A stretch of DNA of 64,000 nt from positions 3,054,001-3,118,000 of the forward strand of contig NZ_CP084930.1 of assembly GCF_023822065.1 (NCBI RefSeq), given 5' to 3'. Of this stretch, positions 1 through 64,000 are shown piece by piece. Positions within the stretch are counted from its first letter, which is position 1. Every line of letters begins with the position of its first letter. A model generated the notes under the pieces. It ran no database searches, had not been told where the DNA came from, and saw only the letters and a program-made list of their open reading frames with translations. Both the position numbers and the translations under genes were made by a program. This DNA comes from Sphingomonas morindae. GTDB taxonomy: Bacteria; Pseudomonadota; Alphaproteobacteria; Sphingomonadales; Sphingomonadaceae.

Positions 1-210
1 CGCGATACCGACGCGCTGGTGGTGATGAAGATCGGCCGGCATCTGCCCAAGCTGCGCCGCGCGATCGCCGCCGCCGGGCGCGAACGCGCGGCCTATCTGG
101 TGGAATATGCCGCGATGGCGGGCGAGCGCATCGTGCCGATCGCCGAGGCGGCGGCGCGCGCGCCCTATTTCTCGATCGCGCTCATCCATGGCCAGGGGCG
201 GCGGCCATGA
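1..210 (+). CDS. cobI: Precorrin-2 C20-methyltransferase, C-terminal part
   Basis: The window opens inside this gene; 69 codons remain. The visible end carries the KIGRHLPKLR stretch and the final YFSIALIHG strand typical of the C-terminus of CobI/CbiL. The enzyme uses SAM to methylate precorrin-2 at C20, giving precorrin-3A in the cytoplasm. The stop overlaps the cobJ start (ATGA), so the two are probably translationally coupled. Identity rests on the tail motifs and on its place directly before cobJ; the catalytic N-terminus is outside the window. Confidence 0.85.
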   Translation, partial: RDTDALVVMKIGRHLPKLRRAIAAAGRERAAYLVEYAAMAGERIVPIAEAAARAPYFSIALIHGQGRRP

Positions 211-956
211 GCGGCTGGCTGGCGGTGGCTGGGCTCGGCCCGGGCGATGCGGCGCTGATCACGCCGGAGGTGCGGGAGACGCTTGCCGAGGCGAGCGATC
301 TGCTCGGCTATGGCCCCTATGTCGCGCGGGTGGCGGCGCGGCCCGGGCTCGCTATCCACCCCAGCGACAATCGCGAGGAGCTGGCGCGCGCCCGCCACGG
401 CTTGGCGCTGGCGGCGGCGGGCGCGCGCGCGGTGCTGGTCTGCTCGGGCGATCCCGGCGTGTTCGCCATGGCCGCCGCGGTGTGCGAGGCGATCGAGACC
501 GGACCACCGGAATGGGCGGCGCTGGATCTGCGCATCCTGCCCGGAATCACCGCCATGCTCGCCGCCAGCGCGCGCGCGGGCGCGCCGCTGGGCCATGATT
601 TCTGCGCGATCAATCTGTCCGACAATCTCAAGCCCTGGCCGCTGCTGGCGCGGCGGCTGGCGCTGGCGGCCGAGGCGGATTTCGCGATCGCGCTCTACAA
701 TCCGCGCTCGCGCGCGCGGCCGGACACGCTCGACCGGGCGTTCGATCTGCTGCGCGGCGCGGTCGGCGGCGCGCGGCCGGTGCTGTTCGCGCGCGCGCTC
801 TACAGCGCCGAGGAGCGGCTCGAGATCGTGGCTCTGGCAGAAGCCCGGGGCGCGATGGCCGACATGCGGACGCTGGTGCTGATCGGCAGCAGCCGCACCC
901 GGCTCGTGCCGCGCCCGCGTGGCGCGCTGCTCTACACGCCGCGGTCGGCCGCATGA
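207..956 (+). CDS. cobJ: Precorrin-3B C17-methyltransferase
   Basis: A 249-residue member of the tetrapyrrole methylase family, the usual length. The N-terminal GLGPGD motif (residues 9-14), the CSGDPGVF loop (about 79-86) and LPGIT (about 111) form the SAM site seen in corrin methyltransferases. CobJ methylates C17 and drives ring contraction in the aerobic cobalamin pathway. The ATG overlaps the cobI stop by four bases. Its 3' end overlaps the end of the opposing cobK gene by 25 bases. Confidence 0.92.
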   Translation: MSGWLAVAGLGPGDAALITPEVRETLAEASDLLGYGPYVARVAARPGLAIHPSDNREELARARHGLALAAAGARAVLVCSGDPGVFAMAAAVCEAIETGPPEWAALDLRILPGITAMLAASARAGAPLGHDFCAINLSDNLKPWPLLARRLALAAEADFAIALYNPRSRARPDTLDRAFDLLRGAVGGARPVLFARALYSAEERLEIVALAEARGAMADMRTLVLIGSSRTRLVPRPRGALLYTPRSAA

Positions 957-1681
957 TCGAGCCAGCGCAGCACCGCCGCCACCGTCTCCACCTCCGCGCG
1001 CGGCGGCAGGACGGGGCGGTCGATCATCAGCACCGGCAGGCCGAGCGCGCGCGCCGCCTCGAGCTTGGCGATGGCGCCGTCGCCGCCGGCGTTCTTGGCG
1101 ACGACCAGATCGATGCCGTGGGCGCGCATCAGCGCCGCCTCGCTTTCGGCGGTGAAGGGGCCGCGCGCCACCAAGAGGGTGTGATCGGGCAGCGGCGGCG
1201 GCAGCGGCGCGGGCTCGATGAAGCGCAGCAGGTAAAAATGCTGGGGCTGGGCGGCGAAGGCGGCGACATGCATGCGGCCGAGCGCCAGCATCACGCGGCG
1301 TTGCGCGCCCGCCAGCGCCGCCACCGCGGCGGCGATATCGGCGACCGCGCGCCAGCGATCCCCCGGCTGCGGCCGCCAGGCGGGGCGGGTGAGCGCGAGC
1401 AGCGGCACGCCGGCCGCCGCCGCCGCCGTGACGGCATGCGCGCTGATCTGCGCGGCGAAGGCATGGGTGGCGTCCACCACATGGCTGATGCGCTCGGCGC
1501 GGAGATAGGCCGCGAGCCCGTCCGCGCCGCCGAAGCCGCCGATCCGCACCGGCACCGGCTGGGCGCGCGGCGCGGCGGTGCGGCCGGCATAGCTCAGCAC
1601 CGCCGCGATGCCGCGCGCGGCGAGCGCGGCGGCGAGCGCGCTGGCTTCGCCGGTGCCGCCCAGCACGAGGCAGCGCGGCAT
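932..1681 (-). CDS. cobK: Precorrin-6A reductase, on the opposite strand of the cob operon
   Basis: A 249-residue CobK/CbiJ-type protein. It opens with a dinucleotide-binding LVLGGTGEA motif (residues 5-13) and contains VVDATHAFA (about 70), both characteristic of precorrin-6A/6X reductase, which reduces the macrocycle with NADPH. The ATG at 1681 was chosen because the glycine-rich motif follows directly; an open frame extends further upstream but would lie wholly inside cobL. It is the only cob gene on this strand: its start codon overlaps the cobL start (CATG) and its end overlaps cobJ, so its promoter must lie inside cobL. Confidence 0.9.
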   Translation of the reverse strand: MPRCLVLGGTGEASALAAALAARGIAAVLSYAGRTAAPRAQPVPVRIGGFGGADGLAAYLRAERISHVVDATHAFAAQISAHAVTAAAAAGVPLLALTRPAWRPQPGDRWRAVADIAAAVAALAGAQRRVMLALGRMHVAAFAAQPQHFYLLRFIEPAPLPPPLPDHTLLVARGPFTAESEAALMRAHGIDLVVAKNAGGDGAIAKLEAARALGLPVLMIDRPVLPPRAEVETVAAVLRWLDHAADRGV

Positions 1682-2891
1682 GGCTGAGGCGGATCCCTGG
1701 CTGACGATCATCGGTATCGGCGAGGATGGACCGGATGGCCTGTCCGCCGCAAGCCGCGCGGCGCTGGCGGCGGCCGAAACGGTGATCGGCGCGCCGCGCC
1801 ATCTCGCGCTGCTCGGCCCCGTGGCGGCGGGCGAGCGCCTCGCCTGGCCGGTGCCCTTCGCCGATGGCCTGGCGCTGCTCCGCGCGCGGCGGGGCCGGCG
1901 GGTGGCGATGCTCGCCTCGGGCGATCCCTTCTGGTTCGGCGCCGGATCGCGCGTCGTCCGCATGCTCGATCCGGGCGAATGGATCGCGCATCCCGGCCCG
2001 TCCAGCTTCGCGCTGGCCGCCGCCCGGCTGGGCTGGCCGCTGGAGACGACCGAATGTCTCGGCCTCCATGCCGCGCCGCTGACCCGGCTGCGGCCGCTGC
2101 TCGCGCCCGGACGGCACCTGTTGCTGCTGCTGCGCGATGGCGCGGCGGTTCCGGCTGTGGCGGCCTATCTCGCGGCGCAGGGGTTCGGCGACAGCCTACT
2201 CCACGCGCTCGAGGCGCTGGGCGGCCCGCGCGAACGTATCCGCCATGGCCATGCCGCCGCCGCCGCGCTGGAGTGGAGCGATTGCGCCCATCCCGTCGCG
2301 CTCGGCGTGGCGGTGGCGGGGGCGGGGTCGACGCTGCCGCTGGTGACGGGCCGCGAAGATGGCTGGTTCGCGCAGGACGGCCAGCTCACCAAGGCGCCGG
2401 TCCGCGCGCTGACGCTGGCGGCGCTCGCGCCGCGCGCGGGGGAGCGGCTATGGGATATCGGCGCGGGTTCGGGATCGGTGGCGATCGAATGGCTGCTCGC
2501 CCATCCCTCGACCGAGGCGATCGGCTTCGAGGCCGATCCCGCCCGCGCGGCGCGCGCCGCCGACACCGCCGCGCGCTTAGGGGTGGACCGGCTGCAGCTC
2601 GTCACCGGCGTCGCGCCCGCCTGCCTCGCCGAGGCGCCGGTGCCCGACGCGGTGTTCGTCGGCGGCGGGCTGACCGATGCGCTGCTCGCGGCGCTGGTCG
2701 CGCGGTGCCGGCCGTGCACGCGACTCGTCGCCAATGCCGTGACGCTGGAGACGGAGGCGCTGCTGACCGCCTGGCATGCGGCGCGCGGCGGCCGGTTGCT
2801 GCGCATCGACCTCGCCGAGGCGGCGCCGCTGGGCGGCCGGCGCGGATGGAAGCCGCGCTACCCGATCGTGCAATGGAGCGGCCTGCTGTGA
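1680..2891 (+). CDS. cobL: Precorrin-6Y C5,15-methyltransferase (decarboxylating)
   Basis: A 403-residue fusion of the two CobL halves. The N-terminal CbiE-like methylase begins [13 protein letters not shown]; the C-terminal CbiT-like Rossmann methyltransferase shows [14 protein letters not shown] at about residues 257-270. The enzyme methylates C5 and C15 and removes the acetate carboxyl at C12 to give precorrin-8. The ATG at 1680 was preferred to a start 24 codons upstream because the conserved N-terminus begins here. The start overlaps that of divergent cobK; the stop overlaps cobE. Confidence 0.92.
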
Positions 2892-3259
2892 TCGTGGCGG
2901 GCCTTGGCTGGACGGGCGCCATCGACGCGCGGGCGCTCGCGGCGGCGCTGGCGGGCGCCCGCGCGCTGGGCGGAGGCGTGCGGCCGGATCGGCTCGCCGT
3001 GCCGGCGGATCGGGCGGAGGCGCTCGCGCCCGTGGCGGCGATGCTGGGCGTGGCGGTGGTGGCGGTGCCGGCTGCCGCGCTGCGCGCGATCGCCACGCCG
3101 AGCTGGTCCGCCGCATGCCAGGCGGCGCGTGGCGTCGGCAGCGTCGCGGAGGCGGCCGCGCTGGCCGCCGCCGGGCCGGGCGCGCGGCTGATCGTGCCGC
3201 GCCTTATTTCCCCCGATCGCCGCGCCACCTGCGCGCTGGCCCAAGGAGATCGCGCATGA
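2888..3259 (+). CDS. cobE: Cobalamin biosynthesis protein CobE
   Basis: A 123-residue protein like the C-terminal domain of CbiG. It starts [10 protein letters not shown] (GTG read as Met), the expected N-terminus of CobE, and has a [11 protein letters not shown] stretch near residue 85. A GGAG lies 9 bases before the GTG and the GTGA overlaps the cobL stop, which supports this start over an in-frame ATG at 2873. CobE is needed for cobalamin synthesis in aerobic producers, but its exact role is unsettled. Confidence 0.82.
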
Positions 3260-4026
3260 CCGTCCACTTCATCGGCGCCGGGCCCGGCGCGCCCGATCTG
3301 CTGACGCTCCGCGCGCGCGACCGCATCGCCGCCGCCCCGGTCTGCCTCTATGCGGGCTCGCTGGTGCCGGCGGAGATCCTCGGCCATTGTCCGGCCGGCG
3401 CCCGGCTCGTCGATACCGCGCCGCTGTCGCTCGACGCCATCATCGCCGAGATGCGCGCCGCCGACGCCGCCGGGCTGGACGTGGCGCGGCTGCACTCGGG
3501 CGATCTCTCGATCTGGTCCGCCATGGGCGAGCAGCTGCGCCGGCTGCGGGCGCTCGGCATCGCCTACACCGTCACGCCCGGCGTGCCGGCCTTCGCCGCC
3601 GCCGCCGCCGCGCTCGAGGCCGAGCTGACGCTGCCCGGCCGTGCCCAGTCGCTGGTGCTCACCCGCACGCCCGGGCGCGCCAGCGCGATGGCGGACAATG
3701 AGCGGCTCGCCGCCTTCGCCGCCACCGGGGCGACGCTGGCGATCCACCTCTCCATCCATGCGCTCGAAGCCCTGGTGGCGGAGCTGGTGCCGCTGCGCGG
3801 CGCCGATTGCCCGGCCGCGATCGTGTGGCGGGCGAGCTGGCCGGATGAGCAGCTGGTGCGTGCGCCGCTCGGCGAGCTGGTCGCGGCGGCGGCCGGGCGG
3901 GACCGGCCGGAACGGACCGCGCTGATCCTTGTGGGCACGGTGCTGGCGCCCGGCGACTTCGACGAGAGCCGGCTCTACGCCGCCGACTATCCGCGCCGCT
4001 TCCGCCACGCGGCGGGGCCGCGATGA
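3256..4026 (+). CDS. cobM: Precorrin-4 C11-methyltransferase
   Basis: A 256-residue tetrapyrrole methylase. [13 protein letters not shown] at the N-terminus, [11 protein letters not shown] (about residue 80) and [11 protein letters not shown] (about 110) match CobM/CbiF. It transfers a methyl group from SAM to C11 of precorrin-4 to give precorrin-5. An AAGGAG site sits 7 bases before the ATG, and the start overlaps the cobE stop. It is followed by cobB with a four-base overlap. Confidence 0.92.
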
Positions 4027-5342
4027 CGCCGGGTCTGCTGATCGGCGCGCCCGCCTCGCGCAGCGGCAAGACGAGCGTGATGCTCGGGCTGGCGCGCGCC
4101 TTTCGCGACCAGGGGCTGCGCGTCCAGCCCTTCAAGAGCGGACCCGACTATATTGATCCCATCTTCCACCAGGCGGCGACGGGGCGGCCCGCCTTCACGC
4201 TCGACAGCTGGGCGATGCCGGGAGCGCTGCTGGATGGGCTGGCGGGCGCGGGCGAAGATGCCGATCTCGTCCTCGCCGAAGGATCGATGGGGCTGTTCGA
4301 TGGGGTCGCGCGGCCGGGCGCCGCCGGCACCGGGGCGAGCGCGGATCTCGCGCGGCGGCTCGGCTGGCCAGTGCTGCTGGTGCTCGATCTGGCGGGGCAG
4401 GCGCAATCGGCCGGCGCCACCGCGCTCGGCTTCGCGGCGTTCGATCCCGGCGTGCGGGTGGCGGGGGTGATCCTCAACCGCGTCGCCAGCGAGCGGCATG
4501 GCCGGCTGGCGCGCGCCGGGCTGGAGCGCGCCGGTCTGCCCGTGTTCGGCGCGCTGCCGCGCCGCGCGGGGCTGAGCCTGCCCGAGCGGCATCTCGGTCT
4601 GGTGCAGGCGGCGGAGCATCCCGCGCTGGAGGCGTGCATCGCCGATCATGCCGCCTTTCTCGCCGCGCATGTCGATCTCGCGGCGGTGCGCCGGGCGGCC
4701 GGGGCGACCGGCCCCGCCGCGCCGCCTACGGCGCCGGCGCGCGCCTGCCCGCCACCCGGCCAGCGCATCGCGCTCGCCTGGGACCGGGCCTTCTCCTTCG
4801 CCTATCCGCATATCCTGGCCGGCTGGCGGGCGGCGGGAGCCGAGATCCTGCCCTTCTCGCCGCTTGCCGACGAGCCGCCCGACGCCGCGGCCGACATGGT
4901 CTGGCTGCCCGGCGGCTATCCCGAGCTGCACGCCGGCGCGCTGGCGGCGGCGCTGCGCTTCAAGGCTGGGCTGACGCGCCACGCCGAGCGCGGCGCGGTG
5001 CATGGCGAGTGCGGCGGCTATATGGTGCTGGGCGCGGGGCTGGTGGATGCCGAAGGCGGCCGCCACGCCATGGCCGGGCTGCTCGGGCTCGAGACGAGCT
5101 ATGCGGCGCGGCGCCTGCACCTGGGCTACCGCCTCGCGCGGCTCGGCGCGCCGCTCGGCCGGCTGCCGGAGGGATCGGCGCTGCGCGGCCATGAATTCCA
5201 TTATTCCTCCATCCTTGCCCAGCCCGATCCGCCCCTCGCGGCGGTGTGCGACGCCGATGGCGCGCCGGTCGCGGAAACCGGATCGCGGCGCGGCCGGGTG
5301 AGCGGCAGCTTCTTCCATCTCGTCGCGGCGGAGGCGGCATGA
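4023..5342 (+). CDS. cobB: Hydrogenobyrinic acid a,c-diamide synthase
   Basis: A 439-residue CobB/CbiA amidase. The N-terminal dethiobiotin-synthetase-like ATPase domain has the P-loop [11 protein letters not shown] (residues 8-18). The C-terminal class I glutamine amidotransferase domain carries the nucleophile in HGECGGYM near residue 330 and a late HEFHYS. It amidates the a and c side chains using glutamine and ATP. The ATG overlaps the cobM stop (ATGA) and the gene ends overlapping cobF, so it is part of the same operon. Confidence 0.92.
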
Positions 5343-6103
5343 TCGAGCTGGCGCTGATCGGAATGGGCAGCGGCCATCCCGATCACCTCACCCGCGCCGC
5401 CGAACGGGCGCTGGCCGCCGCCGATCTGGTGCTGGTGCCGCGCAAGGCCGAGGCGCCGGCGCTGGCCGCGCTGCGCCGCGCGCTGTGCGCCCGGCTTCTG
5501 CGGGCGGGGGCGCGCATTGTCGAATTCGATCTGCCCCGCCGCGATCCGGACGGCGCCTATCTCGCCGAGGTGGCGGCCTGGCATGCGGCGATCGCCGGGC
5601 TGTGGCGCACGCATCTCGCCGAAGGGCTGCCCGCGGGCGGCCGCGCGGCGCTGCTGATCTGGGGCGATCCCGCGCTGTACGACAGCAGCCTGCGCATCGC
5701 AGCGCGGACGGCCGCGGCGGGCCTGGCGCTGCGCGTGCGCGTGGTGCCGGGGATCAGCAGCCTCCAGCTTCTCACCGCCGCTCATGCCATTCCGCTCAAC
5801 CCGCTGGCGGGGCCGGTGCTGATCACCACCGGCCGCCGGTTGCGCGCGGAAGGCTGGCCGGACGGCGTCGACAGTCTCGCTGTGATGCTCGACGGCGATT
5901 GCGCCTTCGAGACCGTGCGCGCGCGTCCGGTGACGATCTGGTGGGGCGCCTATCTGGGTCTGGCCGAGGAAAGCCTGCTCGCTGGGCCGCTTGACCGGCT
6001 CGGTCCCGAGATCCGCGCGCGCCGAGCCGCGCTGCGCGCCGAGCGAGGCTGGATCATGGACATCTATCTGATGCGGCGCGGCGCCGACCTCTCCCTGGCA
6101 TGA
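5339..6103 (+). CDS. cobF: Precorrin-6A synthase (deacetylating)
   Basis: A 254-residue SAM-dependent methylase starting [31 protein letters not shown] (about residue 105) and VVPGISSLQLL (about 137) fit CobF, which methylates C1 and releases acetate, a step of the aerobic route. An open frame reaches back to 5246, but the conserved N-terminus and the ATGA overlap with cobB fix the start at 5339. The stop overlaps bluB. Confidence 0.9.
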   Translation: MIELALIGMGSGHPDHLTRAAERALAAADLVLVPRKAEAPALAALRRALCARLLRAGARIVEFDLPRRDPDGAYLAEVAAWHAAIAGLWRTHLAEGLPAGGRAALLIWGDPALYDSSLRIAARTAAAGLALRVRVVPGISSLQLLTAAHAIPLNPLAGPVLITTGRRLRAEGWPDGVDSLAVMLDGDCAFETVRARPVTIWWGAYLGLAEESLLAGPLDRLGPEIRARRAALRAERGWIMDIYLMRRGADLSLA

Positions 6104-6750
6104 CGACGGAGGCGCCCCCCGCCGGCGAGGCCGATCTGATCGCGGCGCTGGACCGGCTGCTGCGCTGGCGGCGCGACGTGCGCCGCTTCCGCACGGATCC
6201 GATCGATCCGGCGGTGATGGAGGCGTTGCTCGCCACCACCGCGCACGCGCCGTCGGTGGGCAATGCGCAGCCCTGGCGGATCGTGCGCGTCCGCTCCGCC
6301 GCCGCCCGCGCCGCGCTGCGCGCGCATGTCGAGGCCGAGACCGAACGCGCCGCCGCCGCCCAGCGCGACGCCGCGCGGCGGGCCCGGCACCGGGCGCTCA
6401 AGCTGCACGGGCTGGACGCCGCGCCCGAGCTGATCGCCATGTTCAGCGACGAGGCGCCGGCCGCCGGCCATGGCCTGGGGATCGCCACCATGCGCGAGGC
6501 GCTGCGCTACTCCACCGTGCTCGCCGTCCACGGCCTTTGGCTGGCGGCGCGGGCGCGCGGCATCGGCCTGGGCTGGGTATCGATCCTGCGCCCCGAGGCG
6601 GTGGCGGCGCTGCTCGAAGTGCCGCCGGAGTGGCAACTGATCGGGTTGCTCTGCCTCGGCTATCCGGTGGAGGAACAGACCCGGCCGGAACTGGAGCGCG
6701 CGGGCTGGCAGGCCCGCGAGCCGTGGCGCGACCGGGTGTTCGAACGATGA
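6100..6750 (+). CDS. bluB: 5,6-dimethylbenzimidazole synthase
   Basis: A 216-residue nitroreductase-fold flavoenzyme. WRRDVRRFRTDPID (about residues 24-37) and the following HAPSVGNAQPWR segment are the BluB signature for FMN binding. BluB cleaves reduced FMN with oxygen to make 5,6-dimethylbenzimidazole, the lower ligand of B12. Its place at the end of the corrin genes, with ATGA overlaps on both sides, indicates that ring and lower ligand are made from one transcript. It implies true cobalamin rather than pseudocobalamin. Confidence 0.92.
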   Translation: MTTEAPPAGEADLIAALDRLLRWRRDVRRFRTDPIDPAVMEALLATTAHAPSVGNAQPWRIVRVRSAAARAALRAHVEAETERAAAAQRDAARRARHRALKLHGLDAAPELIAMFSDEAPAAGHGLGIATMREALRYSTVLAVHGLWLAARARGIGLGWVSILRPEAVAALLEVPPEWQLIGLLCLGYPVEEQTRPELERAGWQAREPWRDRVFER

Positions 6751-7184
6751 CGGCAAGCGAGGAGACACGGCCGATGTGGAAGCGGACCGGCGATGCGCCG
6801 ACCCTGGTGGTATGCGGCACCTGTCGCCATGCGGCGGACATGCGCGAGGACGAGACGGGGCAGCGCGGCGGCGCGCGGCTGGCCGAGGCGCTGGAGGCGG
6901 CGCAGGCGGCGGATCCGCGCAACGACGGAATTGTCGTCGAGCGCATGAACTGCCTGTTCGCCTGCGCCGCGCATTGCGCCGTGCATCTGCGCGCGCCGGG
7001 CAAGATCGGCTATGTGCTGGGTCGGTTCACGCCCGATGCGGAGGCGGCCGAGGCGCTGCTCGCCTTCGCCCGCGCCTATGCCGCGAGCGCGGAAGGACGA
7101 GTGCCCTTCCGCGCCTGGCCCGCCGGGGTGAAGGGGCATTTCCTCGCGCGGGTGCCCCCGGCCGGGCTCGTCCTTCAGGAGTGA
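6747..7184 (+). CDS. DUF1636 family cysteine-rich protein in the cob operon
   Basis: A 145-residue protein. Cysteines near residues 23, 26, 69, 73 and 77 (CGTC, then NCLFACAAHC) suggest a metal or Fe-S site on a thioredoxin-like ferredoxin fold; this matches my recollection of DUF1636, often found beside cobalamin genes. No function is established. The ATG overlaps the bluB stop, so it is co-transcribed with the pathway; a possible role is electron transfer or metal handling for corrin synthesis. An alternative ATG lies at 6774. The 3' end overlaps the opposing aldo/keto reductase by 10 bases. Confidence 0.75.
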   Translation: MTASEETRPMWKRTGDAPTLVVCGTCRHAADMREDETGQRGGARLAEALEAAQAADPRNDGIVVERMNCLFACAAHCAVHLRAPGKIGYVLGRFTPDAEAAEALLAFARAYAASAEGRVPFRAWPAGVKGHFLARVPPAGLVLQE

Positions 7185-8050
7185 GCGGGCGGCGTGGCGG
7201 CGATGCCGTCCAGCGCGGCGCGCGCCGCTTCGTCGAGAATGATAGCGCCCGCCGCCATATTCTCGGCGAGATGGGCGGTCGAGCGCGTCCCCGGGATCAG
7301 CAGGATATTGGGGCTGCGCTGCAACAGCCAGGCCAGCGCCACCTGCATCGGGGTCGCCCCCAGCCGCGCGGCGACCGTTTCGAGCGCGGCGGACTGGAGC
7401 GGGGTGAAGCCGCCGAGCGGGAAGAAGGGCACATAGGCGATGCCCTCGGCCGCCAGCGCGTCGATCAGCGCGTCGTCGCCGCGATGCGCGAGGTTATACT
7501 GGTTCTGGACGCATATGATCGGTGCGACCCGGCGCGCCGCCGCGACCTGCGCGGCGGTGACGTTGCTCACGCCGATATGGCCGATCACGCCCTCCGCCTG
7601 GAGCGCCGCGAGCACCGCGATCTCGGCTTCCACCGGGCCTTCCGCCGCGCCATGTCCATCGCCCCAGAAGCGCATGTTGACGATGTCGAGCCGATCGACG
7701 CCCAGGGCGGCGCACGTGTCCGCCACCTGTCGACGCAGCGCCTCGGGCGCCTTGTCTTCAATCCACTCGCCCGCCGGACCGCGCCGCGCGCCGACCTTGC
7801 TGACGATCGTCAGCCCGGCCGGATAGGGGGCGAGCGCCTCGCGGATCAGCTCGTTGACGATGCGCGGACCGTAGAGATCGGCGGTGTCGATATGATCGAC
7901 CCCGGCGGCGAGCGCGGCGCGCAGCACCGCCAGCGAGGCCGCGCGATCGGCGGGCGGCCCGAACACGCCGGGCCCGGCGAGCTGCATCGCGCCAAAGCCG
8001 ATGCGCCGCACCATGCGATCGCCCAGCCGATACTCAGTGTTCGCGTCCAT
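7175..8050 (-). CDS. Aldo/keto reductase
   Basis: A 291-residue (beta/alpha)8 NADPH oxidoreductase. HIDTADLYGP (about residues 53-62) gives the catalytic Asp and Tyr, and VSKVG (about 84) the Lys. The segment where the catalytic His usually sits reads NMRFWGDGHG, as in the YdbC-like subfamily, so the tetrad is not the textbook one. GTRSTAHLAENM near the C-terminus binds cofactor phosphate. Substrate unknown. It is divergent from a LysR gene 95 bases away, a common regulator-target arrangement. Confidence 0.85.
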   Translation of the reverse strand: MDANTEYRLGDRMVRRIGFGAMQLAGPGVFGPPADRAASLAVLRAALAAGVDHIDTADLYGPRIVNELIREALAPYPAGLTIVSKVGARRGPAGEWIEDKAPEALRRQVADTCAALGVDRLDIVNMRFWGDGHGAAEGPVEAEIAVLAALQAEGVIGHIGVSNVTAAQVAAARRVAPIICVQNQYNLAHRGDDALIDALAAEGIAYVPFFPLGGFTPLQSAALETVAARLGATPMQVALAWLLQRSPNILLIPGTRSTAHLAENMAAGAIILDEAARAALDGIAATPPAHS

Positions 8051-8145
8051 CGTCCAACTCCTTGCTTGCGTGGCGGCGAGTTAGGCCTTGCGCGATCGCG
8101 CGATAAGCGGGCACAGGCCGCACGGGCTGTGCAGGCAGGCGAACA

Positions 8146-9039
8146 ATGGCGGTGGAGCTGAACGATCTGGCGCTGTTCGTCGCGGTGGCCCGCGCGCGCG
8201 GCTTCCGCGAGGCGGCGCGCGGGCTGGGCGCGAGCCCTTCGGGGTTGAGCGAGACGATCCGGCGGCTCGAGGCGGCGCTGGGGGTGCGGCTGTTCAACCG
8301 CACCACGCGCAGCGTCGCGCTCACCGAGGCGGGCGAGCGGCTGCTGGCGCGGCTCGGCCCGGCGCTGCGCGAGGTCGATTCCGCGCTCGACGTGGTCAAC
8401 AGCTTCCGCAGCCGCCCGGCGGGCACGCTGCGGCTCAACGTGCCGATCAGCGTCGCGCGGCTGATCCTGCCGGATATCGTGCCGGGCTTTCTCGCCGCCT
8501 ATCCCGATATCCGGCTCGAGGTGGTGGCCGAGGATGATTTTGTCGATCTGCTCGCCGCCGGCTGCGACGCCGGTATCCGCTATGACGAGCGGCTGGAGCA
8601 GGACATGATCGCGGTGCCGATCGGTCCGCGCGAGCAGCGCTTCGCCGCCGCCGCCGCGCCCGCCTATCTCGCCGCACGCGGCACGCCGGCACATCCGCGC
8701 GATCTGCTCGGCCATGCCTGTGTGCGCGGCCGCTTCCGCAGCGGCGCCATGCCGATCTGGGAGTTCGAGCGCGGCGACGAGACGCTCCGGATCGAGCCGC
8801 AGGGGCCGCTGATCGTCAGCCCGGGCGGCGCGATGGATCTCGCCATCGCCACCGCCATCGCGGGGCAGGGGATCGTCTATCTGTTCGAGGCGTGGCTGCG
8901 CCCCGCGCTCGAGAGCGGCGCCCTTACGCCGGTGCTCGAAAGCTGGTGGCCGCGCTTTCCCGGCCCCTTCCTCTATTATCCCGGTCGAAGGCTGGTGCCC
9001 GCGCCGCTGCGCGCCTTTATCGACCATATCAGAGGCTGA
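8146..9039 (+). CDS. LysR family transcriptional regulator
   Basis: A 297-residue LTTR. The winged HTH lies in residues 1-60 (AARGLGASPSGLSETIRRLE, then LFNRTTRSVALTEAGE), followed by a substrate-binding domain ending LRAFIDHIR. It belongs to the subgroup that usually represses or activates a divergently placed oxidoreductase, here the aldo/keto reductase at 7175-8050. The short region between them holds the dyad CGCGATCGCG near 8090. The inducer cannot be told from sequence. Confidence 0.88.
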   Translation: MAVELNDLALFVAVARARGFREAARGLGASPSGLSETIRRLEAALGVRLFNRTTRSVALTEAGERLLARLGPALREVDSALDVVNSFRSRPAGTLRLNVPISVARLILPDIVPGFLAAYPDIRLEVVAEDDFVDLLAAGCDAGIRYDERLEQDMIAVPIGPREQRFAAAAAPAYLAARGTPAHPRDLLGHACVRGRFRSGAMPIWEFERGDETLRIEPQGPLIVSPGGAMDLAIATAIAGQGIVYLFEAWLRPALESGALTPVLESWWPRFPGPFLYYPGRRLVPAPLRAFIDHIRG

Positions 9040-9054
9040 TTGGGAGTATCCGCC

Positions 9055-9705
9055 ATGTTCGCTGTGCCGCTGCTGCTCGCGCTCGCCGCCGCGCCCGCCT
9101 GGCCCGACACGCCGCTCGCCCGCGCCGAGGCGCTGGCGGCGGTGCAGACGCTCAACGCCGATCTGCTCAGCCATGACAGCGCGACGCTGACGCTGGAGCG
9201 CTGGTGCGACCGCCACCGCATCGCTACGCCCGCGACAGTCGTCGCCGACCGCGAGACGGGGGCGGCGCCCCCGCCGCCCGAGGACCTGCGCGCGCGGCTG
9301 GCGGTCGGGCCGGACGAGCCGATCGCCTATCGCCGCGTGGCGCTACGCTGTGGCGACATGGTCCTGTCGCGGGCGGATAATTGGTATGTGCCGGCGCGGC
9401 TCACGGCGGCGATGAACGCGGCCCTGGCCTCGAGCGACACGCCGTTCGGCAAGGTCGTGCGGCCGCTCGGCTTCCAGCGACACACGCTGTCGGCGCGGCT
9501 GCTCTGGTCGCCGCTTCCGGCGGAGTGGGACGTGCCGGGCGCGCCGCCGCCTCCCAAAGCCCCGGCCGGCGCGACGCTGCGCTGGCCCGATGCGCTGATC
9601 GAGCATCGCGCGGTGCTGGTGCGCGCGGACGGCCTGCCCTTCAGCCTGGTGGTGGAACGCTATGCCGGCGCGGTGCTCGCCTTCCCGCCGCCGGCCGCGC
9701 GCTGA
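9055..9705 (+). CDS. Exported protein with a chorismate-lyase-like domain
   Basis: 216 residues. The N-terminus MFAVPLLLALAAAPAWPDT looks like a signal peptide. The mature part has RRVALRCGDMVLSRADNWYVP followed by TPFGKVV and a late PFSLVVERY, the order seen in UbiC-like (chorismate pyruvate-lyase) folds: a strand ending in Arg, SxADxWxVP, PFG, then an E-R/Y strand. Export is odd for a chorismate lyase, so the substrate is probably different. The ATG at 9055, 15 bases after the LysR stop, was chosen over an upstream TTG. Confidence 0.6.
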   Translation: MFAVPLLLALAAAPAWPDTPLARAEALAAVQTLNADLLSHDSATLTLERWCDRHRIATPATVVADRETGAAPPPPEDLRARLAVGPDEPIAYRRVALRCGDMVLSRADNWYVPARLTAAMNAALASSDTPFGKVVRPLGFQRHTLSARLLWSPLPAEWDVPGAPPPPKAPAGATLRWPDALIEHRAVLVRADGLPFSLVVERYAGAVLAFPPPAAR

Positions 9706-9783
9706 TCGCCTGCCGCTTTCGCTATTGCGAAGCGCTGGCAGCCGCGCCTAGGCTCGCGGCGTGGCGAAGCGGCGGGGACGGGC

Positions 9784-10206
9784 ATGACGCCAGACGGGAA
9801 GCAAGGCCTGCCGCCGGCGGGCCGGATGATGCGCGGGGTCTGGCTCGGGCTGGGGCTGGTCTGTGTGGGGCTCGGCATCATCGGCGCGCTGCTGCCGCTG
9901 ATGCCCACCACCATCTTCCTGATCCTCGCCGCCGGCTGCTTCGCGCGCTCCTCGCCCCGGCTCGAGGCCTGGCTGCTCGACCATCGGCATTTCGGGCCGA
10001 GCCTGCGCGCCTGGCGCGCCGAGGGGGCGATGAGTGGCCGCGCCAAGGCCATGGCCTGTGGCGGCATGGCGATGGGCTATGGCCTGTTCTGCTGGGGCGC
10101 CCAGCCGCGCCCGCTGCTGGCGCTCGTGGTGCTGGCGCCGCTCGCCGCCTGCGCGGCCTTCCTTCTCAGCCGGCCGCGTCCGCGTCCGCCCGGTGCGGAC
10201 GGCTGA
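9784..10206 (+). CDS. DUF454 (YbaN-like) inner-membrane protein
   Basis: 140 residues. VWLGLGLVCVGLGIIGALLPLMPTT-like start, then CFARSSPRLEAWLLDH and FGPSLRAWRAEGAM, are the DUF454/YbaN signature. Two or three hydrophobic helices are predicted (about residues 18-50 and 88-130). Function of the family is unknown. The short C-terminus is Arg/Pro-rich. It stands alone, convergent with the large gene that ends at 10212, five bases beyond its stop. Confidence 0.82.
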   Translation: MTPDGKQGLPPAGRMMRGVWLGLGLVCVGLGIIGALLPLMPTTIFLILAAGCFARSSPRLEAWLLDHRHFGPSLRAWRAEGAMSGRAKAMACGGMAMGYGLFCWGAQPRPLLALVVLAPLAACAAFLLSRPRPRPPGADG

Positions 10207-10211
10207 AGCCT

Positions 10212-12929
10212 TCAGGCGCCGAGCGGCAGGTCGATCGAGGCGCCGCCGCGCGCGTCGATCGGCACCTCGCACGCCTGCCAGGGACCGCGGCCGCAGCGAC
10301 GCTCGGCGCGCAGCGACGTGCCCGGCGCGAAGCGTTCGGCGATGAAGTCCAACTGCCCGCGCGCGCTGTCGTAGCGCACCAGCCGGTCCGCCGCGAAGCG
10401 CGCGTCGAGCAGGCGGAGATCGGCGCCGCCGTCCGCCAGCCGCAGCGCCAGACGGCGCCGCACGCCATCGCTCGGCCGCCAGTCGAGGGCGGGCCCGTCG
10501 GCGGCGAGCGCGCCGCCATAGCAGAGGCGGCCGAGGATCGGATCATCGGCCAGGATGGTGCGGGCCGCCCGCAGCGCGCCGGTGAAGCCGAGATCGATCT
10601 CGCACGCATAATACCAGGCGCCGCGATGATGCGGCTGGCCGAGCCAGGTGGTGCCGAACGGCGCGGGCTCGAAGCCGCCCGCCGCCGCGCCGTCATTGCC
10701 GGCGCCCGGATACCAATAGCCATGGCCGTCTGCCGCCGCGCCGCTGTTGAGCAGCGCCCAGGCGCTGAGCTGCGAGGCATAGCCGAGCCTGAGCAGCGCG
10801 TGGGGATCCTCGGCATCGTTGAGCGCATAGTCCAGCACCGCCCAGCCGCCCATCTGCGCCATATAGGTGAGCGTATAGCTGTCGCCCGCGCCGGCGCGGT
10901 AATCGCTGCCGAGATAGTAATAGGCGGGCTCGAGCCAGCCCCGGCAGAAGAGATTGGCGGCGATCTGGCGATCGCGGAAGGCGCGCGCCGCCGCCGGGGT
11001 GACGCCCATCGCCGCCGGCCGGTCCACCGCCGCCCGCGCCAGCGCCTGCGTGCTCTCGAAACCGGTCGAATCGAACGGATATTCCGATCCGAACAGATCC
11101 GTGTCGGGGCTTGCGAAGGTCCGCACCTTGCGCGCCCAATGCGCCTCCAGCGCGGCCGCCTCGCGCGTCTGGCCGGCCGCCTCGAGCGCCGCGACCAGCT
11201 CCGGGATCACGCATTCATTGTAGAAGCCAGTGCGATAGGCGGACCAGTCGGCCAGCCGCAGCGGCACGCTGAACATGGCCATCGCCGTGCCATAGGCGCG
11301 CGCCAGATAGAGGCTGGCCGGATGGCGCGTGGCGATGCCGGGATGATCGCGCGCGATCCGGTACATGCCGAAATAGAGCACCATGATGTGCGGATAATCA
11401 TAGGGGCGCCAGACATGCGACCGCCCCTTCGGGCCGGGATCGGCGCTGTCGCGCAGCTGCTTCCAGTCGGGAATGCCGTAGAGCGCGAACGGATAGGGCT
11501 CCGCCTCGGTCTGCTGCAGCCCGCCCCAGAGGAAATGATCGATATAGAGGTCGAGCGCGGCCACCTCGGCGGCGACCGGATGCTCGGCATTCTTGGTGGC
11601 GAGGAAGGCGGGCTTGGCGAGGCCGGGATCGTCGCACGTCACCTCGTAGATGCGCCAGCCGCGGATGCGATCATAGTCGTCCGGGCCGAGCAGCCGCTGG
11701 CGATCCATCGCCCATTCGCCGAGCAGGCCATAATACCAGCGCGTCGGGTCGCGGTGCTGGTGCGCGGCCAGAAAGGCGCCGCGCTTGGCGATCATCGTCT
11801 CCAGCGGCTCGGTCGCGAAAAATTCGAGATGGGTCGCGCGTCCGCCGGACTGGTGGAGCGTCAGCCGGTTCTCCCCCAGCCGCGCGAAACCGATGCGATA
11901 GCGCTGATAGCCGGCGCGCGGCGGCAGCGGGGTGATGCGGGTCGATCCGGCATGTTCGGCGGTGATGGCGGCGATCGGATCGGCCGAGCGCAGCGCCAGC
12001 TCGACCTCGAGATCGCGCGGGATCGTCATCCCCGGCGCCAGCTCGACATCGATCAGCCCGGCCTCGGCGATGGCGGCGCGCGCCGCGGCATAATCCGCTA
12101 CCCATTGGAGGCGGAAGCCGTAGCGGCGGCGCGCGCCGGGGGCGAGGGTGAGGGCGCTGACCGGCAGCCGCCAGCGCGTGCCGCCCGCCCGCGCCTCGCC
12201 CTCGGCGGCGGCGGCGTGGAGATAGGCGCACCAGCTCTCCGTTTCGCCGGGCGCGGCCGGCTGGACCGACCAATATTCGAGCGCGGTGTCGCGCTCGGGG
12301 AGCAGCAGAAGATACGGGCCGGCGCTGTTCGATCGCATCCAGAAGATGTGCGAGCCATGGCCGGACACGAAGCTGTGCTTCATCACCGCCGCCAGCGGCG
12401 ACGGCGCCTGGGCGAAATCGGTCGCCATCGGCATGGGCAGGAAGAGATCGCCGATCTCGACCGGGTCCGCGCCCTGATTGGCGAGCGTGATCGTCCAGCG
12501 AAGCGTCGCGCCCTCGAGGCGCCACGCGCTGGCGAGCGCGAGGCCGTCCGCCGCCGCCGTCACGCGCAGTGCGCCCGGCCGCAGCGTCACCGCGCCGCCG
12601 CGCGTGGAAAGCGGCCGCCATGCCTCGCCCGCACCCCGGCGGAAGCGCAGATGCGCATGGCCCAGCCCCGCGCCCGGCCGGACATAATCCGTCTCGTACC
12701 GGTCGCCCGCGAACCGCAGGCTCGTCAGCGCGCCGCCGTGGCAGCCGAGGCGGAAGGCATCGCCCCGGCCGCCGAGCCGCGCGCTGATCCGCCGGGCGGG
12801 TGGCGGCGGCGTGGCAGGCGCGGCGGCGAGCAGGGGAAGCGCCACGCCCGCGCGGAGCAGCGCGCGTCGACCCAGCCTGATCGCTCGGCGCCGTCCTTCC
12901 ATCGCCATCCCCCTGATCCGCCCCGTCAC
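10212..12929 (-). CDS. Large exported protein, DUF5695-like
   Basis: 905 residues. A basic N-terminus with a twin arginine (GRRALLRAGVALPLL, residues 20-34) resembles a Tat signal. The N-terminal third is beta-rich (RLGGRGDAFRLGCHGG, TDYVRPGAGLGHAHL); the rest looks alpha-helical with many Trp and Tyr (YYLGSDYRAG, YWYPGAGNDGAA), like an (alpha/alpha) toroid of glycan-active enzymes. This pattern fits DUF5695, whose function is unknown; a role in polysaccharide breakdown is inference. Starts at Met8 or Met10 are also possible. A 59-base gap separates it from the reductase gene upstream. Confidence 0.6.
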   Translation of the reverse strand: MTGRIRGMAMEGRRRAIRLGRRALLRAGVALPLLAAAPATPPPPARRISARLGGRGDAFRLGCHGGALTSLRFAGDRYETDYVRPGAGLGHAHLRFRRGAGEAWRPLSTRGGAVTLRPGALRVTAAADGLALASAWRLEGATLRWTITLANQGADPVEIGDLFLPMPMATDFAQAPSPLAAVMKHSFVSGHGSHIFWMRSNSAGPYLLLLPERDTALEYWSVQPAAPGETESWCAYLHAAAAEGEARAGGTRWRLPVSALTLAPGARRRYGFRLQWVADYAAARAAIAEAGLIDVELAPGMTIPRDLEVELALRSADPIAAITAEHAGSTRITPLPPRAGYQRYRIGFARLGENRLTLHQSGGRATHLEFFATEPLETMIAKRGAFLAAHQHRDPTRWYYGLLGEWAMDRQRLLGPDDYDRIRGWRIYEVTCDDPGLAKPAFLATKNAEHPVAAEVAALDLYIDHFLWGGLQQTEAEPYPFALYGIPDWKQLRDSADPGPKGRSHVWRPYDYPHIMVLYFGMYRIARDHPGIATRHPASLYLARAYGTAMAMFSVPLRLADWSAYRTGFYNECVIPELVAALEAAGQTREAAALEAHWARKVRTFASPDTDLFGSEYPFDSTGFESTQALARAAVDRPAAMGVTPAAARAFRDRQIAANLFCRGWLEPAYYYLGSDYRAGAGDSYTLTYMAQMGGWAVLDYALNDAEDPHALLRLGYASQLSAWALLNSGAAADGHGYWYPGAGNDGAAAGGFEPAPFGTTWLGQPHHRGAWYYACEIDLGFTGALRAARTILADDPILGRLCYGGALAADGPALDWRPSDGVRRRLALRLADGGADLRLLDARFAADRLVRYDSARGQLDFIAERFAPGTSLRAERRCGRGPWQACEVPIDARGGASIDLPLGA

Positions 12930-12988
12930 CTACGCCATGATGCGGCCGCCCTCCCGCCAAGTCAAATACGGTATACTATCATTGAGGG

Positions 12989-14050
12989 TCAGGGGATCAG
13001 CCGCTCGCGGCGCAACTGCTCGAACAGGGCGAAGAAGGCGTCATCGGTCGGCTGATAGGCGGTGAAGCCCAGCCGCCGGCTCTTGGACATGTCCGTCACC
13101 ACCTCGATCGGCCGGCCGAGATCGGCATCGCTGTGCCAGGGCGAGGCCAGCCGCGCGAGGTCGGGCTCGGCCAGCCCCTCACGCTCGGCGATCCGCCGCC
13201 AGAGCGGCCCATCCTCGGCCATCTGCGACGCGAGCGGAACCATGGTCCCATCAAAGGGCGCGGGCTCGAGCCCGAACCAGGCGGCGATGCGGCCCCACAT
13301 CCATTGCCAGCGGAAGACATCGCCATTGACCAAGTTGAACGCCTCATTGTGCGCCGCCTCCGTCTCCGTCGCCCAGAGCAGATGGCGGGCGAGCTGGCCG
13401 GCGTCGGTCATGTCGGTCAGGCCGGACCATTGCGCCGGCGAGCCGGGGAAGCGGAACGGGCGGCCGGTCTCGCGGCACAGGCTCGCATAGACGGCGAGCG
13501 TGGTGCCCATGTTCATGGCGTTGCCCACCGCCTTACCGATCACCGTGTGCGGCCGGTGCACGCTCCAGCTAAAGCCATCCCGCGCCGCCGCGTCGAACAC
13601 GACATCTTCCTGCGCATAGTAAAAATTCTCGACGTCGAACCGGCCCTGCTCCTCGCGGAAGGGGGTTTCCGGCAGGCGTCCCTGGCCATAGGCCTCGAAC
13701 GGCCCGAGATAATGTTTGAGCCCGGTGACGAGCGCGACGTGCCGGGGCGCTCGCGGCTTGGCAAGGCCATCGAGCAGGTTGCGCACCATCGCCGAGTTGA
13801 CGCGGATATTCTCCGCCTCGCTGTCCTGCCGCAGCCAGGTGGTGATGAACACGGCATCGGGCGCATGGTCGCCGAGCGCGGCCGCGGTGGCGGCGCGATC
13901 CTGGAGATCGACCGCGAGCGGATGCACGCCCGGCTGGCTGCCGGGCCGCCGCGCGAGCCCATGCACCGTCCATCCCTCCGCCGCGAGCAGCGCCGCCGTC
14001 GCGCCGCCGACAATGCCGCTCGCGCCTACCACCAGAGCCGTTTTCGCCAT
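12989..14050 (-). CDS. PRISE-type SDR reductase (progesterone 5-beta-reductase/iridoid synthase-like)
   Basis: 353 residues, atypical short-chain dehydrogenase. ALVVGASGIVGG (residues 4-15) binds NADPH; TGLKHY (about 109) and the NFYYAQED stretch (about 142) supply the Lys and Tyr typical of the PRISE group, which reduces activated C=C bonds of enones. HRPHTVIG and NLVNGDVFRWQ are further family marks. It is divergent from an HxlR regulator 95 bases away, which probably controls it. The natural substrate is unknown. Confidence 0.82.
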   Translation of the reverse strand: MAKTALVVGASGIVGGATAALLAAEGWTVHGLARRPGSQPGVHPLAVDLQDRAATAAALGDHAPDAVFITTWLRQDSEAENIRVNSAMVRNLLDGLAKPRAPRHVALVTGLKHYLGPFEAYGQGRLPETPFREEQGRFDVENFYYAQEDVVFDAAARDGFSWSVHRPHTVIGKAVGNAMNMGTTLAVYASLCRETGRPFRFPGSPAQWSGLTDMTDAGQLARHLLWATETEAAHNEAFNLVNGDVFRWQWMWGRIAAWFGLEPAPFDGTMVPLASQMAEDGPLWRRIAEREGLAEPDLARLASPWHSDADLGRPIEVVTDMSKSRRLGFTAYQPTDDAFFALFEQLRRERLIP

Positions 14051-14120
14051 CTTCGTGCCTCCTGTCGTCGGCCACCGCAGCTAGGCAGTCGCCGCGCCGG
14101 CTTCTAGACGGCACCGATCA

Positions 14121-14144
14121 GGAACCTAGGCACCAAGAGGTACC
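14121..14144. promoter_or_regulatory. Imperfect inverted repeat between reductase and HxlR genes, candidate operator
   Basis: GGAACCT and AGGTACC form a dyad with one mismatch and a 10-base centre, ending one base before the HxlR start codon. HxlR-type dimers bind such dyads close to their own promoters. Position in the divergent region is the main support; no binding evidence is available. Confidence 0.35.
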
Positions 14145-14145
14145 C

Positions 14146-14526
14146 ATGGATAAGGGAAGTCCCGAGGCGGCATGGCGGGAGGATTGCGCGCCGCGCCGCG
14201 TGCTGGAGCTGTTCGCCACCAAATGGACCAGCATGGTGCTCCACACGCTCCACGCCCGCCATCAGGGCGCCGCCCGCACCGGTCTGCTCCAGCGCAGCCT
14301 GCCCGGCATCTCCAAGAAGATGCTGACGCAGACGCTGCGCGACATGGAGGCGAGCGGGCTGATCAGCCGCCATGTCGATTCGGTGGTGCCGCCGGCGGTG
14401 ACCTATCGTCTGACGCCGCTCGGCACGCGCTGCGTCGAGCCGGTCGAGCTGCTCTATGGCTGGGGCCGCGCCAATGCCGACGCGCTGGACGCGCTTCAGC
14501 CCCGCCCCAGCGCGCGTCGACGCTGA
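14146..14526 (+). CDS. HxlR family transcriptional regulator
   Basis: 126 residues, one winged helix-turn-helix. CAPRRVLELFATKWTSMVL at the N-terminus, LPGISKKMLTQTLRDMEASGLI (recognition helix region, about residues 52-73) and the wing VPPAVTYRLTPLG are the HxlR pattern. Such proteins sense electrophiles or redox state. It is divergent from the PRISE reductase, a frequent pairing for HxlR regulators. Its GTACCC-preceded ATG sits directly after the inverted repeat. Confidence 0.88.
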   Translation: MDKGSPEAAWREDCAPRRVLELFATKWTSMVLHTLHARHQGAARTGLLQRSLPGISKKMLTQTLRDMEASGLISRHVDSVVPPAVTYRLTPLGTRCVEPVELLYGWGRANADALDALQPRPSARRR

Positions 14527-14565
14527 CCGGCGGCGCGCTCGGCCGCGTATCGCCGGCGGCCCGGA

Positions 14566-15561
14566 TCAGCGGCGTTCGGCGAGATTGCGCTCCCAGGCCA
14601 GCGCGTCGCGGATGATCGCCTCGAGATCGTCATGGCGCGGCCGCCAGCCGAGCGTCGCCAGGATCTTGCTGTTGTCCGCCACCAGGGCGGCGGGATCGCC
14701 GGCGCGGCGGCCTTCCAGCCGGCGCTCGATCGGCAGGTTGGTGACGCGATCCACCGCGTCCAGCACCTCCAGCACCGAATAGCCATGGCCATAGCCGCAG
14801 TTCATGACATGGCTTTCCTCGGGCCGGGCGACGAGCAGATCGAGCGCCTCGACATGGGCGGCCGCAAGATCGCTGACATGGATATAGTCGCGCACGCCGG
14901 TACCGTCGGCGGTGTCGAAATCGGTCCCGAACACGCCGACATGGCCGCGCTTGCCCGTCGCCGCCTCGACCGCGACCTTGATGAGGTGGGTGGCGCCGGC
15001 GGTGGACTGGCCGGTGCGGCCCTGCGGATCGGCGCCCGCCACGTTGAAATAGCGCAGCGCGCAATAGTTGAGCGGATGCGCGCGCGCGACATCGCCGAGC
15101 ATGATCTCGGTCATCAGCTTGGACATGCCATAGGGGTTGATCGGCTGGGTCGGATCGGATTCCGCCACCGGCACGCGCGCGGGGGTGCCATAGGTGGCGG
15201 CGGTGGAGGAGAAGATGAAGTGGCGCACGCCCGCCGCCACCGCGCTGGCGATCAGCGCGCGGCTCGCGACCGTGTTGTTCTTGTAATATTTGAGCGGGTT
15301 CTCGACCGATTCGGGGACGATGATCGAGCCCGCGAAATGCATGATCGCGCGCACCTGATGCTCGCGCAGCACGCTCTGCACGCGCGCCTCATCCTCGATC
15401 TCGGCCTCGACGAAGCTGGCGCGCGGATCCACCGCCCAGCGGAAGCCGGTGGTGAGATTGTCGATCACCACCACGTCCCACCCGGCGTCCAGCAGCGCGA
15501 GCACCGCGTGGCTGCCGATATAGCCGGCCCCGCCGGTCACCAGAACGCTTCCCTTGCTCAT
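14566..15561 (-). CDS. galE: UDP-glucose 4-epimerase
   Basis: 331 residues, extended SDR. VLVTGGAGYIGSH at the N-terminus binds NAD; SSTAATYG and NPYGMSK give the catalytic Ser/Thr and YxxxK. RYFNVAGAD and the late VRDYIHVSDLA are GalE marks. It interconverts UDP-glucose and UDP-galactose for surface glycans. The ATG at 15561 was preferred to one two codons upstream because AGGGG lies 8 bases before it. It follows the FixJ-like regulator on the same strand after 36 bases. Confidence 0.9.
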   Translation of the reverse strand: MSKGSVLVTGGAGYIGSHAVLALLDAGWDVVVIDNLTTGFRWAVDPRASFVEAEIEDEARVQSVLREHQVRAIMHFAGSIIVPESVENPLKYYKNNTVASRALIASAVAAGVRHFIFSSTAATYGTPARVPVAESDPTQPINPYGMSKLMTEIMLGDVARAHPLNYCALRYFNVAGADPQGRTGQSTAGATHLIKVAVEAATGKRGHVGVFGTDFDTADGTGVRDYIHVSDLAAAHVEALDLLVARPEESHVMNCGYGHGYSVLEVLDAVDRVTNLPIERRLEGRRAGDPAALVADNSKILATLGWRPRHDDLEAIIRDALAWERNLAERR

Positions 15562-15597
15562 CGTCATATCCCCTGTCGCATGCCCTGCGGCACGTCC

Positions 15598-16173
15598 TCA
15601 TTGCGCCAGCGAGATGAGTTGCGCCAAGCCTTTCGAGCCGGTCTTGAGCAGAATCGAGGCGCGATGGTCCTCAACCGTGCGCGGGGAGAGGCCCAGCCGC
15701 TCCGCCACCACCTTGTTGGGGTGGCCTTGCACCAGCAGATCAAAGACCTGGCGCTCGCGCTGGCTCAGCGTCGAAAGCCGCTCCGCGGCGGCGCGCTGGC
15801 GGCGCGACCAGACGACGCCTTCCGTCACCGCCGTCAGCAGCCGCGACTCGTCGAGCGGTTTCTCGAGATAGTCGAGGCCGCCATGGCGGCGGATCGAATC
15901 GACGGCATGGGCGGTGGTGGGCCAGGCGGTCATGAACAGGATGGCGATATGCGGATCGTCCCGGCGCAGCTGCTCGGCGACGGCGAAGCCGTCATCGTCA
16001 CCCAGCATCATGTCGGTGAGGAGGCAATCGGCCGCGCGGGCACGGTGCGCGGGCCGCAGCGTCGCCTGGTCGGGAAAGGCGGCCGCGACGAAGCCGTGCC
16101 GATGGAGCAGCCGCGCCACGCTGGCCCCCAGATCGGCATCGTCGTCGACGATGTAAACCACGCCCTCGGTCAC
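15598..16173 (-). CDS. FixJ/NarL-type response regulator
   Basis: 191 residues. A receiver domain (VVYIVDDDADLG at residues 5-16, phospho-acceptor Asp near 53 in LLTDMMLG, Lys in YLEKPLD) is followed by a LuxR-type HTH (LSQRERQVFDLLVQGHPNKVVAERLGLSPRTVEDH). The GTG start overlaps the kinase stop by four bases (GTGA), so kinase and regulator are made together. The pair resembles FixLJ-type systems in regulator architecture. Targets are unknown; galE follows on the same strand. Confidence 0.87.
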   Translation of the reverse strand: MTEGVVYIVDDDADLGASVARLLHRHGFVAAAFPDQATLRPAHRARAADCLLTDMMLGDDDGFAVAEQLRRDDPHIAILFMTAWPTTAHAVDSIRRHGGLDYLEKPLDESRLLTAVTEGVVWSRRQRAAAERLSTLSQRERQVFDLLVQGHPNKVVAERLGLSPRTVEDHRASILLKTGSKGLAQLISLAQ

Positions 16174-17780
16174 TTGCTGGCTCCATAGCTTGGCATGATG
16201 ATGCGGTAGGTGAAGCGGTCCTCGCCGCGCTCGCGCTCGAGCCGGCCGCCATGCGCCTCGACGATGGCGCGGGTCACGATCAGGCCGATGCCCATGCCGT
16301 CGTGCGCGCGGCCATCGGCGCCGAGATCGTTGCTGACATCGAGCCGGATCTCGCCACCCGCCGCATGGGCGGACAGGCGCACCGGCCCGGCCGAGGCCTG
16401 GAGCGCGTTGCGCACAAGGTTGATCACCGCCTGCGCCATTTCCACCTCCTGGCCGGCGATCACCAGGCCGGACCCGGCGGGTTCGACGATCAGCCGGCCG
16501 TGGCCCGTCCTCGCTTCGGCGCCCGCCAGCGTGCGCACCAGATCGAGCAGAGCGGGCACCGGCAGCGGGCCGGCGCCCTCGACGCTGCGACCGCCGAAGC
16601 GGCGCAGCCGCCGCACGAGATCGGACAGCGCGCTCGCCTTGCGATGGATCAGCCCGGTGATCTCGGCGATCTCGCCACCGATGGGCTGGGCGACCTCGTG
16701 CAGCCGCTTCGCCTCGATCGACAGGGTGGAGAGCGGCTGGCTGATCTCGTGGATCACCGCCACCGACATAGCGCGCAGCGTCTTCAGCCGATCCGCCTGG
16801 TAGAGCAGCTTGTCGCGGCGGCGCAGATCGGCGCGCGCCTCGGTCAGGGCGTCGGCGAAGCTGCCGGCGAGATAGCCCGCCACCACCACAGTGGAGAGGG
16901 CAAGGTGGATCTGGAGCCGCGCCGCCACCGGAACCCCGGCGGCCGAATAGGGCAGCACCAGCAGGATCGCGATCAATATGTAGATCCACGCCGCCGCCCG
17001 GCCGAACCGGAAGCCGATCCAGACGATCGCGAACATCACCGGCATCGGGTGCAGCCCCAGGCCGGCGGCGCGCAGCGTCAGCGTCATGGCGATCGAGATG
17101 AGGAACACCGCCCCCGTCTCGGCGCAGGCGGCGAGCCGGGGCGGCCGGCGCGGCAGGCGTGCGCGTCCGGTCAACAGATCCGCTGCCCAGAGCAGCGGCG
17201 GCGTCACCACCAGCGTGCCGAGCAGATCCCCGATCAGGAAGGAGGCGAGCGACAGCACCAGCGCGCGCCAATCGGCCACCCCCGTCAGCTCGGGGCGGGT
17301 CAGCGCCTGGGGCAGGGCCGCCAGCGTCGCGGCATTGGGCGCGAGCACACTCGCCAGCCCCAGCGCCATCGGCCGGTAGGAGATTTCGGCCCGCGAGCGG
17401 CGCGCCACATGGCGCACCCCCCACACCACCGCCGCATAGGCGAAGACCGGCCGGATCACCCCGATCAGCGTGATCGGCCAGTCCCGCGTCCAGGGATTGA
17501 TCGCGCCGGTCAGCGTGTCCACCATAAGCTCGATCACCGCCAGCGCCGGCGCGAGCTTGACCCCGCCGCGCCACAGAAAGGCGAGGCGCACGCCCGCCGC
17601 CGGGAACCACAGCGAATAGAAGCCGGCGCCGCCGCCCCAGGGATCGGCGGCGGCATGGGCGATGCCGAAGGCCAGCGCATAGAGCAGCAGCACCAGCGGC
17701 GCGCGCGCGCGCGGCAACAGGCCAGCGGCGCGAGCCAAAGGAACGCTTGCTGCGCGGAGCGGTCGCGTCGCTGGGGTCAT
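16170..17780 (-). CDS. MASE1-like membrane histidine kinase
   Basis: 536 residues. About eight hydrophobic helices fill residues 28-310 (FYSLWFPAAGVRLAFLWRGG is typical of MASE1 sensor domains). The transmitter has the H-box VIHEISQPLS with His near 343, an N-box NLVRNALQAS (about 455) and the G-box GMGIGLIVTRAIVEAHGG (about 495). It should phosphorylate the FixJ-type regulator encoded directly downstream. MASE1 ligands are unknown. An FNR/FixK-like box lies about 30 bases upstream of the start. Confidence 0.86.
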   Translation of the reverse strand: MTPATRPLRAASVPLARAAGLLPRARAPLVLLLYALAFGIAHAAADPWGGGAGFYSLWFPAAGVRLAFLWRGGVKLAPALAVIELMVDTLTGAINPWTRDWPITLIGVIRPVFAYAAVVWGVRHVARRSRAEISYRPMALGLASVLAPNAATLAALPQALTRPELTGVADWRALVLSLASFLIGDLLGTLVVTPPLLWAADLLTGRARLPRRPPRLAACAETGAVFLISIAMTLTLRAAGLGLHPMPVMFAIVWIGFRFGRAAAWIYILIAILLVLPYSAAGVPVAARLQIHLALSTVVVAGYLAGSFADALTEARADLRRRDKLLYQADRLKTLRAMSVAVIHEISQPLSTLSIEAKRLHEVAQPIGGEIAEITGLIHRKASALSDLVRRLRRFGGRSVEGAGPLPVPALLDLVRTLAGAEARTGHGRLIVEPAGSGLVIAGQEVEMAQAVINLVRNALQASAGPVRLSAHAAGGEIRLDVSNDLGADGRAHDGMGIGLIVTRAIVEAHGGRLERERGEDRFTYRIIMPSYGASK

Positions 17781-17808
17781 CCAGCTAAGTCATTGCAATC
17801 ACGGCTTT

Positions 17809-17822
17809 GTGATTCGCATCAA
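17809..17822. promoter_or_regulatory. FNR/FixK-like box upstream of the MASE1 kinase gene
   Basis: GTGAT-TCGC-ATCAA matches the FNR/FixK consensus TTGAT-N4-ATCAA at nine of ten positions. It is centred about 35 bases upstream of the kinase start codon and overlaps a wider dyad AATCAC-N6-GTGATT. The family consensus is well known; regulation of this operon by oxygen is inference. Confidence 0.4.
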
Positions 17823-17901
17823 CAAAAGTGCCGACTGCGCCGGATCGGGTCGAATTGCGGTTCTGGCGCGGCAGTGCCGCCACAGGCGGACGGTCGCGGG
17901 G

Positions 17902-18792
17902 TCAGATCACCCAGTCGGCCGCCGCCGTATAGCCCCGGATCGTCTCCAGCAGCGCGTCTGCGGCGCGGCTTTGGTAGCGCTCCTTCTGGCGCAGCGCGAA
18001 GAAGGGGCGCACCGGCATGTCCATCGCCGCCGCCGTCACCATGCGCGCGGTGAGCGCAGGCGCCACCACCAGCTCGGACAGGGCGGCGCAGCCTGCGCCG
18101 GCGCGCACGGCGGCGAGCACCGCCTCGTTCGACGGCAGAGTGAGGCTTACGGTGAGCGCCTGCGGATCGACGCCGCGCGCGGCGAGCACCGCCTCGAAGC
18201 TGGCGCGCGTGCCGGAGCCGCGTTCGCGCATCACCCAGCACGCTTCGACCAGCCAGGCATTGGTGATGGCGGGGACGGGATCGGGCGCGATCAGCCGCAG
18301 CCGATCGGTGCCGACGGGCCATTGCGCCAGCGCGGGATCATCCACCGGCCCCTCGACAAAGCCGAGCTCCGCCTCGCCGGCCTGCACCGCGCGCGCCGCC
18401 GCTTCGGTATTGGCGATCGCCACCGCCAGCGCCACGCCCGGATAGCGCCGGCGAAAGGCGGCGAGCCGTTCGGGCAGCCAATAGGCGACGATCGTCTGGC
18501 TCGCCACCAGCCGCAGGCTGCCGCGCGTCAGGCCCGCCAGATCGGCCAGCGCCTGCTCGGCCCCGGCGGCGCGCGCCAGCACCGCGCGCGCCTCTTCCAG
18601 AAACACGCGGCCCGCCTCGGTCAGCTCGATCCGCCGACCGACGCGGTGGAAGAGCTTGACGCCGTGGCGCGCCTCGAGCGCCGCCACCGCGCCGCTCGCC
18701 GCCGACTGGGTGAGCGCCAGCGCCTCCGCCGCGCGCGTGACATGCTCGCGCTCCGCGACCGCGACGAAGATGCGCAGCTGCTCCAGCGTCAT
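17902..18792 (-). CDS. LysR family regulator, last gene of the peroxidase operon
   Basis: 296 residues. HTH in residues 1-60 (VTRAAEALALTQSAASGAVAALE, LFHRVGRRIELTEAG) and a substrate-binding domain with VASQTIVAYWLP and RERGSGTRASFEAVL, reminiscent of CysB/CbbR-like regulators of sulfur or carbon metabolism. The ATG overlaps the cytochrome b stop by four bases, so it is co-transcribed with the catalase-like peroxidase and cytochrome. Inclusion of a LysR in this redox operon suggests a sensor of the same stress, but the ligand is unknown. Confidence 0.86.
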   Translation of the reverse strand: MTLEQLRIFVAVAEREHVTRAAEALALTQSAASGAVAALEARHGVKLFHRVGRRIELTEAGRVFLEEARAVLARAAGAEQALADLAGLTRGSLRLVASQTIVAYWLPERLAAFRRRYPGVALAVAIANTEAAARAVQAGEAELGFVEGPVDDPALAQWPVGTDRLRLIAPDPVPAITNAWLVEACWVMRERGSGTRASFEAVLAARGVDPQALTVSLTLPSNEAVLAAVRAGAGCAALSELVVAPALTARMVTAAAMDMPVRPFFALRQKERYQSRAADALLETIRGYTAAADWVI

Positions 18793-19361
18793 CGCCGCTC
18801 CCGCACCCCCGGCTCCCGGCGGCCGCCATGGCCGATCGTCATGCTGCGTAGCACGCCGTCGCGGCGGATCAGGCCATGCATCAGCGCGGCGGCGAGATGC
18901 ACGAGGATCAGCGCGAAGAAGAGCAACGCGACGATCGTGTGCAGCGCGCGCAGCGGCGCGTAGAGGCGCAGATCATGCGGCAGGATCGGCGGCAGCACCA
19001 GCCCGAGCCCGAGCCGCACCGGATAGCCGCCCGCCGAGAGCATCGCCCAGCCGATCAGCGGCATCGCCGCCATGCTGGCATAGAGCAGCCAGTGCGACGC
19101 CTTGGCGGCGAAGCGCTGCGGCGCGGGCAGATCGGCCGGGAGCGCGGGCGCGCCGGTGGCGAGCCGGAGCGCGAGGCGCAGCACGACGAGCGCGAGAATG
19201 GCGATCCCAAGCGGCCGGTGCAGCGCCAGCAGGCGCGGATAGGCGGGGCCGGCGGTGGAGACCATCGCCACGCCGACGAACAGCATCGTCAGCACCAGCA
19301 GCGCCATCAGCCAGTGCACCAGCCGCAGCGCGGGGTGGAAATCGGGCGAGGGGCGGCTCAT
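18789..19361 (-). CDS. Cytochrome b561-type di-haem membrane protein
   Basis: 190 residues with four hydrophobic helices (about 14-35, 45-65, 85-108, 140-165). Haem-ligand candidates are the His in LVHWLMA, LHRPLG, SHWLLYASM and LHTIVALLFF. This is the prokaryotic b561 fold, which passes electrons from quinol across the membrane. Overlaps of four bases link it to the peroxidase upstream and the LysR gene downstream, so it probably feeds electrons to the membrane-anchored peroxidase. Confidence 0.86.
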   Translation of the reverse strand: MSRPSPDFHPALRLVHWLMALLVLTMLFVGVAMVSTAGPAYPRLLALHRPLGIAILALVVLRLALRLATGAPALPADLPAPQRFAAKASHWLLYASMAAMPLIGWAMLSAGGYPVRLGLGLVLPPILPHDLRLYAPLRALHTIVALLFFALILVHLAAALMHGLIRRDGVLRSMTIGHGGRREPGVRERR

Positions 19362-20434
19362 CGCGCGGTCTCCTTGGCAAGATCCTGGCCGATGGCGCTG
19401 GGTCCGGGCCCTTCGGCGGCGCGCCGGTTGAAGGAGGAGGAATAGGCCTTGGAGCGCGCCGCGAGCAGCGGATCGTCCGACAGGCCGATGCCGCGCGGCA
19501 GGATGGTGGGATCGAAATTGATGTCGCGGCAGGCGCCGGTCTCTTCCGGTTGGACCGCGCTGAGCGTGAGCGTGCCCGCATCGATCGTGCGGTGCGGCCC
19601 CTGCCAGGCGACCGTCGCCTTGTCGGTCACGTCGCCTGGATTGGCGACCACCAGCTCAAGCCGCCAGCGCGACGGGCCCCTGGCGGTGCGCGCCACCATC
19701 TCGCGGAAGAGATAGTCGCGCGGCAGCGCATCGAGATGCGCGAGGTCGAGCCCGGCGAGCGGCGCCTCGGGCACGAAGCGCCAGCGCACCAGCCGGGCGG
19801 CGCCGGCACTATCGGTGAAGCGGAACGCGTTGATGCTGTAGTAGGTGGCGTTGGCGAAGCTGTTCGGCAGCACCGCATGCGCCATATAGTCCTGAAACGC
19901 CTTCACCTCGGGATGGGCGGCGATGAAGGGGGCGAGGATCGCGGGATCGGGCTTGCCGGTGCGCGGATCGGGCGTGGTCGCGCGCTGCAGCGCCACGAAG
20001 CTCGGCACGTCGGCCACGGGGAAGATGGGCGTGTGGTCCATCGCCATGCGCCATTCCTCGCCATCGGGCGCGGTCAGCCGCAGGGCGATCGCGTGGAACA
20101 CCGGCCGCCCATCCCCCGCGAGCGGATTGCCGCCGCCCAGCGAGAATCGGCCGAGCACCGGATAGCGGCCGCGCCGCAGCAGCACGGCCTCGCTCAGCGC
20201 GGCGCCGTTCCCGGTCGCGTCGAACGCGCCGGTGAAGCACAGCCCCTTGGCATGGGCGCGGCGATAATGGGGATGGCGTCCGCCATTGGCGTCCAAGGCG
20301 GTGACGATCGTGCCGCCATCGATCCTTTTCGGGCCGAGCCAGCCCGCAGCCCAGGCGAAGGCGGCGGCGAGCAGCAGCACGATCGCGCCGATCAGCGCGG
20401 CGGGCGCGGCGAACGCGCGGCGGGTGGGGGGCAT
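19358..20434 (-). CDS. Membrane-anchored catalase-family peroxidase
   Basis: 358 residues, a short catalase-fold protein of the SrpA type. An N-terminal helix (about residues 11-30) anchors or exports it. HYRRAHAKGLCFTG, GRFSLGGG and DHTPIFPVAD mark the haem pocket; the proximal ligand Tyr lies in LLAARSKAYSSSFNRR near the C-terminus. Such proteins act as peroxidases in the periplasm. The ATG at 20434 was chosen because the frame upstream crosses an ECF-type promoter at 20468-20493. Operon: peroxidase, b561, LysR; divergent from an ECF sigma gene. Confidence 0.85.
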   Translation of the reverse strand: MPPTRRAFAAPAALIGAIVLLLAAAFAWAAGWLGPKRIDGGTIVTALDANGGRHPHYRRAHAKGLCFTGAFDATGNGAALSEAVLLRRGRYPVLGRFSLGGGNPLAGDGRPVFHAIALRLTAPDGEEWRMAMDHTPIFPVADVPSFVALQRATTPDPRTGKPDPAILAPFIAAHPEVKAFQDYMAHAVLPNSFANATYYSINAFRFTDSAGAARLVRWRFVPEAPLAGLDLAHLDALPRDYLFREMVARTARGPSRWRLELVVANPGDVTDKATVAWQGPHRTIDAGTLTLSAVQPEETGACRDINFDPTILPRGIGLSDDPLLAARSKAYSSSFNRRAAEGPGPSAIGQDLAKETAR

Positions 20435-20467
20435 AAGCGTCCGATCCTGGTTGAGGCTTTGTAGGAA

Positions 20468-20493
20468 GACGATGGCGCCCAAAGCTTTATTCC
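20468..20493 (-). promoter_or_regulatory. ECF-sigma-type promoter for the peroxidase operon
   Basis: On the minus strand GGAATA (-35) and CGTC (-10) are separated by 16 bases, close to the common ECF promoter form GGAAT/C..CGTC. The predicted transcript starts near 20461, about 27 bases before the peroxidase ATG. Its position between the peroxidase and the divergent ECF sigma gene makes that sigma factor the likely user. Confidence 0.55.
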
Positions 20494-20549
20494 GCATAGC
20501 CGCAAAAAATCCGGACGCGGCGCGGGACGCTGCCTTATAGCTCTGGATC

Positions 20550-21086
20550 ATGGTCCGCCCATCCTCAGACGCCGAGATGATCGCCGGGGTGCGGCCGCTG
20601 ATCCCGGCGCTGCGCCGCTATGCCCGCGCGCTGCTACGCGACGGCGACGAGGCGGACGATCTGGTGCAGGACGCGCTGGAGCGGGCGCTCCGGCGCTGGG
20701 CGCAGCGCCAGCCCGGCATGAGCGCGCGCGGCTGGCTGTTCGCGATCCTCCACAATCTCGCCATCGATCGACTGCGGCGGCGCGCGCGCCAGGGCGTGGC
20801 CGAGCCGCTGGAGGCGGTGCCCGCGGCGCGGCTGGTGACGCCGGCGGGGCAGGAGGAGGCGCTCGCGCGCGCCGATATCCTGCGCCTGCTGGATCGCCTG
20901 CCCGAGGAGCAGCGCGCCGCGCTGCTGCTGATCGGCGTCGAGGAGCTCAGCTATGGCGAGGCGGCGCTGGTGCTCGGCGTGCCGGTGGGCACGGTGATGT
21001 CGCGCCTGTCGCGCGGGCGCGAGCGGCTGCGCCGGCTCGCCGAGGGCGCGGACACCGGCCGCCCCGCGCTCAGGATCGTGCGATGA
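20550..21086 (+). CDS. ECF family RNA polymerase sigma factor
   Basis: 178 residues with region 2 (DEADDLVQDALERAL, about residues 33-47; LFAILHNLAIDRLRR) and region 4 (LPEEQRAALLLIGVEELSYG, then VPVGTVMSRLSRGRERL). It directs RNA polymerase to stress promoters. A later Met at 20577 could also be the start. It overlaps the anti-sigma gene by four bases and is divergent from the peroxidase/cytochrome operon, an arrangement I recall for ECF26-like groups. Signal: probably oxidative stress, by context. Confidence 0.88.
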   Translation: MVRPSSDAEMIAGVRPLIPALRRYARALLRDGDEADDLVQDALERALRRWAQRQPGMSARGWLFAILHNLAIDRLRRRARQGVAEPLEAVPAARLVTPAGQEEALARADILRLLDRLPEEQRAALLLIGVEELSYGEAALVLGVPVGTVMSRLSRGRERLRRLAEGADTGRPALRIVR

Positions 21087-21859
21087 CCGCGCCCGAGCCG
21101 ACCGAGGCCGAGCTCCAGGCGCATGTGGACGGCTGCCTGCCGCCCGCGCGCATCGCCGCCGTGACGGCCTGGCTGGGCGAACATCCGGACGAGGCGGCGC
21201 GGCTGCGCGCCTATGCGGACCAGCGCGATGCCCTTCGCGCCGCATTGGCGCCGGTGGCCGCGGAAGCGGTGCCGCCCGCGCTCGATCCCGCCCATTTCGT
21301 CGGCGCGGCGCCGGCGGCGTCGTCGGCGCGGCCACGTCGCGGCTGGGCGCGCGCCGCCGCCGTCCTGCTGCTCGGCGCCGCCGCCGGCTGGACGCTGCGC
21401 GGCTGGCAGGCGCCACCCACCGCCGGCACCGCCGCGCTCGCCCGCGAGGCGGTGGCGAGCTATGCCGTCTATGCCCGCGATCCGGCGCGGCCGGTGGAGA
21501 TGCCCGCCGCCGCGCGCGGCACGCTGGACGGCTGGTTTTCCGCGCGCCTGTCGCGCCCCGTCGCCGCGCCCGATCTCGCCGCCGCCGGGCTGCGGCTGAT
21601 CGGTGGCCGGCTGGTGGCGACGGATCATGGGCCCGCCGGCCTCTATCTCTACCAGGATCGGGGCGGCCGCCGCATCGCTTTGTATCTCCGTCCGATGGAG
21701 GTGGACCGGAACGATCGCATGACGGCGCGCGCCCAGTCCGGCCTCAGCGGCTGGACCTGGGCGGATGACGGGCTCGGCTTCGGGCTGTTCGGCGCGGCGC
21801 CCTCAGGCACGCTGCACGCGGCCGCCACGCTGGTCCGCGCGCAGTTCCGCCGGGTCTGA
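21083..21859 (+). CDS. Transmembrane anti-sigma factor
   Basis: 258 residues. A cytoplasmic N-terminal anti-sigma region (ELQAHVDGCLPPARIAAVTAWL) has the helical pattern of RsiW/ChrR-like anti-sigma domains but no clear zinc HxxxCxxC. One transmembrane helix (about residues 91-110, AAAVLLLGAAAGWTLRGW) is followed by a periplasmic domain with YLYQDRGGRRIALYL. It is expected to hold the co-encoded ECF sigma at the membrane. Stop codons of this gene and the opposing modC abut. Confidence 0.82.
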   Translation: MTAPEPTEAELQAHVDGCLPPARIAAVTAWLGEHPDEAARLRAYADQRDALRAALAPVAAEAVPPALDPAHFVGAAPAASSARPRRGWARAAAVLLLGAAAGWTLRGWQAPPTAGTAALAREAVASYAVYARDPARPVEMPAAARGTLDGWFSARLSRPVAAPDLAAAGLRLIGGRLVATDHGPAGLYLYQDRGGRRIALYLRPMEVDRNDRMTARAQSGLSGWTWADDGLGFGLFGAAPSGTLHAAATLVRAQFRRV

Positions 21860-22483
21860 TCAGTCGAGCACGATCTCGGTGGCGGCGAGGCGCGTCGCCT
21901 CCTCCCGATCGTGCGTGACATAGAGGGTCGGCAGGCCGAGCCGATCGCGGATGTCCTCGATCACTTGCAAAATACCTTCGCGCCGGGCGGGATCGAGCGC
22001 GCTCAGCGGCTCGTCCATCAGCAGCGCGCGCGCGCCCGCGAGCAGCGCCCGGCCGATCGCGACGCGCTGCGCCTCGCCGCCCGACAATTGCGCCGGCCAG
22101 CGCTCCAGAAGATCGCCGATGCCGAGAAAGCCGATCGCCTCGTCCGGGGTCATCCAGCGCGTGTCGGGCGGGGCGAGGCGATGGCCGTAGAGCAGGTTCC
22201 AGCGCACCCGCCGGTGCGGGAAGAGGCGGCCGTCCTGGAAGATATAGCCGATGCGGCGCCGCTCGGGCGGCACGAAGCGGCCGCTGCCGCTCTCGAACAG
22301 CGTCTCGCCGGCGAGGCGGACATGGCCGCGATCGGGCCGCACCAGCCCCGCGATCATATCGAGAATGCTGGTCTTGCCGGCGCCCGACACGCCGCGCAGC
22401 ACGGTGATGCCTCCGGCGGTGGCGAAACGCGCGGCGATCAGCCTCGGCCCGCGCCGCAGCGCGACATCGACATCAAAGCACAT
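21860..22483 (-). CDS. modC: Molybdate ABC transporter ATPase, short form
   Basis: 207 residues. Walker A GVSGAGKTS (about residue 34), signature LSGGEAQRVAIGRALL (about 128) and Walker B ALLMDEPLSALD (about 150) are present. It energises molybdate import. The family is usually about 350 residues; here the C-terminal TOBE/molybdate-binding domain is absent, so regulation by internal molybdate is probably lost. The ATG at 22483 overlaps the end of modB by 11 bases; order is modA, modB, modC. Confidence 0.87.
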   Translation of the reverse strand: MCFDVDVALRRGPRLIAARFATAGGITVLRGVSGAGKTSILDMIAGLVRPDRGHVRLAGETLFESGSGRFVPPERRRIGYIFQDGRLFPHRRVRWNLLYGHRLAPPDTRWMTPDEAIGFLGIGDLLERWPAQLSGGEAQRVAIGRALLAGARALLMDEPLSALDPARREGILQVIEDIRDRLGLPTLYVTHDREEATRLAATEIVLD

Positions 22484-23156
22484 GCTGCCTCGTCCGGCGC
22501 GACAGCACTTCCGAAGCGACCAGCGCGACCAGCGAGACCAGCACCGCGATCGCCGCCAGCCGCCACACCGCGCCCTCCTGGCCCGGCACCTGGAGCGCGG
22601 CATAGATGGCGAGCGGCAGGGTACGGGTTTCGCCCGGAATGTTGGAGGCGAAGGTGATGGTGGCGCCGAACTCGCCGATCGATCGCGCGAAGCCGAGCAC
22701 CGCGCCCGCGACGATCCCCGGCGCCGAGAGCGGCAGGGTGACGGTGAGGAAACAGCGCCAAGGCCCCGCGCCCAGCGTCCGCGCCGCCCCCTCCAGCCGC
22801 GTGTCCACCGCCTCGATCGAGAGGCGCATGGCGCGCACCATCAGCGGCAGCGCCATGATCGCGGCGGCCAGCGCCGCCCCGGTCCAGCGGAAGATCAGCG
22901 TGATCCCGAACCAGGCGGCCAGCGGCCGGCCGAGCGGCCCCTGGCTGCCAAAGCCGATCAGCAGCAGCCAGCCGGTGACGACGGGCGGCAGCACCAGCGG
23001 CAGGTGGATCAGCGCGTCGAGCAGCGTCTTGCCGGGAAACCGGCCCCGCGCCAGCAGATAGGCGAGCGCGAAGGCGGGCGGCAGGCTGATCGCGATGGCG
23101 GCGCCGCCGACCTTGAGCGAAAGCCCGATGATCGTCCACTCCTCGGCGCTGAGCAT
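22473..23156 (-). CDS. modB: Molybdate ABC transporter permease
   Basis: 227 residues, five to six membrane helices. The permease EAA loop reads EGAARTLGAGPWRCFLTVTLPLS (about residues 122-144), and GFARSIGEFGAT follows, as in ModB. It forms the membrane channel for molybdate. It starts one base after the modA stop and overlaps modC, giving a compact operon. Confidence 0.9.
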   Translation of the reverse strand: MLSAEEWTIIGLSLKVGGAAIAISLPPAFALAYLLARGRFPGKTLLDALIHLPLVLPPVVTGWLLLIGFGSQGPLGRPLAAWFGITLIFRWTGAALAAAIMALPLMVRAMRLSIEAVDTRLEGAARTLGAGPWRCFLTVTLPLSAPGIVAGAVLGFARSIGEFGATITFASNIPGETRTLPLAIYAALQVPGQEGAVWRLAAIAVLVSLVALVASEVLSRRTRQHVL

Positions 23157-23157
23157 G

Positions 23158-23922
23158 TCAGCGCGGGGTGAAGCCGAAGCGGGCGAACAGGGCGCGGCCC
23201 TCGGCGGAGATCAGGAAGCGGCGAAAGCCTTCGGCCTCGGCGCCGGCGCCGCCGGTGAGGCGCGCGACCGGATAGGTGATGGGCGGATGGCTGGCGCCGG
23301 GAAAAGTGGCGACCAGCCGCACGCGCGGATCGGCGCGGGCGTCGGTTCCATAGACGATGCCGAGCGGCGCCTCGCCGCGATCGACCAGCGCCAGCGCGGC
23401 GCGCACGCTATCGCCCGGCACCACGCGCGCCGCCACGGCTGGCCACACGCCCAGCCGCACCAGCGCCGCCTTGCCGTATTTGCCGGCGGGGACGGCCTCG
23501 GGATCGGCCATGGCGAGCCGGCCCGGGCCGAGCGCGCGCAGCAAGGGGAAGCCGGGCCGGATCGTAAGCCGCACCGGCGAAGCCGAGGGCGCGACCAGCA
23601 CCAGCGTGTTGGCGAGGAAGCTGACGCGCGTGCCCGGCGCGACATGGCCATGGCGCTGCACCTCGTCCATCCACGCCTCGTCGGCGGACAGGAAGAGATC
23701 GGCCGGCGCCCCCGCATCGATCTGGCGGGCCAGCGCCGACGAGGCGGCGAAGGACAGGATCGGCCGGGCATGGCCTTTGGCGGCATAGGCATCGGCGGCG
23801 GCGCTGAGCGATTCCTGCAGGCTTGCCGCGGCCAGCACCAGCGGCGGCCTTTGCGCCGCGCCGGGCCGGGCCGCGAGCGCGAACAGCAGGGAGAGGAACA
23901 GTGCCGTGCGGCGCATCGCCAT
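23158..23922 (-). CDS. modA: Molybdate-binding periplasmic protein
   Basis: 254 residues. A signal peptide (MAMRRTALFLSLLFALAARPGAA) is followed by LVLAAASLQESLSAAADAY and SFAASSALARQI, the ModA oxyanion-binding motifs; IVYGTDARADPRV is also typical. It captures molybdate or tungstate in the periplasm and delivers it to ModB. The ATG at 23922 was chosen; another Met is two codons on. A longer frame reaches 24075 but lacks a signal peptide. Confidence 0.88.
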   Translation of the reverse strand: MAMRRTALFLSLLFALAARPGAAQRPPLVLAAASLQESLSAAADAYAAKGHARPILSFAASSALARQIDAGAPADLFLSADEAWMDEVQRHGHVAPGTRVSFLANTLVLVAPSASPVRLTIRPGFPLLRALGPGRLAMADPEAVPAGKYGKAALVRLGVWPAVAARVVPGDSVRAALALVDRGEAPLGIVYGTDARADPRVRLVATFPGASHPPITYPVARLTGGAGAEAEGFRRFLISAEGRALFARFGFTPR

Positions 23923-24046
23923 TCTCGCTCTCGGGCGGCCAACCATATTCCTCGCTATACAGAGGTGGTGCCGCCTGTCACGGCTGGATTTGCCGGCGGG
24001 CGTTGAATCTGGGAGGTTTCCTGCTCGGCGCGGAGGAGGCGACACG

Positions 24047-24742
24047 ATGCGGATGATCGGGCTGATCGGCGGCATGAGCGCGGAAAGTTCGGCGGAATAT
24101 TATCGGATGCTCAACCAGGGGGTACGGGCGCGGCTCGGGCCGACGGCCTCGGCGCGCTGCCTGCTCTGGTCGTTCGATTTCGCCGAAATCGAGGCGCTCC
24201 AGCATCGCGGCGACTGGGACGCGCTGGCGGCGCTGATGGTGGACGCCGCGCGCCGGCTGGAGGGCGCGGGGGCGGACCTGCTCCTGCTCTGCACCAACAC
24301 CATGCATCGCGTGGCACCCGCCATCGAGGCGGCGGTGGCGCTGCCCTTCCTCCACATCGCCGATCCCGCCGCGGCGCAGATCAAGGCGGCTGGGCTCCAC
24401 CGGGTCGGCCTGCTCGGCACTGCGTTCACTATGGAACAGGATTTCTACACGCGCCGCCTCGCCGAGCGTCACGGACTCGACGTGCTGGTGCCCGAGGCGG
24501 CGGATCGCGCCGGCGTGCATCGCATCATCTATGAGGAGCTGGTCGCCGGCACCGTCCGGCCGGAGTCGCGCGAGGTCTATCGCGCGGTGATCGCCCGGCT
24601 GGTGGCGCGGGGCGCGCAGGCGATCCTGCTCGCCTGCACCGAGATCATGCTGCTCGTGCGTCCCGAGGATAGCGCGGTGCCGCTGTTCGACACCGCCGCC
24701 ATCCACGCCGCCGCCGCCGTTGAGGCCGCCTTGGCGCCCTGA
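24047..24742 (+). CDS. Aspartate/glutamate racemase family protein
   Basis: 231 residues. IGLIGGMSAESSAEYYRMLN at the N-terminus and the two catalytic cysteines in LLLLCTNTMH (about residue 85) and ILLACTEIML (about 197) define the cofactor-independent Asp/Glu racemase family. It probably interconverts L- and D-aspartate or a related amino acid. GGAGGAG lies 8 bases before the ATG, which supports this start. It is divergent from modA and followed by a LysR gene. Confidence 0.87.
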   Translation: MRMIGLIGGMSAESSAEYYRMLNQGVRARLGPTASARCLLWSFDFAEIEALQHRGDWDALAALMVDAARRLEGAGADLLLLCTNTMHRVAPAIEAAVALPFLHIADPAAAQIKAAGLHRVGLLGTAFTMEQDFYTRRLAERHGLDVLVPEAADRAGVHRIIYEELVAGTVRPESREVYRAVIARLVARGAQAILLACTEIMLLVRPEDSAVPLFDTAAIHAAAAVEAALAP

Positions 24743-24794
24743 CGGGCGGCGCCAGGCGGGTGACAGCGGCGCCCCGCATGGTGCACAAGGGGCC

Positions 24795-25703
24795 ATGGTC
24801 GTCAGTCGCGCGGATCTTGCGGATTTCACCTATTTTCTCGCGATCGCGCGGCACCGCAGCTTCCGCCGCGCGGGGCTCGAGCTTGGCGTCAGCGCCTCCG
24901 CGCTGAGCCATTCTCTCAAAGCGCTCGAGGGCCGGCTGGGGGTGCGGCTTTTCAACCGCACCAACCGTTCGGTGACGCTGACCGCGGCCGGCGACGAGCT
25001 GCTCGGCGCGATCAGCCAGCCCTTCGATGCGATCGGCGCGGCGGTGGAGGCGCTCAACCGCTTCCGCAGCTCGCCCACCGGCCGGGTGCGGCTGAACGTG
25101 GTCGCCGATGCCGGGCCGCTTCTGCTCGCGCCGGTGCTGCCCGAATTCACCGATCTCTACCCGGATATCGAGGTGGATATCGTCGCCAGCAACCGCATGG
25201 TGGATGTCGTCGAGGACGGGTTCGATGCCGGCATCCGCTATGGCGGCACCGTGCCCGAGGATATGATCGCGCAGCGTCTCTCGGCCGATGTCCGCTGGGT
25301 GGTGGCGGCCTCGCCCGCCTATCTTGCGCGGTTCGGCACGCCGCTCGTGCCCGAGGATCTGCGCGATCATCGCTGCCTCGGCATCAGACTCGGCGACGAC
25401 CGCATCTATCGGTGGGAGTTCATGGGTCGGGCCGGCGAATATGCGCTGCCCGTGCCGAGCCGCATCCTGTGCGACGAGACCCGCGTGATGCTGGATCTCG
25501 CGCTGCGCGGCGCCGGGCTGATGTATGGCATCAAGAGCCTCTGCGCGCCCTATCTGCGGAGCGGCGCGCTCCAGCTGGTGCTGGAGCCCTTCGCCACCAG
25601 CGGCCCGGGCTTCCACATCTATTATCCCAGCCGCCGTCAGCTGCCGACGGCGCTGCGCCTGCTGATCGATCTCATCCGCGCGCGCCAGCCCGCGGGGCTG
25701 TAG
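24795..25703 (+). CDS. LysR family transcriptional regulator
   Basis: 302 residues. HTH in residues 1-65 (FRRAGLELGVSASALSHSLKALE, LFNRTNRSVTLTAAG) and a binding domain with GFDAGIRYGG and FHIYYPSRRQLPTALRLLIDLI. It is close in design to the LysR at 8146-9039. It stands 52 bases after the racemase gene on the same strand. No target is obvious; it may control the racemase or act elsewhere. Confidence 0.86.
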   Translation: MVVSRADLADFTYFLAIARHRSFRRAGLELGVSASALSHSLKALEGRLGVRLFNRTNRSVTLTAAGDELLGAISQPFDAIGAAVEALNRFRSSPTGRVRLNVVADAGPLLLAPVLPEFTDLYPDIEVDIVASNRMVDVVEDGFDAGIRYGGTVPEDMIAQRLSADVRWVVAASPAYLARFGTPLVPEDLRDHRCLGIRLGDDRIYRWEFMGRAGEYALPVPSRILCDETRVMLDLALRGAGLMYGIKSLCAPYLRSGALQLVLEPFATSGPGFHIYYPSRRQLPTALRLLIDLIRARQPAGL

Positions 25704-25816
25704 GCCGATCCCGGCGCGCGGGGCGCCCAATGCCCGGCGGGCCGGCGTGGCGGCGATCCGGCGCGGCGCGGATCCACCCGATTTCGGGCGAGGCCGCGCC
25801 GCGCCGGTGCGTGGGC

Positions 25817-26035
25817 TCAGGCGCCGTGCGGGGCGGCGGCGGCCTGTCGGCGCGCCGCGACCTTGGCATGGTGATGGCCCACGGCGCAGCCGATCGCCGC
25901 GCCGGCCACGGCATGGCCCTTGCCGACGAAATGGCCGCCGACGCCGCCCACCGCCGCGCCTTTCAGGCACCCGGCGGCAAAGGCGGGGCTGGCGGCGGCG
26001 GACAGAAGCAGCGCGGCGGCAAGAACGGTCTTCAT
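25817..26035 (-). CDS. Small exported glycine-zipper peptide
   Basis: 72 residues. A signal peptide (KTVLAAALLLSAAASPAFA) precedes a glycine-rich stretch GAAVGGVGGHFVGKGHAVAGAAIG with GxxxG spacing and a HHHAK segment. Glycine-zipper proteins insert into or sit near membranes. GAGGAGA stands 7 bases before the ATG at 26035, which marks a real start. No enzymatic function can be named. Confidence 0.6.
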   Translation of the reverse strand: MKTVLAAALLLSAAASPAFAAGCLKGAAVGGVGGHFVGKGHAVAGAAIGCAVGHHHAKVAARRQAAAAPHGA

Positions 26036-26215
26036 CACAATCTCTCCTCGAAGGAGAAGGAGGAAGGCGGCTCGGGCCGCTTTGTTCCGGCCGGCGGACT
26101 AGTCCTCTTGCACCATGCGAAGGGTAGCTAGTGACCATGGCGGGCGCGGGCGCGCCATCCTAGATTCCGGTTCCGCTGGCCGCGCCTGCGCGGTGTGCGC
26201 CCGGAGGGGATGATA

Positions 26216-26425
26216 ATGGTATATGACGCTGAAGAAGAACGGAATTACTTGCTGCAGCGCAGTCAATATCATCGTCATCGCGCAGCGGAGACGAGCGATG
26301 CAGGTCAGTGCGCGCTCCATCTGCGGTTTGCCGAACTCTATCAGGCGCGGGCGGAGTCGGTTTCCGTAGTAAAAGAGGATGCGATCGTCTTGGAAGCCGA
26401 GCGGGAACCGGGAAAGCTGATATAG
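26216..26425 (+). CDS. Small hypothetical protein
   Basis: 69 residues, charged and helical: ERNYLLQRSQYHRHRAAETSD followed by ALHLRFAELYQARAESV. A GGAGGGG lies about 7 bases before the ATG at 26216; an alternative ATG two codons upstream is too close to it. Similar short proteins with an ALHxxLAxLYxxR pattern occur in sphingomonads, to my recollection, without known function. It precedes the CsbD-like gene. Confidence 0.5.
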   Translation: MVYDAEEERNYLLQRSQYHRHRAAETSDAGQCALHLRFAELYQARAESVSVVKEDAIVLEAEREPGKLI

Positions 26426-26428
26426 GTT
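26404..26428 (+). promoter_or_regulatory. EcfG-like promoter candidate upstream of the csbD-like gene
   Basis: GGAAC is followed after 16 bases by GGTT, one mismatch from the EcfG form GGAAC-N16/17-CGTT. It overlaps the end of the preceding small gene and would give a long leader of about 170 bases before the CsbD-like start. Weak on its own; the stress-type product downstream makes it plausible. Confidence 0.3.
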
Positions 26429-26602
26429 ATCGGCTCATCTTCGGCGGCCGTTCGGGCGCGGTACAGTAAAGGCCAGCAGGATGGAGCGACCGGTCGGGCT
26501 TTCGGTCCGTATCCCGCCATCATCCGCAGTGCGGCCGCTTCCGTGCTGCGACCGCTATCGCGCGCGGCCCATCCACTTCATCCCCACAGCAAAGGTAAGA
26601 TC

Positions 26603-26971
26603 ATGAATAAGAACGAGCTTCATGGAAATGCCCGCTATGTCGGCGGCAAGGTGGAGAAAGCCATTGGCGATGCCGTGGAGAGCCGCGACTGGCAGGTGGA
26701 CGGCGTGGTCGATCAGGTCGCCGGCAGCGCCGAGCATCTCTATGGCCGCGCCCGCACCGTCGCCAAGGATGCGCTCGACAGCGCGCCCGCGCTGGTCGAC
26801 AGCGCCAAGGAACGGCTCGAATCCGCCGCCGACGCGGTGCGCGACGGCGCGAAGCGCGGTGGCCGGCTCGCGCAGGAGCGGCTCGGCGACACGCAGGTCG
26901 CCTGGCTGATCGGTGCGGCGGCGCTCGGCGGCTATGCGCTGAGCTGGCTGGTGCATGGCCGACGCGCCTGA
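26603..26971 (+). CDS. CsbD-like stress protein with C-terminal membrane helix
   Basis: 122 residues. The N-terminus NKNELHGNARYVGGKVEKAIGD and the repeated VDGVVDQVAGSAEHLYGRA resemble CsbD general-stress proteins; the middle is an amphipathic helix (ALVDSAKERLESAADAVRDGA), and AAALGGYALSWLVHG forms a C-terminal membrane segment. The last 17 bases overlap the start of the PAS-LuxR gene, so the two are coupled. Likely a membrane stress protein; mechanism unknown. Confidence 0.7.
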   Translation: MNKNELHGNARYVGGKVEKAIGDAVESRDWQVDGVVDQVAGSAEHLYGRARTVAKDALDSAPALVDSAKERLESAADAVRDGAKRGGRLAQERLGDTQVAWLIGAAALGGYALSWLVHGRRA

Positions 26972-28493
26972 TCGTCTCTCCATGGCATCGTCGCTCAGGA
27001 CGCTGCGCGAGACCGTCGACCTGCGCCATCTGCGCCAGATCATCGGCGGTCTCGACGAGGGCGTGATCCTCATCGATCCGGATGAAAGCCTGCTCTGGGC
27101 CAATGCGGCCGCGCTGCGCATGCACGGGGTGGATCGGCTCGAGGCGCTGGGCGGCGATGTCCGTGGCTATCGCGCGCGCTTCAACCTGCGCTACCGCAAC
27201 AACCACCCGCTCGGCGCGGATGCCTATCCGATCGAGCGGGTGGTCGCGGGCGACCATTTCTCGGACGTGGTGGTCGAGGTGGCGCGGGCCGATGATCCCG
27301 CGGAGCAATGGGTGCACCAGGTGCGCAGCCTCGCGCTCAACGACGGGGATGACGAGCCGCCCGCCTGCCTCGCGCTCATCATCCAGGATGTGACCGCGCG
27401 CTTCGAGGCGGAGGAGCGGTTCGAGCAGTCCTTCCACGCCAATCCCGCCCCGGCGCTGATCTGCCGGCTGGGCGATCTGCGCTTCGTCAAGGTGAATCAG
27501 GGCTTTCTCGAGATGACCGGGTTCGAGCGGGACGCCATTCTCGGCCGCAGCGTGTACGAGGTCGACGTGCTGCGCGCGGCCGAGAAGCGCAGCCTCGCCA
27601 CCGAGCGGCTGGCCGAGGGACGCACCATCCCGCAGATGGAGGCGGAGCTGGCGCTGCCGGGCGGCGACACGAAATTGGTCATCGTTGCCGGCCAGCCGAT
27701 CGAGCTGGACGATCAGCCCTGCATGCTCTTCACCTTCGCCGATCTAGAGCCGCGCCGCAAAGCCGAAACCGCGCTGCGGGCGAGCGAGGAGCGCTTCACC
27801 CGCACCTTCCAGATGGCGCCGGTGGCCATGGCGATCGGCACGCGCGACGGGCATCTTCTCTGCGAGGTGAACGCCAGCTTCGTGGCGCTCACCGGCTTTG
27901 CCCCGCGCGAGATCATCGGCCGCTCGCTGCTCGACGCGCATCTCTGGGCGGATGACAGCACCGGCCGCGCGATCGACATCGCGCTGGCCCAGGGGGCGTT
28001 GCGCGGCCACGAGGCGCGGATCCGCACCCGCGAAGGCGGCCATATCGATTGCCTCGTCTCCACCGAGGCCTTTCCGATCGGCGAGGCGGCATGCCTGCTC
28101 TGGGCCTTTCAGGACATCACCCAGCGCAAGGCGACCGAGATGGAGCTGGTCGGCGCGATCGAGGCGGTGATGAAGGATACGAGCTGGTTCAGCCGCTCGG
28201 TGATGGACAAGCTCGCCCGGCTGCGCGCGCCCCGGCCCGAGGCGGCGGGCCCTTCGCTCAACGATCTCACCCCGCGCGAGCGCGAGGTTCTCGGGCTCAT
28301 CTGCCGGGGGCTGGACGACAAGAGCATCGCCCGCGCGCTGCGCCTTTCCACAAACACCGTGCGCAACCATGTCGCCCGCATCTACGGCAAGATCGGCGTG
28401 AACCGGCGCACGGCGGCGGCGGTGTGGGCGCGCGCGCGTGGCTTTGGCGAGGAGCAGCCGGCGCCGGGCCGGCCGCACGAGGCCTCGGCCTGA
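26955..28493 (+). CDS. PAS-domain LuxR-type transcriptional regulator
   Basis: 512 residues. Three PAS-like repeats can be seen: about 25-130 (LDEGVILIDPDESLLWANAAA), 150-265 (ANPAPALICR..FVKVNQGFLEMTGFERDAILG) and 275-395 (TFQMAPVAMAI..EVNASFVALTGF). A LuxR HTH closes the protein (LTPREREVLGLICRGLDDKSIARALRLSTNTVRNH, about 437-470). There is no kinase or membrane segment, so it is a soluble one-component sensor. Its start overlaps the CsbD-like gene by 17 bases. Confidence 0.82.
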   Translation: MADAPDRLSMASSLRTLRETVDLRHLRQIIGGLDEGVILIDPDESLLWANAAALRMHGVDRLEALGGDVRGYRARFNLRYRNNHPLGADAYPIERVVAGDHFSDVVVEVARADDPAEQWVHQVRSLALNDGDDEPPACLALIIQDVTARFEAEERFEQSFHANPAPALICRLGDLRFVKVNQGFLEMTGFERDAILGRSVYEVDVLRAAEKRSLATERLAEGRTIPQMEAELALPGGDTKLVIVAGQPIELDDQPCMLFTFADLEPRRKAETALRASEERFTRTFQMAPVAMAIGTRDGHLLCEVNASFVALTGFAPREIIGRSLLDAHLWADDSTGRAIDIALAQGALRGHEARIRTREGGHIDCLVSTEAFPIGEAACLLWAFQDITQRKATEMELVGAIEAVMKDTSWFSRSVMDKLARLRAPRPEAAGPSLNDLTPREREVLGLICRGLDDKSIARALRLSTNTVRNHVARIYGKIGVNRRTAAAVWARARGFGEEQPAPGRPHEASA

Positions 28494-28623
28494 CCGCGCG
28501 CCGGCGCACCATTCTGATCCCTTAGCCGATCGGCGCCCCTCCGGCGCCCGTCCGGCGGTCCGCACCCACCGGCATGGCGCCGGGCGGGGCGGATGACTTT
28601 TGCCTTTCCAAGGAGGACTAATC

Positions 28624-29505
28624 ATGGCGACCCGTTATCCCTTGTCCGACACCGCGTCTGAGGCGGTGATGGTGCCGCGCGGCGCGGCGCGCCTGTCCTG
28701 GGGCGCGATCCTCGCGGGCGTGGTGCTCGCGGTGGCGATCGAATTGCTGCTCGGCATTCTCGGCACCGGCATCGGGCTCTCGATGGTCGATCCCGTCGCC
28801 GGCAGCACCCCGGGAGCGGCGGGCTTCGGCATCGGCGCGGGGCTGTATTGGCTCGTCACCACCATCGTCGCGCTGGGGGCCGGCGGCTATGCGGCGGCCC
28901 GGCTCTCGGGCGCGCAGGCGCGGTTCGACGCGATCGCCCATGGCCTGACGCTTTGGGGCGTGACGCTGCTGCTCACCCTCTATCTGCTCACCTCGGCGGT
29001 GGGCGGGCTGATCGGCGGCGCCTTCCGCACCGTCGGCGCGGTCGCCGGCGCGACCGGCGCGACGCTGGGCGCGGCGGCGCCGCAGGCGGCGAGCATCGCC
29101 GGGATCGATGAGGCGGATATCCGCGATGAGGCGGCGGCCTATCTCTCCGATGCGCCGGCCGATCCCGCGCAGATGACGCCGCAGCAGGCGCAGGCGGCGA
29201 TCGCCCGCGCGCTGCCCGCGATGGCGCGGGGCGGGGCCGAAGGCGCGCAGGCCGAGGCGCGGATCGTCGACATCGTCGCCGCGCAGCGCAAGATCAGCCA
29301 TGACGCGGCCCAGGCCCAGGTCACCCGCGCCAAGGCTGATTTCCTGAAGACCAAGGAGGAGGGAATCGCCCGCGTGAAGGCCGCGACGAACAGCGCCGCC
29401 GGGGCGGCGGCCGGCACCTCCTTCCTGCTGGTGGTGGCGCTGCTCGCGGGCGCGATCGCGGCCGGCACCGGCGCCAGCGCGGGCGTGCGCCGCACGCGCC
29501 TCTGA
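28624..29505 (+). CDS. Integral membrane protein of unknown function
   Basis: 293 residues. An N-terminal segment (WGAILAGVVLAVAIELLLGILGTGIG, about 18-43), two further helices (about 65-90 and 100-125) and a C-terminal pair (AGTSFLLVVALLAGAIAAGTG) flank a soluble middle with AAAYLSDAPADPAQ and helical Ala/Gln repeats. Similar proteins are annotated as PhnA-like in sphingomonads, though nothing ties it to phosphonates. AAGGAGGA before the ATG at 28624 supports the start. Confidence 0.6.
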   Translation: MATRYPLSDTASEAVMVPRGAARLSWGAILAGVVLAVAIELLLGILGTGIGLSMVDPVAGSTPGAAGFGIGAGLYWLVTTIVALGAGGYAAARLSGAQARFDAIAHGLTLWGVTLLLTLYLLTSAVGGLIGGAFRTVGAVAGATGATLGAAAPQAASIAGIDEADIRDEAAAYLSDAPADPAQMTPQQAQAAIARALPAMARGGAEGAQAEARIVDIVAAQRKISHDAAQAQVTRAKADFLKTKEEGIARVKAATNSAAGAAAGTSFLLVVALLAGAIAAGTGASAGVRRTRL

Positions 29506-29522
29506 ACTCTGGCCAATCCGGG

Positions 29523-29556
29523 CGGGAGCGGCACCTAAGGGTCGCTCCCGTCTTTC
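29523..29556 (+). terminator. Intrinsic terminator-like hairpin
   Basis: CGGGAGCG and CGCTCCCG form an 8-bp perfect stem with a 12-base loop, followed by TCTTTCCC. It lies 17 bases after the membrane protein gene. Confidence 0.55.
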
Positions 29557-29605
29557 CCCGACTCGGCGATCCGTCTAGCTTTTGGGTACAAGAGCAGGGG
29601 AGCGG

Positions 29606-29980
29606 ATGGTGAGCGGCTGGTACCGGATCGAGGTAGAACGCGCCCAGGACCTGGTCCGGCTGACCTTGGGCGGCTTTTTCGAGGAAGCCGAGATCCGCGC
29701 GCTCTCCGTGGAATTTCTGGCCGCGACGCGCCAGCTGGCGTGCGGGCCCAATCGCCATCTCACTTTGTGCGACATTCGCGGGCTCAATATCCAGGGCCAG
29801 GATATCGTCGCCGCCTTCGGGCAATTTGTCGGCAATCCGACGGTGCGATCCCGCCGCCTCGCGCTTGTCACCGCTCCCAGCCTGGCGCGGCTGCAGGCGA
29901 AGCGCCTCACCCAGGCGCGCGACGATGTGGCCTTTTTCGATGAGGAGAGCCGCGCGATGGCGTGGCTGCTGGGCGCCTGA
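29606..29980 (+). CDS. STAS-like small protein
   Basis: 124 residues, alpha/beta: GWYRIEVERAQDLVRLTLGGFFE, then HLTLCDIRGLNIQG and RRLALVTAPSLARLQAKRL, the strand-helix order of STAS/SpoIIAA-like domains without a clear phospho-Ser. Possibly a partner in stress signalling; nothing else in the sequence decides its role. The ATG at 29606 has AGGGGAG close upstream. It is convergent with czcA, with no gap. Confidence 0.5.
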   Translation: MVSGWYRIEVERAQDLVRLTLGGFFEEAEIRALSVEFLAATRQLACGPNRHLTLCDIRGLNIQGQDIVAAFGQFVGNPTVRSRRLALVTAPSLARLQAKRLTQARDDVAFFDEESRAMAWLLGA

Positions 29981-32900
29981 TCAGGCCTCTCGCCGCGCCG
30001 CGCGGCGTTCCACCCAGGCATAGAGGCTCGGCAGCAGCACCAGCGTGAGCAGCGTGGAGGTGAGGATGCCGCCGATCACCACCGTGGCGAGCGGGCGCTG
30101 GACCTCGGCTCCCGCGCCGGTGGCGATCGCCATCGGCATGAAGCCGATCGAGGCGACCAGCGCGGTCGAGAGCACGGGCCGCAGCCGATCGCGCGCGCCC
30201 TGCCGCACCGCCGTCTCCGCCGGCAGCGGCGCGCCGTCGCGGCCGTCGCGCAGTGCGTTGATATGGTCGATCAGCACCAGCCCGTTGAGCATGGCGATAC
30301 CCGACAGGGCGATGAAGCCGATCGCCGCGGTGATCGAGAAGGGCATGCCGCGCACCCAGAGCGCCAGCACGCCGCCCGTCACCGCGAAGGGGATGCCGGT
30401 ATAGACGATCGCCGCCTCGCGCACGCTGCCGAGCGCTGCGTAGACGAGCAGGAAGATGAGCAGCAGCGCCGCCGGCACGACGATCGCCAGCCGCCGCTGC
30501 GCCGCCTCGAGCTGGTGATATTGGCCACCGAACTCGATACGGTAGCCGGGGGGCAGCGTCACCTGGCCAGTGATCGCCGCCTGGGCGCGGCGGACATAGC
30601 CGGCGAGATCGCTGGTCGAAAGATTGACCATCAGCGCGGCGCGGCGATTGCCGTCGTCGTGCAGGATCGGCTCGACCGTGCGGGTCCAATCCAGCCGCGC
30701 GACGCGGCCGAGCGGCACCAGGCCCTGATCCCCGACGCGCAGCGGCAGCGCGAGGATGGCGCGCGGATCGTCGCGCAGCCGCTCGTCCAGCCGGATCACG
30801 ATCGCATGGCGCGCCGGGCCGTGCGGGATGAAGCCCACCTCGGCGCCCGCCAGCGCCTCGCGGATCGCGTCATTGGCGGCCTGGGTGCCGATGCCGAGCC
30901 GCAGCAGCGCGTCATGATCGAGCGTGACGACGAGGCTGCGGGGGCGCCCCGAAGTCTCGAACTCAACGCTCTCGGTGCCGGGCAGCTTCGCCAGGATCGC
31001 CTTGGCACGGGCGGCGGCGCGTTCCAGCACATCATAATCGTCGCCATAGATCTTGACCGACACATCCGCGCGCACGCCTTCCAGCATCTCGTTGAAGCGC
31101 ATCTCGATCGGCTGGGCGAACTCGAAAGTCTGCCCGGCATAGACGCGCTGCGCGACCTTCTCGATGCCGGCGGTCAGCGCGGCCTTGTCGCGCGGCTTGC
31201 CCGCGCCCTGCGGCCATTGCTTCTCGGGCGCGTAGAAGATGTAGAGATCATTCTGCTCGGGCGGCATCGGATCGGTCGCCACCTCGCTGGTGCCGATCCG
31301 CGAAAAGACGTGGGTGATCTGCGGATAGGCGCGGCGCAGGGCGATTTCGGTGGCCTGCTCGATCGCCAGGCTGCGCTCCAGCGACATGCCGACCGGACGA
31401 TAGACCATGGCGGTGATCGCGCCCTCGTCGAGCTGGGGCGTGAATTGCGATCCCAGCGACCGGAATACGAGGCCGGTGCCCGCGAGCAGCGCCAGCGCCG
31501 CCAGGACGAGCAGCAGCGGATGCGCGAGCGCCCGCTCCAGCAGCGGCGCGTAGAGCCGGTCGGCAAAGCCGATCAGGCCCTTGCGATGCTCCGCCGGCGC
31601 CTCTCGCGCGGGCGCGTGCAAAAGCCAGGCGGACAGCGCGGGCACGATGGTGAAGGTCCAGATCAGCCCGGCGCCGATCGCCAGCATCACCGCCTGCGCC
31701 ATCGGATGGAACAGCTTGCCCTCGACCCCGCCCAGGCTCAGCACGGGCACATAGACAAGGCCGATGATGGCGATGCCGAAGAAGGTGGGCCGCGCCACCA
31801 TCGCCGCCGCGCGCGCCACGATGGCGCGGCGCGTCTCGATGTCCGGCTGCGCCTCGGCATCGGCATCGGTCTCGGCTTCGGTGTCGCCTTCCGCGCGGTG
31901 TTGCGCGAGCAGCCTCAGGCTGTTCTCCACCACCACGATCGCGCCATCCACGATCAGCCCGAAATCGAGCGCGCCCAGGCTCATCAGATTGCCCGAGACG
32001 CCCGCCGCATGCATGCCCGAGACGGTGACGAGGAAGGCAAGCGGGATCACCAGCGCCACGATCAGCGCCGCCCGCCAGCTTCCCATCACCACCAGCAGCA
32101 CCAAGGCGACGAGCAGCGCGCCCTCGCCGAGATTGCGCTCCACCGTGTGGATGGTGCGATCGACCAGATCGGCGCGGCTATATTGGCGATCGATCCGCAT
32201 CCCCTTGGGCAGCGCGGCCTCGATGCCGGGCAGCGCCTGCTCGACCCGGAGCGCGGTGGCGCGGCTATTCTCGCCCACCAGCATCATCACCGTGCCCAGC
32301 ACCGTCTCGCGGCCATTCTGGGTGGCGGCGCCCTGGCGCGGCGCCGCCCCGCGCACCACGGCGGCGACATCGCGCACCTGGATCGGCAACACGCCGCCGG
32401 CGAATTTGACCGGGATGGCGGCGATCTGCGCCGTCGTCATCACCCGGCCATCGGTGCGCACGGTGAAGCGCTCGGCGCCGCGCTGGATGATCCCGCCCCC
32501 GGCATTCTCGACATTGCGGCCCACCGCCGCCGCCAGCTCGCCGGCGGTCAGGCCGTGCGCGGCGAGGCGCGCCGGATCGGGCTCGACGACATATTGCTCC
32601 TCGAAGCCGCCATTGGAATTGACATCAGCCACGCCCTCGACGCTCCGCAGCATCGGCCGCACCGTATATTCCTGCGCCTCGTACAGCTCCATCAGCTGGC
32701 GCTGCGGATCCATGCCCGGCGGCGGCCGCGCCCATTCGAGCGTGTAATAGTAGATCTCGCCCAGCCCGGTGGTGATGGGGGCGAGCTGCGGCGTGCTGCC
32801 CGGCGGCAGCTGCTCGCGCACCGCCGCCAGCCGTTCGGTGACGAGCTGGCGCGCCTTGAGCTGATCCGTGCCATCCTTGTAGAGCAACGTGACCTGGCTC

Positions 32901-33166
32901 AGCCCCGTCTTGGTGAGCGAGCGCGTCTGGTCGAGCCCGGGTTGGCCGCCCATCGCCCGCTCCACCGGCAGCGTCACCAGCCGCTCGATCTCCTCCGGCG
33001 CCAGCGCGGGCACCTGCGTGTTGATCTGCACCTGCACGCCGGTGATATCGGGAATGGCGTCGATCTCGAGCGTCGCGAAGGCGTAAAGGCCCAGGGCCGC
33101 GACCAGCGCCGTCACCACCGTCACCGCGAAGCGATGATGGGTGACCCAGTGGAGCCAGCGTTCCAT
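29981..33166 (-). CDS. czcA: Heavy-metal efflux RND pump, CzcA/CusA family
   Basis: 1061 residues, full length for the family, with twelve membrane helices in two halves and two large periplasmic loops. The TM4 motif DFGLIVDGAIVVVEN has the DFG..DGA..EN form of the Zn/Co/Cd/Ni class rather than the CusA copper/silver type. PDITGVQVQINTQVPALAPEEIE is the usual N-terminal loop. A low-complexity insert EGDTEAETDADAEAQ lies near residue 450. The start overlaps the czcC stop by one base. No adaptor (czcB) gene lies between or beside them. Confidence 0.9.
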   Translation of the reverse strand: MERWLHWVTHHRFAVTVVTALVAALGLYAFATLEIDAIPDITGVQVQINTQVPALAPEEIERLVTLPVERAMGGQPGLDQTRSLTKTGLSQVTLLYKDGTDQLKARQLVTERLAAVREQLPPGSTPQLAPITTGLGEIYYYTLEWARPPPGMDPQRQLMELYEAQEYTVRPMLRSVEGVADVNSNGGFEEQYVVEPDPARLAAHGLTAGELAAAVGRNVENAGGGIIQRGAERFTVRTDGRVMTTAQIAAIPVKFAGGVLPIQVRDVAAVVRGAAPRQGAATQNGRETVLGTVMMLVGENSRATALRVEQALPGIEAALPKGMRIDRQYSRADLVDRTIHTVERNLGEGALLVALVLLVVMGSWRAALIVALVIPLAFLVTVSGMHAAGVSGNLMSLGALDFGLIVDGAIVVVENSLRLLAQHRAEGDTEAETDADAEAQPDIETRRAIVARAAAMVARPTFFGIAIIGLVYVPVLSLGGVEGKLFHPMAQAVMLAIGAGLIWTFTIVPALSAWLLHAPAREAPAEHRKGLIGFADRLYAPLLERALAHPLLLVLAALALLAGTGLVFRSLGSQFTPQLDEGAITAMVYRPVGMSLERSLAIEQATEIALRRAYPQITHVFSRIGTSEVATDPMPPEQNDLYIFYAPEKQWPQGAGKPRDKAALTAGIEKVAQRVYAGQTFEFAQPIEMRFNEMLEGVRADVSVKIYGDDYDVLERAAARAKAILAKLPGTESVEFETSGRPRSLVVTLDHDALLRLGIGTQAANDAIREALAGAEVGFIPHGPARHAIVIRLDERLRDDPRAILALPLRVGDQGLVPLGRVARLDWTRTVEPILHDDGNRRAALMVNLSTSDLAGYVRRAQAAITGQVTLPPGYRIEFGGQYHQLEAAQRRLAIVVPAALLLIFLLVYAALGSVREAAIVYTGIPFAVTGGVLALWVRGMPFSITAAIGFIALSGIAMLNGLVLIDHINALRDGRDGAPLPAETAVRQGARDRLRPVLSTALVASIGFMPMAIATGAGAEVQRPLATVVIGGILTSTLLTLVLLPSLYAWVERRAARREA

Positions 33167-34482
33167 CAGCGATCCAGCGCTTCGCCGCCGTTCAGCGCGC
33201 GCAGCTGGAGCAGCGCTTCCAGCGCCTGGCGGCGGGTATCGAACAGCGCCGTCATGGCCTGGATATAAGCTTGTTGCAGCTGGGTGTAGGTGGTCAGCGG
33301 AATGGCGCCGAGCCGGTAATGCCGATCCGCCTCCGCCGCCGCCGTGGCGAAGCGCTCGGGCGTATCGGCCGACCAGCGGGCCAGCGCGGCGCGGCTCGCC
33401 TCGTAGCGGGCGGCGGTGTCGAACACGTCGCGCGCGATCCGCCGCTCGGCCGCCACCAGGCTGGCATCCGCCTGCGCCTGGCGGCCCTGCTCGACCGCCA
33501 CATCGCCCGCCTGGCGGTTCCACAGCGGCAGCGTCGTGGACAGACGGACGCCGTAATTGGTCTCGCGAATGTCGGAATGCGCCTGATCGGCATAGGGGCC
33601 GACGCCAAGAATGGGGATGCGCGCCTTGCGGGCGAGATCGACGCGCAGGCCCTGCTGCTCCAGCTGCGCGCGCAGCGACAGCAGCTCGAAATTGTGCGCG
33701 GCGGCACTATCGGCCAGCGCCGCGCCGCTGGGGAGATCGGGCAGGCGCATATCGGGGCGGATGATGCGGATGCGGGCGGAGAAGGGCGCGCCGCGCAGCT
33801 GGTTCAGCTCGTGCAGCTGCATATTGGCATCGGCATCGGCGGCGGCGGCGCTCTGTTCGGCGGCGATCGCGCCCGCCTGGAGCGCCACCGCCTCCAGCTG
33901 CGGCGCCGGCCCGGCCGGATCGCGCGAGACCACCACCCGCGCCAGCGTGCGCATCCGCTCCGCCACCTGCCGCGCCGCCGCCGCCTTCTCGTCCGCTGCG
34001 AACAGGCCATAGCCGAGCGTGCGGGCGCGCGCCGCGAGCGTCGCGTCGAACTGGGCGAGGCCGAGCCGCGCGAGCGCGACCTGGCGATCGGCGATCGCGC
34101 GGCGTAGCGCGATGCGCCCGCCAAATTCGAGCGGCTGCACCACCGACACGGCATAGCTGCGGCCCTCGCCCGTCAGCGCGCCGGTGGTGCGATCATTCGC
34201 GCGCCGCTCGCCAAATTCCACCACCAGCTCGGGATCGGCCCAGCGCCCGGCGGCCTGGCGCTCGACGCCGGCATAGTCGATCTGCTGCTGGTAGAAGCGG
34301 CGTTCGGGATTGTTGGCGATGATGTCGCGGGTGAGCGCATCAAGCGACAGCGCCGGGCCGTCGCCGGGCGGGGGCGCGGGCTGGGCGACGGGGGCATCGG
34401 CGCGCATCCCGTCCTGCGCCGCCGCGGGCGTCGACAGCGGCACGGCGAGGGCCGCGATCGCGATCCAGGCGCTCCAATGCAT
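33166..34482 (-). CDS. czcC: Outer-membrane channel of heavy-metal efflux, TolC-like
   Basis: 438 residues. A signal peptide (WIAIAALAVPLSTPAAAQ) precedes two OEP repeats; RRFYQQQIDYAGVERQAAGRWADPELVVEFG and the mirrored YGVRLSTTLPLWNRQAGD are the CzcC strands entering the barrel, with long coiled helices between. It should form the exit duct for CzcA. AAGGAG lies upstream of the ATG. It is the first gene of the czcCA operon and divergent from a two-component system. Confidence 0.86.
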   Translation of the reverse strand: MHWSAWIAIAALAVPLSTPAAAQDGMRADAPVAQPAPPPGDGPALSLDALTRDIIANNPERRFYQQQIDYAGVERQAAGRWADPELVVEFGERRANDRTTGALTGEGRSYAVSVVQPLEFGGRIALRRAIADRQVALARLGLAQFDATLAARARTLGYGLFAADEKAAAARQVAERMRTLARVVVSRDPAGPAPQLEAVALQAGAIAAEQSAAAADADANMQLHELNQLRGAPFSARIRIIRPDMRLPDLPSGAALADSAAAHNFELLSLRAQLEQQGLRVDLARKARIPILGVGPYADQAHSDIRETNYGVRLSTTLPLWNRQAGDVAVEQGRQAQADASLVAAERRIARDVFDTAARYEASRAALARWSADTPERFATAAAEADRHYRLGAIPLTTYTQLQQAYIQAMTALFDTRRQALEALLQLRALNGGEALDR

Positions 34483-34550
34483 CACCCGCGACACTCCTTC
34501 ACCTTGCCGACCCGGCGTAGCGGTGCGCGCCACCGGCCGTCGAGTAAAAG

Positions 34551-34571
34551 GGAGTTCATTGTTTGAACTCC
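34551..34571. promoter_or_regulatory. Perfect palindrome between czcC and the response regulator, candidate operator
   Basis: GGAGTTCA and TGAACTCC form an 8-bp perfect inverted repeat around TTGTT. It sits in the only intergenic space shared by the divergent efflux and two-component genes and is AT-richer than its surroundings. A binding site for the encoded OmpR-type regulator is the natural reading. Confidence 0.5.
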
Positions 34572-34614
34572 TATTCAGTTGACGGCGCCCCCCGGCGGCG
34601 GCGAACACCGGCGG

Positions 34615-35292
34615 GTGACGCGGATCCTGCTCATCGAGGACGATGCCGGCACCGCCGACGAGATCCTGCTGGAACTCGCCGCCGCCGGCCATGGCGCCAG
34701 CCACGCCACCACGCTGGCGGACGCGGCCGCGCAGGTGCGCGGCGGCGGCTTCGATTGCCTGATCCTCGATCGCCAGCTGCCCGATGGCGAAGGGTTGGCC
34801 CTGCTCGGCGCGCTGCGCGCCGAAGGCGTGCGCCTGCCCGCGCTGGTGCTGAGCGCGCTCGGCAGCCTTGACGATCGGGTGCGGGGCCTGCGCGCGGGGG
34901 GCGACGATTATCTCGCCAAGCCCTTCGCGCTGGTCGAGCTGATCGCGCGGGTGGAGGCGCTGCTGCGCCGCCCCAACGAGACGCGCGACACCCGGCTGAT
35001 CGTCGGCCCGCTCGATCTCGATCTGCTCGGAGGCACCGCCAGCCGCGCCGGCCGGCCGTTGGACCTGCTGCCGCGCGAACTGAAGCTGCTCGACTATATG
35101 GTGCGGCGGCCGGGCCGCATCGTCACCCGATCGATGCTGTTGCAGGATGTGTGGGGCTATAGCTTCGAGCCCAACAGCAATGTGGTGGACGTGCATATGG
35201 GCCGGCTCCGCCGCAAGGTGGATGGCGCGGGCGAGACGCCGCTGCTGCGCGCGGTGCGGGGCCAGGGCTATGTCTTCGATCTTGGCGGCTGA
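34615..35292 (+). CDS. OmpR-type response regulator, CzcR/CusR-like
   Basis: 225 residues. Receiver domain (ILLIEDDAGTADEI, phospho-Asp near 51 in LILDRQLPDG, Lys in YLAKPFAL) and a winged-helix output domain (LPRELKLLDYMVRRPGRIVTRSMLL; VVDVHMGRLRRKVD). It should control the divergent metal efflux genes. The GTG at 34615 is taken as start; a TTG at 34579 would add 12 residues. The kinase gene overlaps its end by 23 bases. Confidence 0.87.
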   Translation: MTRILLIEDDAGTADEILLELAAAGHGASHATTLADAAAQVRGGGFDCLILDRQLPDGEGLALLGALRAEGVRLPALVLSALGSLDDRVRGLRAGGDDYLAKPFALVELIARVEALLRRPNETRDTRLIVGPLDLDLLGGTASRAGRPLDLLPRELKLLDYMVRRPGRIVTRSMLLQDVWGYSFEPNSNVVDVHMGRLRRKVDGAGETPLLRAVRGQGYVFDLGG

Positions 35293-36628
35293 TCCGCGCG
35301 CCCGTGCGGGCTGGCGCTGGGGCGCGGCGCTGGCGGCGATGCTGGCGATCCAGTCGCTGGCCTTGGCGGCGGTCTTCTGGGTGCTCGCCAATGGCGCGCA
35401 TCGCCGCGCGCTGGAACATGGCCTCGTCGATGACTGCGCCTTCTTCGCGCTCACTCCGCCCGGCGAGCGGGTGGAGGAACTGCACGAGAAGCTGAGCCGC
35501 GATGTGCATCGCGAGCGCTTTCTCGGCCTGTTCGACGCGCGCGGCGCGCTGATCGCGGGCAATATCGCGCACCTGCCGGCGGTGCCGCGCGGGGCGCGCT
35601 CGATCGTTACCGAGGTCGAGCCGACCGAACTGCCGGGGACGCGCCGCGACACCGCGCGGGTGACGGTGTGCCGGCTGCCGGACGGCACAAGGCTGCTCGC
35701 CGGGCGCGATCTCGACGATACCGAGGAATCGCTGCGGCTGGTTGGCCGGTCGCTGCTGCTCGGGCTCGGCCCGGGCCTGGCGCTGGCGCTCGGCTTCGGG
35801 TTGATCGCCGGCCGCCGCGCCGCGCGCCAGGTGGATACGGTGCGCCGGCTGGCGGAGCGGATCGTCTCGGGCGATCTCGACCAGCGCCTGCCGGTGCCCG
35901 CCCGGCCCGACAGCTTCGGCCTGCTCTGCGCCCATATCAACACCATGCTCGATCGCATCCAGCTGCTCGTCGCGGATGTGCGCGGGGTGGGGGACGATAT
36001 CGCGCACCAGCTGCGCACGCCGCTCACCCGCCTGCGCGCGCGGGTGGAGCGCGGAATGCGCGACGCGGCGGATCGCCAGGCCTTCGCGACGGTGGCGGAG
36101 GCGGCGCTCGCCGATGTGGACGCGCTGCTCGGCATCGTCGCCGCGCTGCTGCGCATCCGCGAGCTTGAGGATCATCAGCGCCGCAGCCGCTTCGCGCCGC
36201 TCGATCTCGCGGGGCTGGTGGAGGATGCCTGCGATCTCCACCGCCCCAGCGCGGAGGATCGGGGGATCGCGCTGCGCTGCCAGATCGCGCCCGTGCCGGC
36301 GGTGGAGGGCGATGCCAGCCTCGTCGTGGAGGCGATCTCCAACCTGCTCGACAATGCCATGAAGTTCGGACCGCCCGGCGGCACCGTCACGGTCACGCTG
36401 GCCCCGCATGGCGGCGGCGCGCGGCTCAGCGTCGCGGATCAGGGCGCGGGGGTACCCCCCGCCGAGCGCGCGCTCGTCACCCAGCGTTTCTACCGGGGGC
36501 GGCGCGATTGCGCGGGCGCCGGGCTGGGCCTGTCGCTCGTCAAGGCGATCGCCGATCTGCACGGCTTCGCGCTCAGCTTCGCCGACCGCGGAAGCGCGGT
36601 GCGCCTCGACTGCCCGGCGGCGCGCTGA
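35270..36628 (+). CDS. Sensor histidine kinase, CzcS/CusS-like
   Basis: 452 residues. A first membrane helix (about 22-44), a periplasmic sensor region of about 110 residues, a second helix (about 158-178), HAMP (RRLAERIVSGDLDQRLPV), the H-box DDIAHQLRTPL with His near 246, N-box EAISNLLDNAMKFG and G-box AGLGLSLVKAIADLHG. It is expected to sense excess metal in the periplasm and phosphorylate the adjacent regulator. The ATG at 35270 lies inside the regulator gene; coupling is likely. Confidence 0.86.
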   Translation: MSSILAADPRARAGWRWGAALAAMLAIQSLALAAVFWVLANGAHRRALEHGLVDDCAFFALTPPGERVEELHEKLSRDVHRERFLGLFDARGALIAGNIAHLPAVPRGARSIVTEVEPTELPGTRRDTARVTVCRLPDGTRLLAGRDLDDTEESLRLVGRSLLLGLGPGLALALGFGLIAGRRAARQVDTVRRLAERIVSGDLDQRLPVPARPDSFGLLCAHINTMLDRIQLLVADVRGVGDDIAHQLRTPLTRLRARVERGMRDAADRQAFATVAEAALADVDALLGIVAALLRIRELEDHQRRSRFAPLDLAGLVEDACDLHRPSAEDRGIALRCQIAPVPAVEGDASLVVEAISNLLDNAMKFGPPGGTVTVTLAPHGGGARLSVADQGAGVPPAERALVTQRFYRGRRDCAGAGLGLSLVKAIADLHGFALSFADRGSAVRLDCPAAR

Positions 36629-36882
36629 GCTGGCGGCGCTCAGCCGATGCTGTTCGTGTGCGGGAAGAATTGCGCCCGCATTTCCACCTCCGGGCGGATG
36701 GTTTGTGCCGCGAGGCGCTGAAGGGTGACTCCGGCGGCACCAATCCGGCACGGGTAGTCGGCTTCAGCCGCGCTGGAAGCTTGAAGCGACGCGATCTTCG
36801 GCAAGGAAAGGGGCAGCAGAGCGCGCGGCGGCGGCGCTTTTGGGCGGCGTTCGGGCGAAAGTCGGGCGGCCCAGCCTCCCGC

Positions 36883-37788
36883 TCAGCCGAGATTGGCGTA
36901 CAGAAAGTCGACAAAGACGCGCACCCGCGCGGGCATGTTCGCGCCGCCGACGAAAACGGCGTGGATCAGTTCGACATCGCCGGGATTGAATGTCTCCAGT
37001 AGCGGGATCAGCCGACCCGCCGCGATCGCATCCGCCACGCTGAATAGGCCGACGCGCGCGATCCCGACGCCTCCGGCGGCCAACTGCCCGAGGGTCTCCC
37101 CATTATTGGCTTCGATGCTGCCTCTTACCGACAGGCTGAAATCCTGATCTCCCCGACGGAAGGGCCAGATCGGCTCGGCGCGACGGAAACTGAAGTTCAG
37201 GCAATTATGCCGGTGCAGGTCCTCGGGGCGGTGCGGCGTGCCGTGCCGCATGAGATAGTCGGGCGCGGCGACGATCACGCGCCGCGTCTCGCCAATTTTG
37301 CGCGCCGTGAGCATGCTGTCGGGCAGCGGCCCGAAGCGCACCGCGACATCGGCCTGGCCGGCGGCGATATCGACCAGCGTGTCGGTCAGGGCGATGTCGA
37401 TCAAAATGTCCGGGTAGAGCGCGCTGAACCGGCCCAGGAGGGGGACGACGCACAAACGCCCATGCGAAAGCGCCGCGCTGACGCGCAGCCGGCCGCGCGG
37501 GCTTCCCTGATCGGCGATGTGCTGCTCGGCATCATCCAGATCGGCCAGAATGCGGCGCGCGGCTTGCAGATAGCTCTGCCCCTCCGCCGTCAGCGACAGC
37601 GCGCGGGTGGACCTTAGCAGCAACCGGACGCCCAGCCGCGCCTCGATCCGATCGATGGCGCGCGCGACTGCGGACGGGCTCATGCCGAGCACGCGTCCGG
37701 CGGCCGAGAAGCTGCCCTGTTCGACGACGGCGGCGAACAGGGCCAGCGCGCGCGCCCGATCCGCCCCTCCATTCAGCTTTGCGTCCAT
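36883..37788 (-). CDS. LysR family transcriptional regulator
   Basis: 301 residues. HTH in residues 8-70 (FSAAGRVLGMSPSAVARAIDRIE, LLLRSTRALSLTAEG) and a binding domain with GRLRVSAALSHGR and ADVAVRFGPLPDSML, the form common in LysR proteins that control a divergent exporter. It is divergent from the MFS gene 86 bases away. The 254 bases beyond its 3' end up to the kinase gene hold no recognisable gene. Confidence 0.87.
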   Translation of the reverse strand: MDAKLNGGADRARALALFAAVVEQGSFSAAGRVLGMSPSAVARAIDRIEARLGVRLLLRSTRALSLTAEGQSYLQAARRILADLDDAEQHIADQGSPRGRLRVSAALSHGRLCVVPLLGRFSALYPDILIDIALTDTLVDIAAGQADVAVRFGPLPDSMLTARKIGETRRVIVAAPDYLMRHGTPHRPEDLHRHNCLNFSFRRAEPIWPFRRGDQDFSLSVRGSIEANNGETLGQLAAGGVGIARVGLFSVADAIAAGRLIPLLETFNPGDVELIHAVFVGGANMPARVRVFVDFLYANLG

Positions 37789-37874
37789 TGCAAAGATCCT
37801 TCGCGTCTTGAGACGCTACCCCGTCAAGCACGGTCCGTCCATCTGTGCGCCGGCTGACGATGCGAGGATGGATC

Positions 37875-39083
37875 ATGGACTATCGGCACGAGGCGCGCGC
37901 AGGATCGCGCGACCCGCTCAATCTTGGCCTGCTGGCACTCGCGATCGGCGCGTTCGGTATCGGCGTCACCGAATTCGCGCCGATGGGGCTGCTCCCCGTC
38001 ATCGCCGACGATCTCCACGTCTCGATTCCCGCCGCCGGGCTGCTCATCAGCGCCTATGCGCTGGGGGTGGTGATCGGTGCGCCGCTGATGACGCTCACCA
38101 CCGGGCGCGTGCCGCGGCGCGCGCTGCTGATCGGGCTGGCCGCCATCTTCACCGCGGGCAACGTGCTGGCGGCCCTGTCCGGCGGCTATGCCATGCTGCT
38201 CGTCGCGCGCCTTCTCACCTCGTTCAACCATGGCGCTTTCTTCGGCGTGGGTTCGATCGTCGCCGCCGGCCTGGTGGCGCCGGCGCGGCGCGCCCGCGCG
38301 GTCGCGGCGATGTTCATGGGGCTGACCATCGCCAATGTCGTCGGCGTGCCGCTCGCGACCTGGGCGGGCGAGCATCTCGGCTGGCGCGCCGCCTTCTGGG
38401 GCATTGCCGGCCTCGGCGTCGCGACCATGGCGGCGCTGCGGCTGACGCTGCCGCCGCTGCCCGCCCCGGAAAGCGGCAGCGCGGTCGCCGAACTGCGCGT
38501 GCTGACGCGCTGCCCGGTTCTCGGCGCCCTCGCGCTGACGGTGATAGGCTCGAGCGCGATGTTCACCGTTTTCACCTATATCGCGCCGATCCTGCGCGAG
38601 GCGACCCATGCCTCGCCGGGCTTCGTCACGGCGATGCTGGTGATCTATGGCCTCGGGCTGACGGCGGGCAATTGGCTGGGCGGCCGCTTCGCCGATCGCT
38701 CGGTCGACCGCACGCTGATCGCCACGCTGGCCGCGCTCTCGGCCATATTGATCGCCTTCGCCGCGCTGATGCCGCATGGCTATCCGAGTGCCGTGCTGAT
38801 CTTCCTGTGGGGCGTGGCGAGCTTCGCACTGGTGCCGCCCTTGCAGGTGCGCGTGATGACGGCCGCCGCCGAGGCGCCCAACCTTGCCTCGGCGGTCAAT
38901 ATCGGCGCGTTCAACCTCGGCAATGCCTTCGGCGCGGCGCTCGGCGGCGGGGTGATCGCGGCCGGGCTGGGCTATCCGGCGGTGGCGCTCGCCGGCGCCG
39001 CGACATCGGCGATCGGGCTGGCGGCGCTGCTGTTCGGCGCCCGTCCGTCTCGCGGGGTGAACCGGACAGCCTGCTGTCGATGA
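37875..39083 (+). CDS. MFS transporter, DHA1/AraJ-like
   Basis: 402 residues, twelve predicted membrane helices. FGIGVTEFAPMGLLPVIADDL at the first helix and GAPLMTLTTGRVPRRALL in loop 2-3 are marks of the AraJ/purine-efflux-like DHA1 group. It is a probable proton-coupled exporter of small molecules. The ATG at 37875 (MDYRHEARAG) was chosen; ATGs ten and five codons upstream are possible. It is divergent from a LysR gene, probably its regulator. Confidence 0.84.
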   Translation: MDYRHEARAGSRDPLNLGLLALAIGAFGIGVTEFAPMGLLPVIADDLHVSIPAAGLLISAYALGVVIGAPLMTLTTGRVPRRALLIGLAAIFTAGNVLAALSGGYAMLLVARLLTSFNHGAFFGVGSIVAAGLVAPARRARAVAAMFMGLTIANVVGVPLATWAGEHLGWRAAFWGIAGLGVATMAALRLTLPPLPAPESGSAVAELRVLTRCPVLGALALTVIGSSAMFTVFTYIAPILREATHASPGFVTAMLVIYGLGLTAGNWLGGRFADRSVDRTLIATLAALSAILIAFAALMPHGYPSAVLIFLWGVASFALVPPLQVRVMTAAAEAPNLASAVNIGAFNLGNAFGAALGGGVIAAGLGYPAVALAGAATSAIGLAALLFGARPSRGVNRTACCR

Positions 39084-39095
39084 GATGCCGTCAGC

Positions 39096-39129
39096 GGTGG
39101 CAGGCCGATCTCAGGGCCGGGCTGCCACC
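39096..39129 (+). terminator. Terminator-like hairpin after the MFS gene
   Basis: GGTGGCAG and CTGCCACC make an 8-bp stem with an 18-base loop, 13 bases after the MFS stop. No T-run follows, so termination strength is uncertain; it lies between convergent genes. Confidence 0.4.
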
Positions 39130-39208
39130 ATCAGCATGTCACGGGTGTGCGCCCGCGCCCCGGGCTACGGCGCGGACATCTCGAAAGGGCTGGGGCCGGC
39201 CGAGCGGC

Positions 39209-39631
39209 TCAGCCCGCCTTATACGCGCTCCAGGCTTCGGACAATTTGGTGAGCAGACCCTGGTGATTGGGCCAGCCCCGGAGATCCTCCAGCCGCGGCA
39301 GCTCCTGGAGCCGGAGATAGGCCGTGTTGGTGCTCTCGTAGATGCGCCTGTCGCCCGCGATCTTGACCTTGATGATCCCGACCTTGGCGCTCAGCTCCGC
39401 GCGGACATCGGTGAACTGGCCTTTGAAGTGGATGTGATATTCCATTCCGGCGAGCATGAACTGGACGTTGAACCCTCCGCGCCCGTCCGACTTCTGGATG
39501 ACCTCCACATAGTCCACCTGCGCGTCCGACGTGCCCGGCGTGACGATTGGATCGGCGTCGCTGGCAAGATGCCATTTATAGCCGGGCGCCATCGGCGCCG
39601 CCCGTCTCGCCGTCGCGGCCCTCGTTGCCAT
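39209..39631 (-). CDS. Hypothetical protein
   Basis: 140 residues, not recognised. The first 14 residues are Ala/Arg-rich and may not be translated, since Met14 (MAPGYKWHLASD) is an alternative start. The body is predicted beta-rich (VDYVEVIQKSDGRGGFNVQF, MEYHIHFKGQF, IIKVKIAG) and the C-terminus helical (GLLTKLSEAWSAYK). No signal peptide or catalytic motif is seen. It stands alone between convergent and tandem neighbours. Confidence 0.5.
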   Translation of the reverse strand: MATRAATARRAAPMAPGYKWHLASDADPIVTPGTSDAQVDYVEVIQKSDGRGGFNVQFMLAGMEYHIHFKGQFTDVRAELSAKVGIIKVKIAGDRRIYESTNTAYLRLQELPRLEDLRGWPNHQGLLTKLSEAWSAYKAG

Positions 39632-39771
39632 GTCCTGCTCCTTCCATCCCGGGCCTCCGGAACGGAAGCGCGATCCACCCTGCTACGCGCTGCCATTGCC
39701 CGCTTCAAAGAAGACACGGTTGCGTTTGCAATGGGCGCGGCGCCGGGGCGGGATTGCCGTTCTGAGCGGCA

Positions 39772-41097
39772 TCAGGCCGGCTGAGGCGCGTCCGGGCTAA
39801 GCGTGGCGGGAACGGCATCCTGCGGCGCAGGGGCGGGGACGGGCTTGGCGCGGCCCTCGCGCAGCACCCAGCGCTTGACCAACTCGGTCAGCGGCAGTTC
39901 GACCAGCTTGTGGAAGCCATAGCCGATGGCGATCGCCACGGCGGCGACTGCGATGGCGCGCGCCTCCGGGCTGACATGTTTCCACAGGCCCCAGCCGGCC
40001 GACATCAGCGGCCCCTCGACGATCGTGTGGACAAGATAGATGGAGTAGGAGCCGGCGCCGAAGCGCATCAGCCAGCCGGGAATGCGGATCGCGCGGGTGC
40101 GTTCCCACTCGATCAGCGCGGCGATGGCGACCGAGGCGAGGCCGCCCATGGCGAGCCGCATCAGCAGCGGATCCTCGTGGAAGACCTTGCCCGGGTGCAG
40201 ATAGATCAGCACCAGGAAGAGCGCGAGCGCGCCGATCGCCAGCGGCCGCGCGGCGGGCACGCGGACATTGCGCAGCACCACCGCCACGCCGATGCCCATC
40301 AGGAATTCGAGGTTGAAGGGGTTCATGAAGAAATTGGCGGGGAAGCTGGTGGGGGGCGCCCAGGCGTAGAGCGCGATGATCGCGGCCGCCCAGGCGATGA
40401 TCGCCGCGAAGCCGCGCGTGCCGACCAGCAGCAGCGCGCCGAACACGAGATAGCCCCAGATCTCGTAATAGAGCGTCCAGGCCACGCCCATGAGGGTCGG
40501 CCCGTCATTGGGGATGACGAAATAGGAGGTCAGCACCGTCTTCAGCGTCAGCGGCACCTCGTGCGACGTGGAGGGCCGCAGAAAGTGGAGGCCGATGAAG
40601 AGCGTGAGCACGACCCAATAGACGGGATAGATGCGCGAGAAGCGTCGCTGGAAATAGCGGGCGACACGCGCGGGCCGCCGGAAATCATTCCAATGTACCC
40701 AGGGGATCAAAAAACCCGAAAGGACGAAGAAGAAATCGACGCACACGAAAAGCCCGCTGCCATGGCCGCCAAAGGGCGCCACGCCGCCAAACCGCGCTTC
40801 GGACTGCATGTAGCAGGCATGGCCGAGCGCGACCATGCACGTCGCCACCCCGCGCACCACGTCGATGCCGTAGAATTTCTGCCGCGTGTCGATCGGTATG
40901 GACGCGCTCATGGCCATTTGCCCCCTAAGCCACTTGAACATGGAAAGACCGGCGCCGATCAGGACGCCGCAGCAGAGGAAGGCGCCGAGCAGAAACTCGG
41001 GCGCATCCTGTGCCGCCGGCGCCAAGGCGCGCGCGAGAAGAAGAGCGACCGCCCCCGCGGCCAGCACGCTACATAGGGCTACGGCCCCGTTACGCAT
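39772..41097 (-). CDS. Acyltransferase 3 (OafA/NodX-like) membrane protein
   Basis: 441 residues with about ten membrane helices. GIDVVRGVATCMVALGHACYM contains the conserved R-G and His of acyltransferase family 3; FVLSGFLIPW and RRFSRIYPVYW are further marks. It moves acyl groups onto extracellular glycans. Two extra helices (residues 1-55) precede the core, longer than usual. A run of Pro/Ala ends the protein. It is divergent from phaB across a relatively AT-rich 244-base region without a gene. Confidence 0.84.
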   Translation of the reverse strand: MRNGAVALCSVLAAGAVALLLARALAPAAQDAPEFLLGAFLCCGVLIGAGLSMFKWLRGQMAMSASIPIDTRQKFYGIDVVRGVATCMVALGHACYMQSEARFGGVAPFGGHGSGLFVCVDFFFVLSGFLIPWVHWNDFRRPARVARYFQRRFSRIYPVYWVVLTLFIGLHFLRPSTSHEVPLTLKTVLTSYFVIPNDGPTLMGVAWTLYYEIWGYLVFGALLLVGTRGFAAIIAWAAAIIALYAWAPPTSFPANFFMNPFNLEFLMGIGVAVVLRNVRVPAARPLAIGALALFLVLIYLHPGKVFHEDPLLMRLAMGGLASVAIAALIEWERTRAIRIPGWLMRFGAGSYSIYLVHTIVEGPLMSAGWGLWKHVSPEARAIAVAAVAIAIGYGFHKLVELPLTELVKRWVLREGRAKPVPAPAPQDAVPATLSPDAPQPA

Positions 41098-41341
41098 CGT
41101 AACCCCCCGATTACTCTACACTCGACTCCTACGAAGAATCGACCGTGTCGCTGCATCGCAATAGGTGAGTCAACTCTCTTCGAGCGACATAAAAAATTCA
41201 CCCGGAGCGGTTCTATTCTGTCCCAATCCGAGAGGTGGCAAGTCGCACCGTAGTCGCCCCGGACTTGCAACTTGCCCGCCATCGGCTTTCAACCGCGAAC
41301 GGGCGCCACTTAGCTGTGGTGTTTTACGGTATGGGGGTGTG

Positions 41342-42064
41342 ATGGTGCGCGTCGCGATCGTAACGGGGGGTACGCGGGGCATTGGCGAGGCGATCAGCGT
41401 CGCGCTCCAGGCCGCGGGCATGAAAGTGGCCGCCACCTATGCAGGGGACGATAACAAGGCGCTGGCCTTTACCGATCGCACCGGTATCCCCGCCTATAAA
41501 TGGGACGTCGCCGACCCCGAGGCGTGCGCCGAGGGCGTCAGCCGGGTCGAGGCCGATCTCGGCTGGGTCGATGTGCTGGTGAACAATGCCGGCATCACGC
41601 GCGATGGCAGCTTTCTCAAGCAGAGCTACGCGCAGTGGAAGGCGGTGCTCGACACCAATCTCGGCGGCTGCTTCAACATGGCCAAGGCCGTCTTCCCCGG
41701 CATGCGGGCGCGGCAATGGGGGCGGATCGTCAATATCGGCTCGATTAATGGCCAGGCGGGCCAGTTCGGGCAGGTCAATTACGCCGCCGCCAAATCGGGC
41801 ATTCACGGCTTCACCAAGGCGCTGGCGCAGGAAGGCGCGCGCGCCGGCATCACCGTCAACGCGATTGCGCCGGGCTATATCGATACCGACATGGTGGCGG
41901 CGGTGCCCGAGGAGGTGCTCGACAAGATCGTCGCCAAGATCCCGGTCGGCCGGCTCGGCCAGGCGCACGAGATCGCGCGCGGCGTCGTCTTCCTCACCGC
42001 CGAGGAGGCCGGCTTCGTCACCGGCTCGACGCTGTCGATCAACGGCGGCCAGCACATGTATTGA
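41342..42064 (+). CDS. phaB: Acetoacetyl-CoA reductase
   Basis: 240 residues, classical SDR. TGGTRGIGEAI (residues 8-18) binds NADPH; NNAGITRDGSFLK and YAAAKSGIHGFTKALAQEGA give the active site Tyr and Lys; the end is SINGGQHMY, as in PhaB. It reduces acetoacetyl-CoA to 3-hydroxybutyryl-CoA for polyhydroxybutyrate. The frame runs back to 41165 but the family N-terminus starts at this ATG, which has GGGGGTG before it. No other pha gene is in the window. Confidence 0.88.
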   Translation: MVRVAIVTGGTRGIGEAISVALQAAGMKVAATYAGDDNKALAFTDRTGIPAYKWDVADPEACAEGVSRVEADLGWVDVLVNNAGITRDGSFLKQSYAQWKAVLDTNLGGCFNMAKAVFPGMRARQWGRIVNIGSINGQAGQFGQVNYAAAKSGIHGFTKALAQEGARAGITVNAIAPGYIDTDMVAAVPEEVLDKIVAKIPVGRLGQAHEIARGVVFLTAEEAGFVTGSTLSINGGQHMY

Positions 42065-42083
42065 GGGCGGCCGGCGCCCTTGG

Positions 42084-42482
42084 CTAGAGCGCGGGCAGAT
42101 CGCGCAATGGCGGGTAGAGGATGCGCGCCTCGAGCTGGATCCGCTCCTCCATCATCGCGCGGATACGCTGCGAGGCGGCGCGATAGCCGGGCCAATCGGC
42201 CTCGATCGCGCGCGTCGTCCAGGTCGCGACATGATCGCTTGAGGCGAGACGCCGCCGCGCGAAATCCTCGGTCAGCCGGTCCAGCTGGGGGGCGATGGCG
42301 GGATCGCCCTCGGCGCGGAGGCGCGGCAGCGCCAGCTTCTCGAGAAAGCGCGACCGCTCCGCGCTGGCGCGGCTGAGCCGCAGCCGGGCGGGCGCCAGCA
42401 GCCCGAAATCGGGGCTGGCGCGATCCAGCGCCGCGGCCAGCTCGGCCATGGCGGCGCGGATCGCCTGATGATGGTTGAGCAA
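42084..42482 (-). CDS. Hypothetical helical protein, hemerythrin-like
   Basis: 132 residues if TTG at 42482 is used; no ATG or GTG exists before the conserved-looking start, the next ATG is at 42449. LNHHQAIRAAMAELAAAL and the closing MMEERIQLEARILYPPL recall the first and last helices of hemerythrin-like domains, but key His residues are missing, so metal binding is doubtful. All-helical. Function unknown. Confidence 0.5.
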   Translation of the reverse strand: MLNHHQAIRAAMAELAAALDRASPDFGLLAPARLRLSRASAERSRFLEKLALPRLRAEGDPAIAPQLDRLTEDFARRRLASSDHVATWTTRAIEADWPGYRAASQRIRAMMEERIQLEARILYPPLRDLPAL

Positions 42483-42568
42483 GATTTCGATATCGTCACC
42501 AACGCGGAAGCAAGCCCATCCTCTTACGCCGGCTTTCCTCTCCTAAGCCTTAAAAGAGAGCAGTCGCA

Positions 42569-42763
42569 TCAGGCATGGCCGCCGTGCGGCGGACGAAAGC
42601 AGGCGAGAAATTCCTCGCACGCCAGCTCGAGCCCGACCTGGCGGAACAGCGTGGCGAGCGTAGCGTCGCCATTCGCCGCCATCTGTTCGGCGACATGGAA
42701 GGCGATGGTGGAGGAGGGGATGTTCGTGCGCGTCCCGGCCGCCGCCAACTCGTCCCAACGCAT
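42569..42763 (-). CDS. Small hypothetical protein
   Basis: 64 residues from ATG 42763. RWDELAAAGTRTNIPSSTIAFHVAEQM followed by TLFRQVGLELACEEFLACFRP; helical, with two cysteines and no signal peptide. Not recognised. Composition fits coding sequence (few rare codons), but length makes the call tentative. A GTG two codons upstream is possible. Confidence 0.4.
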   Translation of the reverse strand: MRWDELAAAGTRTNIPSSTIAFHVAEQMAANGDATLATLFRQVGLELACEEFLACFRPPHGGHA

Positions 42764-42889
42764 CGTCACAATCCTTCGCTACTCATGCAGACGCTATGTG
42801 CGCCGGAGGGTTAAGCGCGATGTTCGCGACGCTCCGGCAGCGCCGCCCGATCGACCTATGTCTGATCGCCGCGCGCCCGGTGGCGCGGA

Positions 42890-44071
42890 TCAGGCGTGCA
42901 GGCGGCCGAGGCTCGCGGGGCGCAGCAGCGGGCGGGCCAGTTCGACCCGGTTGCGGCCGGCGGCCTTGGCGCGGTACAGCGCCTGATCGGCGGCGGCGAG
43001 CATCTCATCCAGCCGATCCTGTTCGTGGAGGCGGGCGGCGACGCCGATGCTGACGGTGGCGCGCACCAGCCCCGCCTCGTCATGCTCGCGGCTGGCGCCG
43101 AAGCGCTGCGCCAGCATCTCGCCCAGCGCGCGGGCATGCTCGCGATCGACGCCGGGCAGCAGCGCCGCGAACTCCTCGCCGCCCAGCCGCGCCAGCACCG
43201 CTTCGCCCGGCAGGGTGGCGCGGGCGATCCGCGCGAAGGAGCGCAGCACCCGATCGCCCGCGGCATGGCCGTGCAGATCGTTGATCGCCTTGAAATGATC
43301 GAGATCGAAGGCGAGCAGGGCGACGGGGCCGGCGGTGCCCGCGAGCAGCGCGGCGCCGCGTGCGAAGAAATCATGGCGGTTGGCGAGGCCGGTGAGATGA
43401 TCGGTATGGGCGACGCGCGTCATCTCCAGCTGCGCCTCCTCCCGGATCAGCGCGAGCAGCGCCATCGGCATGCTCACCGAATAGAGCACCCCCTCATACA
43501 TGGTGAGCTGCGCGAAAGCGGGCATGATGCCGTCGCCGAAGCGCAGCGCCAGCAGCGGCAGCAGGGTCGCGCGGACAAGATAGAAGAGCGCGTGCACGCC
43601 CGAGACGAGCACGATCACCGGTACGACACGATAGGGCCGCAGCGTATCGGCGCGCGCGATCTCCCAGGCGGTGGCGCCGCACACGATCGCGATCGGCACC
43701 GCGCTGCCATGGCTCCACATCGCGTCGCGATGCGCGGGGCCGAAGAGGATCCAGGCGATCCCGGTGGCGAGCAGCAGGCCCAGGCAGAGGCGCGCGTGGC
43801 GTCGCTGCTCGAGCCGCCCGACGCCGATCAGGATCAGCATATAGCCGCTGGTGATGACGAGATTGCTGGCGGCCCAGCCGATCCAACCCGGCAGCGCGGT
43901 GCGCGCGATGGCGAGCGAGCAGCCCGCCGCGAGCAGGCCATAGGCGGCGGCCCAGCAGCCGAGTTCGGGGCTGCGACAGGGATGGGCGCGGCGCTCCCAC
44001 AGCGTCATGCCGAGGCTGAGCAGCAGCGTGCCGATCGCCAGCGCATAGAGAGTGAGTAGATCGAATCGCAT
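42890..44071 (-). CDS. Diguanylate cyclase with membrane sensor region
   Basis: 393 residues. Six or seven hydrophobic helices fill residues 5-205. The GGDEF domain follows (TDHLTGLANRHDFF, LLAFDLDHFKAINDLHGHAAGD) with the active site as GGEEF near residue 300, which is catalytically competent in the family. It makes cyclic di-GMP from GTP. An I-site RxxD is not evident. It stands alone, divergent from the DUF4142 gene. Confidence 0.87.
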   Translation of the reverse strand: MRFDLLTLYALAIGTLLLSLGMTLWERRAHPCRSPELGCWAAAYGLLAAGCSLAIARTALPGWIGWAASNLVITSGYMLILIGVGRLEQRRHARLCLGLLLATGIAWILFGPAHRDAMWSHGSAVPIAIVCGATAWEIARADTLRPYRVVPVIVLVSGVHALFYLVRATLLPLLALRFGDGIMPAFAQLTMYEGVLYSVSMPMALLALIREEAQLEMTRVAHTDHLTGLANRHDFFARGAALLAGTAGPVALLAFDLDHFKAINDLHGHAAGDRVLRSFARIARATLPGEAVLARLGGEEFAALLPGVDREHARALGEMLAQRFGASREHDEAGLVRATVSIGVAARLHEQDRLDEMLAAADQALYRAKAAGRNRVELARPLLRPASLGRLHA

Positions 44072-44190
44072 GCGTGGCCCCCGCCTCGTATCCCCGGGAC
44101 CTAATCTGGATCGGTAAATTCTTTCCACCGCCGAAGCGTTCGAAGCCGGCTTTTGCGGCCAAAGGGGTAGGCGCCGCGGCCCCGCGCCAA

Positions 44191-44216
44191 GGAACCCGCT
44201 CCCGCGACGGACCGTT
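44191..44216 (+). promoter_or_regulatory. EcfG (general stress sigma) promoter
   Basis: GGAAC and CGTT are exactly 17 bases apart, a perfect match to the alphaproteobacterial EcfG consensus. The predicted start lies near 44224, about 30 bases upstream of the DUF4142 ATG, a normal leader length. Confidence 0.6.
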
Positions 44217-44254
44217 GGGCGCGGCACCTTGGGAAGATGACAGGAGTTGAGGAT

Positions 44255-44794
44255 ATGCGTACCGCGCTGATGCTTTCCGCCGCGCTGCTGATGGCGGGTG
44301 CCGTTCCCGCCGCCGCGCAGATGGGCCCCGCCGCCAGCACCGCGCCGCTCTCGGGCCTGTCCGCGACCGACTATGTCAAGCTGGCCGCCGACGCCGACAA
44401 TTTCGAGATCCAGTCGGGCCGGGTCGCGGCGATGAAGAGCAAGCGCGAGGATGTGAAGGGCTTCGCCAAGCAGATGATCGCCGATCACACCCGCACCAGC
44501 AAGGCGCTGATGGCGGCGCTGTCCAATGGCGATCGCAAGATCACGCCGCCGTCGCCGCGTCTTTCGGACGCCAACCAGGCCAAGCTCGATCTGCTGAAAA
44601 AGGCGCCCAAATCGAGCTTCGACCAGCTCTATCTCCAGCAGCAGCTGGAGGCGCACCAGAGCGCGCTGGCGCTGCACCAGGGCTATGCCGCTGATGGCAC
44701 CGACGCCAGCCTGAAGCAGGTGGCGACCACGGCGGTGCCGATCGTGCAGCAGCATCTGACGATGGTGCAGGGCATGGCGCCGTCCGCCCAGTAA
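44255..44794 (+). CDS. Periplasmic DUF4142 protein
   Basis: 179 residues. A signal peptide (RTALMLSAALLMAGAVPAAAQ) leads into a four-helix domain: DYVKLAADADNFEIQSGRVA, KGFAKQMIADHTRTSKALM and LYLQQQLEAHQSALALHQGYA with paired His residues are the DUF4142 pattern. The fold is ferritin-like; function unknown, but such proteins are common stress-induced products. The upstream EcfG promoter supports general stress control. A hairpin follows the stop. Confidence 0.85.
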   Translation: MRTALMLSAALLMAGAVPAAAQMGPAASTAPLSGLSATDYVKLAADADNFEIQSGRVAAMKSKREDVKGFAKQMIADHTRTSKALMAALSNGDRKITPPSPRLSDANQAKLDLLKKAPKSSFDQLYLQQQLEAHQSALALHQGYAADGTDASLKQVATTAVPIVQQHLTMVQGMAPSAQ

Positions 44795-44820
44795 GCGGGA
44801 CGCCGTTCCGAACGGACGAG

Positions 44821-44853
44821 GCGCCGCCGGCCGCATGGAGCGACCGGCGGCGC
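44821..44853 (+). terminator. Terminator-like hairpin after the DUF4142 gene
   Basis: GCGCCGCCGG and CCGGCGGCGC form a perfect 10-bp stem around a 13-base loop, then TTCGCATTC. It begins 26 bases after the stop. Confidence 0.5.
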
Positions 44854-44869
44854 TTCGCATTCTGGACAT

Positions 44870-44905
44870 GGCCCCCGGCGCGGGGGAGCAAGTGCGCCGG
44901 GAGCC
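44870..44905 (-). terminator. Terminator-like hairpin after the flagellin gene
   Basis: On the minus strand GGCTCCCGGCGC pairs with GCGCCGGGGGCC (12 bp with one G-T pair) 15 bases after the flagellin stop. No T-run is visible. Confidence 0.45.
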
Positions 44906-44920
44906 ATGCCGACCCCCAGA

Positions 44921-45835
44921 TTACTGGAGGAGCTTGAGCACGCCCTGCGAGGACTGGTTCGCCTGGGCGAGCATGGCGGTGGAGGCCTGGCTCAGGATCT
45001 GCGCCTTGGCGAGCGCGGTCGTCTCCGAGGAGAAATCCGCGTCCTGGATGCGGCTGCGCGCGTCCGACAGGTTGGTGACGTTGTTGGTGAGGTTGTTCAC
45101 CGCCGAGTTGAGCTGGCTCTGCGAGGCGCCGAGCCCGGCGCGGACGGTATTGATCGTCGTCAGCATCGAGTCGACCGTGTTCATCGTCGTCTGCGCGTTG
45201 GCGACGCCGTTGCTGCCGCTGCTGGCGCTGTTCGACACGTCGAGATTGCCGGCGGCGGCGGCCGAACCCGAAGCGGCGGCATGGGCCTTGCTCAGATCGA
45301 TCTTGCCGATCGCGATGGTGATCTGATCCTGCGAGCCCGAGCCCGAGCCGGCCTGGATGGCGACGCTGGTGCCCGCCGTCGGCGCGGTGCCGTCGGTCGT
45401 GCCGCTCGGCAGAGTGCCGACCTGGAAGAGCTGGATGCCGTTGAACTTGGTGTTCGAAAGCACGCTGCCGATCTGCGTCGTCAGCTGGCCGACTTCGGTC
45501 TGCATGTTGGCGCGGTCATTGTCGGAATAGGTGCCCGAGGCCGACTGCACCGCCAGCTCGCGGACGCGCTGCAGCATGTTGGTGACTTCGTCGAGCGCGC
45601 CGTCGGCGGTCTGGACCAGCGAGACGCCGTCATTGGCGTTGCGGATCGCCTGGTTCATGCCGGTGATCTGCGAGGTCATCGAGTTGGAGATCGCCATGCC
45701 GGCGGCGTCGTCGGCGGCGGAGTTGATCCGCTTGCCCGACGAGAGGCGGCTCATCGCGGTCTGGATGGCGGAGTTCGCCATGCGGCTGCCATTCTGGGCG
45801 CGCATCGCGGCGGTGTTGGTGTTGATCACGGTCAT
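44921..45835 (-). CDS. Flagellin
   Basis: 304 residues, short for a flagellin. The conserved N-terminal D0/D1 region ([33 protein letters not shown]) and C-terminal region ([20 protein letters not shown], ending QGVLKLLQ) are intact; the variable centre (about residues 140-210) is Ser/Gly/Ala/Thr-rich. It is the filament subunit, exported by the flagellar system. No other flagellar gene is in the window. A sigma-28-type promoter lies about 57 bases upstream and a hairpin follows. Confidence 0.93.
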
Positions 45836-45891
45836 CGCGAAATCCTCCGAGTGCCGGCCGGAGCGACAATTCCTTGCCGGCCACGATCCCG

Positions 45892-45918
45892 ATAACGGCC
45901 GCCGCGGGCGCCGCTTTA
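45892..45918 (-). promoter_or_regulatory. Sigma-28 (FliA)-type promoter of the flagellin gene
   Basis: On the minus strand TAAAG is followed after 14 bases by GCCGTTAT, close to the flagellar consensus TAAAG-N14/15-GCCGATAA. The start would lie near 45882, leaving a leader of about 45 bases. Confidence 0.6.
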
Positions 45919-46224
45919 GCCGTGCCGGCCGGAGTTTTTTCCTAAGTCTTCTTAACCTTCGCCGGCGATGATGCCGTGAAACGGGGAGGGGCCAGATGCT
46001 TTGCTCCGACGCCGCTGGCGGCCGTGTAGAGAAGAGGCCTCTCTTCGACGCGCGCGGGTCGAAGATGGTCCGTTCTGCTTTCGCCGCCGCCCGATTGTTC
46101 GCCCTGATCTTGCCCGGTCTTGCCGCCCGGGCTGGCGGCGGGCGCGATTAGTATCGCGGCGCCGATGATCGCCTGTGTACGCGACGGCATGGCGCGCTCA
46201 GCCTCGCTGGCGCCGCCGCGCAGG
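45919..46224. other. Stretch without a recognisable gene
   Basis: Between the flagellin promoter and the leuA end. Short frames of 28 codons (plus, from 46066) and 82 codons (minus, 45942-46190) exist, but neither has a convincing ribosome site or protein pattern. A small palindrome AGAGGCCTCT lies near 46035. I see nothing else. Confidence 0.5.
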
Positions 46225-46272
46225 GCCGGAGCCGGACGCGCGCGGGCCCGCTCCGCCCGCGCGCGCCTCCGG
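46225..46272 (-). terminator. Terminator-like hairpin after leuA
   Basis: GCGCGCGGGC (46238-46247) and GCCCGCGCGC (46255-46264) form a perfect 10-bp stem with a 7-base loop, extended by partly paired CCGGA/TCCGG flanks. It starts within 14 bases of the leuA stop. Confidence 0.5.
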
Positions 46273-46277
46273 CCCGC

Positions 46278-47816
<1,539 letters not shown>

Positions 47817-47871
47817 TGTCCGTCTCTCATGCGCCGCGCTGCGGCTCGGCGGGTCGTCTGGCGGTGAGAAG

Positions 47872-47925
47872 CCCTTAGGCGACAGGCGGCCCCCGGGGGA
47901 CGCGCAACTTCGTGGCGCCTAAGGG
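47872..47925 (-). promoter_or_regulatory. leuA leader RNA structure (candidate attenuator)
   Basis: CCCTTAGGCG (47916-47925) and CGCCTAAGGG (47872-47881), as read on the minus strand, form a perfect 10-bp inverted repeat with a 34-base interior. A competing stem ACGCGC/GCGCGT (47925-47930 with 47900-47905) shares its border, and CCCCCGGGGG lies inside. The leader peptide stop sits in the first arm, where a paused or released ribosome would choose between folds. No T-run follows, so the output may not be a classical terminator. Confidence 0.5.
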
Positions 47926-47966
47926 CGCGTAAGTCGCAGAAGCGAAAGGTGCAGACCTTCGGACAT
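47919..47966 (-). CDS. Leucine-rich leader peptide of leuA
   Basis: 15 codons, MSEGLHLSLLRLTRP then TAG; five of fifteen residues are leucine (positions 5, 7, 9, 10, 12), using CTT and CTG. It sits 103 bases before leuA on the same strand, its stop falling in the first arm of a perfect inverted repeat. No ribosome site precedes it; instead a -35/-10 pair places the transcript start on the A of the ATG, so it would be translated leaderless. Leu codon density and position fit attenuation control by charged tRNA-Leu. Confidence 0.6.
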   Translation of the reverse strand: MSEGLHLSLLRLTRP

Positions 47967-47972
47967 GAACGA

Positions 47973-48001
47973 ATTGTGCCGGACTTGGCCGCCGCTGTCC
48001 A
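47973..48001 (-). promoter_or_regulatory. Promoter of the leu leader/leuA transcript
   Basis: On the minus strand TGGACA (-35, five of six matches) and CACAAT (-10, four of six) are 17 bases apart. Six bases after the -10 comes the ATG of the leader peptide. The -35 overlaps the loop of the hairpin that ends the upstream epimerase gene. Confidence 0.55.
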
Positions 48002-48016
48002 CCCCTAAGCGGCGGC
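47987..48016 (-). terminator. Terminator-like hairpin after the epimerase gene
   Basis: GCCGCCGCT and AGCGGCGGC form a 9-bp perfect stem with an 11-base loop, beginning 10 bases after the epimerase stop. It separates that gene from the leu leader. Confidence 0.4.
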
Positions 48017-48026
48017 GGCCGCGTTT

Positions 48027-49028
48027 TCAGAGGCCGTGATAGTCCCGGAACCAGGCGACGAAGCGCGGAATGCCTTCGCCGATCGCGATCGTCGGGCGGT
48101 AGCCGAGATCGCGCTCGATCGCGGAAATGTCGGCGTAAGTGGCTTCGACATCGCCAGGCTGCATCGGGTGCAGCTCGCGGATCGCCGGGCGCCCGCACGC
48201 CGCCTCGATCGCGGCGATGAAATCGTCGAGCGCCTCGGCGCGGCTGTTGCCGATATTGTAGAGACGATGCGGGCCGAGGCTGCCGCCCGCCTTCTCGGTG
48301 CCGTCGTCGGCGGGCGGATGATCGAGCGCCGCGATCACGCCGGCGATGATATCGTCGATATAGGTGAAGTCGCGCCGCATCCGCCCCTGGTTGAAGACGC
48401 GGATCGGCGTGCCCGCCAGCACCGCCTGGGTGAAGAGCCAGGGCGCCATGTCGGGCCGGCCCCAGGGACCGTAGACGGTGAAGAAGCGCAGGCCGGTCTG
48501 CGGCAGGCGATAGAGATGCGCGTAGGTTTCGCTCATCAGCTCGTCGGCGCGCTTGGTCGCGGCATAGAGCGAGACGGGCCGGTCCGCCCGATCCTCGACC
48601 CGGAAGGGAAGGCTCGCATTGCCGCCATAGACCGAGGAGGACGAGGCATAGACGAGATGCGCCACGCCGCGCGCGCGCGCCAGCTCGAGCAGGTTGAGAT
48701 GGCCGACCAGATTGGCGCGGGCATAGGCGCGCGGATTTTCGATCGAGTAGCGCACGCCCGCCTGCGCGCCGAGATGGACGATGCGCTCGATCGCCACGCC
48801 GGCCAGCGCCGCCTCCAGCGCCTCGTCGTCGGCGAAATCCAGCTGCTGGAAGCGGAAGAGCGTGTCGGCGCCGGGGGTGGCAGCGATCGCCTCGAGCCGC
48901 GCCTGCTTGAGCGCGACCGGATAATAGTCGTTGAGGCTGTCGATCCCGAGCACCGCCTCGCCGCGCGCGATCAGCGCCCGGCACAGCGCCGCCCCGATAA
49001 AGCCCGCCGCACCCGTTACCAGGATCAT
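48027..49028 (-). CDS. UDP-glucuronate 4-epimerase-like NAD-dependent epimerase
   Basis: 333 residues, extended SDR. VTGAAGFIGAALC binds NAD; ASSSSVYGG and YAATKRADELM give the catalytic Ser and YxxxK; RFFTVYGPWGRPDM and RRDFTYIDDI are typical of UDP-glucuronate epimerases (CapI/LpsL group). It supplies UDP-galacturonate or a related sugar for surface polysaccharide. GGAGG lies 7 bases before the ATG at 49028, which rules against an upstream in-frame start at 49085. Confidence 0.87.
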   Translation of the reverse strand: MILVTGAAGFIGAALCRALIARGEAVLGIDSLNDYYPVALKQARLEAIAATPGADTLFRFQQLDFADDEALEAALAGVAIERIVHLGAQAGVRYSIENPRAYARANLVGHLNLLELARARGVAHLVYASSSSVYGGNASLPFRVEDRADRPVSLYAATKRADELMSETYAHLYRLPQTGLRFFTVYGPWGRPDMAPWLFTQAVLAGTPIRVFNQGRMRRDFTYIDDIIAGVIAALDHPPADDGTEKAGGSLGPHRLYNIGNSRAEALDDFIAAIEAACGRPAIRELHPMQPGDVEATYADISAIERDLGYRPTIAIGEGIPRFVAWFRDYHGL

Positions 49029-49116
49029 CGTTCGCCTCCGCTCATGCCCCGCGCGCTTCCTCGCACCGCCGCGCCGCCGCGCCAAGCCTCATGGCGCGGG
49101 AGAGCTTTCGGAGCGG

Positions 49117-50421
49117 TTACCCGCGGCGCGGCGCGGTCTCGCCGGCGAGCGCCGCGGTCAGCGCGGCATGATCCAGCGCGCCCTCCCAGCGCGACACGAT
49201 CACCGTGGCCACCGCATTGCCGATGAAGTTGGTGAGGCTGCGGCACTCGGACATGAAGCGATCGACGCCGAGGATCAGCGCCATGCCCGCCACCGGCACG
49301 CTCGGCACGATCGAGAGCGTCGCCGCCAGCGTGATGAAGCCCGCGCCCGTCACCCCCGCCGCGCCCTTGGACGAGAGCATCGCGACGCCGAGCAGCAGCA
49401 GCTGCTCGCCCAGGCTGAGATGCACATTGGTGGCCTGGGCGATGAACAGCGCCGCCAGCGTCATGTAGAGATTGGTGCCGTCGAGGTTGAAGGAATAGCC
49501 GGTGGGCACCACCAGCCCGACGATCGACTTGGGGCAGCCGGCGCGCTCCATCTTCTCGATCAGCGCGGGCAGGGCGCTTTCCGAGGAGGAGGTGCCGAGC
49601 ACCAGCAGCAGCTCGGTCTTCAGATAGGCGATCAGCTTGAGGATCGAGAACCCCGCCAGCCGCGCCACCGCGCCCAGCACGAGCAGCACGAACAGCAAGG
49701 CCGAGAGATAGAAGCAGGCGACCAGAGCGGCGAGATTGGCGAGGGTGCCGACGCCATAGGTGCCGATGGTGAAGGCCATCGCCCCGAAGGCGCCGAGCGG
49801 CGCGGCCTTCATCACGATCGCCACCAGCTTGAAGAAAACGGCCGATGCCTGCTCGAACAGCGCCAGCAGGCCGTCCCCACGCTCGCCGATCAGCGCCAGC
49901 GAGATGCCTACCAGAATGGCGAGGAACAGGGTCTGCAGGATATTGCCCTCGGTCAGCGCCGACAGCGCCGTGTCCGGGATGATGGCGGTGAGGAAGCCGG
50001 TGATGCTCGTCTCGTGCGCCTTGGCGGCGTAGCTGGCGACGCGGCTGGCATCGAGCGTGGCGGGATCGATGTCGAGCCCCGCGCCCGGCCGCACGACATT
50101 GGCCACCAGCAGCCCCAGCAGCAGCGCCAGCGTCGAGAAGAAGAGGAAATAGGCGAAGGCCTTGCCCGCCACCCGGCCGACCGAGCCGAGATCGCGCATG
50201 CCGGCGATGCCGGTGACGATGGTGAGGAAGATGACGGGCGCGATCACCATCTTCACCAGCTTGATGAAGGCATCGCCGAGCAGCTTGAGCGCCGCGCCCG
50301 CGCCGGGATCGAGCTGGCCCAGCGCGATGCCCAGAAGGATCGCCACCAGCACCTGCGCATAGAGATGCGTATACCAGCGGCCCGATTTCGGCGCGGTCGG
50401 GGCAAGCGGCTCGGCAAGCAT
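49117..50421 (-). CDS. dctA: Dicarboxylate/amino acid:cation symporter (DctA/GltP family)
   Basis: 434 residues with eight membrane helices and two re-entrant loops. [17 protein letters not shown] is the serine-rich HP1 loop; [19 protein letters not shown] the TM7 NxDGT motif; [17 protein letters not shown] the HP2 loop; [16 protein letters not shown] binds substrate. It imports C4-dicarboxylates or glutamate with protons or sodium. The ATG at 50421 begins the family's normal N-terminus, but the frame stays open for 107 further codons upstream through a DUF5818-like segment, so a longer fusion protein is possible. Confidence 0.88.
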
Positions 50422-50742
50422 GGAAGGCCTTTCATCCTCGCCCCTTACCGCGCGGTCGGCGGGGCAGGGCTCCCCCTCTATCCGCGCGCGACGCCAGCCT
50501 CGCAAGCCTTGCCGCAGTGCCGGCACCGGCCCGCCATCCACGGCCAGGATCCGGCGCACCGCGAGCAGGTTGAAATCCGCACGCTCGCCTTCCAACGTCA
50601 CGACATGGCCCATGAGCCGGCGCGCGCCGGCCAGCCCCGCCACGAACCAGAAGGCGCCCCCGGGCTGGTGCAGCACGATCTGCCGCGTCGCCGTGTCAAG
50701 GCCGATCCACCCCGTCTCGATGCGACGCGTGCCATGGGCCAT
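50422..50742 (-). other. DUF5818-like coding segment in frame with dctA
   Basis: From ATG 50742 the frame reads [14 protein letters not shown], then a GGAFWFVAG segment and [25 protein letters not shown], the small beta-barrel pattern I know as DUF5818, common in sphingomonads as a stand-alone protein of about 70 residues. Here no stop follows: about 42 codons, including rare ATA and AGG, lead straight into the dctA ATG. GGGGGGAAG lies just before ATG 50742. Either a natural fusion, or a small gene that has lost its stop. Confidence 0.5.
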
Positions 50743-50808
50743 GACTTCCCCCCTGAAGTCGGTGGCGGTACGCCCCCGCGCCGACTTCACACCTGATCCT
50801 TGGTGATC

Positions 50809-50958
50809 GGGGAGTTGGAAAACCGAACACAGCCGGTCCCTACGACCTTTAGGCTGGAGAGCCCTGGACATACGTCGCAGGCTCCCCGACCATAGGGTCA
50901 AGGATGCGCGGGCTACAACGGGCAGCCCAGCCGCTGTGTTTCGGGGTTTCCACGCCCC
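50809..50958 (+). ncRNA. Structured RNA candidate, 6S RNA-like
   Basis: About 150 bases with a long closing stem: GGGG (50809) with CCCC (50955-50958), TGGAAA (50816) with TTTCCA, CCGAA with TTCGG and CACAG with CTGTG, 20 pairs broken by small internal loops. Inside are CCCTA/TAGGG and a GGGCT/AGCCC hairpin on the 3' side. Length, closing stem, open centre and GGGTCAAGG..GGCTACA on the 3' side recall 6S RNA. Strand is not certain: the stem also forms on the minus strand, where it would be a leader of the dctA transcript. The bases from 50959 to 51141 hold no gene. Confidence 0.45.
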
Positions 50959-51141
50959 GGGCGCCGTGCGTGGCGGCGCCGCAGAGCGGTATCGACCAAG
51001 GGGCAAAGCGAGGCAAGACCATCCACGCCCGCCGCGACTACGTAGCAAGCAGGTGCTGGAAGCCAGGCCGTTCTCGCCGCACCAATAAGCCCGCCATACT
51101 CGTTGGCCGGCGTTATATGGTCGGCTAAATCGATGAGAAAA

Positions 51142-51217
<76 letters not shown>

Positions 51218-51351
51218 GTTCCGTCCTGCGATCGGTCGATCGCGTCGGGAGCGGCCGAGTAGCAGGGGGGTGGGGGGCTGTAAAGCGATTCCGGCAAGTT
51301 TTTTGCAGGCGCTCAGTCGAAGCAAAGGCGCTCGACCCAAGGGACATACGC

Positions 51352-52467
51352 TCAGCCGAAGGGCGGCCGGTAGCCGCGCTGGTCGCGATCGAGCGCGAAG
51401 AGAATGCCGATGATGATCATCACCGTCATCACCGCCGAGCTGCCATAGGAGACGAGCGGCAGCGGGATCCCCACCACGGGCGCGAGGCCCATCACCATCA
51501 TCAGGTTGATCGCGACATAGAAGAAGATGGTGGTGGAAAGGCCGGCGGCGGTGAGCCGGGCGAAGCGCGTCGGCGCGCGCAGCGCCACGCCCAGCCCCCA
51601 CCAGATCACCGAAAGGAAGCCGATGATGAGCAGCACGCCGCCCGCCAGGCCCCATTCCTCGGCCATGGTGGCGAAGACGAAGTCGGTCTGGCCCTCGGGC
51701 AGATAGTCGAGATGGCTCTGGGTGCCGTTGAGGAAGCCCTTGCCGAGCAGCCCGCCCGAGCCGATCGCGATCTTGCTCTGGGTGATGTGATAGCCGCGGC
51801 CGAGCGGGTCCATGTCCGGATCGAGGAAGATCAGGACGCGGTTGCGCTGATATTCGTGCAGCATGCTCCACGCGCCCGCGCCCAGCGGCAGCGCCGCCAG
51901 CACCGCGCCGATGAACAGGCGCAGCGGAAGCCCGGCCAGGAACATCACCGTCACGCCGCCCATCATCACCATCGTCGCCGTGCCGAGATCGGGCTGGACG
52001 AGGATCAGCGCGAAGGGCAGGCCGATCAGCGCCAGCGCCGGCCAGATCGCGTGGAAGCCGCGGATCTCGCCCGCCGGCAGGCGATCGTAGAAGCGCGCCA
52101 GCACCAGCACGATCACCGGCTTCATCAGCTCGGAGGGCTGGAGGCGGATGATGCCGAGATCCAGCCAGCGCTGGCCGCCGCCGCGCACCGCGCCGACCAG
52201 TTCGGTCAGCAGCAGCGCCACCAGCAGCACGCCATAGGCGGGCAGCGCGATCGCCTTGAGCCGCGCCTGATCGAGCCGCGACAGCGCGATGGCGAGCGCC
52301 AGCAGCACCACGAAGCGCAGGCCCTGGCCGAGCGCCCAGGGCCGCAGGCTGCCGCCGGCGGCGGAATAGAGCACCACCAGCCCGAAGCCGGTGATCGCCG
52401 TCACCGTCAGGATCACCCGCCAGGGCAAAGCGGCGAGCGGGGCGGGAATGAGCGAATTGCCGATCAT
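51352..52467 (-). CDS. rodA: Peptidoglycan glycosyltransferase RodA
   Basis: 371 residues, a SEDS protein with ten membrane helices. Typical stretches are LYSAAGGSLRPWALGQ, WLDLGIIRLQPSELMK and FLNGTQSHLDYLPEGQTDFVFA, the last in the catalytic extracellular loop 4. It polymerises lipid II for side-wall growth with PBP2. The start overlaps the mrdA stop by four bases. It is the last gene of the mreBCD-mrdA-rodA cluster. Confidence 0.93.
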   Translation of the reverse strand: MIGNSLIPAPLAALPWRVILTVTAITGFGLVVLYSAAGGSLRPWALGQGLRFVVLLALAIALSRLDQARLKAIALPAYGVLLVALLLTELVGAVRGGGQRWLDLGIIRLQPSELMKPVIVLVLARFYDRLPAGEIRGFHAIWPALALIGLPFALILVQPDLGTATMVMMGGVTVMFLAGLPLRLFIGAVLAALPLGAGAWSMLHEYQRNRVLIFLDPDMDPLGRGYHITQSKIAIGSGGLLGKGFLNGTQSHLDYLPEGQTDFVFATMAEEWGLAGGVLLIIGFLSVIWWGLGVALRAPTRFARLTAAGLSTTIFFYVAINLMMVMGLAPVVGIPLPLVSYGSSAVMTVMIIIGILFALDRDQRGYRPPFG

Positions 52468-54533
52468 TCGTCCATCGCGCCCGCATCATTGCCGCCCTGC
52501 GCGTTGGTGGGTGCCTCCTCGGGCGGCGCGACCGCGCTGGCGGTGGCGCTGGGCGCGGGATCGGCGGCATTGTCGACGCTCGCCGCCTCGGCCGCGTCGG
52601 CGACCTTCTGCGCCACCTGCTGCGCCTGCCACGCCGCCCGCTCGCGCGCCATGCGGGTGGCGATGTCGCCGCCCCAGCTCGGCTGCAGCCTCGCCAGCGT
52701 CGCCTGCGCCTTTTCGGGATCGTAGAGATAGGTGATGGCATCGCGCGCCATCTGCGCGGCGGCCGTGCCATGGCCGGCATGTTCCAGGATGATGCCGACC
52801 GCGTAGATGGGCGTGTCGACCGGCGCGAAGGCGATGAACAGGCCATGGTCGCGCGTGCGCCACGCGCCGATATCGCCGCGCACCCGCCCGGCCGCGCGAT
52901 CCGCCATGCTGATCCGCCGCACCTGCGCGCTGCCCGTCTTGCCGGCCATCGCGACATTGGCGAGCGGCAGGCGGGCGCTGTTGGCGGTGCCGCCAGGCCC
53001 GACCACCCGGCCCATCGCGGCGCGGATGATCGCCAGATGCTCGGGCGCGACGGCGAGCGGCTCGGCCGGCTGGTCCGTGGTGCGGTGGACGAGGCGAGGC
53101 ACCAGCACGCGCCCGCTCGCCAGCCGCGACGCCATCACCGCCAGCTGGAGCGGGTTGACCAGCGTATAGCCCTGGCCGATCGAGCTGTTCAGCGTGTCCG
53201 ACACGGTCCAGCTTTTGTGGTAGCGGCGCATCTTCCAATCGGGATCGGGCACCGTGCCGTAGCGCTGCGAGGTGACCGGCAGCGGGAAGCTCTGCCCCAG
53301 GCCCAGCGTCCGCGCGGTGGCGGCGATCCGCGGCGTGCCGACGCGGCGCGCCATCTCGTAGAAATAGACGTCGCAGCTCTGCTGGATCGCGCGGTGCATG
53401 TCGATCGCGCCATGGCCGCGATGCTGCCAGCAGTGGAAGAAGCTGTTGCCGACGCGGTAGCGCCCCGTGCACAGCACATGATCGTCGGGCGAGACCCCGG
53501 CCTCCAGCAGCGCCAGCGCGTTCATCGGCTTCACCGTCGATCCCGGCGGATACAGCCCCTGCAGCGTCTTGTTCAGCAGCGGGAGATGATCGTTGGCGGA
53601 CAGCATGTTCCATTCGTCATGGCTGATCCCGCGCGAGAAGCTGTTGGGATCGAAGGCGGGCATCGCCACCATCGCGAGAATGTCGCCATTGCGCGCGTCG
53701 ATCACCACCGCCGAGCCCGATTCGGTGCCCATGCGCTCGGCCAGATAGGATTGCAGCCCGGCATCGATGGTGAGGTGGAGCGTGTTACCCGGCACCTCGG
53801 CCTGGGTGGTCAGCTCGCGCACCAGCTTGCCGCGCGCCGTCACCTCCGATCGCTTAGCGCCGGGCTTGCCGCGCACATAGGCGTCGAACACCTTCTCGAG
53901 GCCCTGCTTGCCGACCTTGAAGCCGGGCGTGATCAGCAGCGGATCATGCGCCTTCTTGTAATCCTCGGCCGAGGCGGCGCCGACATAGCCGCACAGATGC
54001 GCCACCGCCGCCCCGGCGGGGTAGAAGCGCGAAAAGCCGCGCGCCGGCATCACGCCCGGCAGGTCCGGCAGGCGCAGATTGACCTGGGCGAAGCGCTCGA
54101 AATCCAGATCCTCGATCACCGCCACCGGCTGGAAGCCCGCCGCCTTGGCGAGCATCTCGTGCAACCGGTCCAGATCATCGGGGGTGAGGCGCAGGATCTG
54201 CGTGAGCAGCGCGATTTCGGCATCCTTGTCGCGCATCAGATCGGGGATGAGATCGACCCGGAAATCGGAGCGGTTGACCGCGATCGGCTTGCCCGAGCGA
54301 TCGACGATCCAGCCCCGGCGCGGCGGAATCAGCGTGGAGCGGGCGCGATTGCTCTCGGCCAGCGCGGTGAAGCGATCATGCTCGGCCACCGCTAGCCAGC
54401 CCATGCGCGCCGCCAGCATCAGGCCCACCGCGCCCTGCGCCGCGCCGAGCACCAGCGTGCGGCGGGCGAAGGTGAAACTCTGCTGCGCCTCGGTGACGAG
54501 GCGACGGGGCGGGCGATGCGCGCCGATCTTCAT
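52464..54533 (-). CDS. mrdA: Penicillin-binding protein 2
   Basis: 689 residues. A single N-terminal membrane helix (about 28-48), a pedestal domain, and a transpeptidase domain with PPGSTVKPM (active Ser near residue 330), SSIGQG (SxN-like) and KTGSAQV (about 529). The C-terminus carries about 60 Ala-rich residues beyond the fold. It cross-links side-wall peptidoglycan as partner of RodA. It follows mreD after four bases and overlaps rodA. Confidence 0.93.
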   Translation of the reverse strand: MKIGAHRPPRRLVTEAQQSFTFARRTLVLGAAQGAVGLMLAARMGWLAVAEHDRFTALAESNRARSTLIPPRRGWIVDRSGKPIAVNRSDFRVDLIPDLMRDKDAEIALLTQILRLTPDDLDRLHEMLAKAAGFQPVAVIEDLDFERFAQVNLRLPDLPGVMPARGFSRFYPAGAAVAHLCGYVGAASAEDYKKAHDPLLITPGFKVGKQGLEKVFDAYVRGKPGAKRSEVTARGKLVRELTTQAEVPGNTLHLTIDAGLQSYLAERMGTESGSAVVIDARNGDILAMVAMPAFDPNSFSRGISHDEWNMLSANDHLPLLNKTLQGLYPPGSTVKPMNALALLEAGVSPDDHVLCTGRYRVGNSFFHCWQHRGHGAIDMHRAIQQSCDVYFYEMARRVGTPRIAATARTLGLGQSFPLPVTSQRYGTVPDPDWKMRRYHKSWTVSDTLNSSIGQGYTLVNPLQLAVMASRLASGRVLVPRLVHRTTDQPAEPLAVAPEHLAIIRAAMGRVVGPGGTANSARLPLANVAMAGKTGSAQVRRISMADRAAGRVRGDIGAWRTRDHGLFIAFAPVDTPIYAVGIILEHAGHGTAAAQMARDAITYLYDPEKAQATLARLQPSWGGDIATRMARERAAWQAQQVAQKVADAAEAASVDNAADPAPSATASAVAPPEEAPTNAQGGNDAGAMDE

Positions 54534-54537
54534 GGCG

Positions 54538-55071
54538 TCAGTCCTGCGCGCGAATCTTGCCGAAGGCCAGCCGCCAGCGATCGAGCAGCACGCAGAGCCG
54601 GCTCACCATGGGGAAGCAGAGGATGCTGGCGACGATCTGCGGCGCCAGCAGCAGGATCGGCGTGGCGCCGCCGGTCCAGCGGGCGATCGCCCAGCCAAGC
54701 AGGATCGTCGCCGCGATCAGCCCGGCGGCGAGCAGCCATTCCTGCCAATAGTCGCGCCACAGCAGCCGTCCTTCCACCGCTTCGATCGCCAGCAGGCACA
54801 GGGTCCAGCCGACCATCCCGGTGCCGAGTGTCTGGCCGGTGATGAGATCATCGGCAAGGCCGAGCGGCAGCGCCACCCAGGGCGCCCAGATTTCGGGACG
54901 GAGCAGCCGCCAGGCGAGCAGCATCAGAAGCCCCAGCGGCGGCCAGGAGGGGGAGAGGGCGACGACCGGGAGCAGCGCCGTCGCCGAGCCGAGCAGCGTG
55001 GTGAGCGCCGGCACCGCGCGCGCGCGGAAATCGAGTCGACGCTCGCCCGATCGTCCCACCGGCCCCAGCAT
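54538..55071 (-). CDS. mreD: Rod shape-determining protein MreD
   Basis: 177 residues, five to six hydrophobic helices. RPEIWAPWVALPLGLADDLITGQTLGTGMVGW is the conserved centre of MreD. It belongs to the elongasome membrane complex with MreC, PBP2 and RodA. It shares one base with mreC. Identity is secure mainly from the central motif and gene order. Confidence 0.87.
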   Translation of the reverse strand: MLGPVGRSGERRLDFRARAVPALTTLLGSATALLPVVALSPSWPPLGLLMLLAWRLLRPEIWAPWVALPLGLADDLITGQTLGTGMVGWTLCLLAIEAVEGRLLWRDYWQEWLLAAGLIAATILLGWAIARWTGGATPILLLAPQIVASILCFPMVSRLCVLLDRWRLAFGKIRAQD

Positions 55072-55952
55072 CAGGGCGTGACCGTGGGAATGGCGGCGGG
55101 CGCGGGCACGCCGATATAGGGTGGCTCGACCACGGCATAATCGAGCCGCGCGGGATCGGCGAGCGGCCAGGCGATGGCGATGTCGCCGTCGCGGCGCAGC
55201 ACCACCGCCACCGGCACATCCGGCGGATAGAGGCCGCCCGTGCCCGAGGTGAGCACGATGTCGCCGCGATGGAAGGGGTTGCTGCCGGCGCCGAGCGGCC
55301 GCAGCTCGAGCGATCCGTCGCCGCGGCCGGCGGCCAGCGCGGCCAGGCCGCCGCGCGCCAGCCGCACCGGCACCACCGAGGCATTGTCCGTGATCAGCAG
55401 CACGCGCGCGGCGGTGAGGCCGGTCTCCACCACCCGGCCGACCAGCCCTTCGGGGGAGCGCACCGGCTGGCCCGGCCGCACGCCGTTGAGGCTGCCCGCG
55501 TTGAGCGTGGCGAGGCGGCGGCTGCTGGTGCCGGTGGAGCCGACGATGCGCGCCACCGCGACGGGATCGACATTGCCCTCGACCAGCCGCAGCAAGCGCC
55601 GCAGCCGCGCATTCTCCAGCGCCAGGATGCGGGCGCGGACGAGCGCCTGGCGATCATGATCCAGCTCGGCGCGCATCGCGGCATTCTGGCTGCCGGCGTT
55701 GATATAGGCGGACACGGTCTGGACGCCGCCGCCGATGCCATCCACCAGGCTTCGGCCGGCGGTGGACACGGGCGTGGTAAGATCGAGCGCGAGCCCGCGA
55801 ATGGCGCCGAAGCCGACCGGATCGAAATGGGCGACGAGGATCAGGCCGAGGCCGATCACGATCCCCGCCACCGCCACCACATAGGAGAAGAACAGGCCAT
55901 ATTGCGCGCGCCGCGAGAAGCCGGGGCGCCGGTTGCGCGTTCTTGGCTTCAT
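55071..55952 (-). CDS. mreC: Rod shape-determining protein MreC
   Basis: 293 residues. A cytoplasmic start with RRPGFSRRAQYG, one membrane helix (about 18-42), a coiled coil (about 85-115, MRAELDHDRQALVRARILALENARLRRLL) and two periplasmic beta domains (VGSTGTSSRRLATLNAGSLNGVRPGQPV). It scaffolds the elongasome. It is followed directly by mreD. The last residues are Pro/Ala-rich. Confidence 0.9.
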   Translation of the reverse strand: MKPRTRNRRPGFSRRAQYGLFFSYVVAVAGIVIGLGLILVAHFDPVGFGAIRGLALDLTTPVSTAGRSLVDGIGGGVQTVSAYINAGSQNAAMRAELDHDRQALVRARILALENARLRRLLRLVEGNVDPVAVARIVGSTGTSSRRLATLNAGSLNGVRPGQPVRSPEGLVGRVVETGLTAARVLLITDNASVVPVRLARGGLAALAAGRGDGSLELRPLGAGSNPFHRGDIVLTSGTGGLYPPDVPVAVVLRRDGDIAIAWPLADPARLDYAVVEPPYIGVPAPAAIPTVTP

Positions 55953-56013
55953 CGCGGCGCGCTCTCCGGTGCTTCAGGCGTTCGCCTCATCGCGCCTTAC
56001 CCTCATGCGCCCC

Positions 56014-56032
56014 GCCGCCCGCGCGCGGCGGC
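56014..56032 (-). terminator. Weak hairpin between mreB and mreC
   Basis: GCCGCC and GGCGGC pair around seven bases, 18 bases after the mreB stop. Too short to be sure; partial readthrough into mreC would be expected for this operon. Confidence 0.25.
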
Positions 56033-56049
56033 CGCGCGCCTCCGGCCGC

Positions 56050-57147
<1,098 letters not shown>

Positions 57148-57254
57148 CTATCCGACGCTCCGCGCCCGTTTGCCGATCGCGCCGCAGGTTGCGTGCCCTG
57201 CGGTGTCCATCGTCACGGTCGCGGAAGGCCGCCGCTTGGGCTAAGGCCGAACCC

Positions 57255-59030
57255 ATGTCAATACGTCGCCTGCCCGAGCATCTCGTCAATCGTATCGCCG
57301 CCGGTGAAGTGGTTGAAAGGCCGGCCAGCGCGCTCAAGGAACTTGTCGAGAACGCAATCGACGCGGGCGCCACGCGGGTCGCGGTGGCGCTGTTCGAAGG
57401 CGGGCTCGCGGGGCTCGAGGTGGCGGATGACGGCTGCGGCATGAACCCGGACGAGATGGCGCTGGCGCTGGAGCGGCACGCCACCTCCAAGCTGCCGGAC
57501 GAGGCGATTGAGGCCGTCGCCACGCTCGGCTTCCGGGGCGAGGCGCTGCCCTCGATCGCCAGTGTGGCGCGGCTCGCGATCGAGAGCCGGGTGCGCGGCG
57601 GCGATGGCTGGCGGCGCATCGTCGACAATGGCGCGCTCGTGGAGCAGGGGCCGGCGGCGCTCCCGCCCGGCACGCGCGTGCGCATGGAAGGGCTGTTCGC
57701 GCGCGTGCCGGCACGCCGCAAATTCCTGCGCTCGGCGCGCTCGGAATATGCCGCCTGCGTCGATGCGGTGAAGCGGCTGGCGATGGCGCGCCCCGATATC
57801 GGCTTCTCGCTGGAGCATGACGGGCGGCGCATCTTCTCGGTCGCGCCGGGCGAGAGCCAGCCGGCGCGGGTCGCCGCGCTCACCGACCGCGCGCTGCAGG
57901 ACAATGCGGTGGTGATCGATCATGTGCGCGGCGGGGTGAGGCTGGAAGGCGTGGCCGGCTTGCCCACCTTCCACCGCGGGGTCGCCGATCACCAATATCT
58001 GTTCGTCAACGGCCGGCCGGTGCGCGATCGCCTGCTCGCCGGCAGCGTGCGCGCCGCCTATGCCGAGATGCTCGCGCGGGATCGCCACCCGGTCGTCGCG
58101 CTGTTCGTGTCGCTGCCCGGCGAGGAGGTGGACGTGAACGTCCACCCGGCCAAGACCGAGGTCCGCTTCCGCGAACCGGCGCTGGTGCGCGGGCTGATCG
58201 TCGGCGGGCTGCGCGCGGCGCTGGATGCCGCCGGCCATCGCGTGGTGCAGCGCCCCGCGCTCGGGCCCGAGGCGTGGCAGAGCGGCGCGCTCGGAGCGGC
58301 CGAGGCGGCTTCCGCCCCGCTGCCGATCGAGGCGCGCCAATATGCCGTGTGGGATCGCGCGCCCGGCTATGCCGCGCCGCCGCCCGCGCTCGCCGCGCCG
58401 CCGCAGGGCCGGGCCGAGCCGGCGGTGGCGGCGGTGCCGCAGGGCGCGCGCCATCCGCTCGGCGTCGCGCGCGGGCAGGTCGCCGCCACCTATATCGTCG
58501 CCGAAGCCGAGGATGGGCTGGTGCTGGTCGATCAACATGCCGCGCACGAGCGGCTGGTGCTGGAGCGGATGCGGCGGGCGATGAGCGAGGGGGGCGTCGC
58601 GGCGCAGACGCTGCTCCTGCCCGAAGTGATCGAGCTGGACGAGCCCGCCTGCGACCGGCTGGAGGCGCGGCTCGCCGAATTCGCCGAGCTGGGGCTGACG
58701 CTCGATCGCTTCGGCCCCCGCGCCATGCTGGTCCGCGCGGTGCCGGCGCTGCTCGGCCGCACCGATGTGCACGGGCTGGTGCAGGATCTGGCGGACGAGC
58801 TTGCCGCCTACGACTCCGCGCTGAGCCTGCGCGAGCGGCTGGACCATGTCGCCGCCACCATGGCGTGCCACGGCTCGGTCCGCGCCGGCCGCGCCCTGTC
58901 CGTGGCCGAGATGAACGCGCTGCTGCGCGAGATGGAGATCACCCCCCATTCGGGCCAGTGCAACCATGGCCGGCCGACCTGGGTGAAGCTCTCCAAGGCG
59001 GATGTGGAACGGCTGTTCGGCCGGAGCTGA
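57255..59030 (+). CDS. mutL: DNA mismatch repair protein MutL
   Basis: 591 residues. The GHKL ATPase domain has [34 protein letters not shown] and [13 protein letters not shown] Pro/Ala-rich linker (about 365-405) joins it to the C-terminal domain, where [12 protein letters not shown] near residue 424 fits the endonuclease metal motif DQHA-x2-E-x4-E, and CNHGRPT near 569 completes the site. This is the nicking MutL of bacteria without MutH. The family N-terminus fixes the start. Confidence 0.94.
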
Positions 59031-59036
59031 GCCCCG

Positions 59037-60524
59037 TCAGCGCGCCGTCAGGCCGTGCGCGCGCAGCACCGCCTCGACATGGTCGTCGATCCGGTCGACC
59101 CCGGCGGCGGCGAGCGCGGTGCGGACATGCGCGTCGATCGCGTCGACGCCGGCCGCCGCGAGCGAGGCTTTCACCGCGCCGTCGATCGCCTCCGCGCGCG
59201 CCGTGTGGCCGGCCTCCCGCGCGAGGCCGGATGCGACGCGCGCGGCGCGCAGCTGCGCCTCCATCGCCTGCGCGTCGGGCAGCCGCGCCATCGCCTCGGT
59301 GGCGGCCGCGCGCGCCCGCAGCGCCGCGGCGCTCGCCGCGAGCCGCGCCTGCGCCGCCTCGAGCCGGGCCGCGCGCGCCTGCGCCGCCTCGACCTGGGTC
59401 GAGCGCGCCATCGCGGCCTCGATCCGGGTCGAACGACGCTGCGCGACCTCAAGCTCGGCCGAGCGCGCGTCGAGCGTCTTGGCGTCCACCGCCGCCTGGG
59501 CGGCGTCGCGCTCGGCCTGCGCCATGGCCTGGTCGAACCAGTCGGGCGGGGTGGTGGCGCCGGCCTGGGCGCCCGACGCCGTCAGCGCCAGCCCGGCCGC
59601 CGCGATCGCCAGCGCGAACAGCCCGCCCGCCGCCAGCCGCGTCGTCTCGAAGCGGCGCGCCGCCATCATCCGCACCCGCTCGGCCAGCTGCGCCTTGTTG
59701 TTGAGCGCGCAGGCGATGGCGGGGCTCGGCGCGATCGCCGATTTGAGCACCGCGCGGCCATAGCTGACGCGATCCTCGCCGCTCGCCCGGCGCAGCACCG
59801 TGGCGTCGCAGGCCAGTTCCTGATCGATGCGGAAGGCGCGGTAGGCGCGATAGGCGAGCGGGTTCCACCAATGCGCGGCGAGCACGAGCAGACCGGCGAA
59901 ATTGGCGTAGAGATCGCCCCGATCATGATGCGCGCCCTCGTGGAGCAGCGCGAGCCGGCGCTCCTCGGCGGTGTAGCGTCGGCTGAAATCGGCGGGCAGC
60001 AGGATGCGCCGCCGGATCAGGCCCACCGCGACCGGGCCGCGCACCGCCGGGCTCAGCAGCACCTCCACGCCGCAGCTGACGGTGAGCCGCGCGGCTCCCG
60101 CGCAGGCGCGGCGGACAAAGCCGTGATAGCGCGCCAGCTGTACGCCGAGCAGCACCGCCGCGCCGGCCGCCCAGGCGAGCAGCAGCAGCGCCGGCAGCGA
60201 TGCCCAGTCGAAGCCGGGCGCGGCGGCGACCAGCCCCGGCGCGCGCGTCAGCGGTTCCGTGCCGATATCCTGCGTGGCCATCAGGCCGATCCGCGTGCTG
60301 TCCGGCGTGATCCAGATGACGGGGAGATAGAAGGGGTGCCAGCCCGGCAGCGGCGGCAGCAGGAGCCGCAGCGCGGGAAGCAGCCAGAGCGCATAGCCGA
60401 TCTGCGGGCCGAACAGCCGCGCCGCCGGGCGGCGGAGCGCGAGCACCAGCAGCATCAGCAGCGCGGAGCCGATCAGCGCCTCGGCGAAGCCGGGCGTGGC
60501 GAGGCGGGCGGCGAGCGCGATCAT
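59037..60524 (-). CDS. BlaR1/MecR1-like M56 membrane metallopeptidase with coiled tail
   Basis: 495 residues. Membrane helices (about 10-35, 40-58, 105-130, 297-318) enclose an M56 zinc peptidase with HEGAH (near 195-199). Past the last helix, where BlaR1 carries its penicillin-binding sensor, there is a 175-residue tail of Ala/Arg/Glu-rich helix (EAAQARAARLEAAQAR type repeats) ending in three copies of a unit like VKASLAAAGVDAIDAH. No SxxK sensor fold is visible. The stop of the upstream regulator overlaps its start, so it forms a BlaI-BlaR1-type pair with a different input. Confidence 0.8.
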   Translation of the reverse strand: MIALAARLATPGFAEALIGSALLMLLVLALRRPAARLFGPQIGYALWLLPALRLLLPPLPGWHPFYLPVIWITPDSTRIGLMATQDIGTEPLTRAPGLVAAAPGFDWASLPALLLLAWAAGAAVLLGVQLARYHGFVRRACAGAARLTVSCGVEVLLSPAVRGPVAVGLIRRRILLPADFSRRYTAEERRLALLHEGAHHDRGDLYANFAGLLVLAAHWWNPLAYRAYRAFRIDQELACDATVLRRASGEDRVSYGRAVLKSAIAPSPAIACALNNKAQLAERVRMMAARRFETTRLAAGGLFALAIAAAGLALTASGAQAGATTPPDWFDQAMAQAERDAAQAAVDAKTLDARSAELEVAQRRSTRIEAAMARSTQVEAAQARAARLEAAQARLAASAAALRARAAATEAMARLPDAQAMEAQLRAARVASGLAREAGHTARAEAIDGAVKASLAAAGVDAIDAHVRTALAAAGVDRIDDHVEAVLRAHGLTAR

Positions 60525-60889
60525 TTGCGCAGCGCCTGGACGAGCGCGTCCAGCTCCGCGATATCCTCCTCGCTCAGCGTCTGCGCCTCGGCGAGATGGG
60601 CGACGAGCGGCGCGGCGCGACCGCCGAACAGGCGATCGGCAAGCCGCCGCGTCTCGGTGCGGGCATAGGCGTCGCGCGCGAGCATCGGCCGGTAGCGATA
60701 GCGCCGGCCATCCTCCTCATGCGCGAGCGCACCCTTGGCGACGAGCCGGGCCAGCATCGTCTTGACCGTGCTGTCGCTCCAGTCGCGATCCGGTCCGAGC
60801 CGCGCCACCACCTCGGCCGCGCTCAGCGGCGCCGTGTCCCACAGCACCTCCATCACCGCCAGCTCGCCTTCGCCGATGCGCTCCACCAC
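60521..60889 (-). CDS. BlaI/MecI family transcriptional repressor
   Basis: 122 residues, winged helix: GELAVMEVLWDTAPLSAAEVVARL, DWSDSTVKTMLARLVAKGALAHEEDGRRYRYRP, then a dimerisation tail SEEDIAELDALVQAL. These repressors are cleaved when the partner M56 peptidase is activated. It starts with GTG (60889; a second GTG follows at once). The end overlaps the peptidase gene by four bases. An operator-like palindrome lies at 60908-60919. Confidence 0.9.
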   Translation of the reverse strand: MVERIGEGELAVMEVLWDTAPLSAAEVVARLGPDRDWSDSTVKTMLARLVAKGALAHEEDGRRYRYRPMLARDAYARTETRRLADRLFGGRAAPLVAHLAEAQTLSEEDIAELDALVQALRK

Positions 60890-60907
60890 GCTGCTCCCGA
60901 TTAGGGT

Positions 60908-60948
60908 CTACGGGCGTAGTTGATACCGGCCACAAGCGTAGTCGTCAA
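60908..60948 (-). promoter_or_regulatory. Promoter and operator of the blaI-like/blaR1-like pair
   Basis: On the minus strand TTGACG (60943-60948) and TATCAA (60920-60925) are 17 bases apart, a good vegetative-type promoter. The predicted start falls inside the palindrome CTACG-N2-CGTAG (60908-60919). A second ACTACGC copy overlaps the spacer. Repressor binding there would block transcription, as expected for BlaI-type self-control. Confidence 0.55.
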
Positions 60949-61016
60949 GCGCAGCGATCCGGTCGGCGGATCGTGCAGCGTGTATTTCGACGATATCAGG
61001 AAAGACCCGGCGGGGT

Positions 61017-61092
61017 TGGTGGAGCTGAGGGGAATCGAACCCCTGACCTCTGCAGTGCGATTGCAGCGCTCTCCCATCTGAGCTACAGCCCC
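61017..61092 (-). tRNA. tRNA-Ala (anticodon CGC)
   Basis: Complete cloverleaf: acceptor GGGGCTG/CAGCTCC, D-arm AGCTCAGATGGGAGAGC, anticodon stem CTGCA/TGCAG around ATCGCAC (anticodon CGC), T-arm GGTTCGATTCC, encoded CCA. Reads GCG, an abundant codon here. Confidence 0.95.
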
Positions 61093-61226
61093 GCACCCGC
61101 CGGGGCCGCCCCTCTAGCCGCGCGCGATCCGGCTGGCAACGCCCAAAAATCATCGCCCTGCATTTTCTTGGCGCTCAGCTCGTCCCGCTGGCTGCGCGGC
61201 CTGCCCCGCGCCGTTTGGGGCGCGGC

Positions 61227-61251
61227 GGAACGGCGCTGATTTACGTTGGTT
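61227..61251 (+). promoter_or_regulatory. EcfG-like promoter candidate before the DUF2171 gene
   Basis: GGAAC followed after 16 bases by GGTT, one mismatch from GGAAC-N16/17-CGTT. It lies about 70 bases upstream of the DUF2171 ATG. The same GGTT form occurs before the CsbD-like gene. Confidence 0.35.
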
Positions 61252-61319
61252 TTGCTCTCCAAGCCGGGCGGTGCCGGAGCGTGCCGACACTGGCTGTCGA
61301 TCGCCAAGAGGAGAAGGCA

Positions 61320-62441
61320 ATGGCCTACGAACGCAATGATCGGCCGGATCGCGGCTATCGATCCGACCGTGACGACTATCGTCGGGACGACGCCCAGGAG
61401 CGCGGCTTCTTCGAGCGCGCGGGCGACGAGGTTCGGTCCTGGTTCGGCGACGAGGAGGCCGAGCGCCGCCGCCGCTACGATGAGCGCTATGACGAGCGCT
61501 ACGATCGCGCCCGCGGCGAGAGCGATCGCTACGAGCGTGGCGGTCGCTATGCCAATTACGAGCCCGGCGGCTATCGCAGCCCCGATCGCTATCCGAACTG
61601 GACGCGCTCCAACCGCGACGAGAGCTATGGTCGCGCCGAGCGCGGCGGCATGGGCTATGACCGCAGCATGGAAGGCCGCCAGTTCGACGATGGCGGCAGC
61701 CGCACCACCGGCTATGGCTATGGCGCGGGCGATTACGGCTATGAGCGCGAGCGTGGACGCGAGTATCGCGGCGGTGGCGAGCGCAGCGGCTATGGCGCGC
61801 AGCGCTACGAAACCGGCGGCCGCTATGGCGCGGGCTATGACCGGGATCGCGGCACGCAGGAGCGTGGCGGCCTGTTCGGCGGACGCGAGCACGACCATCA
61901 CGATCATCATGATTACCGCAACTGGCGCGATCGCCAGATCGATGCCTTCGATCGCGACTATGACGAGTATCGCCGCGAGAACCGCAGCCGCTTCGAGAGT
62001 GAATTCTCGACCTGGCGCCAGACCCGCCAGACCCAGCGGGACTCGCTCCAGCAGGTCAAGGAGCATCAGGAAGTGGTCGGGTCGGACGGCGCCCATGTCG
62101 GCACGGTCGATCATGTCCGCTCCGACCATATCCTGCTCACCAAGACGGACCGCGACGCGGGTGGTCATCACCATTCGATCCCGTCCTCCTGGATCGCCAC
62201 GGTGGCCGACAAGGTGACGCTTTCCAAGACCGCCGAGGAAGCGAAAAAGGCCTGGCGCGAGGCCGATGAGCGTGGCGGCCTGTTCGGTGGCGGGCAAGAT
62301 GCGGCGCGCGACGGCGCGAACCGCGGCACCACCGGCACCACCGGCACGGGTACCGCGTCGACGACGGGCGCCGGCACCGGCGCGGGCGGCGACGAGACGC
62401 GCGGCGCCGGCCTCGACCGGAGCTTCTCCGGCACCTACTGA
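61320..62441 (+). CDS. DUF2171 domain stress-type protein with low-complexity region
   Basis: 373 residues. The motif RSWFGDEEAERRRR (about 39-52) is common to sphingomonad stress proteins. A long Tyr/Arg/Gly/Asp region (about 50-195, with YDERYDERYDRARG and repeated GYG) is probably disordered. A DUF2171 (PRC-barrel-like) domain follows (HQEVVGSDGAHVGTVDHVRSDHILL, about 250-305). The C-terminus is Gly/Thr-rich. GAGGAGAAGG before the ATG marks the start. Function unknown; perhaps desiccation or general stress. Confidence 0.72.
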   Translation: MAYERNDRPDRGYRSDRDDYRRDDAQERGFFERAGDEVRSWFGDEEAERRRRYDERYDERYDRARGESDRYERGGRYANYEPGGYRSPDRYPNWTRSNRDESYGRAERGGMGYDRSMEGRQFDDGGSRTTGYGYGAGDYGYERERGREYRGGGERSGYGAQRYETGGRYGAGYDRDRGTQERGGLFGGREHDHHDHHDYRNWRDRQIDAFDRDYDEYRRENRSRFESEFSTWRQTRQTQRDSLQQVKEHQEVVGSDGAHVGTVDHVRSDHILLTKTDRDAGGHHHSIPSSWIATVADKVTLSKTAEEAKKAWREADERGGLFGGGQDAARDGANRGTTGTTGTGTASTTGAGTGAGGDETRGAGLDRSFSGTY

Positions 62442-62464
62442 GCGCGTACCCCGCGCCGTCAGCC

Positions 62465-62498
62465 CGCGCCCCGGTCGGCACCCGCCGGCCGGGGCGCG
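62465..62498. terminator. Bidirectional terminator-like hairpin
   Basis: CGCGCCCCGG and CCGGGGCGCG form a perfect 10-bp stem with a 14-base loop between the convergent DUF2171 and miaB genes. Its symmetry would serve both directions. Confidence 0.5.
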
Positions 62499-62511
62499 GC
62501 GCATCGAGGGA

Positions 62512-63858
62512 TCAGGCGGCGATGCGCGCCCGATATTCGCCCGAAACGCTGTTGGGGCCGGCGGCGACGATCTCCACCTCGAGCAGCGATCCGATCGGCG
62601 CGTCGGTCTGGATATGGACGGATTGCAGCCAGGGGCTCTTGCCAAGCATCTGGCCCGGCAGCTTGCCGCGCCGCTCGATCAGCACGGTGCAGCGGCGGCC
62701 GAGGCTGGCGGTGTTGAAGCCATGCTGTTGGCGGTTGAGCAGCGCCTGGAGCGCCTGCAGCCGCGCGTCCATCACCGCCGGCGCGATCTGATCGTCCATG
62801 GTGGCGGCGGGCGTGCCGGGGCGCGGGCTATATTTGAAACTGAACGCTTGGGCATGGCCCACCGCCTCCACCAGCGCCAGCGTGGCCGCGAAGTCCGCAT
62901 CGGTCTCGCCCGGGAAGCCGACGATGAAATCTCCCGAAATCGCGATGTCGGGCCGCGCCGCGCGCACCCGCTCGATCAGCCGGAGATAGGCATCGGTCGT
63001 GTGGCTGCGGTTCATCGCCTTGAGGATGCGATCCGATCCCGATTGCACCGGCAGGTGCAGGAAGGGCATCAGCGACGCGATCTCGCCATGCGCGGCGATC
63101 AGCGCGTCGGACATGTCGTTCGGGTGGCTGGTGGTGTAGCGGATGCGGGCGAGGCCGGGCAGCCGGTCCAGCGCACGGATCAGCCCGTCCAGGCCCTGGC
63201 GGCGGCCGGCTTCGTCCTCGCCCGTCCAGGCATTCACATTCTGGCCGAGCAGCGTGATCTCGCACGCGCCCGCGTCGACCAGCGCGCGCGCCTCGTTGAG
63301 GATGGCGGACCAGGGCCGCGAGCTTTCGGCGCCGCGCGTATAGGGCACGACGCAATAGGTGCAGAATTTGTCGCAGCCTTCCTGCACGGTGAGGAAGGCG
63401 GCGGGGCCGACCTTGCGGCGCGCGGGCAGCGCGCCGAACTTGGACTCGGCGGGCATGTCGGTGTCCAGCGCCGGCGCGCCGGCGGCGGCGCGGGCGACCA
63501 GATCGGGTAGGCGGTGATAGGCCTGCGGGCCGACCACGATATCCACCGCGCGGGCGCGCTGGACGATCTCCGCACCCTCGGCCTGGGCGACGCAGCCCGC
63601 CACCGCGATCAGCGGCTTGGCCGCGCCCGCCGCGTGGCTCGCCTTCACCAGCCGCCCGATATCGGAATAGACCTTCTCGGCCGCCTTTTCGCGGATGTGG
63701 CAGGTGTTGAGCACCACCAGCTCGGCGGCCTCGCCATCGGCGGCGGGAACCATGCCCTGGCCGGCGAGAAGCTCGGCCATGCGTTCGCCATCATAGACGT
63801 TCATCTGGCAGCCGAAGGATTTGACGGCGAAGCTGCGGGGCAGGGGGCGTGCGGACAT
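62512..63858 (-). CDS. miaB: tRNA-2-methylthio-N6-dimethylallyladenosine synthase
   Basis: 448 residues, radical-SAM methylthiotransferase. The N-terminal domain holds three cluster cysteines ([21 protein letters not shown]); the radical-SAM motif CDKFCTYC lies near residue 163, followed by TRGAESSRP; a TRAM domain ends the protein (about 375-440). It adds the 2-methylthio group to i6A37 of tRNAs. It follows an acyltransferase gene after nine bases. The usual downstream phoH is not here. Confidence 0.94.
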
Positions 63859-63867
63859 GGCGCGCGC

Positions 63868-64000
63868 CTATACAGGCTCCACCCCCGTCTCGCCAAGCGC
63901 GGCCGCGATCCGCGCCTGGGCGCAGGCGGCGACCCGCTTGCGATCCCCCGTTTGCGCGGGGTCGATCGGATCGAGGAAATGGAGCGTCACCTGGCGGCGG
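63868..64000 (-). CDS. Lysophospholipid acyltransferase (PlsC-like), C-terminal end
   Basis: Only the last 43 codons are in the window. VTLHFLDPIDPAQTGDRKRVA followed by ARIAAALGETGVEPV resembles the C-terminus of 1-acylglycerol-3-phosphate acyltransferases, which often precede miaB in sphingomonads. The catalytic HxxxxD part lies outside. Call rests on this short tail and on gene order. Confidence 0.5.
   Translation of the reverse strand, partial: RRQVTLHFLDPIDPAQTGDRKRVAACAQARIAAALGETGVEPV

Follow-up and report, generated by a model that had tools for sequence, protein, structure and literature searches.

A putative leucine-sensing leader upstream of leuA in Sphingomonas morindae and other Alphaproteobacteria

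A stretch of 64,000 nucleotides from the genome of Sphingomonas morindae (contig NZ_CP084930.1, positions 3,054,001 to 3,118,000), referred to here as the window, carries a very short, leucine-rich reading frame upstream of leuA, the gene for a 2-isopropylmalate synthase of the bacterial type (TIGR00973; 46278..47816, minus strand). The locus raises the question of whether this frame and the RNA folding around it report the supply of leucyl-tRNA to leuA, and at which step of expression the response would be delivered. The comparison with relatives described below suggests a leucine-responsive, ribosome-sensing leader that probably controls leuA mainly at translation. Throughout, the family denotes the Sphingomonadaceae, the class denotes the Alphaproteobacteria, and the genus is that of the window.

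The leader frame, its promoter and its distribution

The leader frame (47919..47966, minus strand), recognized from its translation and its conservation in the Sphingomonadaceae, reads ATG TCC GAA GGT CTG CAC CTT TCG CTT CTG CGA CTT ACG CGC CCT TAG and specifies the 15-residue, predictedly leaderless peptide MSEGLHLSLLRLTRP, followed by the stop. Leucine occupies codons 5, 7, 9, 10, and 12 (five of the 15), and 102 nt lie between the stop and the leuA ATG at 47816. The frame harbors a conserved block, CGACTTA (47930..47936, minus strand), composed of the arginine codon CGA, the leucine codon CTT as the likely control codon, and a following A. The sole promoter-like match in 47780-48120 is TGGACA-17-CACAAT (48001-47973), for which 0.0 matches were expected in shuffled sequences; its -35 hexamer TGGACA (47996..48001, minus strand) and -10 hexamer CACAAT (47973..47978, minus strand) emerged from the promoter scan and correspond to a weak signal in the family. 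The transcript start is thereby predicted at 47966, the A of the leader ATG, with no room for a 5' untranslated region. Both the frame with five leucine codons and this spacing, announced in the original prediction, are thus present. Just past the end of the upstream ORF (48027), a 9-bp inverted repeat, GGCCGCCGC...GCGGCGGCC (48020-47987, minus strand), was additionally observed, the loop of which contains the -35 box of the leader promoter and which is not accompanied by a T-run.

A search for LeuA in 60 relatives gave matches in 58, of which the 30 best loci were retrieved. In all 27 of these whose LeuA is at least 63% identical, the window included, leuA is preceded by the block CGACT(T/A)A and then a stem; the block and stem are absent from the three fetched loci with more distant LeuA (about 49%; L028-L030). 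A covariance model, R1, which was built from 21 of the LeuA-found loci and itself includes the CGACTTA block, matched 123 of 149 family genomes, 61 of 289 class genomes under stricter filters, and 22 of 299 genomes of the phylum, one of them outside the class. This sole outsider (G465, E about 0.001), whose 922-nt stretch contains no LeuA, was counted as false. A LeuA gene lies downstream in all 30 fetched loci of the class search, and 20 further matches were fetched, 9 from the phylum search and 11 from the class search (the latter out of 31 matches without a fetched locus), with LeuA downstream in 19 of the 19 inside the class. A DNA pattern scan of named genomes returned at least 118 loci; among the 118 listed, LeuA is found downstream in 112, and the other six end within about 250 nt of the block. 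As these loci were chosen by the CGACTTA pattern, they are uninformative on the constancy of that block, and they form much of the set used in the base-stem tests below. Gluconobacter, Asaia, Thalassospira, Tistrella, Emcibacter, Kordiimonadaceae, and Sphingobium are among the matches listed.

According to the original prediction, the proposal would fall if the leucine codons and stems were lost in close relatives. In the genus, the R1 element is kept in nine of the ten genomes, and the tenth (G003) retains a leucine-rich frame while the stem is absent. Upstream of the gene for a second type of isopropylmalate synthase in that genome (L306), inspection by eye revealed the frame MIRIGASLLRL behind TTGACA, which stops right after its Leu-Arg-Leu codons without a stop-codon stem and is a possible leader that has lost this stem. 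One relative with a fragmented LeuA1 match (G016), whose locus was left out of the fetched set, gave no R1 match. The S. morindae genome holds a single clear copy of the leader (58.5 bits with R1); a second copy was rejected, the runner-up reaching only 14.9 bits. Membership of a known Rfam family was likewise rejected, as the Rfam 15 models gave no match in the window between 45800 and 48400 (E up to 5) and none at gathering score in 20 related loci.

The leader peptide itself was examined in 95 family leaders, which remain when six duplicates and one row misplaced at a contig end (L185) are removed from 102. The peptide has 15 residues in 57 and 16 in 22 of them (79 of 95 together), with a mean of 4.5 leucine codons, which upholds the expected conservation of a Leu-codon peptide in relatives. 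The nearest in-frame start lies 30 nt before CGA in 56 leaders and 27 nt before it in 22. When 56 leaders are aligned on their ATG, two weak signals appear, one resembling TGGACA (around -37 to -32) and one reading T-A-(A/T) (-13 to -11), neither exceeding 0.37 bits at any position. The leader ATG is not preceded by a clear Shine-Dalgarno signal; L190, with AAGGAGG before its ATG, is the exception. Since the spacing of these promoter boxes leaves little room for an ordinary 5' untranslated region, a leaderless start is likely in the family. It may be special to the family, because four loci of the order (L017, L019, L025, L026) have in-frame ATGs that give frames of 32-45 residues.

Codon choice in the leaders is conspicuous. 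CTT makes up 226 of the 426 leucine codons in family leaders, a count that includes the near-invariant CTT, versus 10 of 430 in the leuA genes of 13 genomes. The set of 75 leaders used for the block comprised 27 found through LeuA and 48 found through R1, which includes the block. In this set, CTT stands four codons ahead of the usual stop in 70 leaders and CTA in two as printed, and three rows (L285, L289, L291) are out of phase and were re-read by eye as CTT; an A directly follows in 72 as printed, and the stop stands at +15 in 67. The codon before the near-invariant CTT is CGA in 63 of the 75 and a leucine codon in the other 12, by which CGACTTA as a fixed nucleotide or peptide requirement was rejected. 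These replacements of CGA were seen in weak R1 matches; only the leucine codon and the following A are near-constant. The five-codon mini-frame ATGAGAGACGGACAATGA, which ends on the leuA ATG and had also been pointed out, is present as well, but ATG frames ending there occur in just five of 13 family loci, the window included, and all five differ in length and sequence, so a role for it was rejected for non-conservation.

The enzyme encoded behind the leader is not always the same. As assigned by sequence motif, the downstream gene in the 102 family rows (duplicates included) is a bacterial-type LeuA in 39, a second type in 56, and unclassified in seven; an NCBIfam check in three genomes, including that of the window, identified the second type as TIGR00970. 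Within the genus, G006 has the leader before the second type, and the window genome has it before the bacterial type though both synthase genes are present. The two synthases share about 29% identity. The occurrence of the same leader before two such dissimilar enzymes, even within one genus, would suggest that the sensor follows the reaction and not the gene; the enzyme may have been exchanged behind a standing leader, or the leader may have moved. The second synthase gene of the window genome (TIGR00970 type; G000:C1:1938775-1940421, L304) is preceded, about 45 nt before the ORF start, by CTACGACTTAC and then a 9-bp perfect hairpin, both noticed by eye and outside the R1 list, which is perhaps a worn copy of the leader.

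The stop-codon stem and pairing at the leuA Shine-Dalgarno region

The leader stop TAG is part of a stem, P2, whose 5' arm CCCTTAGGCG (47925-47916, minus strand) and 3' arm CGCCTAAGGG (47881-47872, minus strand) form 10 perfect pairs in the window. The original prediction had named this inverted repeat and a rival stem sharing its first arm, and compensatory changes in relatives had been put forward as a check; all three were encountered. Across 70 sequences, 96.3% of the P2 cells are paired, eight of the ten pairs show compensatory change, and 88 compensatory cells were counted against 14.7 in shuffles, while sliding the partner by one column lowers pairing to 51-58%. This alignment was fitted to the covariance model. 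In a MAFFT alignment of 21 sequences, 94.8% of the cells are paired and 22 are compensatory against 6.2, with neither figure reached in any of 500 shuffles; the count of further pair types in the same alignment is not above shuffles (500 of 500). RNAalifold also recovers the 10-bp stem from the 21 LeuA-found loci.

The stop codon itself is less constant than the stem. In 25 of the 95 family leaders, the stop comes two or three codons later (+21 or +24; for instance, RLTRPWA and stop), and the stem is kept by matching changes, which argues that P2 is selected as RNA. Family leaders such as L239, L244, and L250, in which TAG has become TGG, a new stop stands two codons on, and the opposite arm is altered to match, are a clean case in which RNA pairing outweighs the position of the stop codon.

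The rival structure is a local hairpin, H1 (GCGCC-CTTA-GGCGC, 47915..47928, minus strand), which places the stop codon in its loop and 3' arm. H1 and P2 share bases and are therefore mutually exclusive, and both covary. Among 62 distinct family sequences, the three outer pairs of the H1 counterpart contain 20 compensatory cells, where 1000 shuffles average 1.9 and reach at most 16; the outermost of the three forms in only 18 of the 62. Taken alone, the leader of the window folds unremarkably (energy z -1.20, 20 of 200 shuffles equally good), so the case rests on conservation in relatives. The predicted minimum-free-energy and centroid folds of the window also pair CGGACA directly 5' of the leuA ATG (47817..47822, minus strand) with TGTCCG at the leader start (47965-47960); this pairing is a prediction for the window fold, the conservation of which could not be demonstrated.

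A further element, the base stem P1, would join the leucine codons to the Shine-Dalgarno region of leuA. When the best ungapped complement of the Leu-codon segment was sought between P2 and leuA in 227 leaders, it ended 0-15 nt before the leuA ATG in 111, against about 52 after shuffling; examples are CCTTCGA with TCGAAGG, CCTGCTTC with GGAGCAGG, and TCTCGCT with AGCGAGA. Since CU-rich leucine codons fit purine-rich Shine-Dalgarno sites, lineage-specific matching was tested by exchanging partners inside each of three groups (family LeuA1, family LeuA2, and other families). When the segment -12..+3 was scored against the 25 nt immediately preceding leuA, leaders reached 13.62 with their own partners and 12.19 with swapped ones (z 8.18, 0 of 2000 permutations, n=190 clusters), and 139 stricter clusters gave z 7.46. 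A scan along the leader peaks at the same segment, on the leucine codons (z 7.44). As controls, the stretch 25-50 nt before leuA gave z 0.9-2.2, and two other leader segments gave z 0.3-1.8. By group, for the segment -15..+3, the signal amounts to z 5.59 in other families (n=92) and z 4.48 in family LeuA2 leaders (n=54), and it is modest in family LeuA1 leaders (z 2.41, 12 of 1000, n=26). An unstratified test gave z 6.42 for -30..-13, which is still leucine-rich, and z 2.83 for -48..-31; the within-group scan gave z 2.26 for -48..-33 and z 2.4-2.8 for +24..+45. Part of the P1 score is generic, as the swapped mean is already higher at the leucine codons.

Some lineages (L057, L094, L175) show a plain match of CGACTTA to TAAGTCG downstream, which was rejected as a general rule; the broader match between leucine codons and the Shine-Dalgarno region held. 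In the window, the best candidate for P1 is weak: CTGCG in the Leu-Arg codons (47935..47939, minus strand) with CGCAG (47839..47843, minus strand), 22 nt upstream of the leuA start, which comprises only 5 bp and sits upstream of the Shine-Dalgarno position. P1 accordingly appears to be supported across the relatives and not specifically in this genome. Relatives with a strong P1 include the lineage of L094 and Gluconobacter.

Mode of action

The mechanism proposed here builds on what was computed, namely, the conserved peptide, P2, H1, the promoter spacing, the use of rare codons, and P1 across the group. Transcription would begin on the leader ATG or no more than a few bases from it, and the 15-residue peptide would be translated without an upstream ribosome-binding site. 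With ample leucyl-tRNA, ribosomes would pass through and leave the leader, whereupon the Leu-codon segment would pair with the leuA Shine-Dalgarno region in P1, enclosing P2, and leuA would be poorly translated. With scarce leucyl-tRNA, a ribosome would stall on the leucine codons, including the near-invariant CTT four codons before the stop, and cover the P1 strand, together with part of the P2 strand when it stands on the last CTT; the Shine-Dalgarno region would then be freed and leuA translated. The stalling, the leucyl-tRNA signal, the direction of the switch, and translation as the controlled step are what we infer.

Stalls were modeled by treating the ribosome as a blocked stretch, with the mean openness of the leuA Shine-Dalgarno window as the readout. 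Blocking the leucine codon before CGA raised openness by 0.142 in family LeuA1, 0.065 in family LeuA2, and 0.062 in other leaders. A stall on the near-invariant CTT raised it by 0.084 (se 0.034) in family LeuA1 and by 0.048 (se 0.017) in other families; the value for family LeuA2, 0.039 (se 0.028), is about 1.4 standard errors and unclear. A ribosome at the stop changed openness by 0.014, -0.006, and 0.025 in LeuA1, LeuA2, and other leaders, respectively, and a control block changed it by at most 0.016. The modeled effect is small, and 8-17% of the leaders drop by more than 0.1 (e.g., L083, from 0.46 to 0.25). In the window, a stall on CTT takes openness from 0.29 to 0.57, a stall on the leucine codon before CGA has no effect (0.28), and openness is 0.45 with the ribosome at the stop, so that the model does not cleanly tell the states apart here.

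The main competitor is transcription attenuation, in which the leader peptide would sense leucyl-tRNA in the same way and the output would be premature termination, brought about by Rho in the region following P2 or by P2 itself as a weak intrinsic terminator. A ribosome on the last CTT would presumably mask part of P2, an effect in the direction expected if stalling relieves termination. Family leaders are enriched in T just after P2 (0.21 and 0.25 versus 0.12 and 0.18), leaving room for weak termination; at least five T within the 9 nt after P2 occur in nine of 227 leaders, and TTTT somewhere between P2 and leuA occurs in 51 of 227. L025 of the order, when inspected by eye, displays a perfect hairpin and T-run, ATTCCCCGCGGGGAATTTTT, after the stop-codon stem, and its lineage may use transcription termination, which may also contribute in some other lineages. 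Against this stands the lack of any terminator-like site in 47780-48120 of the window, where no T-run follows P2, as the original prediction had remarked; in the relatives, a simple scan, which overlooked L025, detected a hairpin with a T-run in only four of 168 leaders, and in three of these it lies within the block. On these scans, an intrinsic terminator was rejected. The termination model, moreover, does not predict the covariation of the leucine codons with the Shine-Dalgarno region. The choice between Rho and translation had been left open at the outset, and it is this covariation that favors translation. Control by termination is accordingly regarded as possible but rather unlikely.

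Two other readings dispense with codon-by-codon sensing. TnaC, which senses tryptophan in the ribosome, ends in Arg-Pro-stop, as does the peptide of the window, and the C-terminus RLxxP-stop is highly conserved; an R-L-x-R-P-stop peptide might hence sense free leucine in the ribosome, and the arrested ribosome would set the RNA fold. The Pro-stop end is nevertheless lost in the 25 family leaders with shifted stops, in which compensating changes keep the stem, and the arginine gives way to a leucine codon in 12 of the 75 leaders (three of which were re-phased by eye). Conservation at the codon level (CGA CTT A) points to RNA and against arrest, and TnaC-like arrest was rejected, which makes this reading very improbable. 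It appears just as improbable that the stop-codon stem is the binding site of a protein or of leucine itself, with the peptide a mere by-product. Protein binding was indeed proposed for the actinobacterial LEU element in the part of that account available (PMC1262725), and the strong conservation of a single stem and a single short block would suit it; the loops, however, vary in sequence and length across families, and such a model has no need of conserved leucine codons, rare-codon choice, or a reading frame. The translational switch thus remains the preferred reading.

Relation to known systems

An earlier description of an alphaproteobacterial leuA leader was not found in the literature searched, which mostly did not cover subscription journals, so an earlier account is possible. 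What is new here is the covariation between the Leu-codon segment and the Shine-Dalgarno region of leuA, together with the scarcity of intrinsic terminators. It seems about evenly balanced whether the whole picture holds, that is, a widespread, apparently undescribed RNA leucine sensor of the Alphaproteobacteria that uses the control codons of its leaderless peptide as the anti-Shine-Dalgarno strand of leuA as well, acts by translational attenuation, follows the reaction, and either arose convergently with the actinobacterial LEU element or shares an ancient ancestry with it. Teaching usually presents attenuation of proteobacterial amino-acid genes as a matter of transcription termination. If the picture is true, it would add a second compact solution in this phylum, similar to an unsettled actinobacterial proposal, and provide a simple testable sequence model of a control codon, a stop-codon stem, and a masked site, also in industrial organisms such as Gluconobacter, as well as a case of a regulator retained while the enzyme behind it differs.

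The enterobacterial leuL and trpL attenuators combine a peptide rich in the regulated amino acid and rare control codons with mutually exclusive stems, a stop codon near the first stem, and an intrinsic terminator with a T-run. All of these features but the last are shared by the present leader; the terminator with its T-run is absent in the window and found in few relatives, and no Rfam model matches. In erm-type translational attenuators, antibiotic-induced arrest leaves a stalled leader ribosome that frees a masked Shine-Dalgarno site. The same logic of unmasking would apply here, with an unrelated peptide and gene.

Within the Alphaproteobacteria, as far as the accessible portions of the reports go, the trpL leader of Sinorhizobium meliloti (peTrpL, rnTrpL; PMC7298713, PMC10117765) encodes 14 residues on a transcript that starts on the ATG, as is predicted for the leader start described here; it differs in that it senses tryptophan, controls trpE(G) by transcription termination, and yields a peptide that also acts in trans. 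The ilv leader attenuator of Caulobacter belongs to the same class and likewise has a leader peptide for branched-chain amino acids, but it works through a Rho-independent terminator and involves another gene and other codons, according to the part of the report available (PMC4117421). Leu-codon leaders before leuA are also mentioned for Corynebacterium and Mycobacterium in the sections seen of two further papers (PMC4046766, PMC3526491).

The closest parallel is the actinobacterial LEU element upstream of leuA (Seliverstov et al. 2005, PMC1262725), whose mode of action was left open in the accessible part of that study. On the same basis, both systems have a Leu-codon leader peptide before the gene for isopropylmalate synthase, and in the LEU element the leucine codons pair with the leuA Shine-Dalgarno box, as they appear to do across the relatives studied here, though weakly in the window. 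The LEU element belongs to another phylum and was described with a pseudoknot, whereas the stop-codon stem, the CTTA block, and the predicted leaderless start are features of the present leader that go unmentioned for it in the text available.
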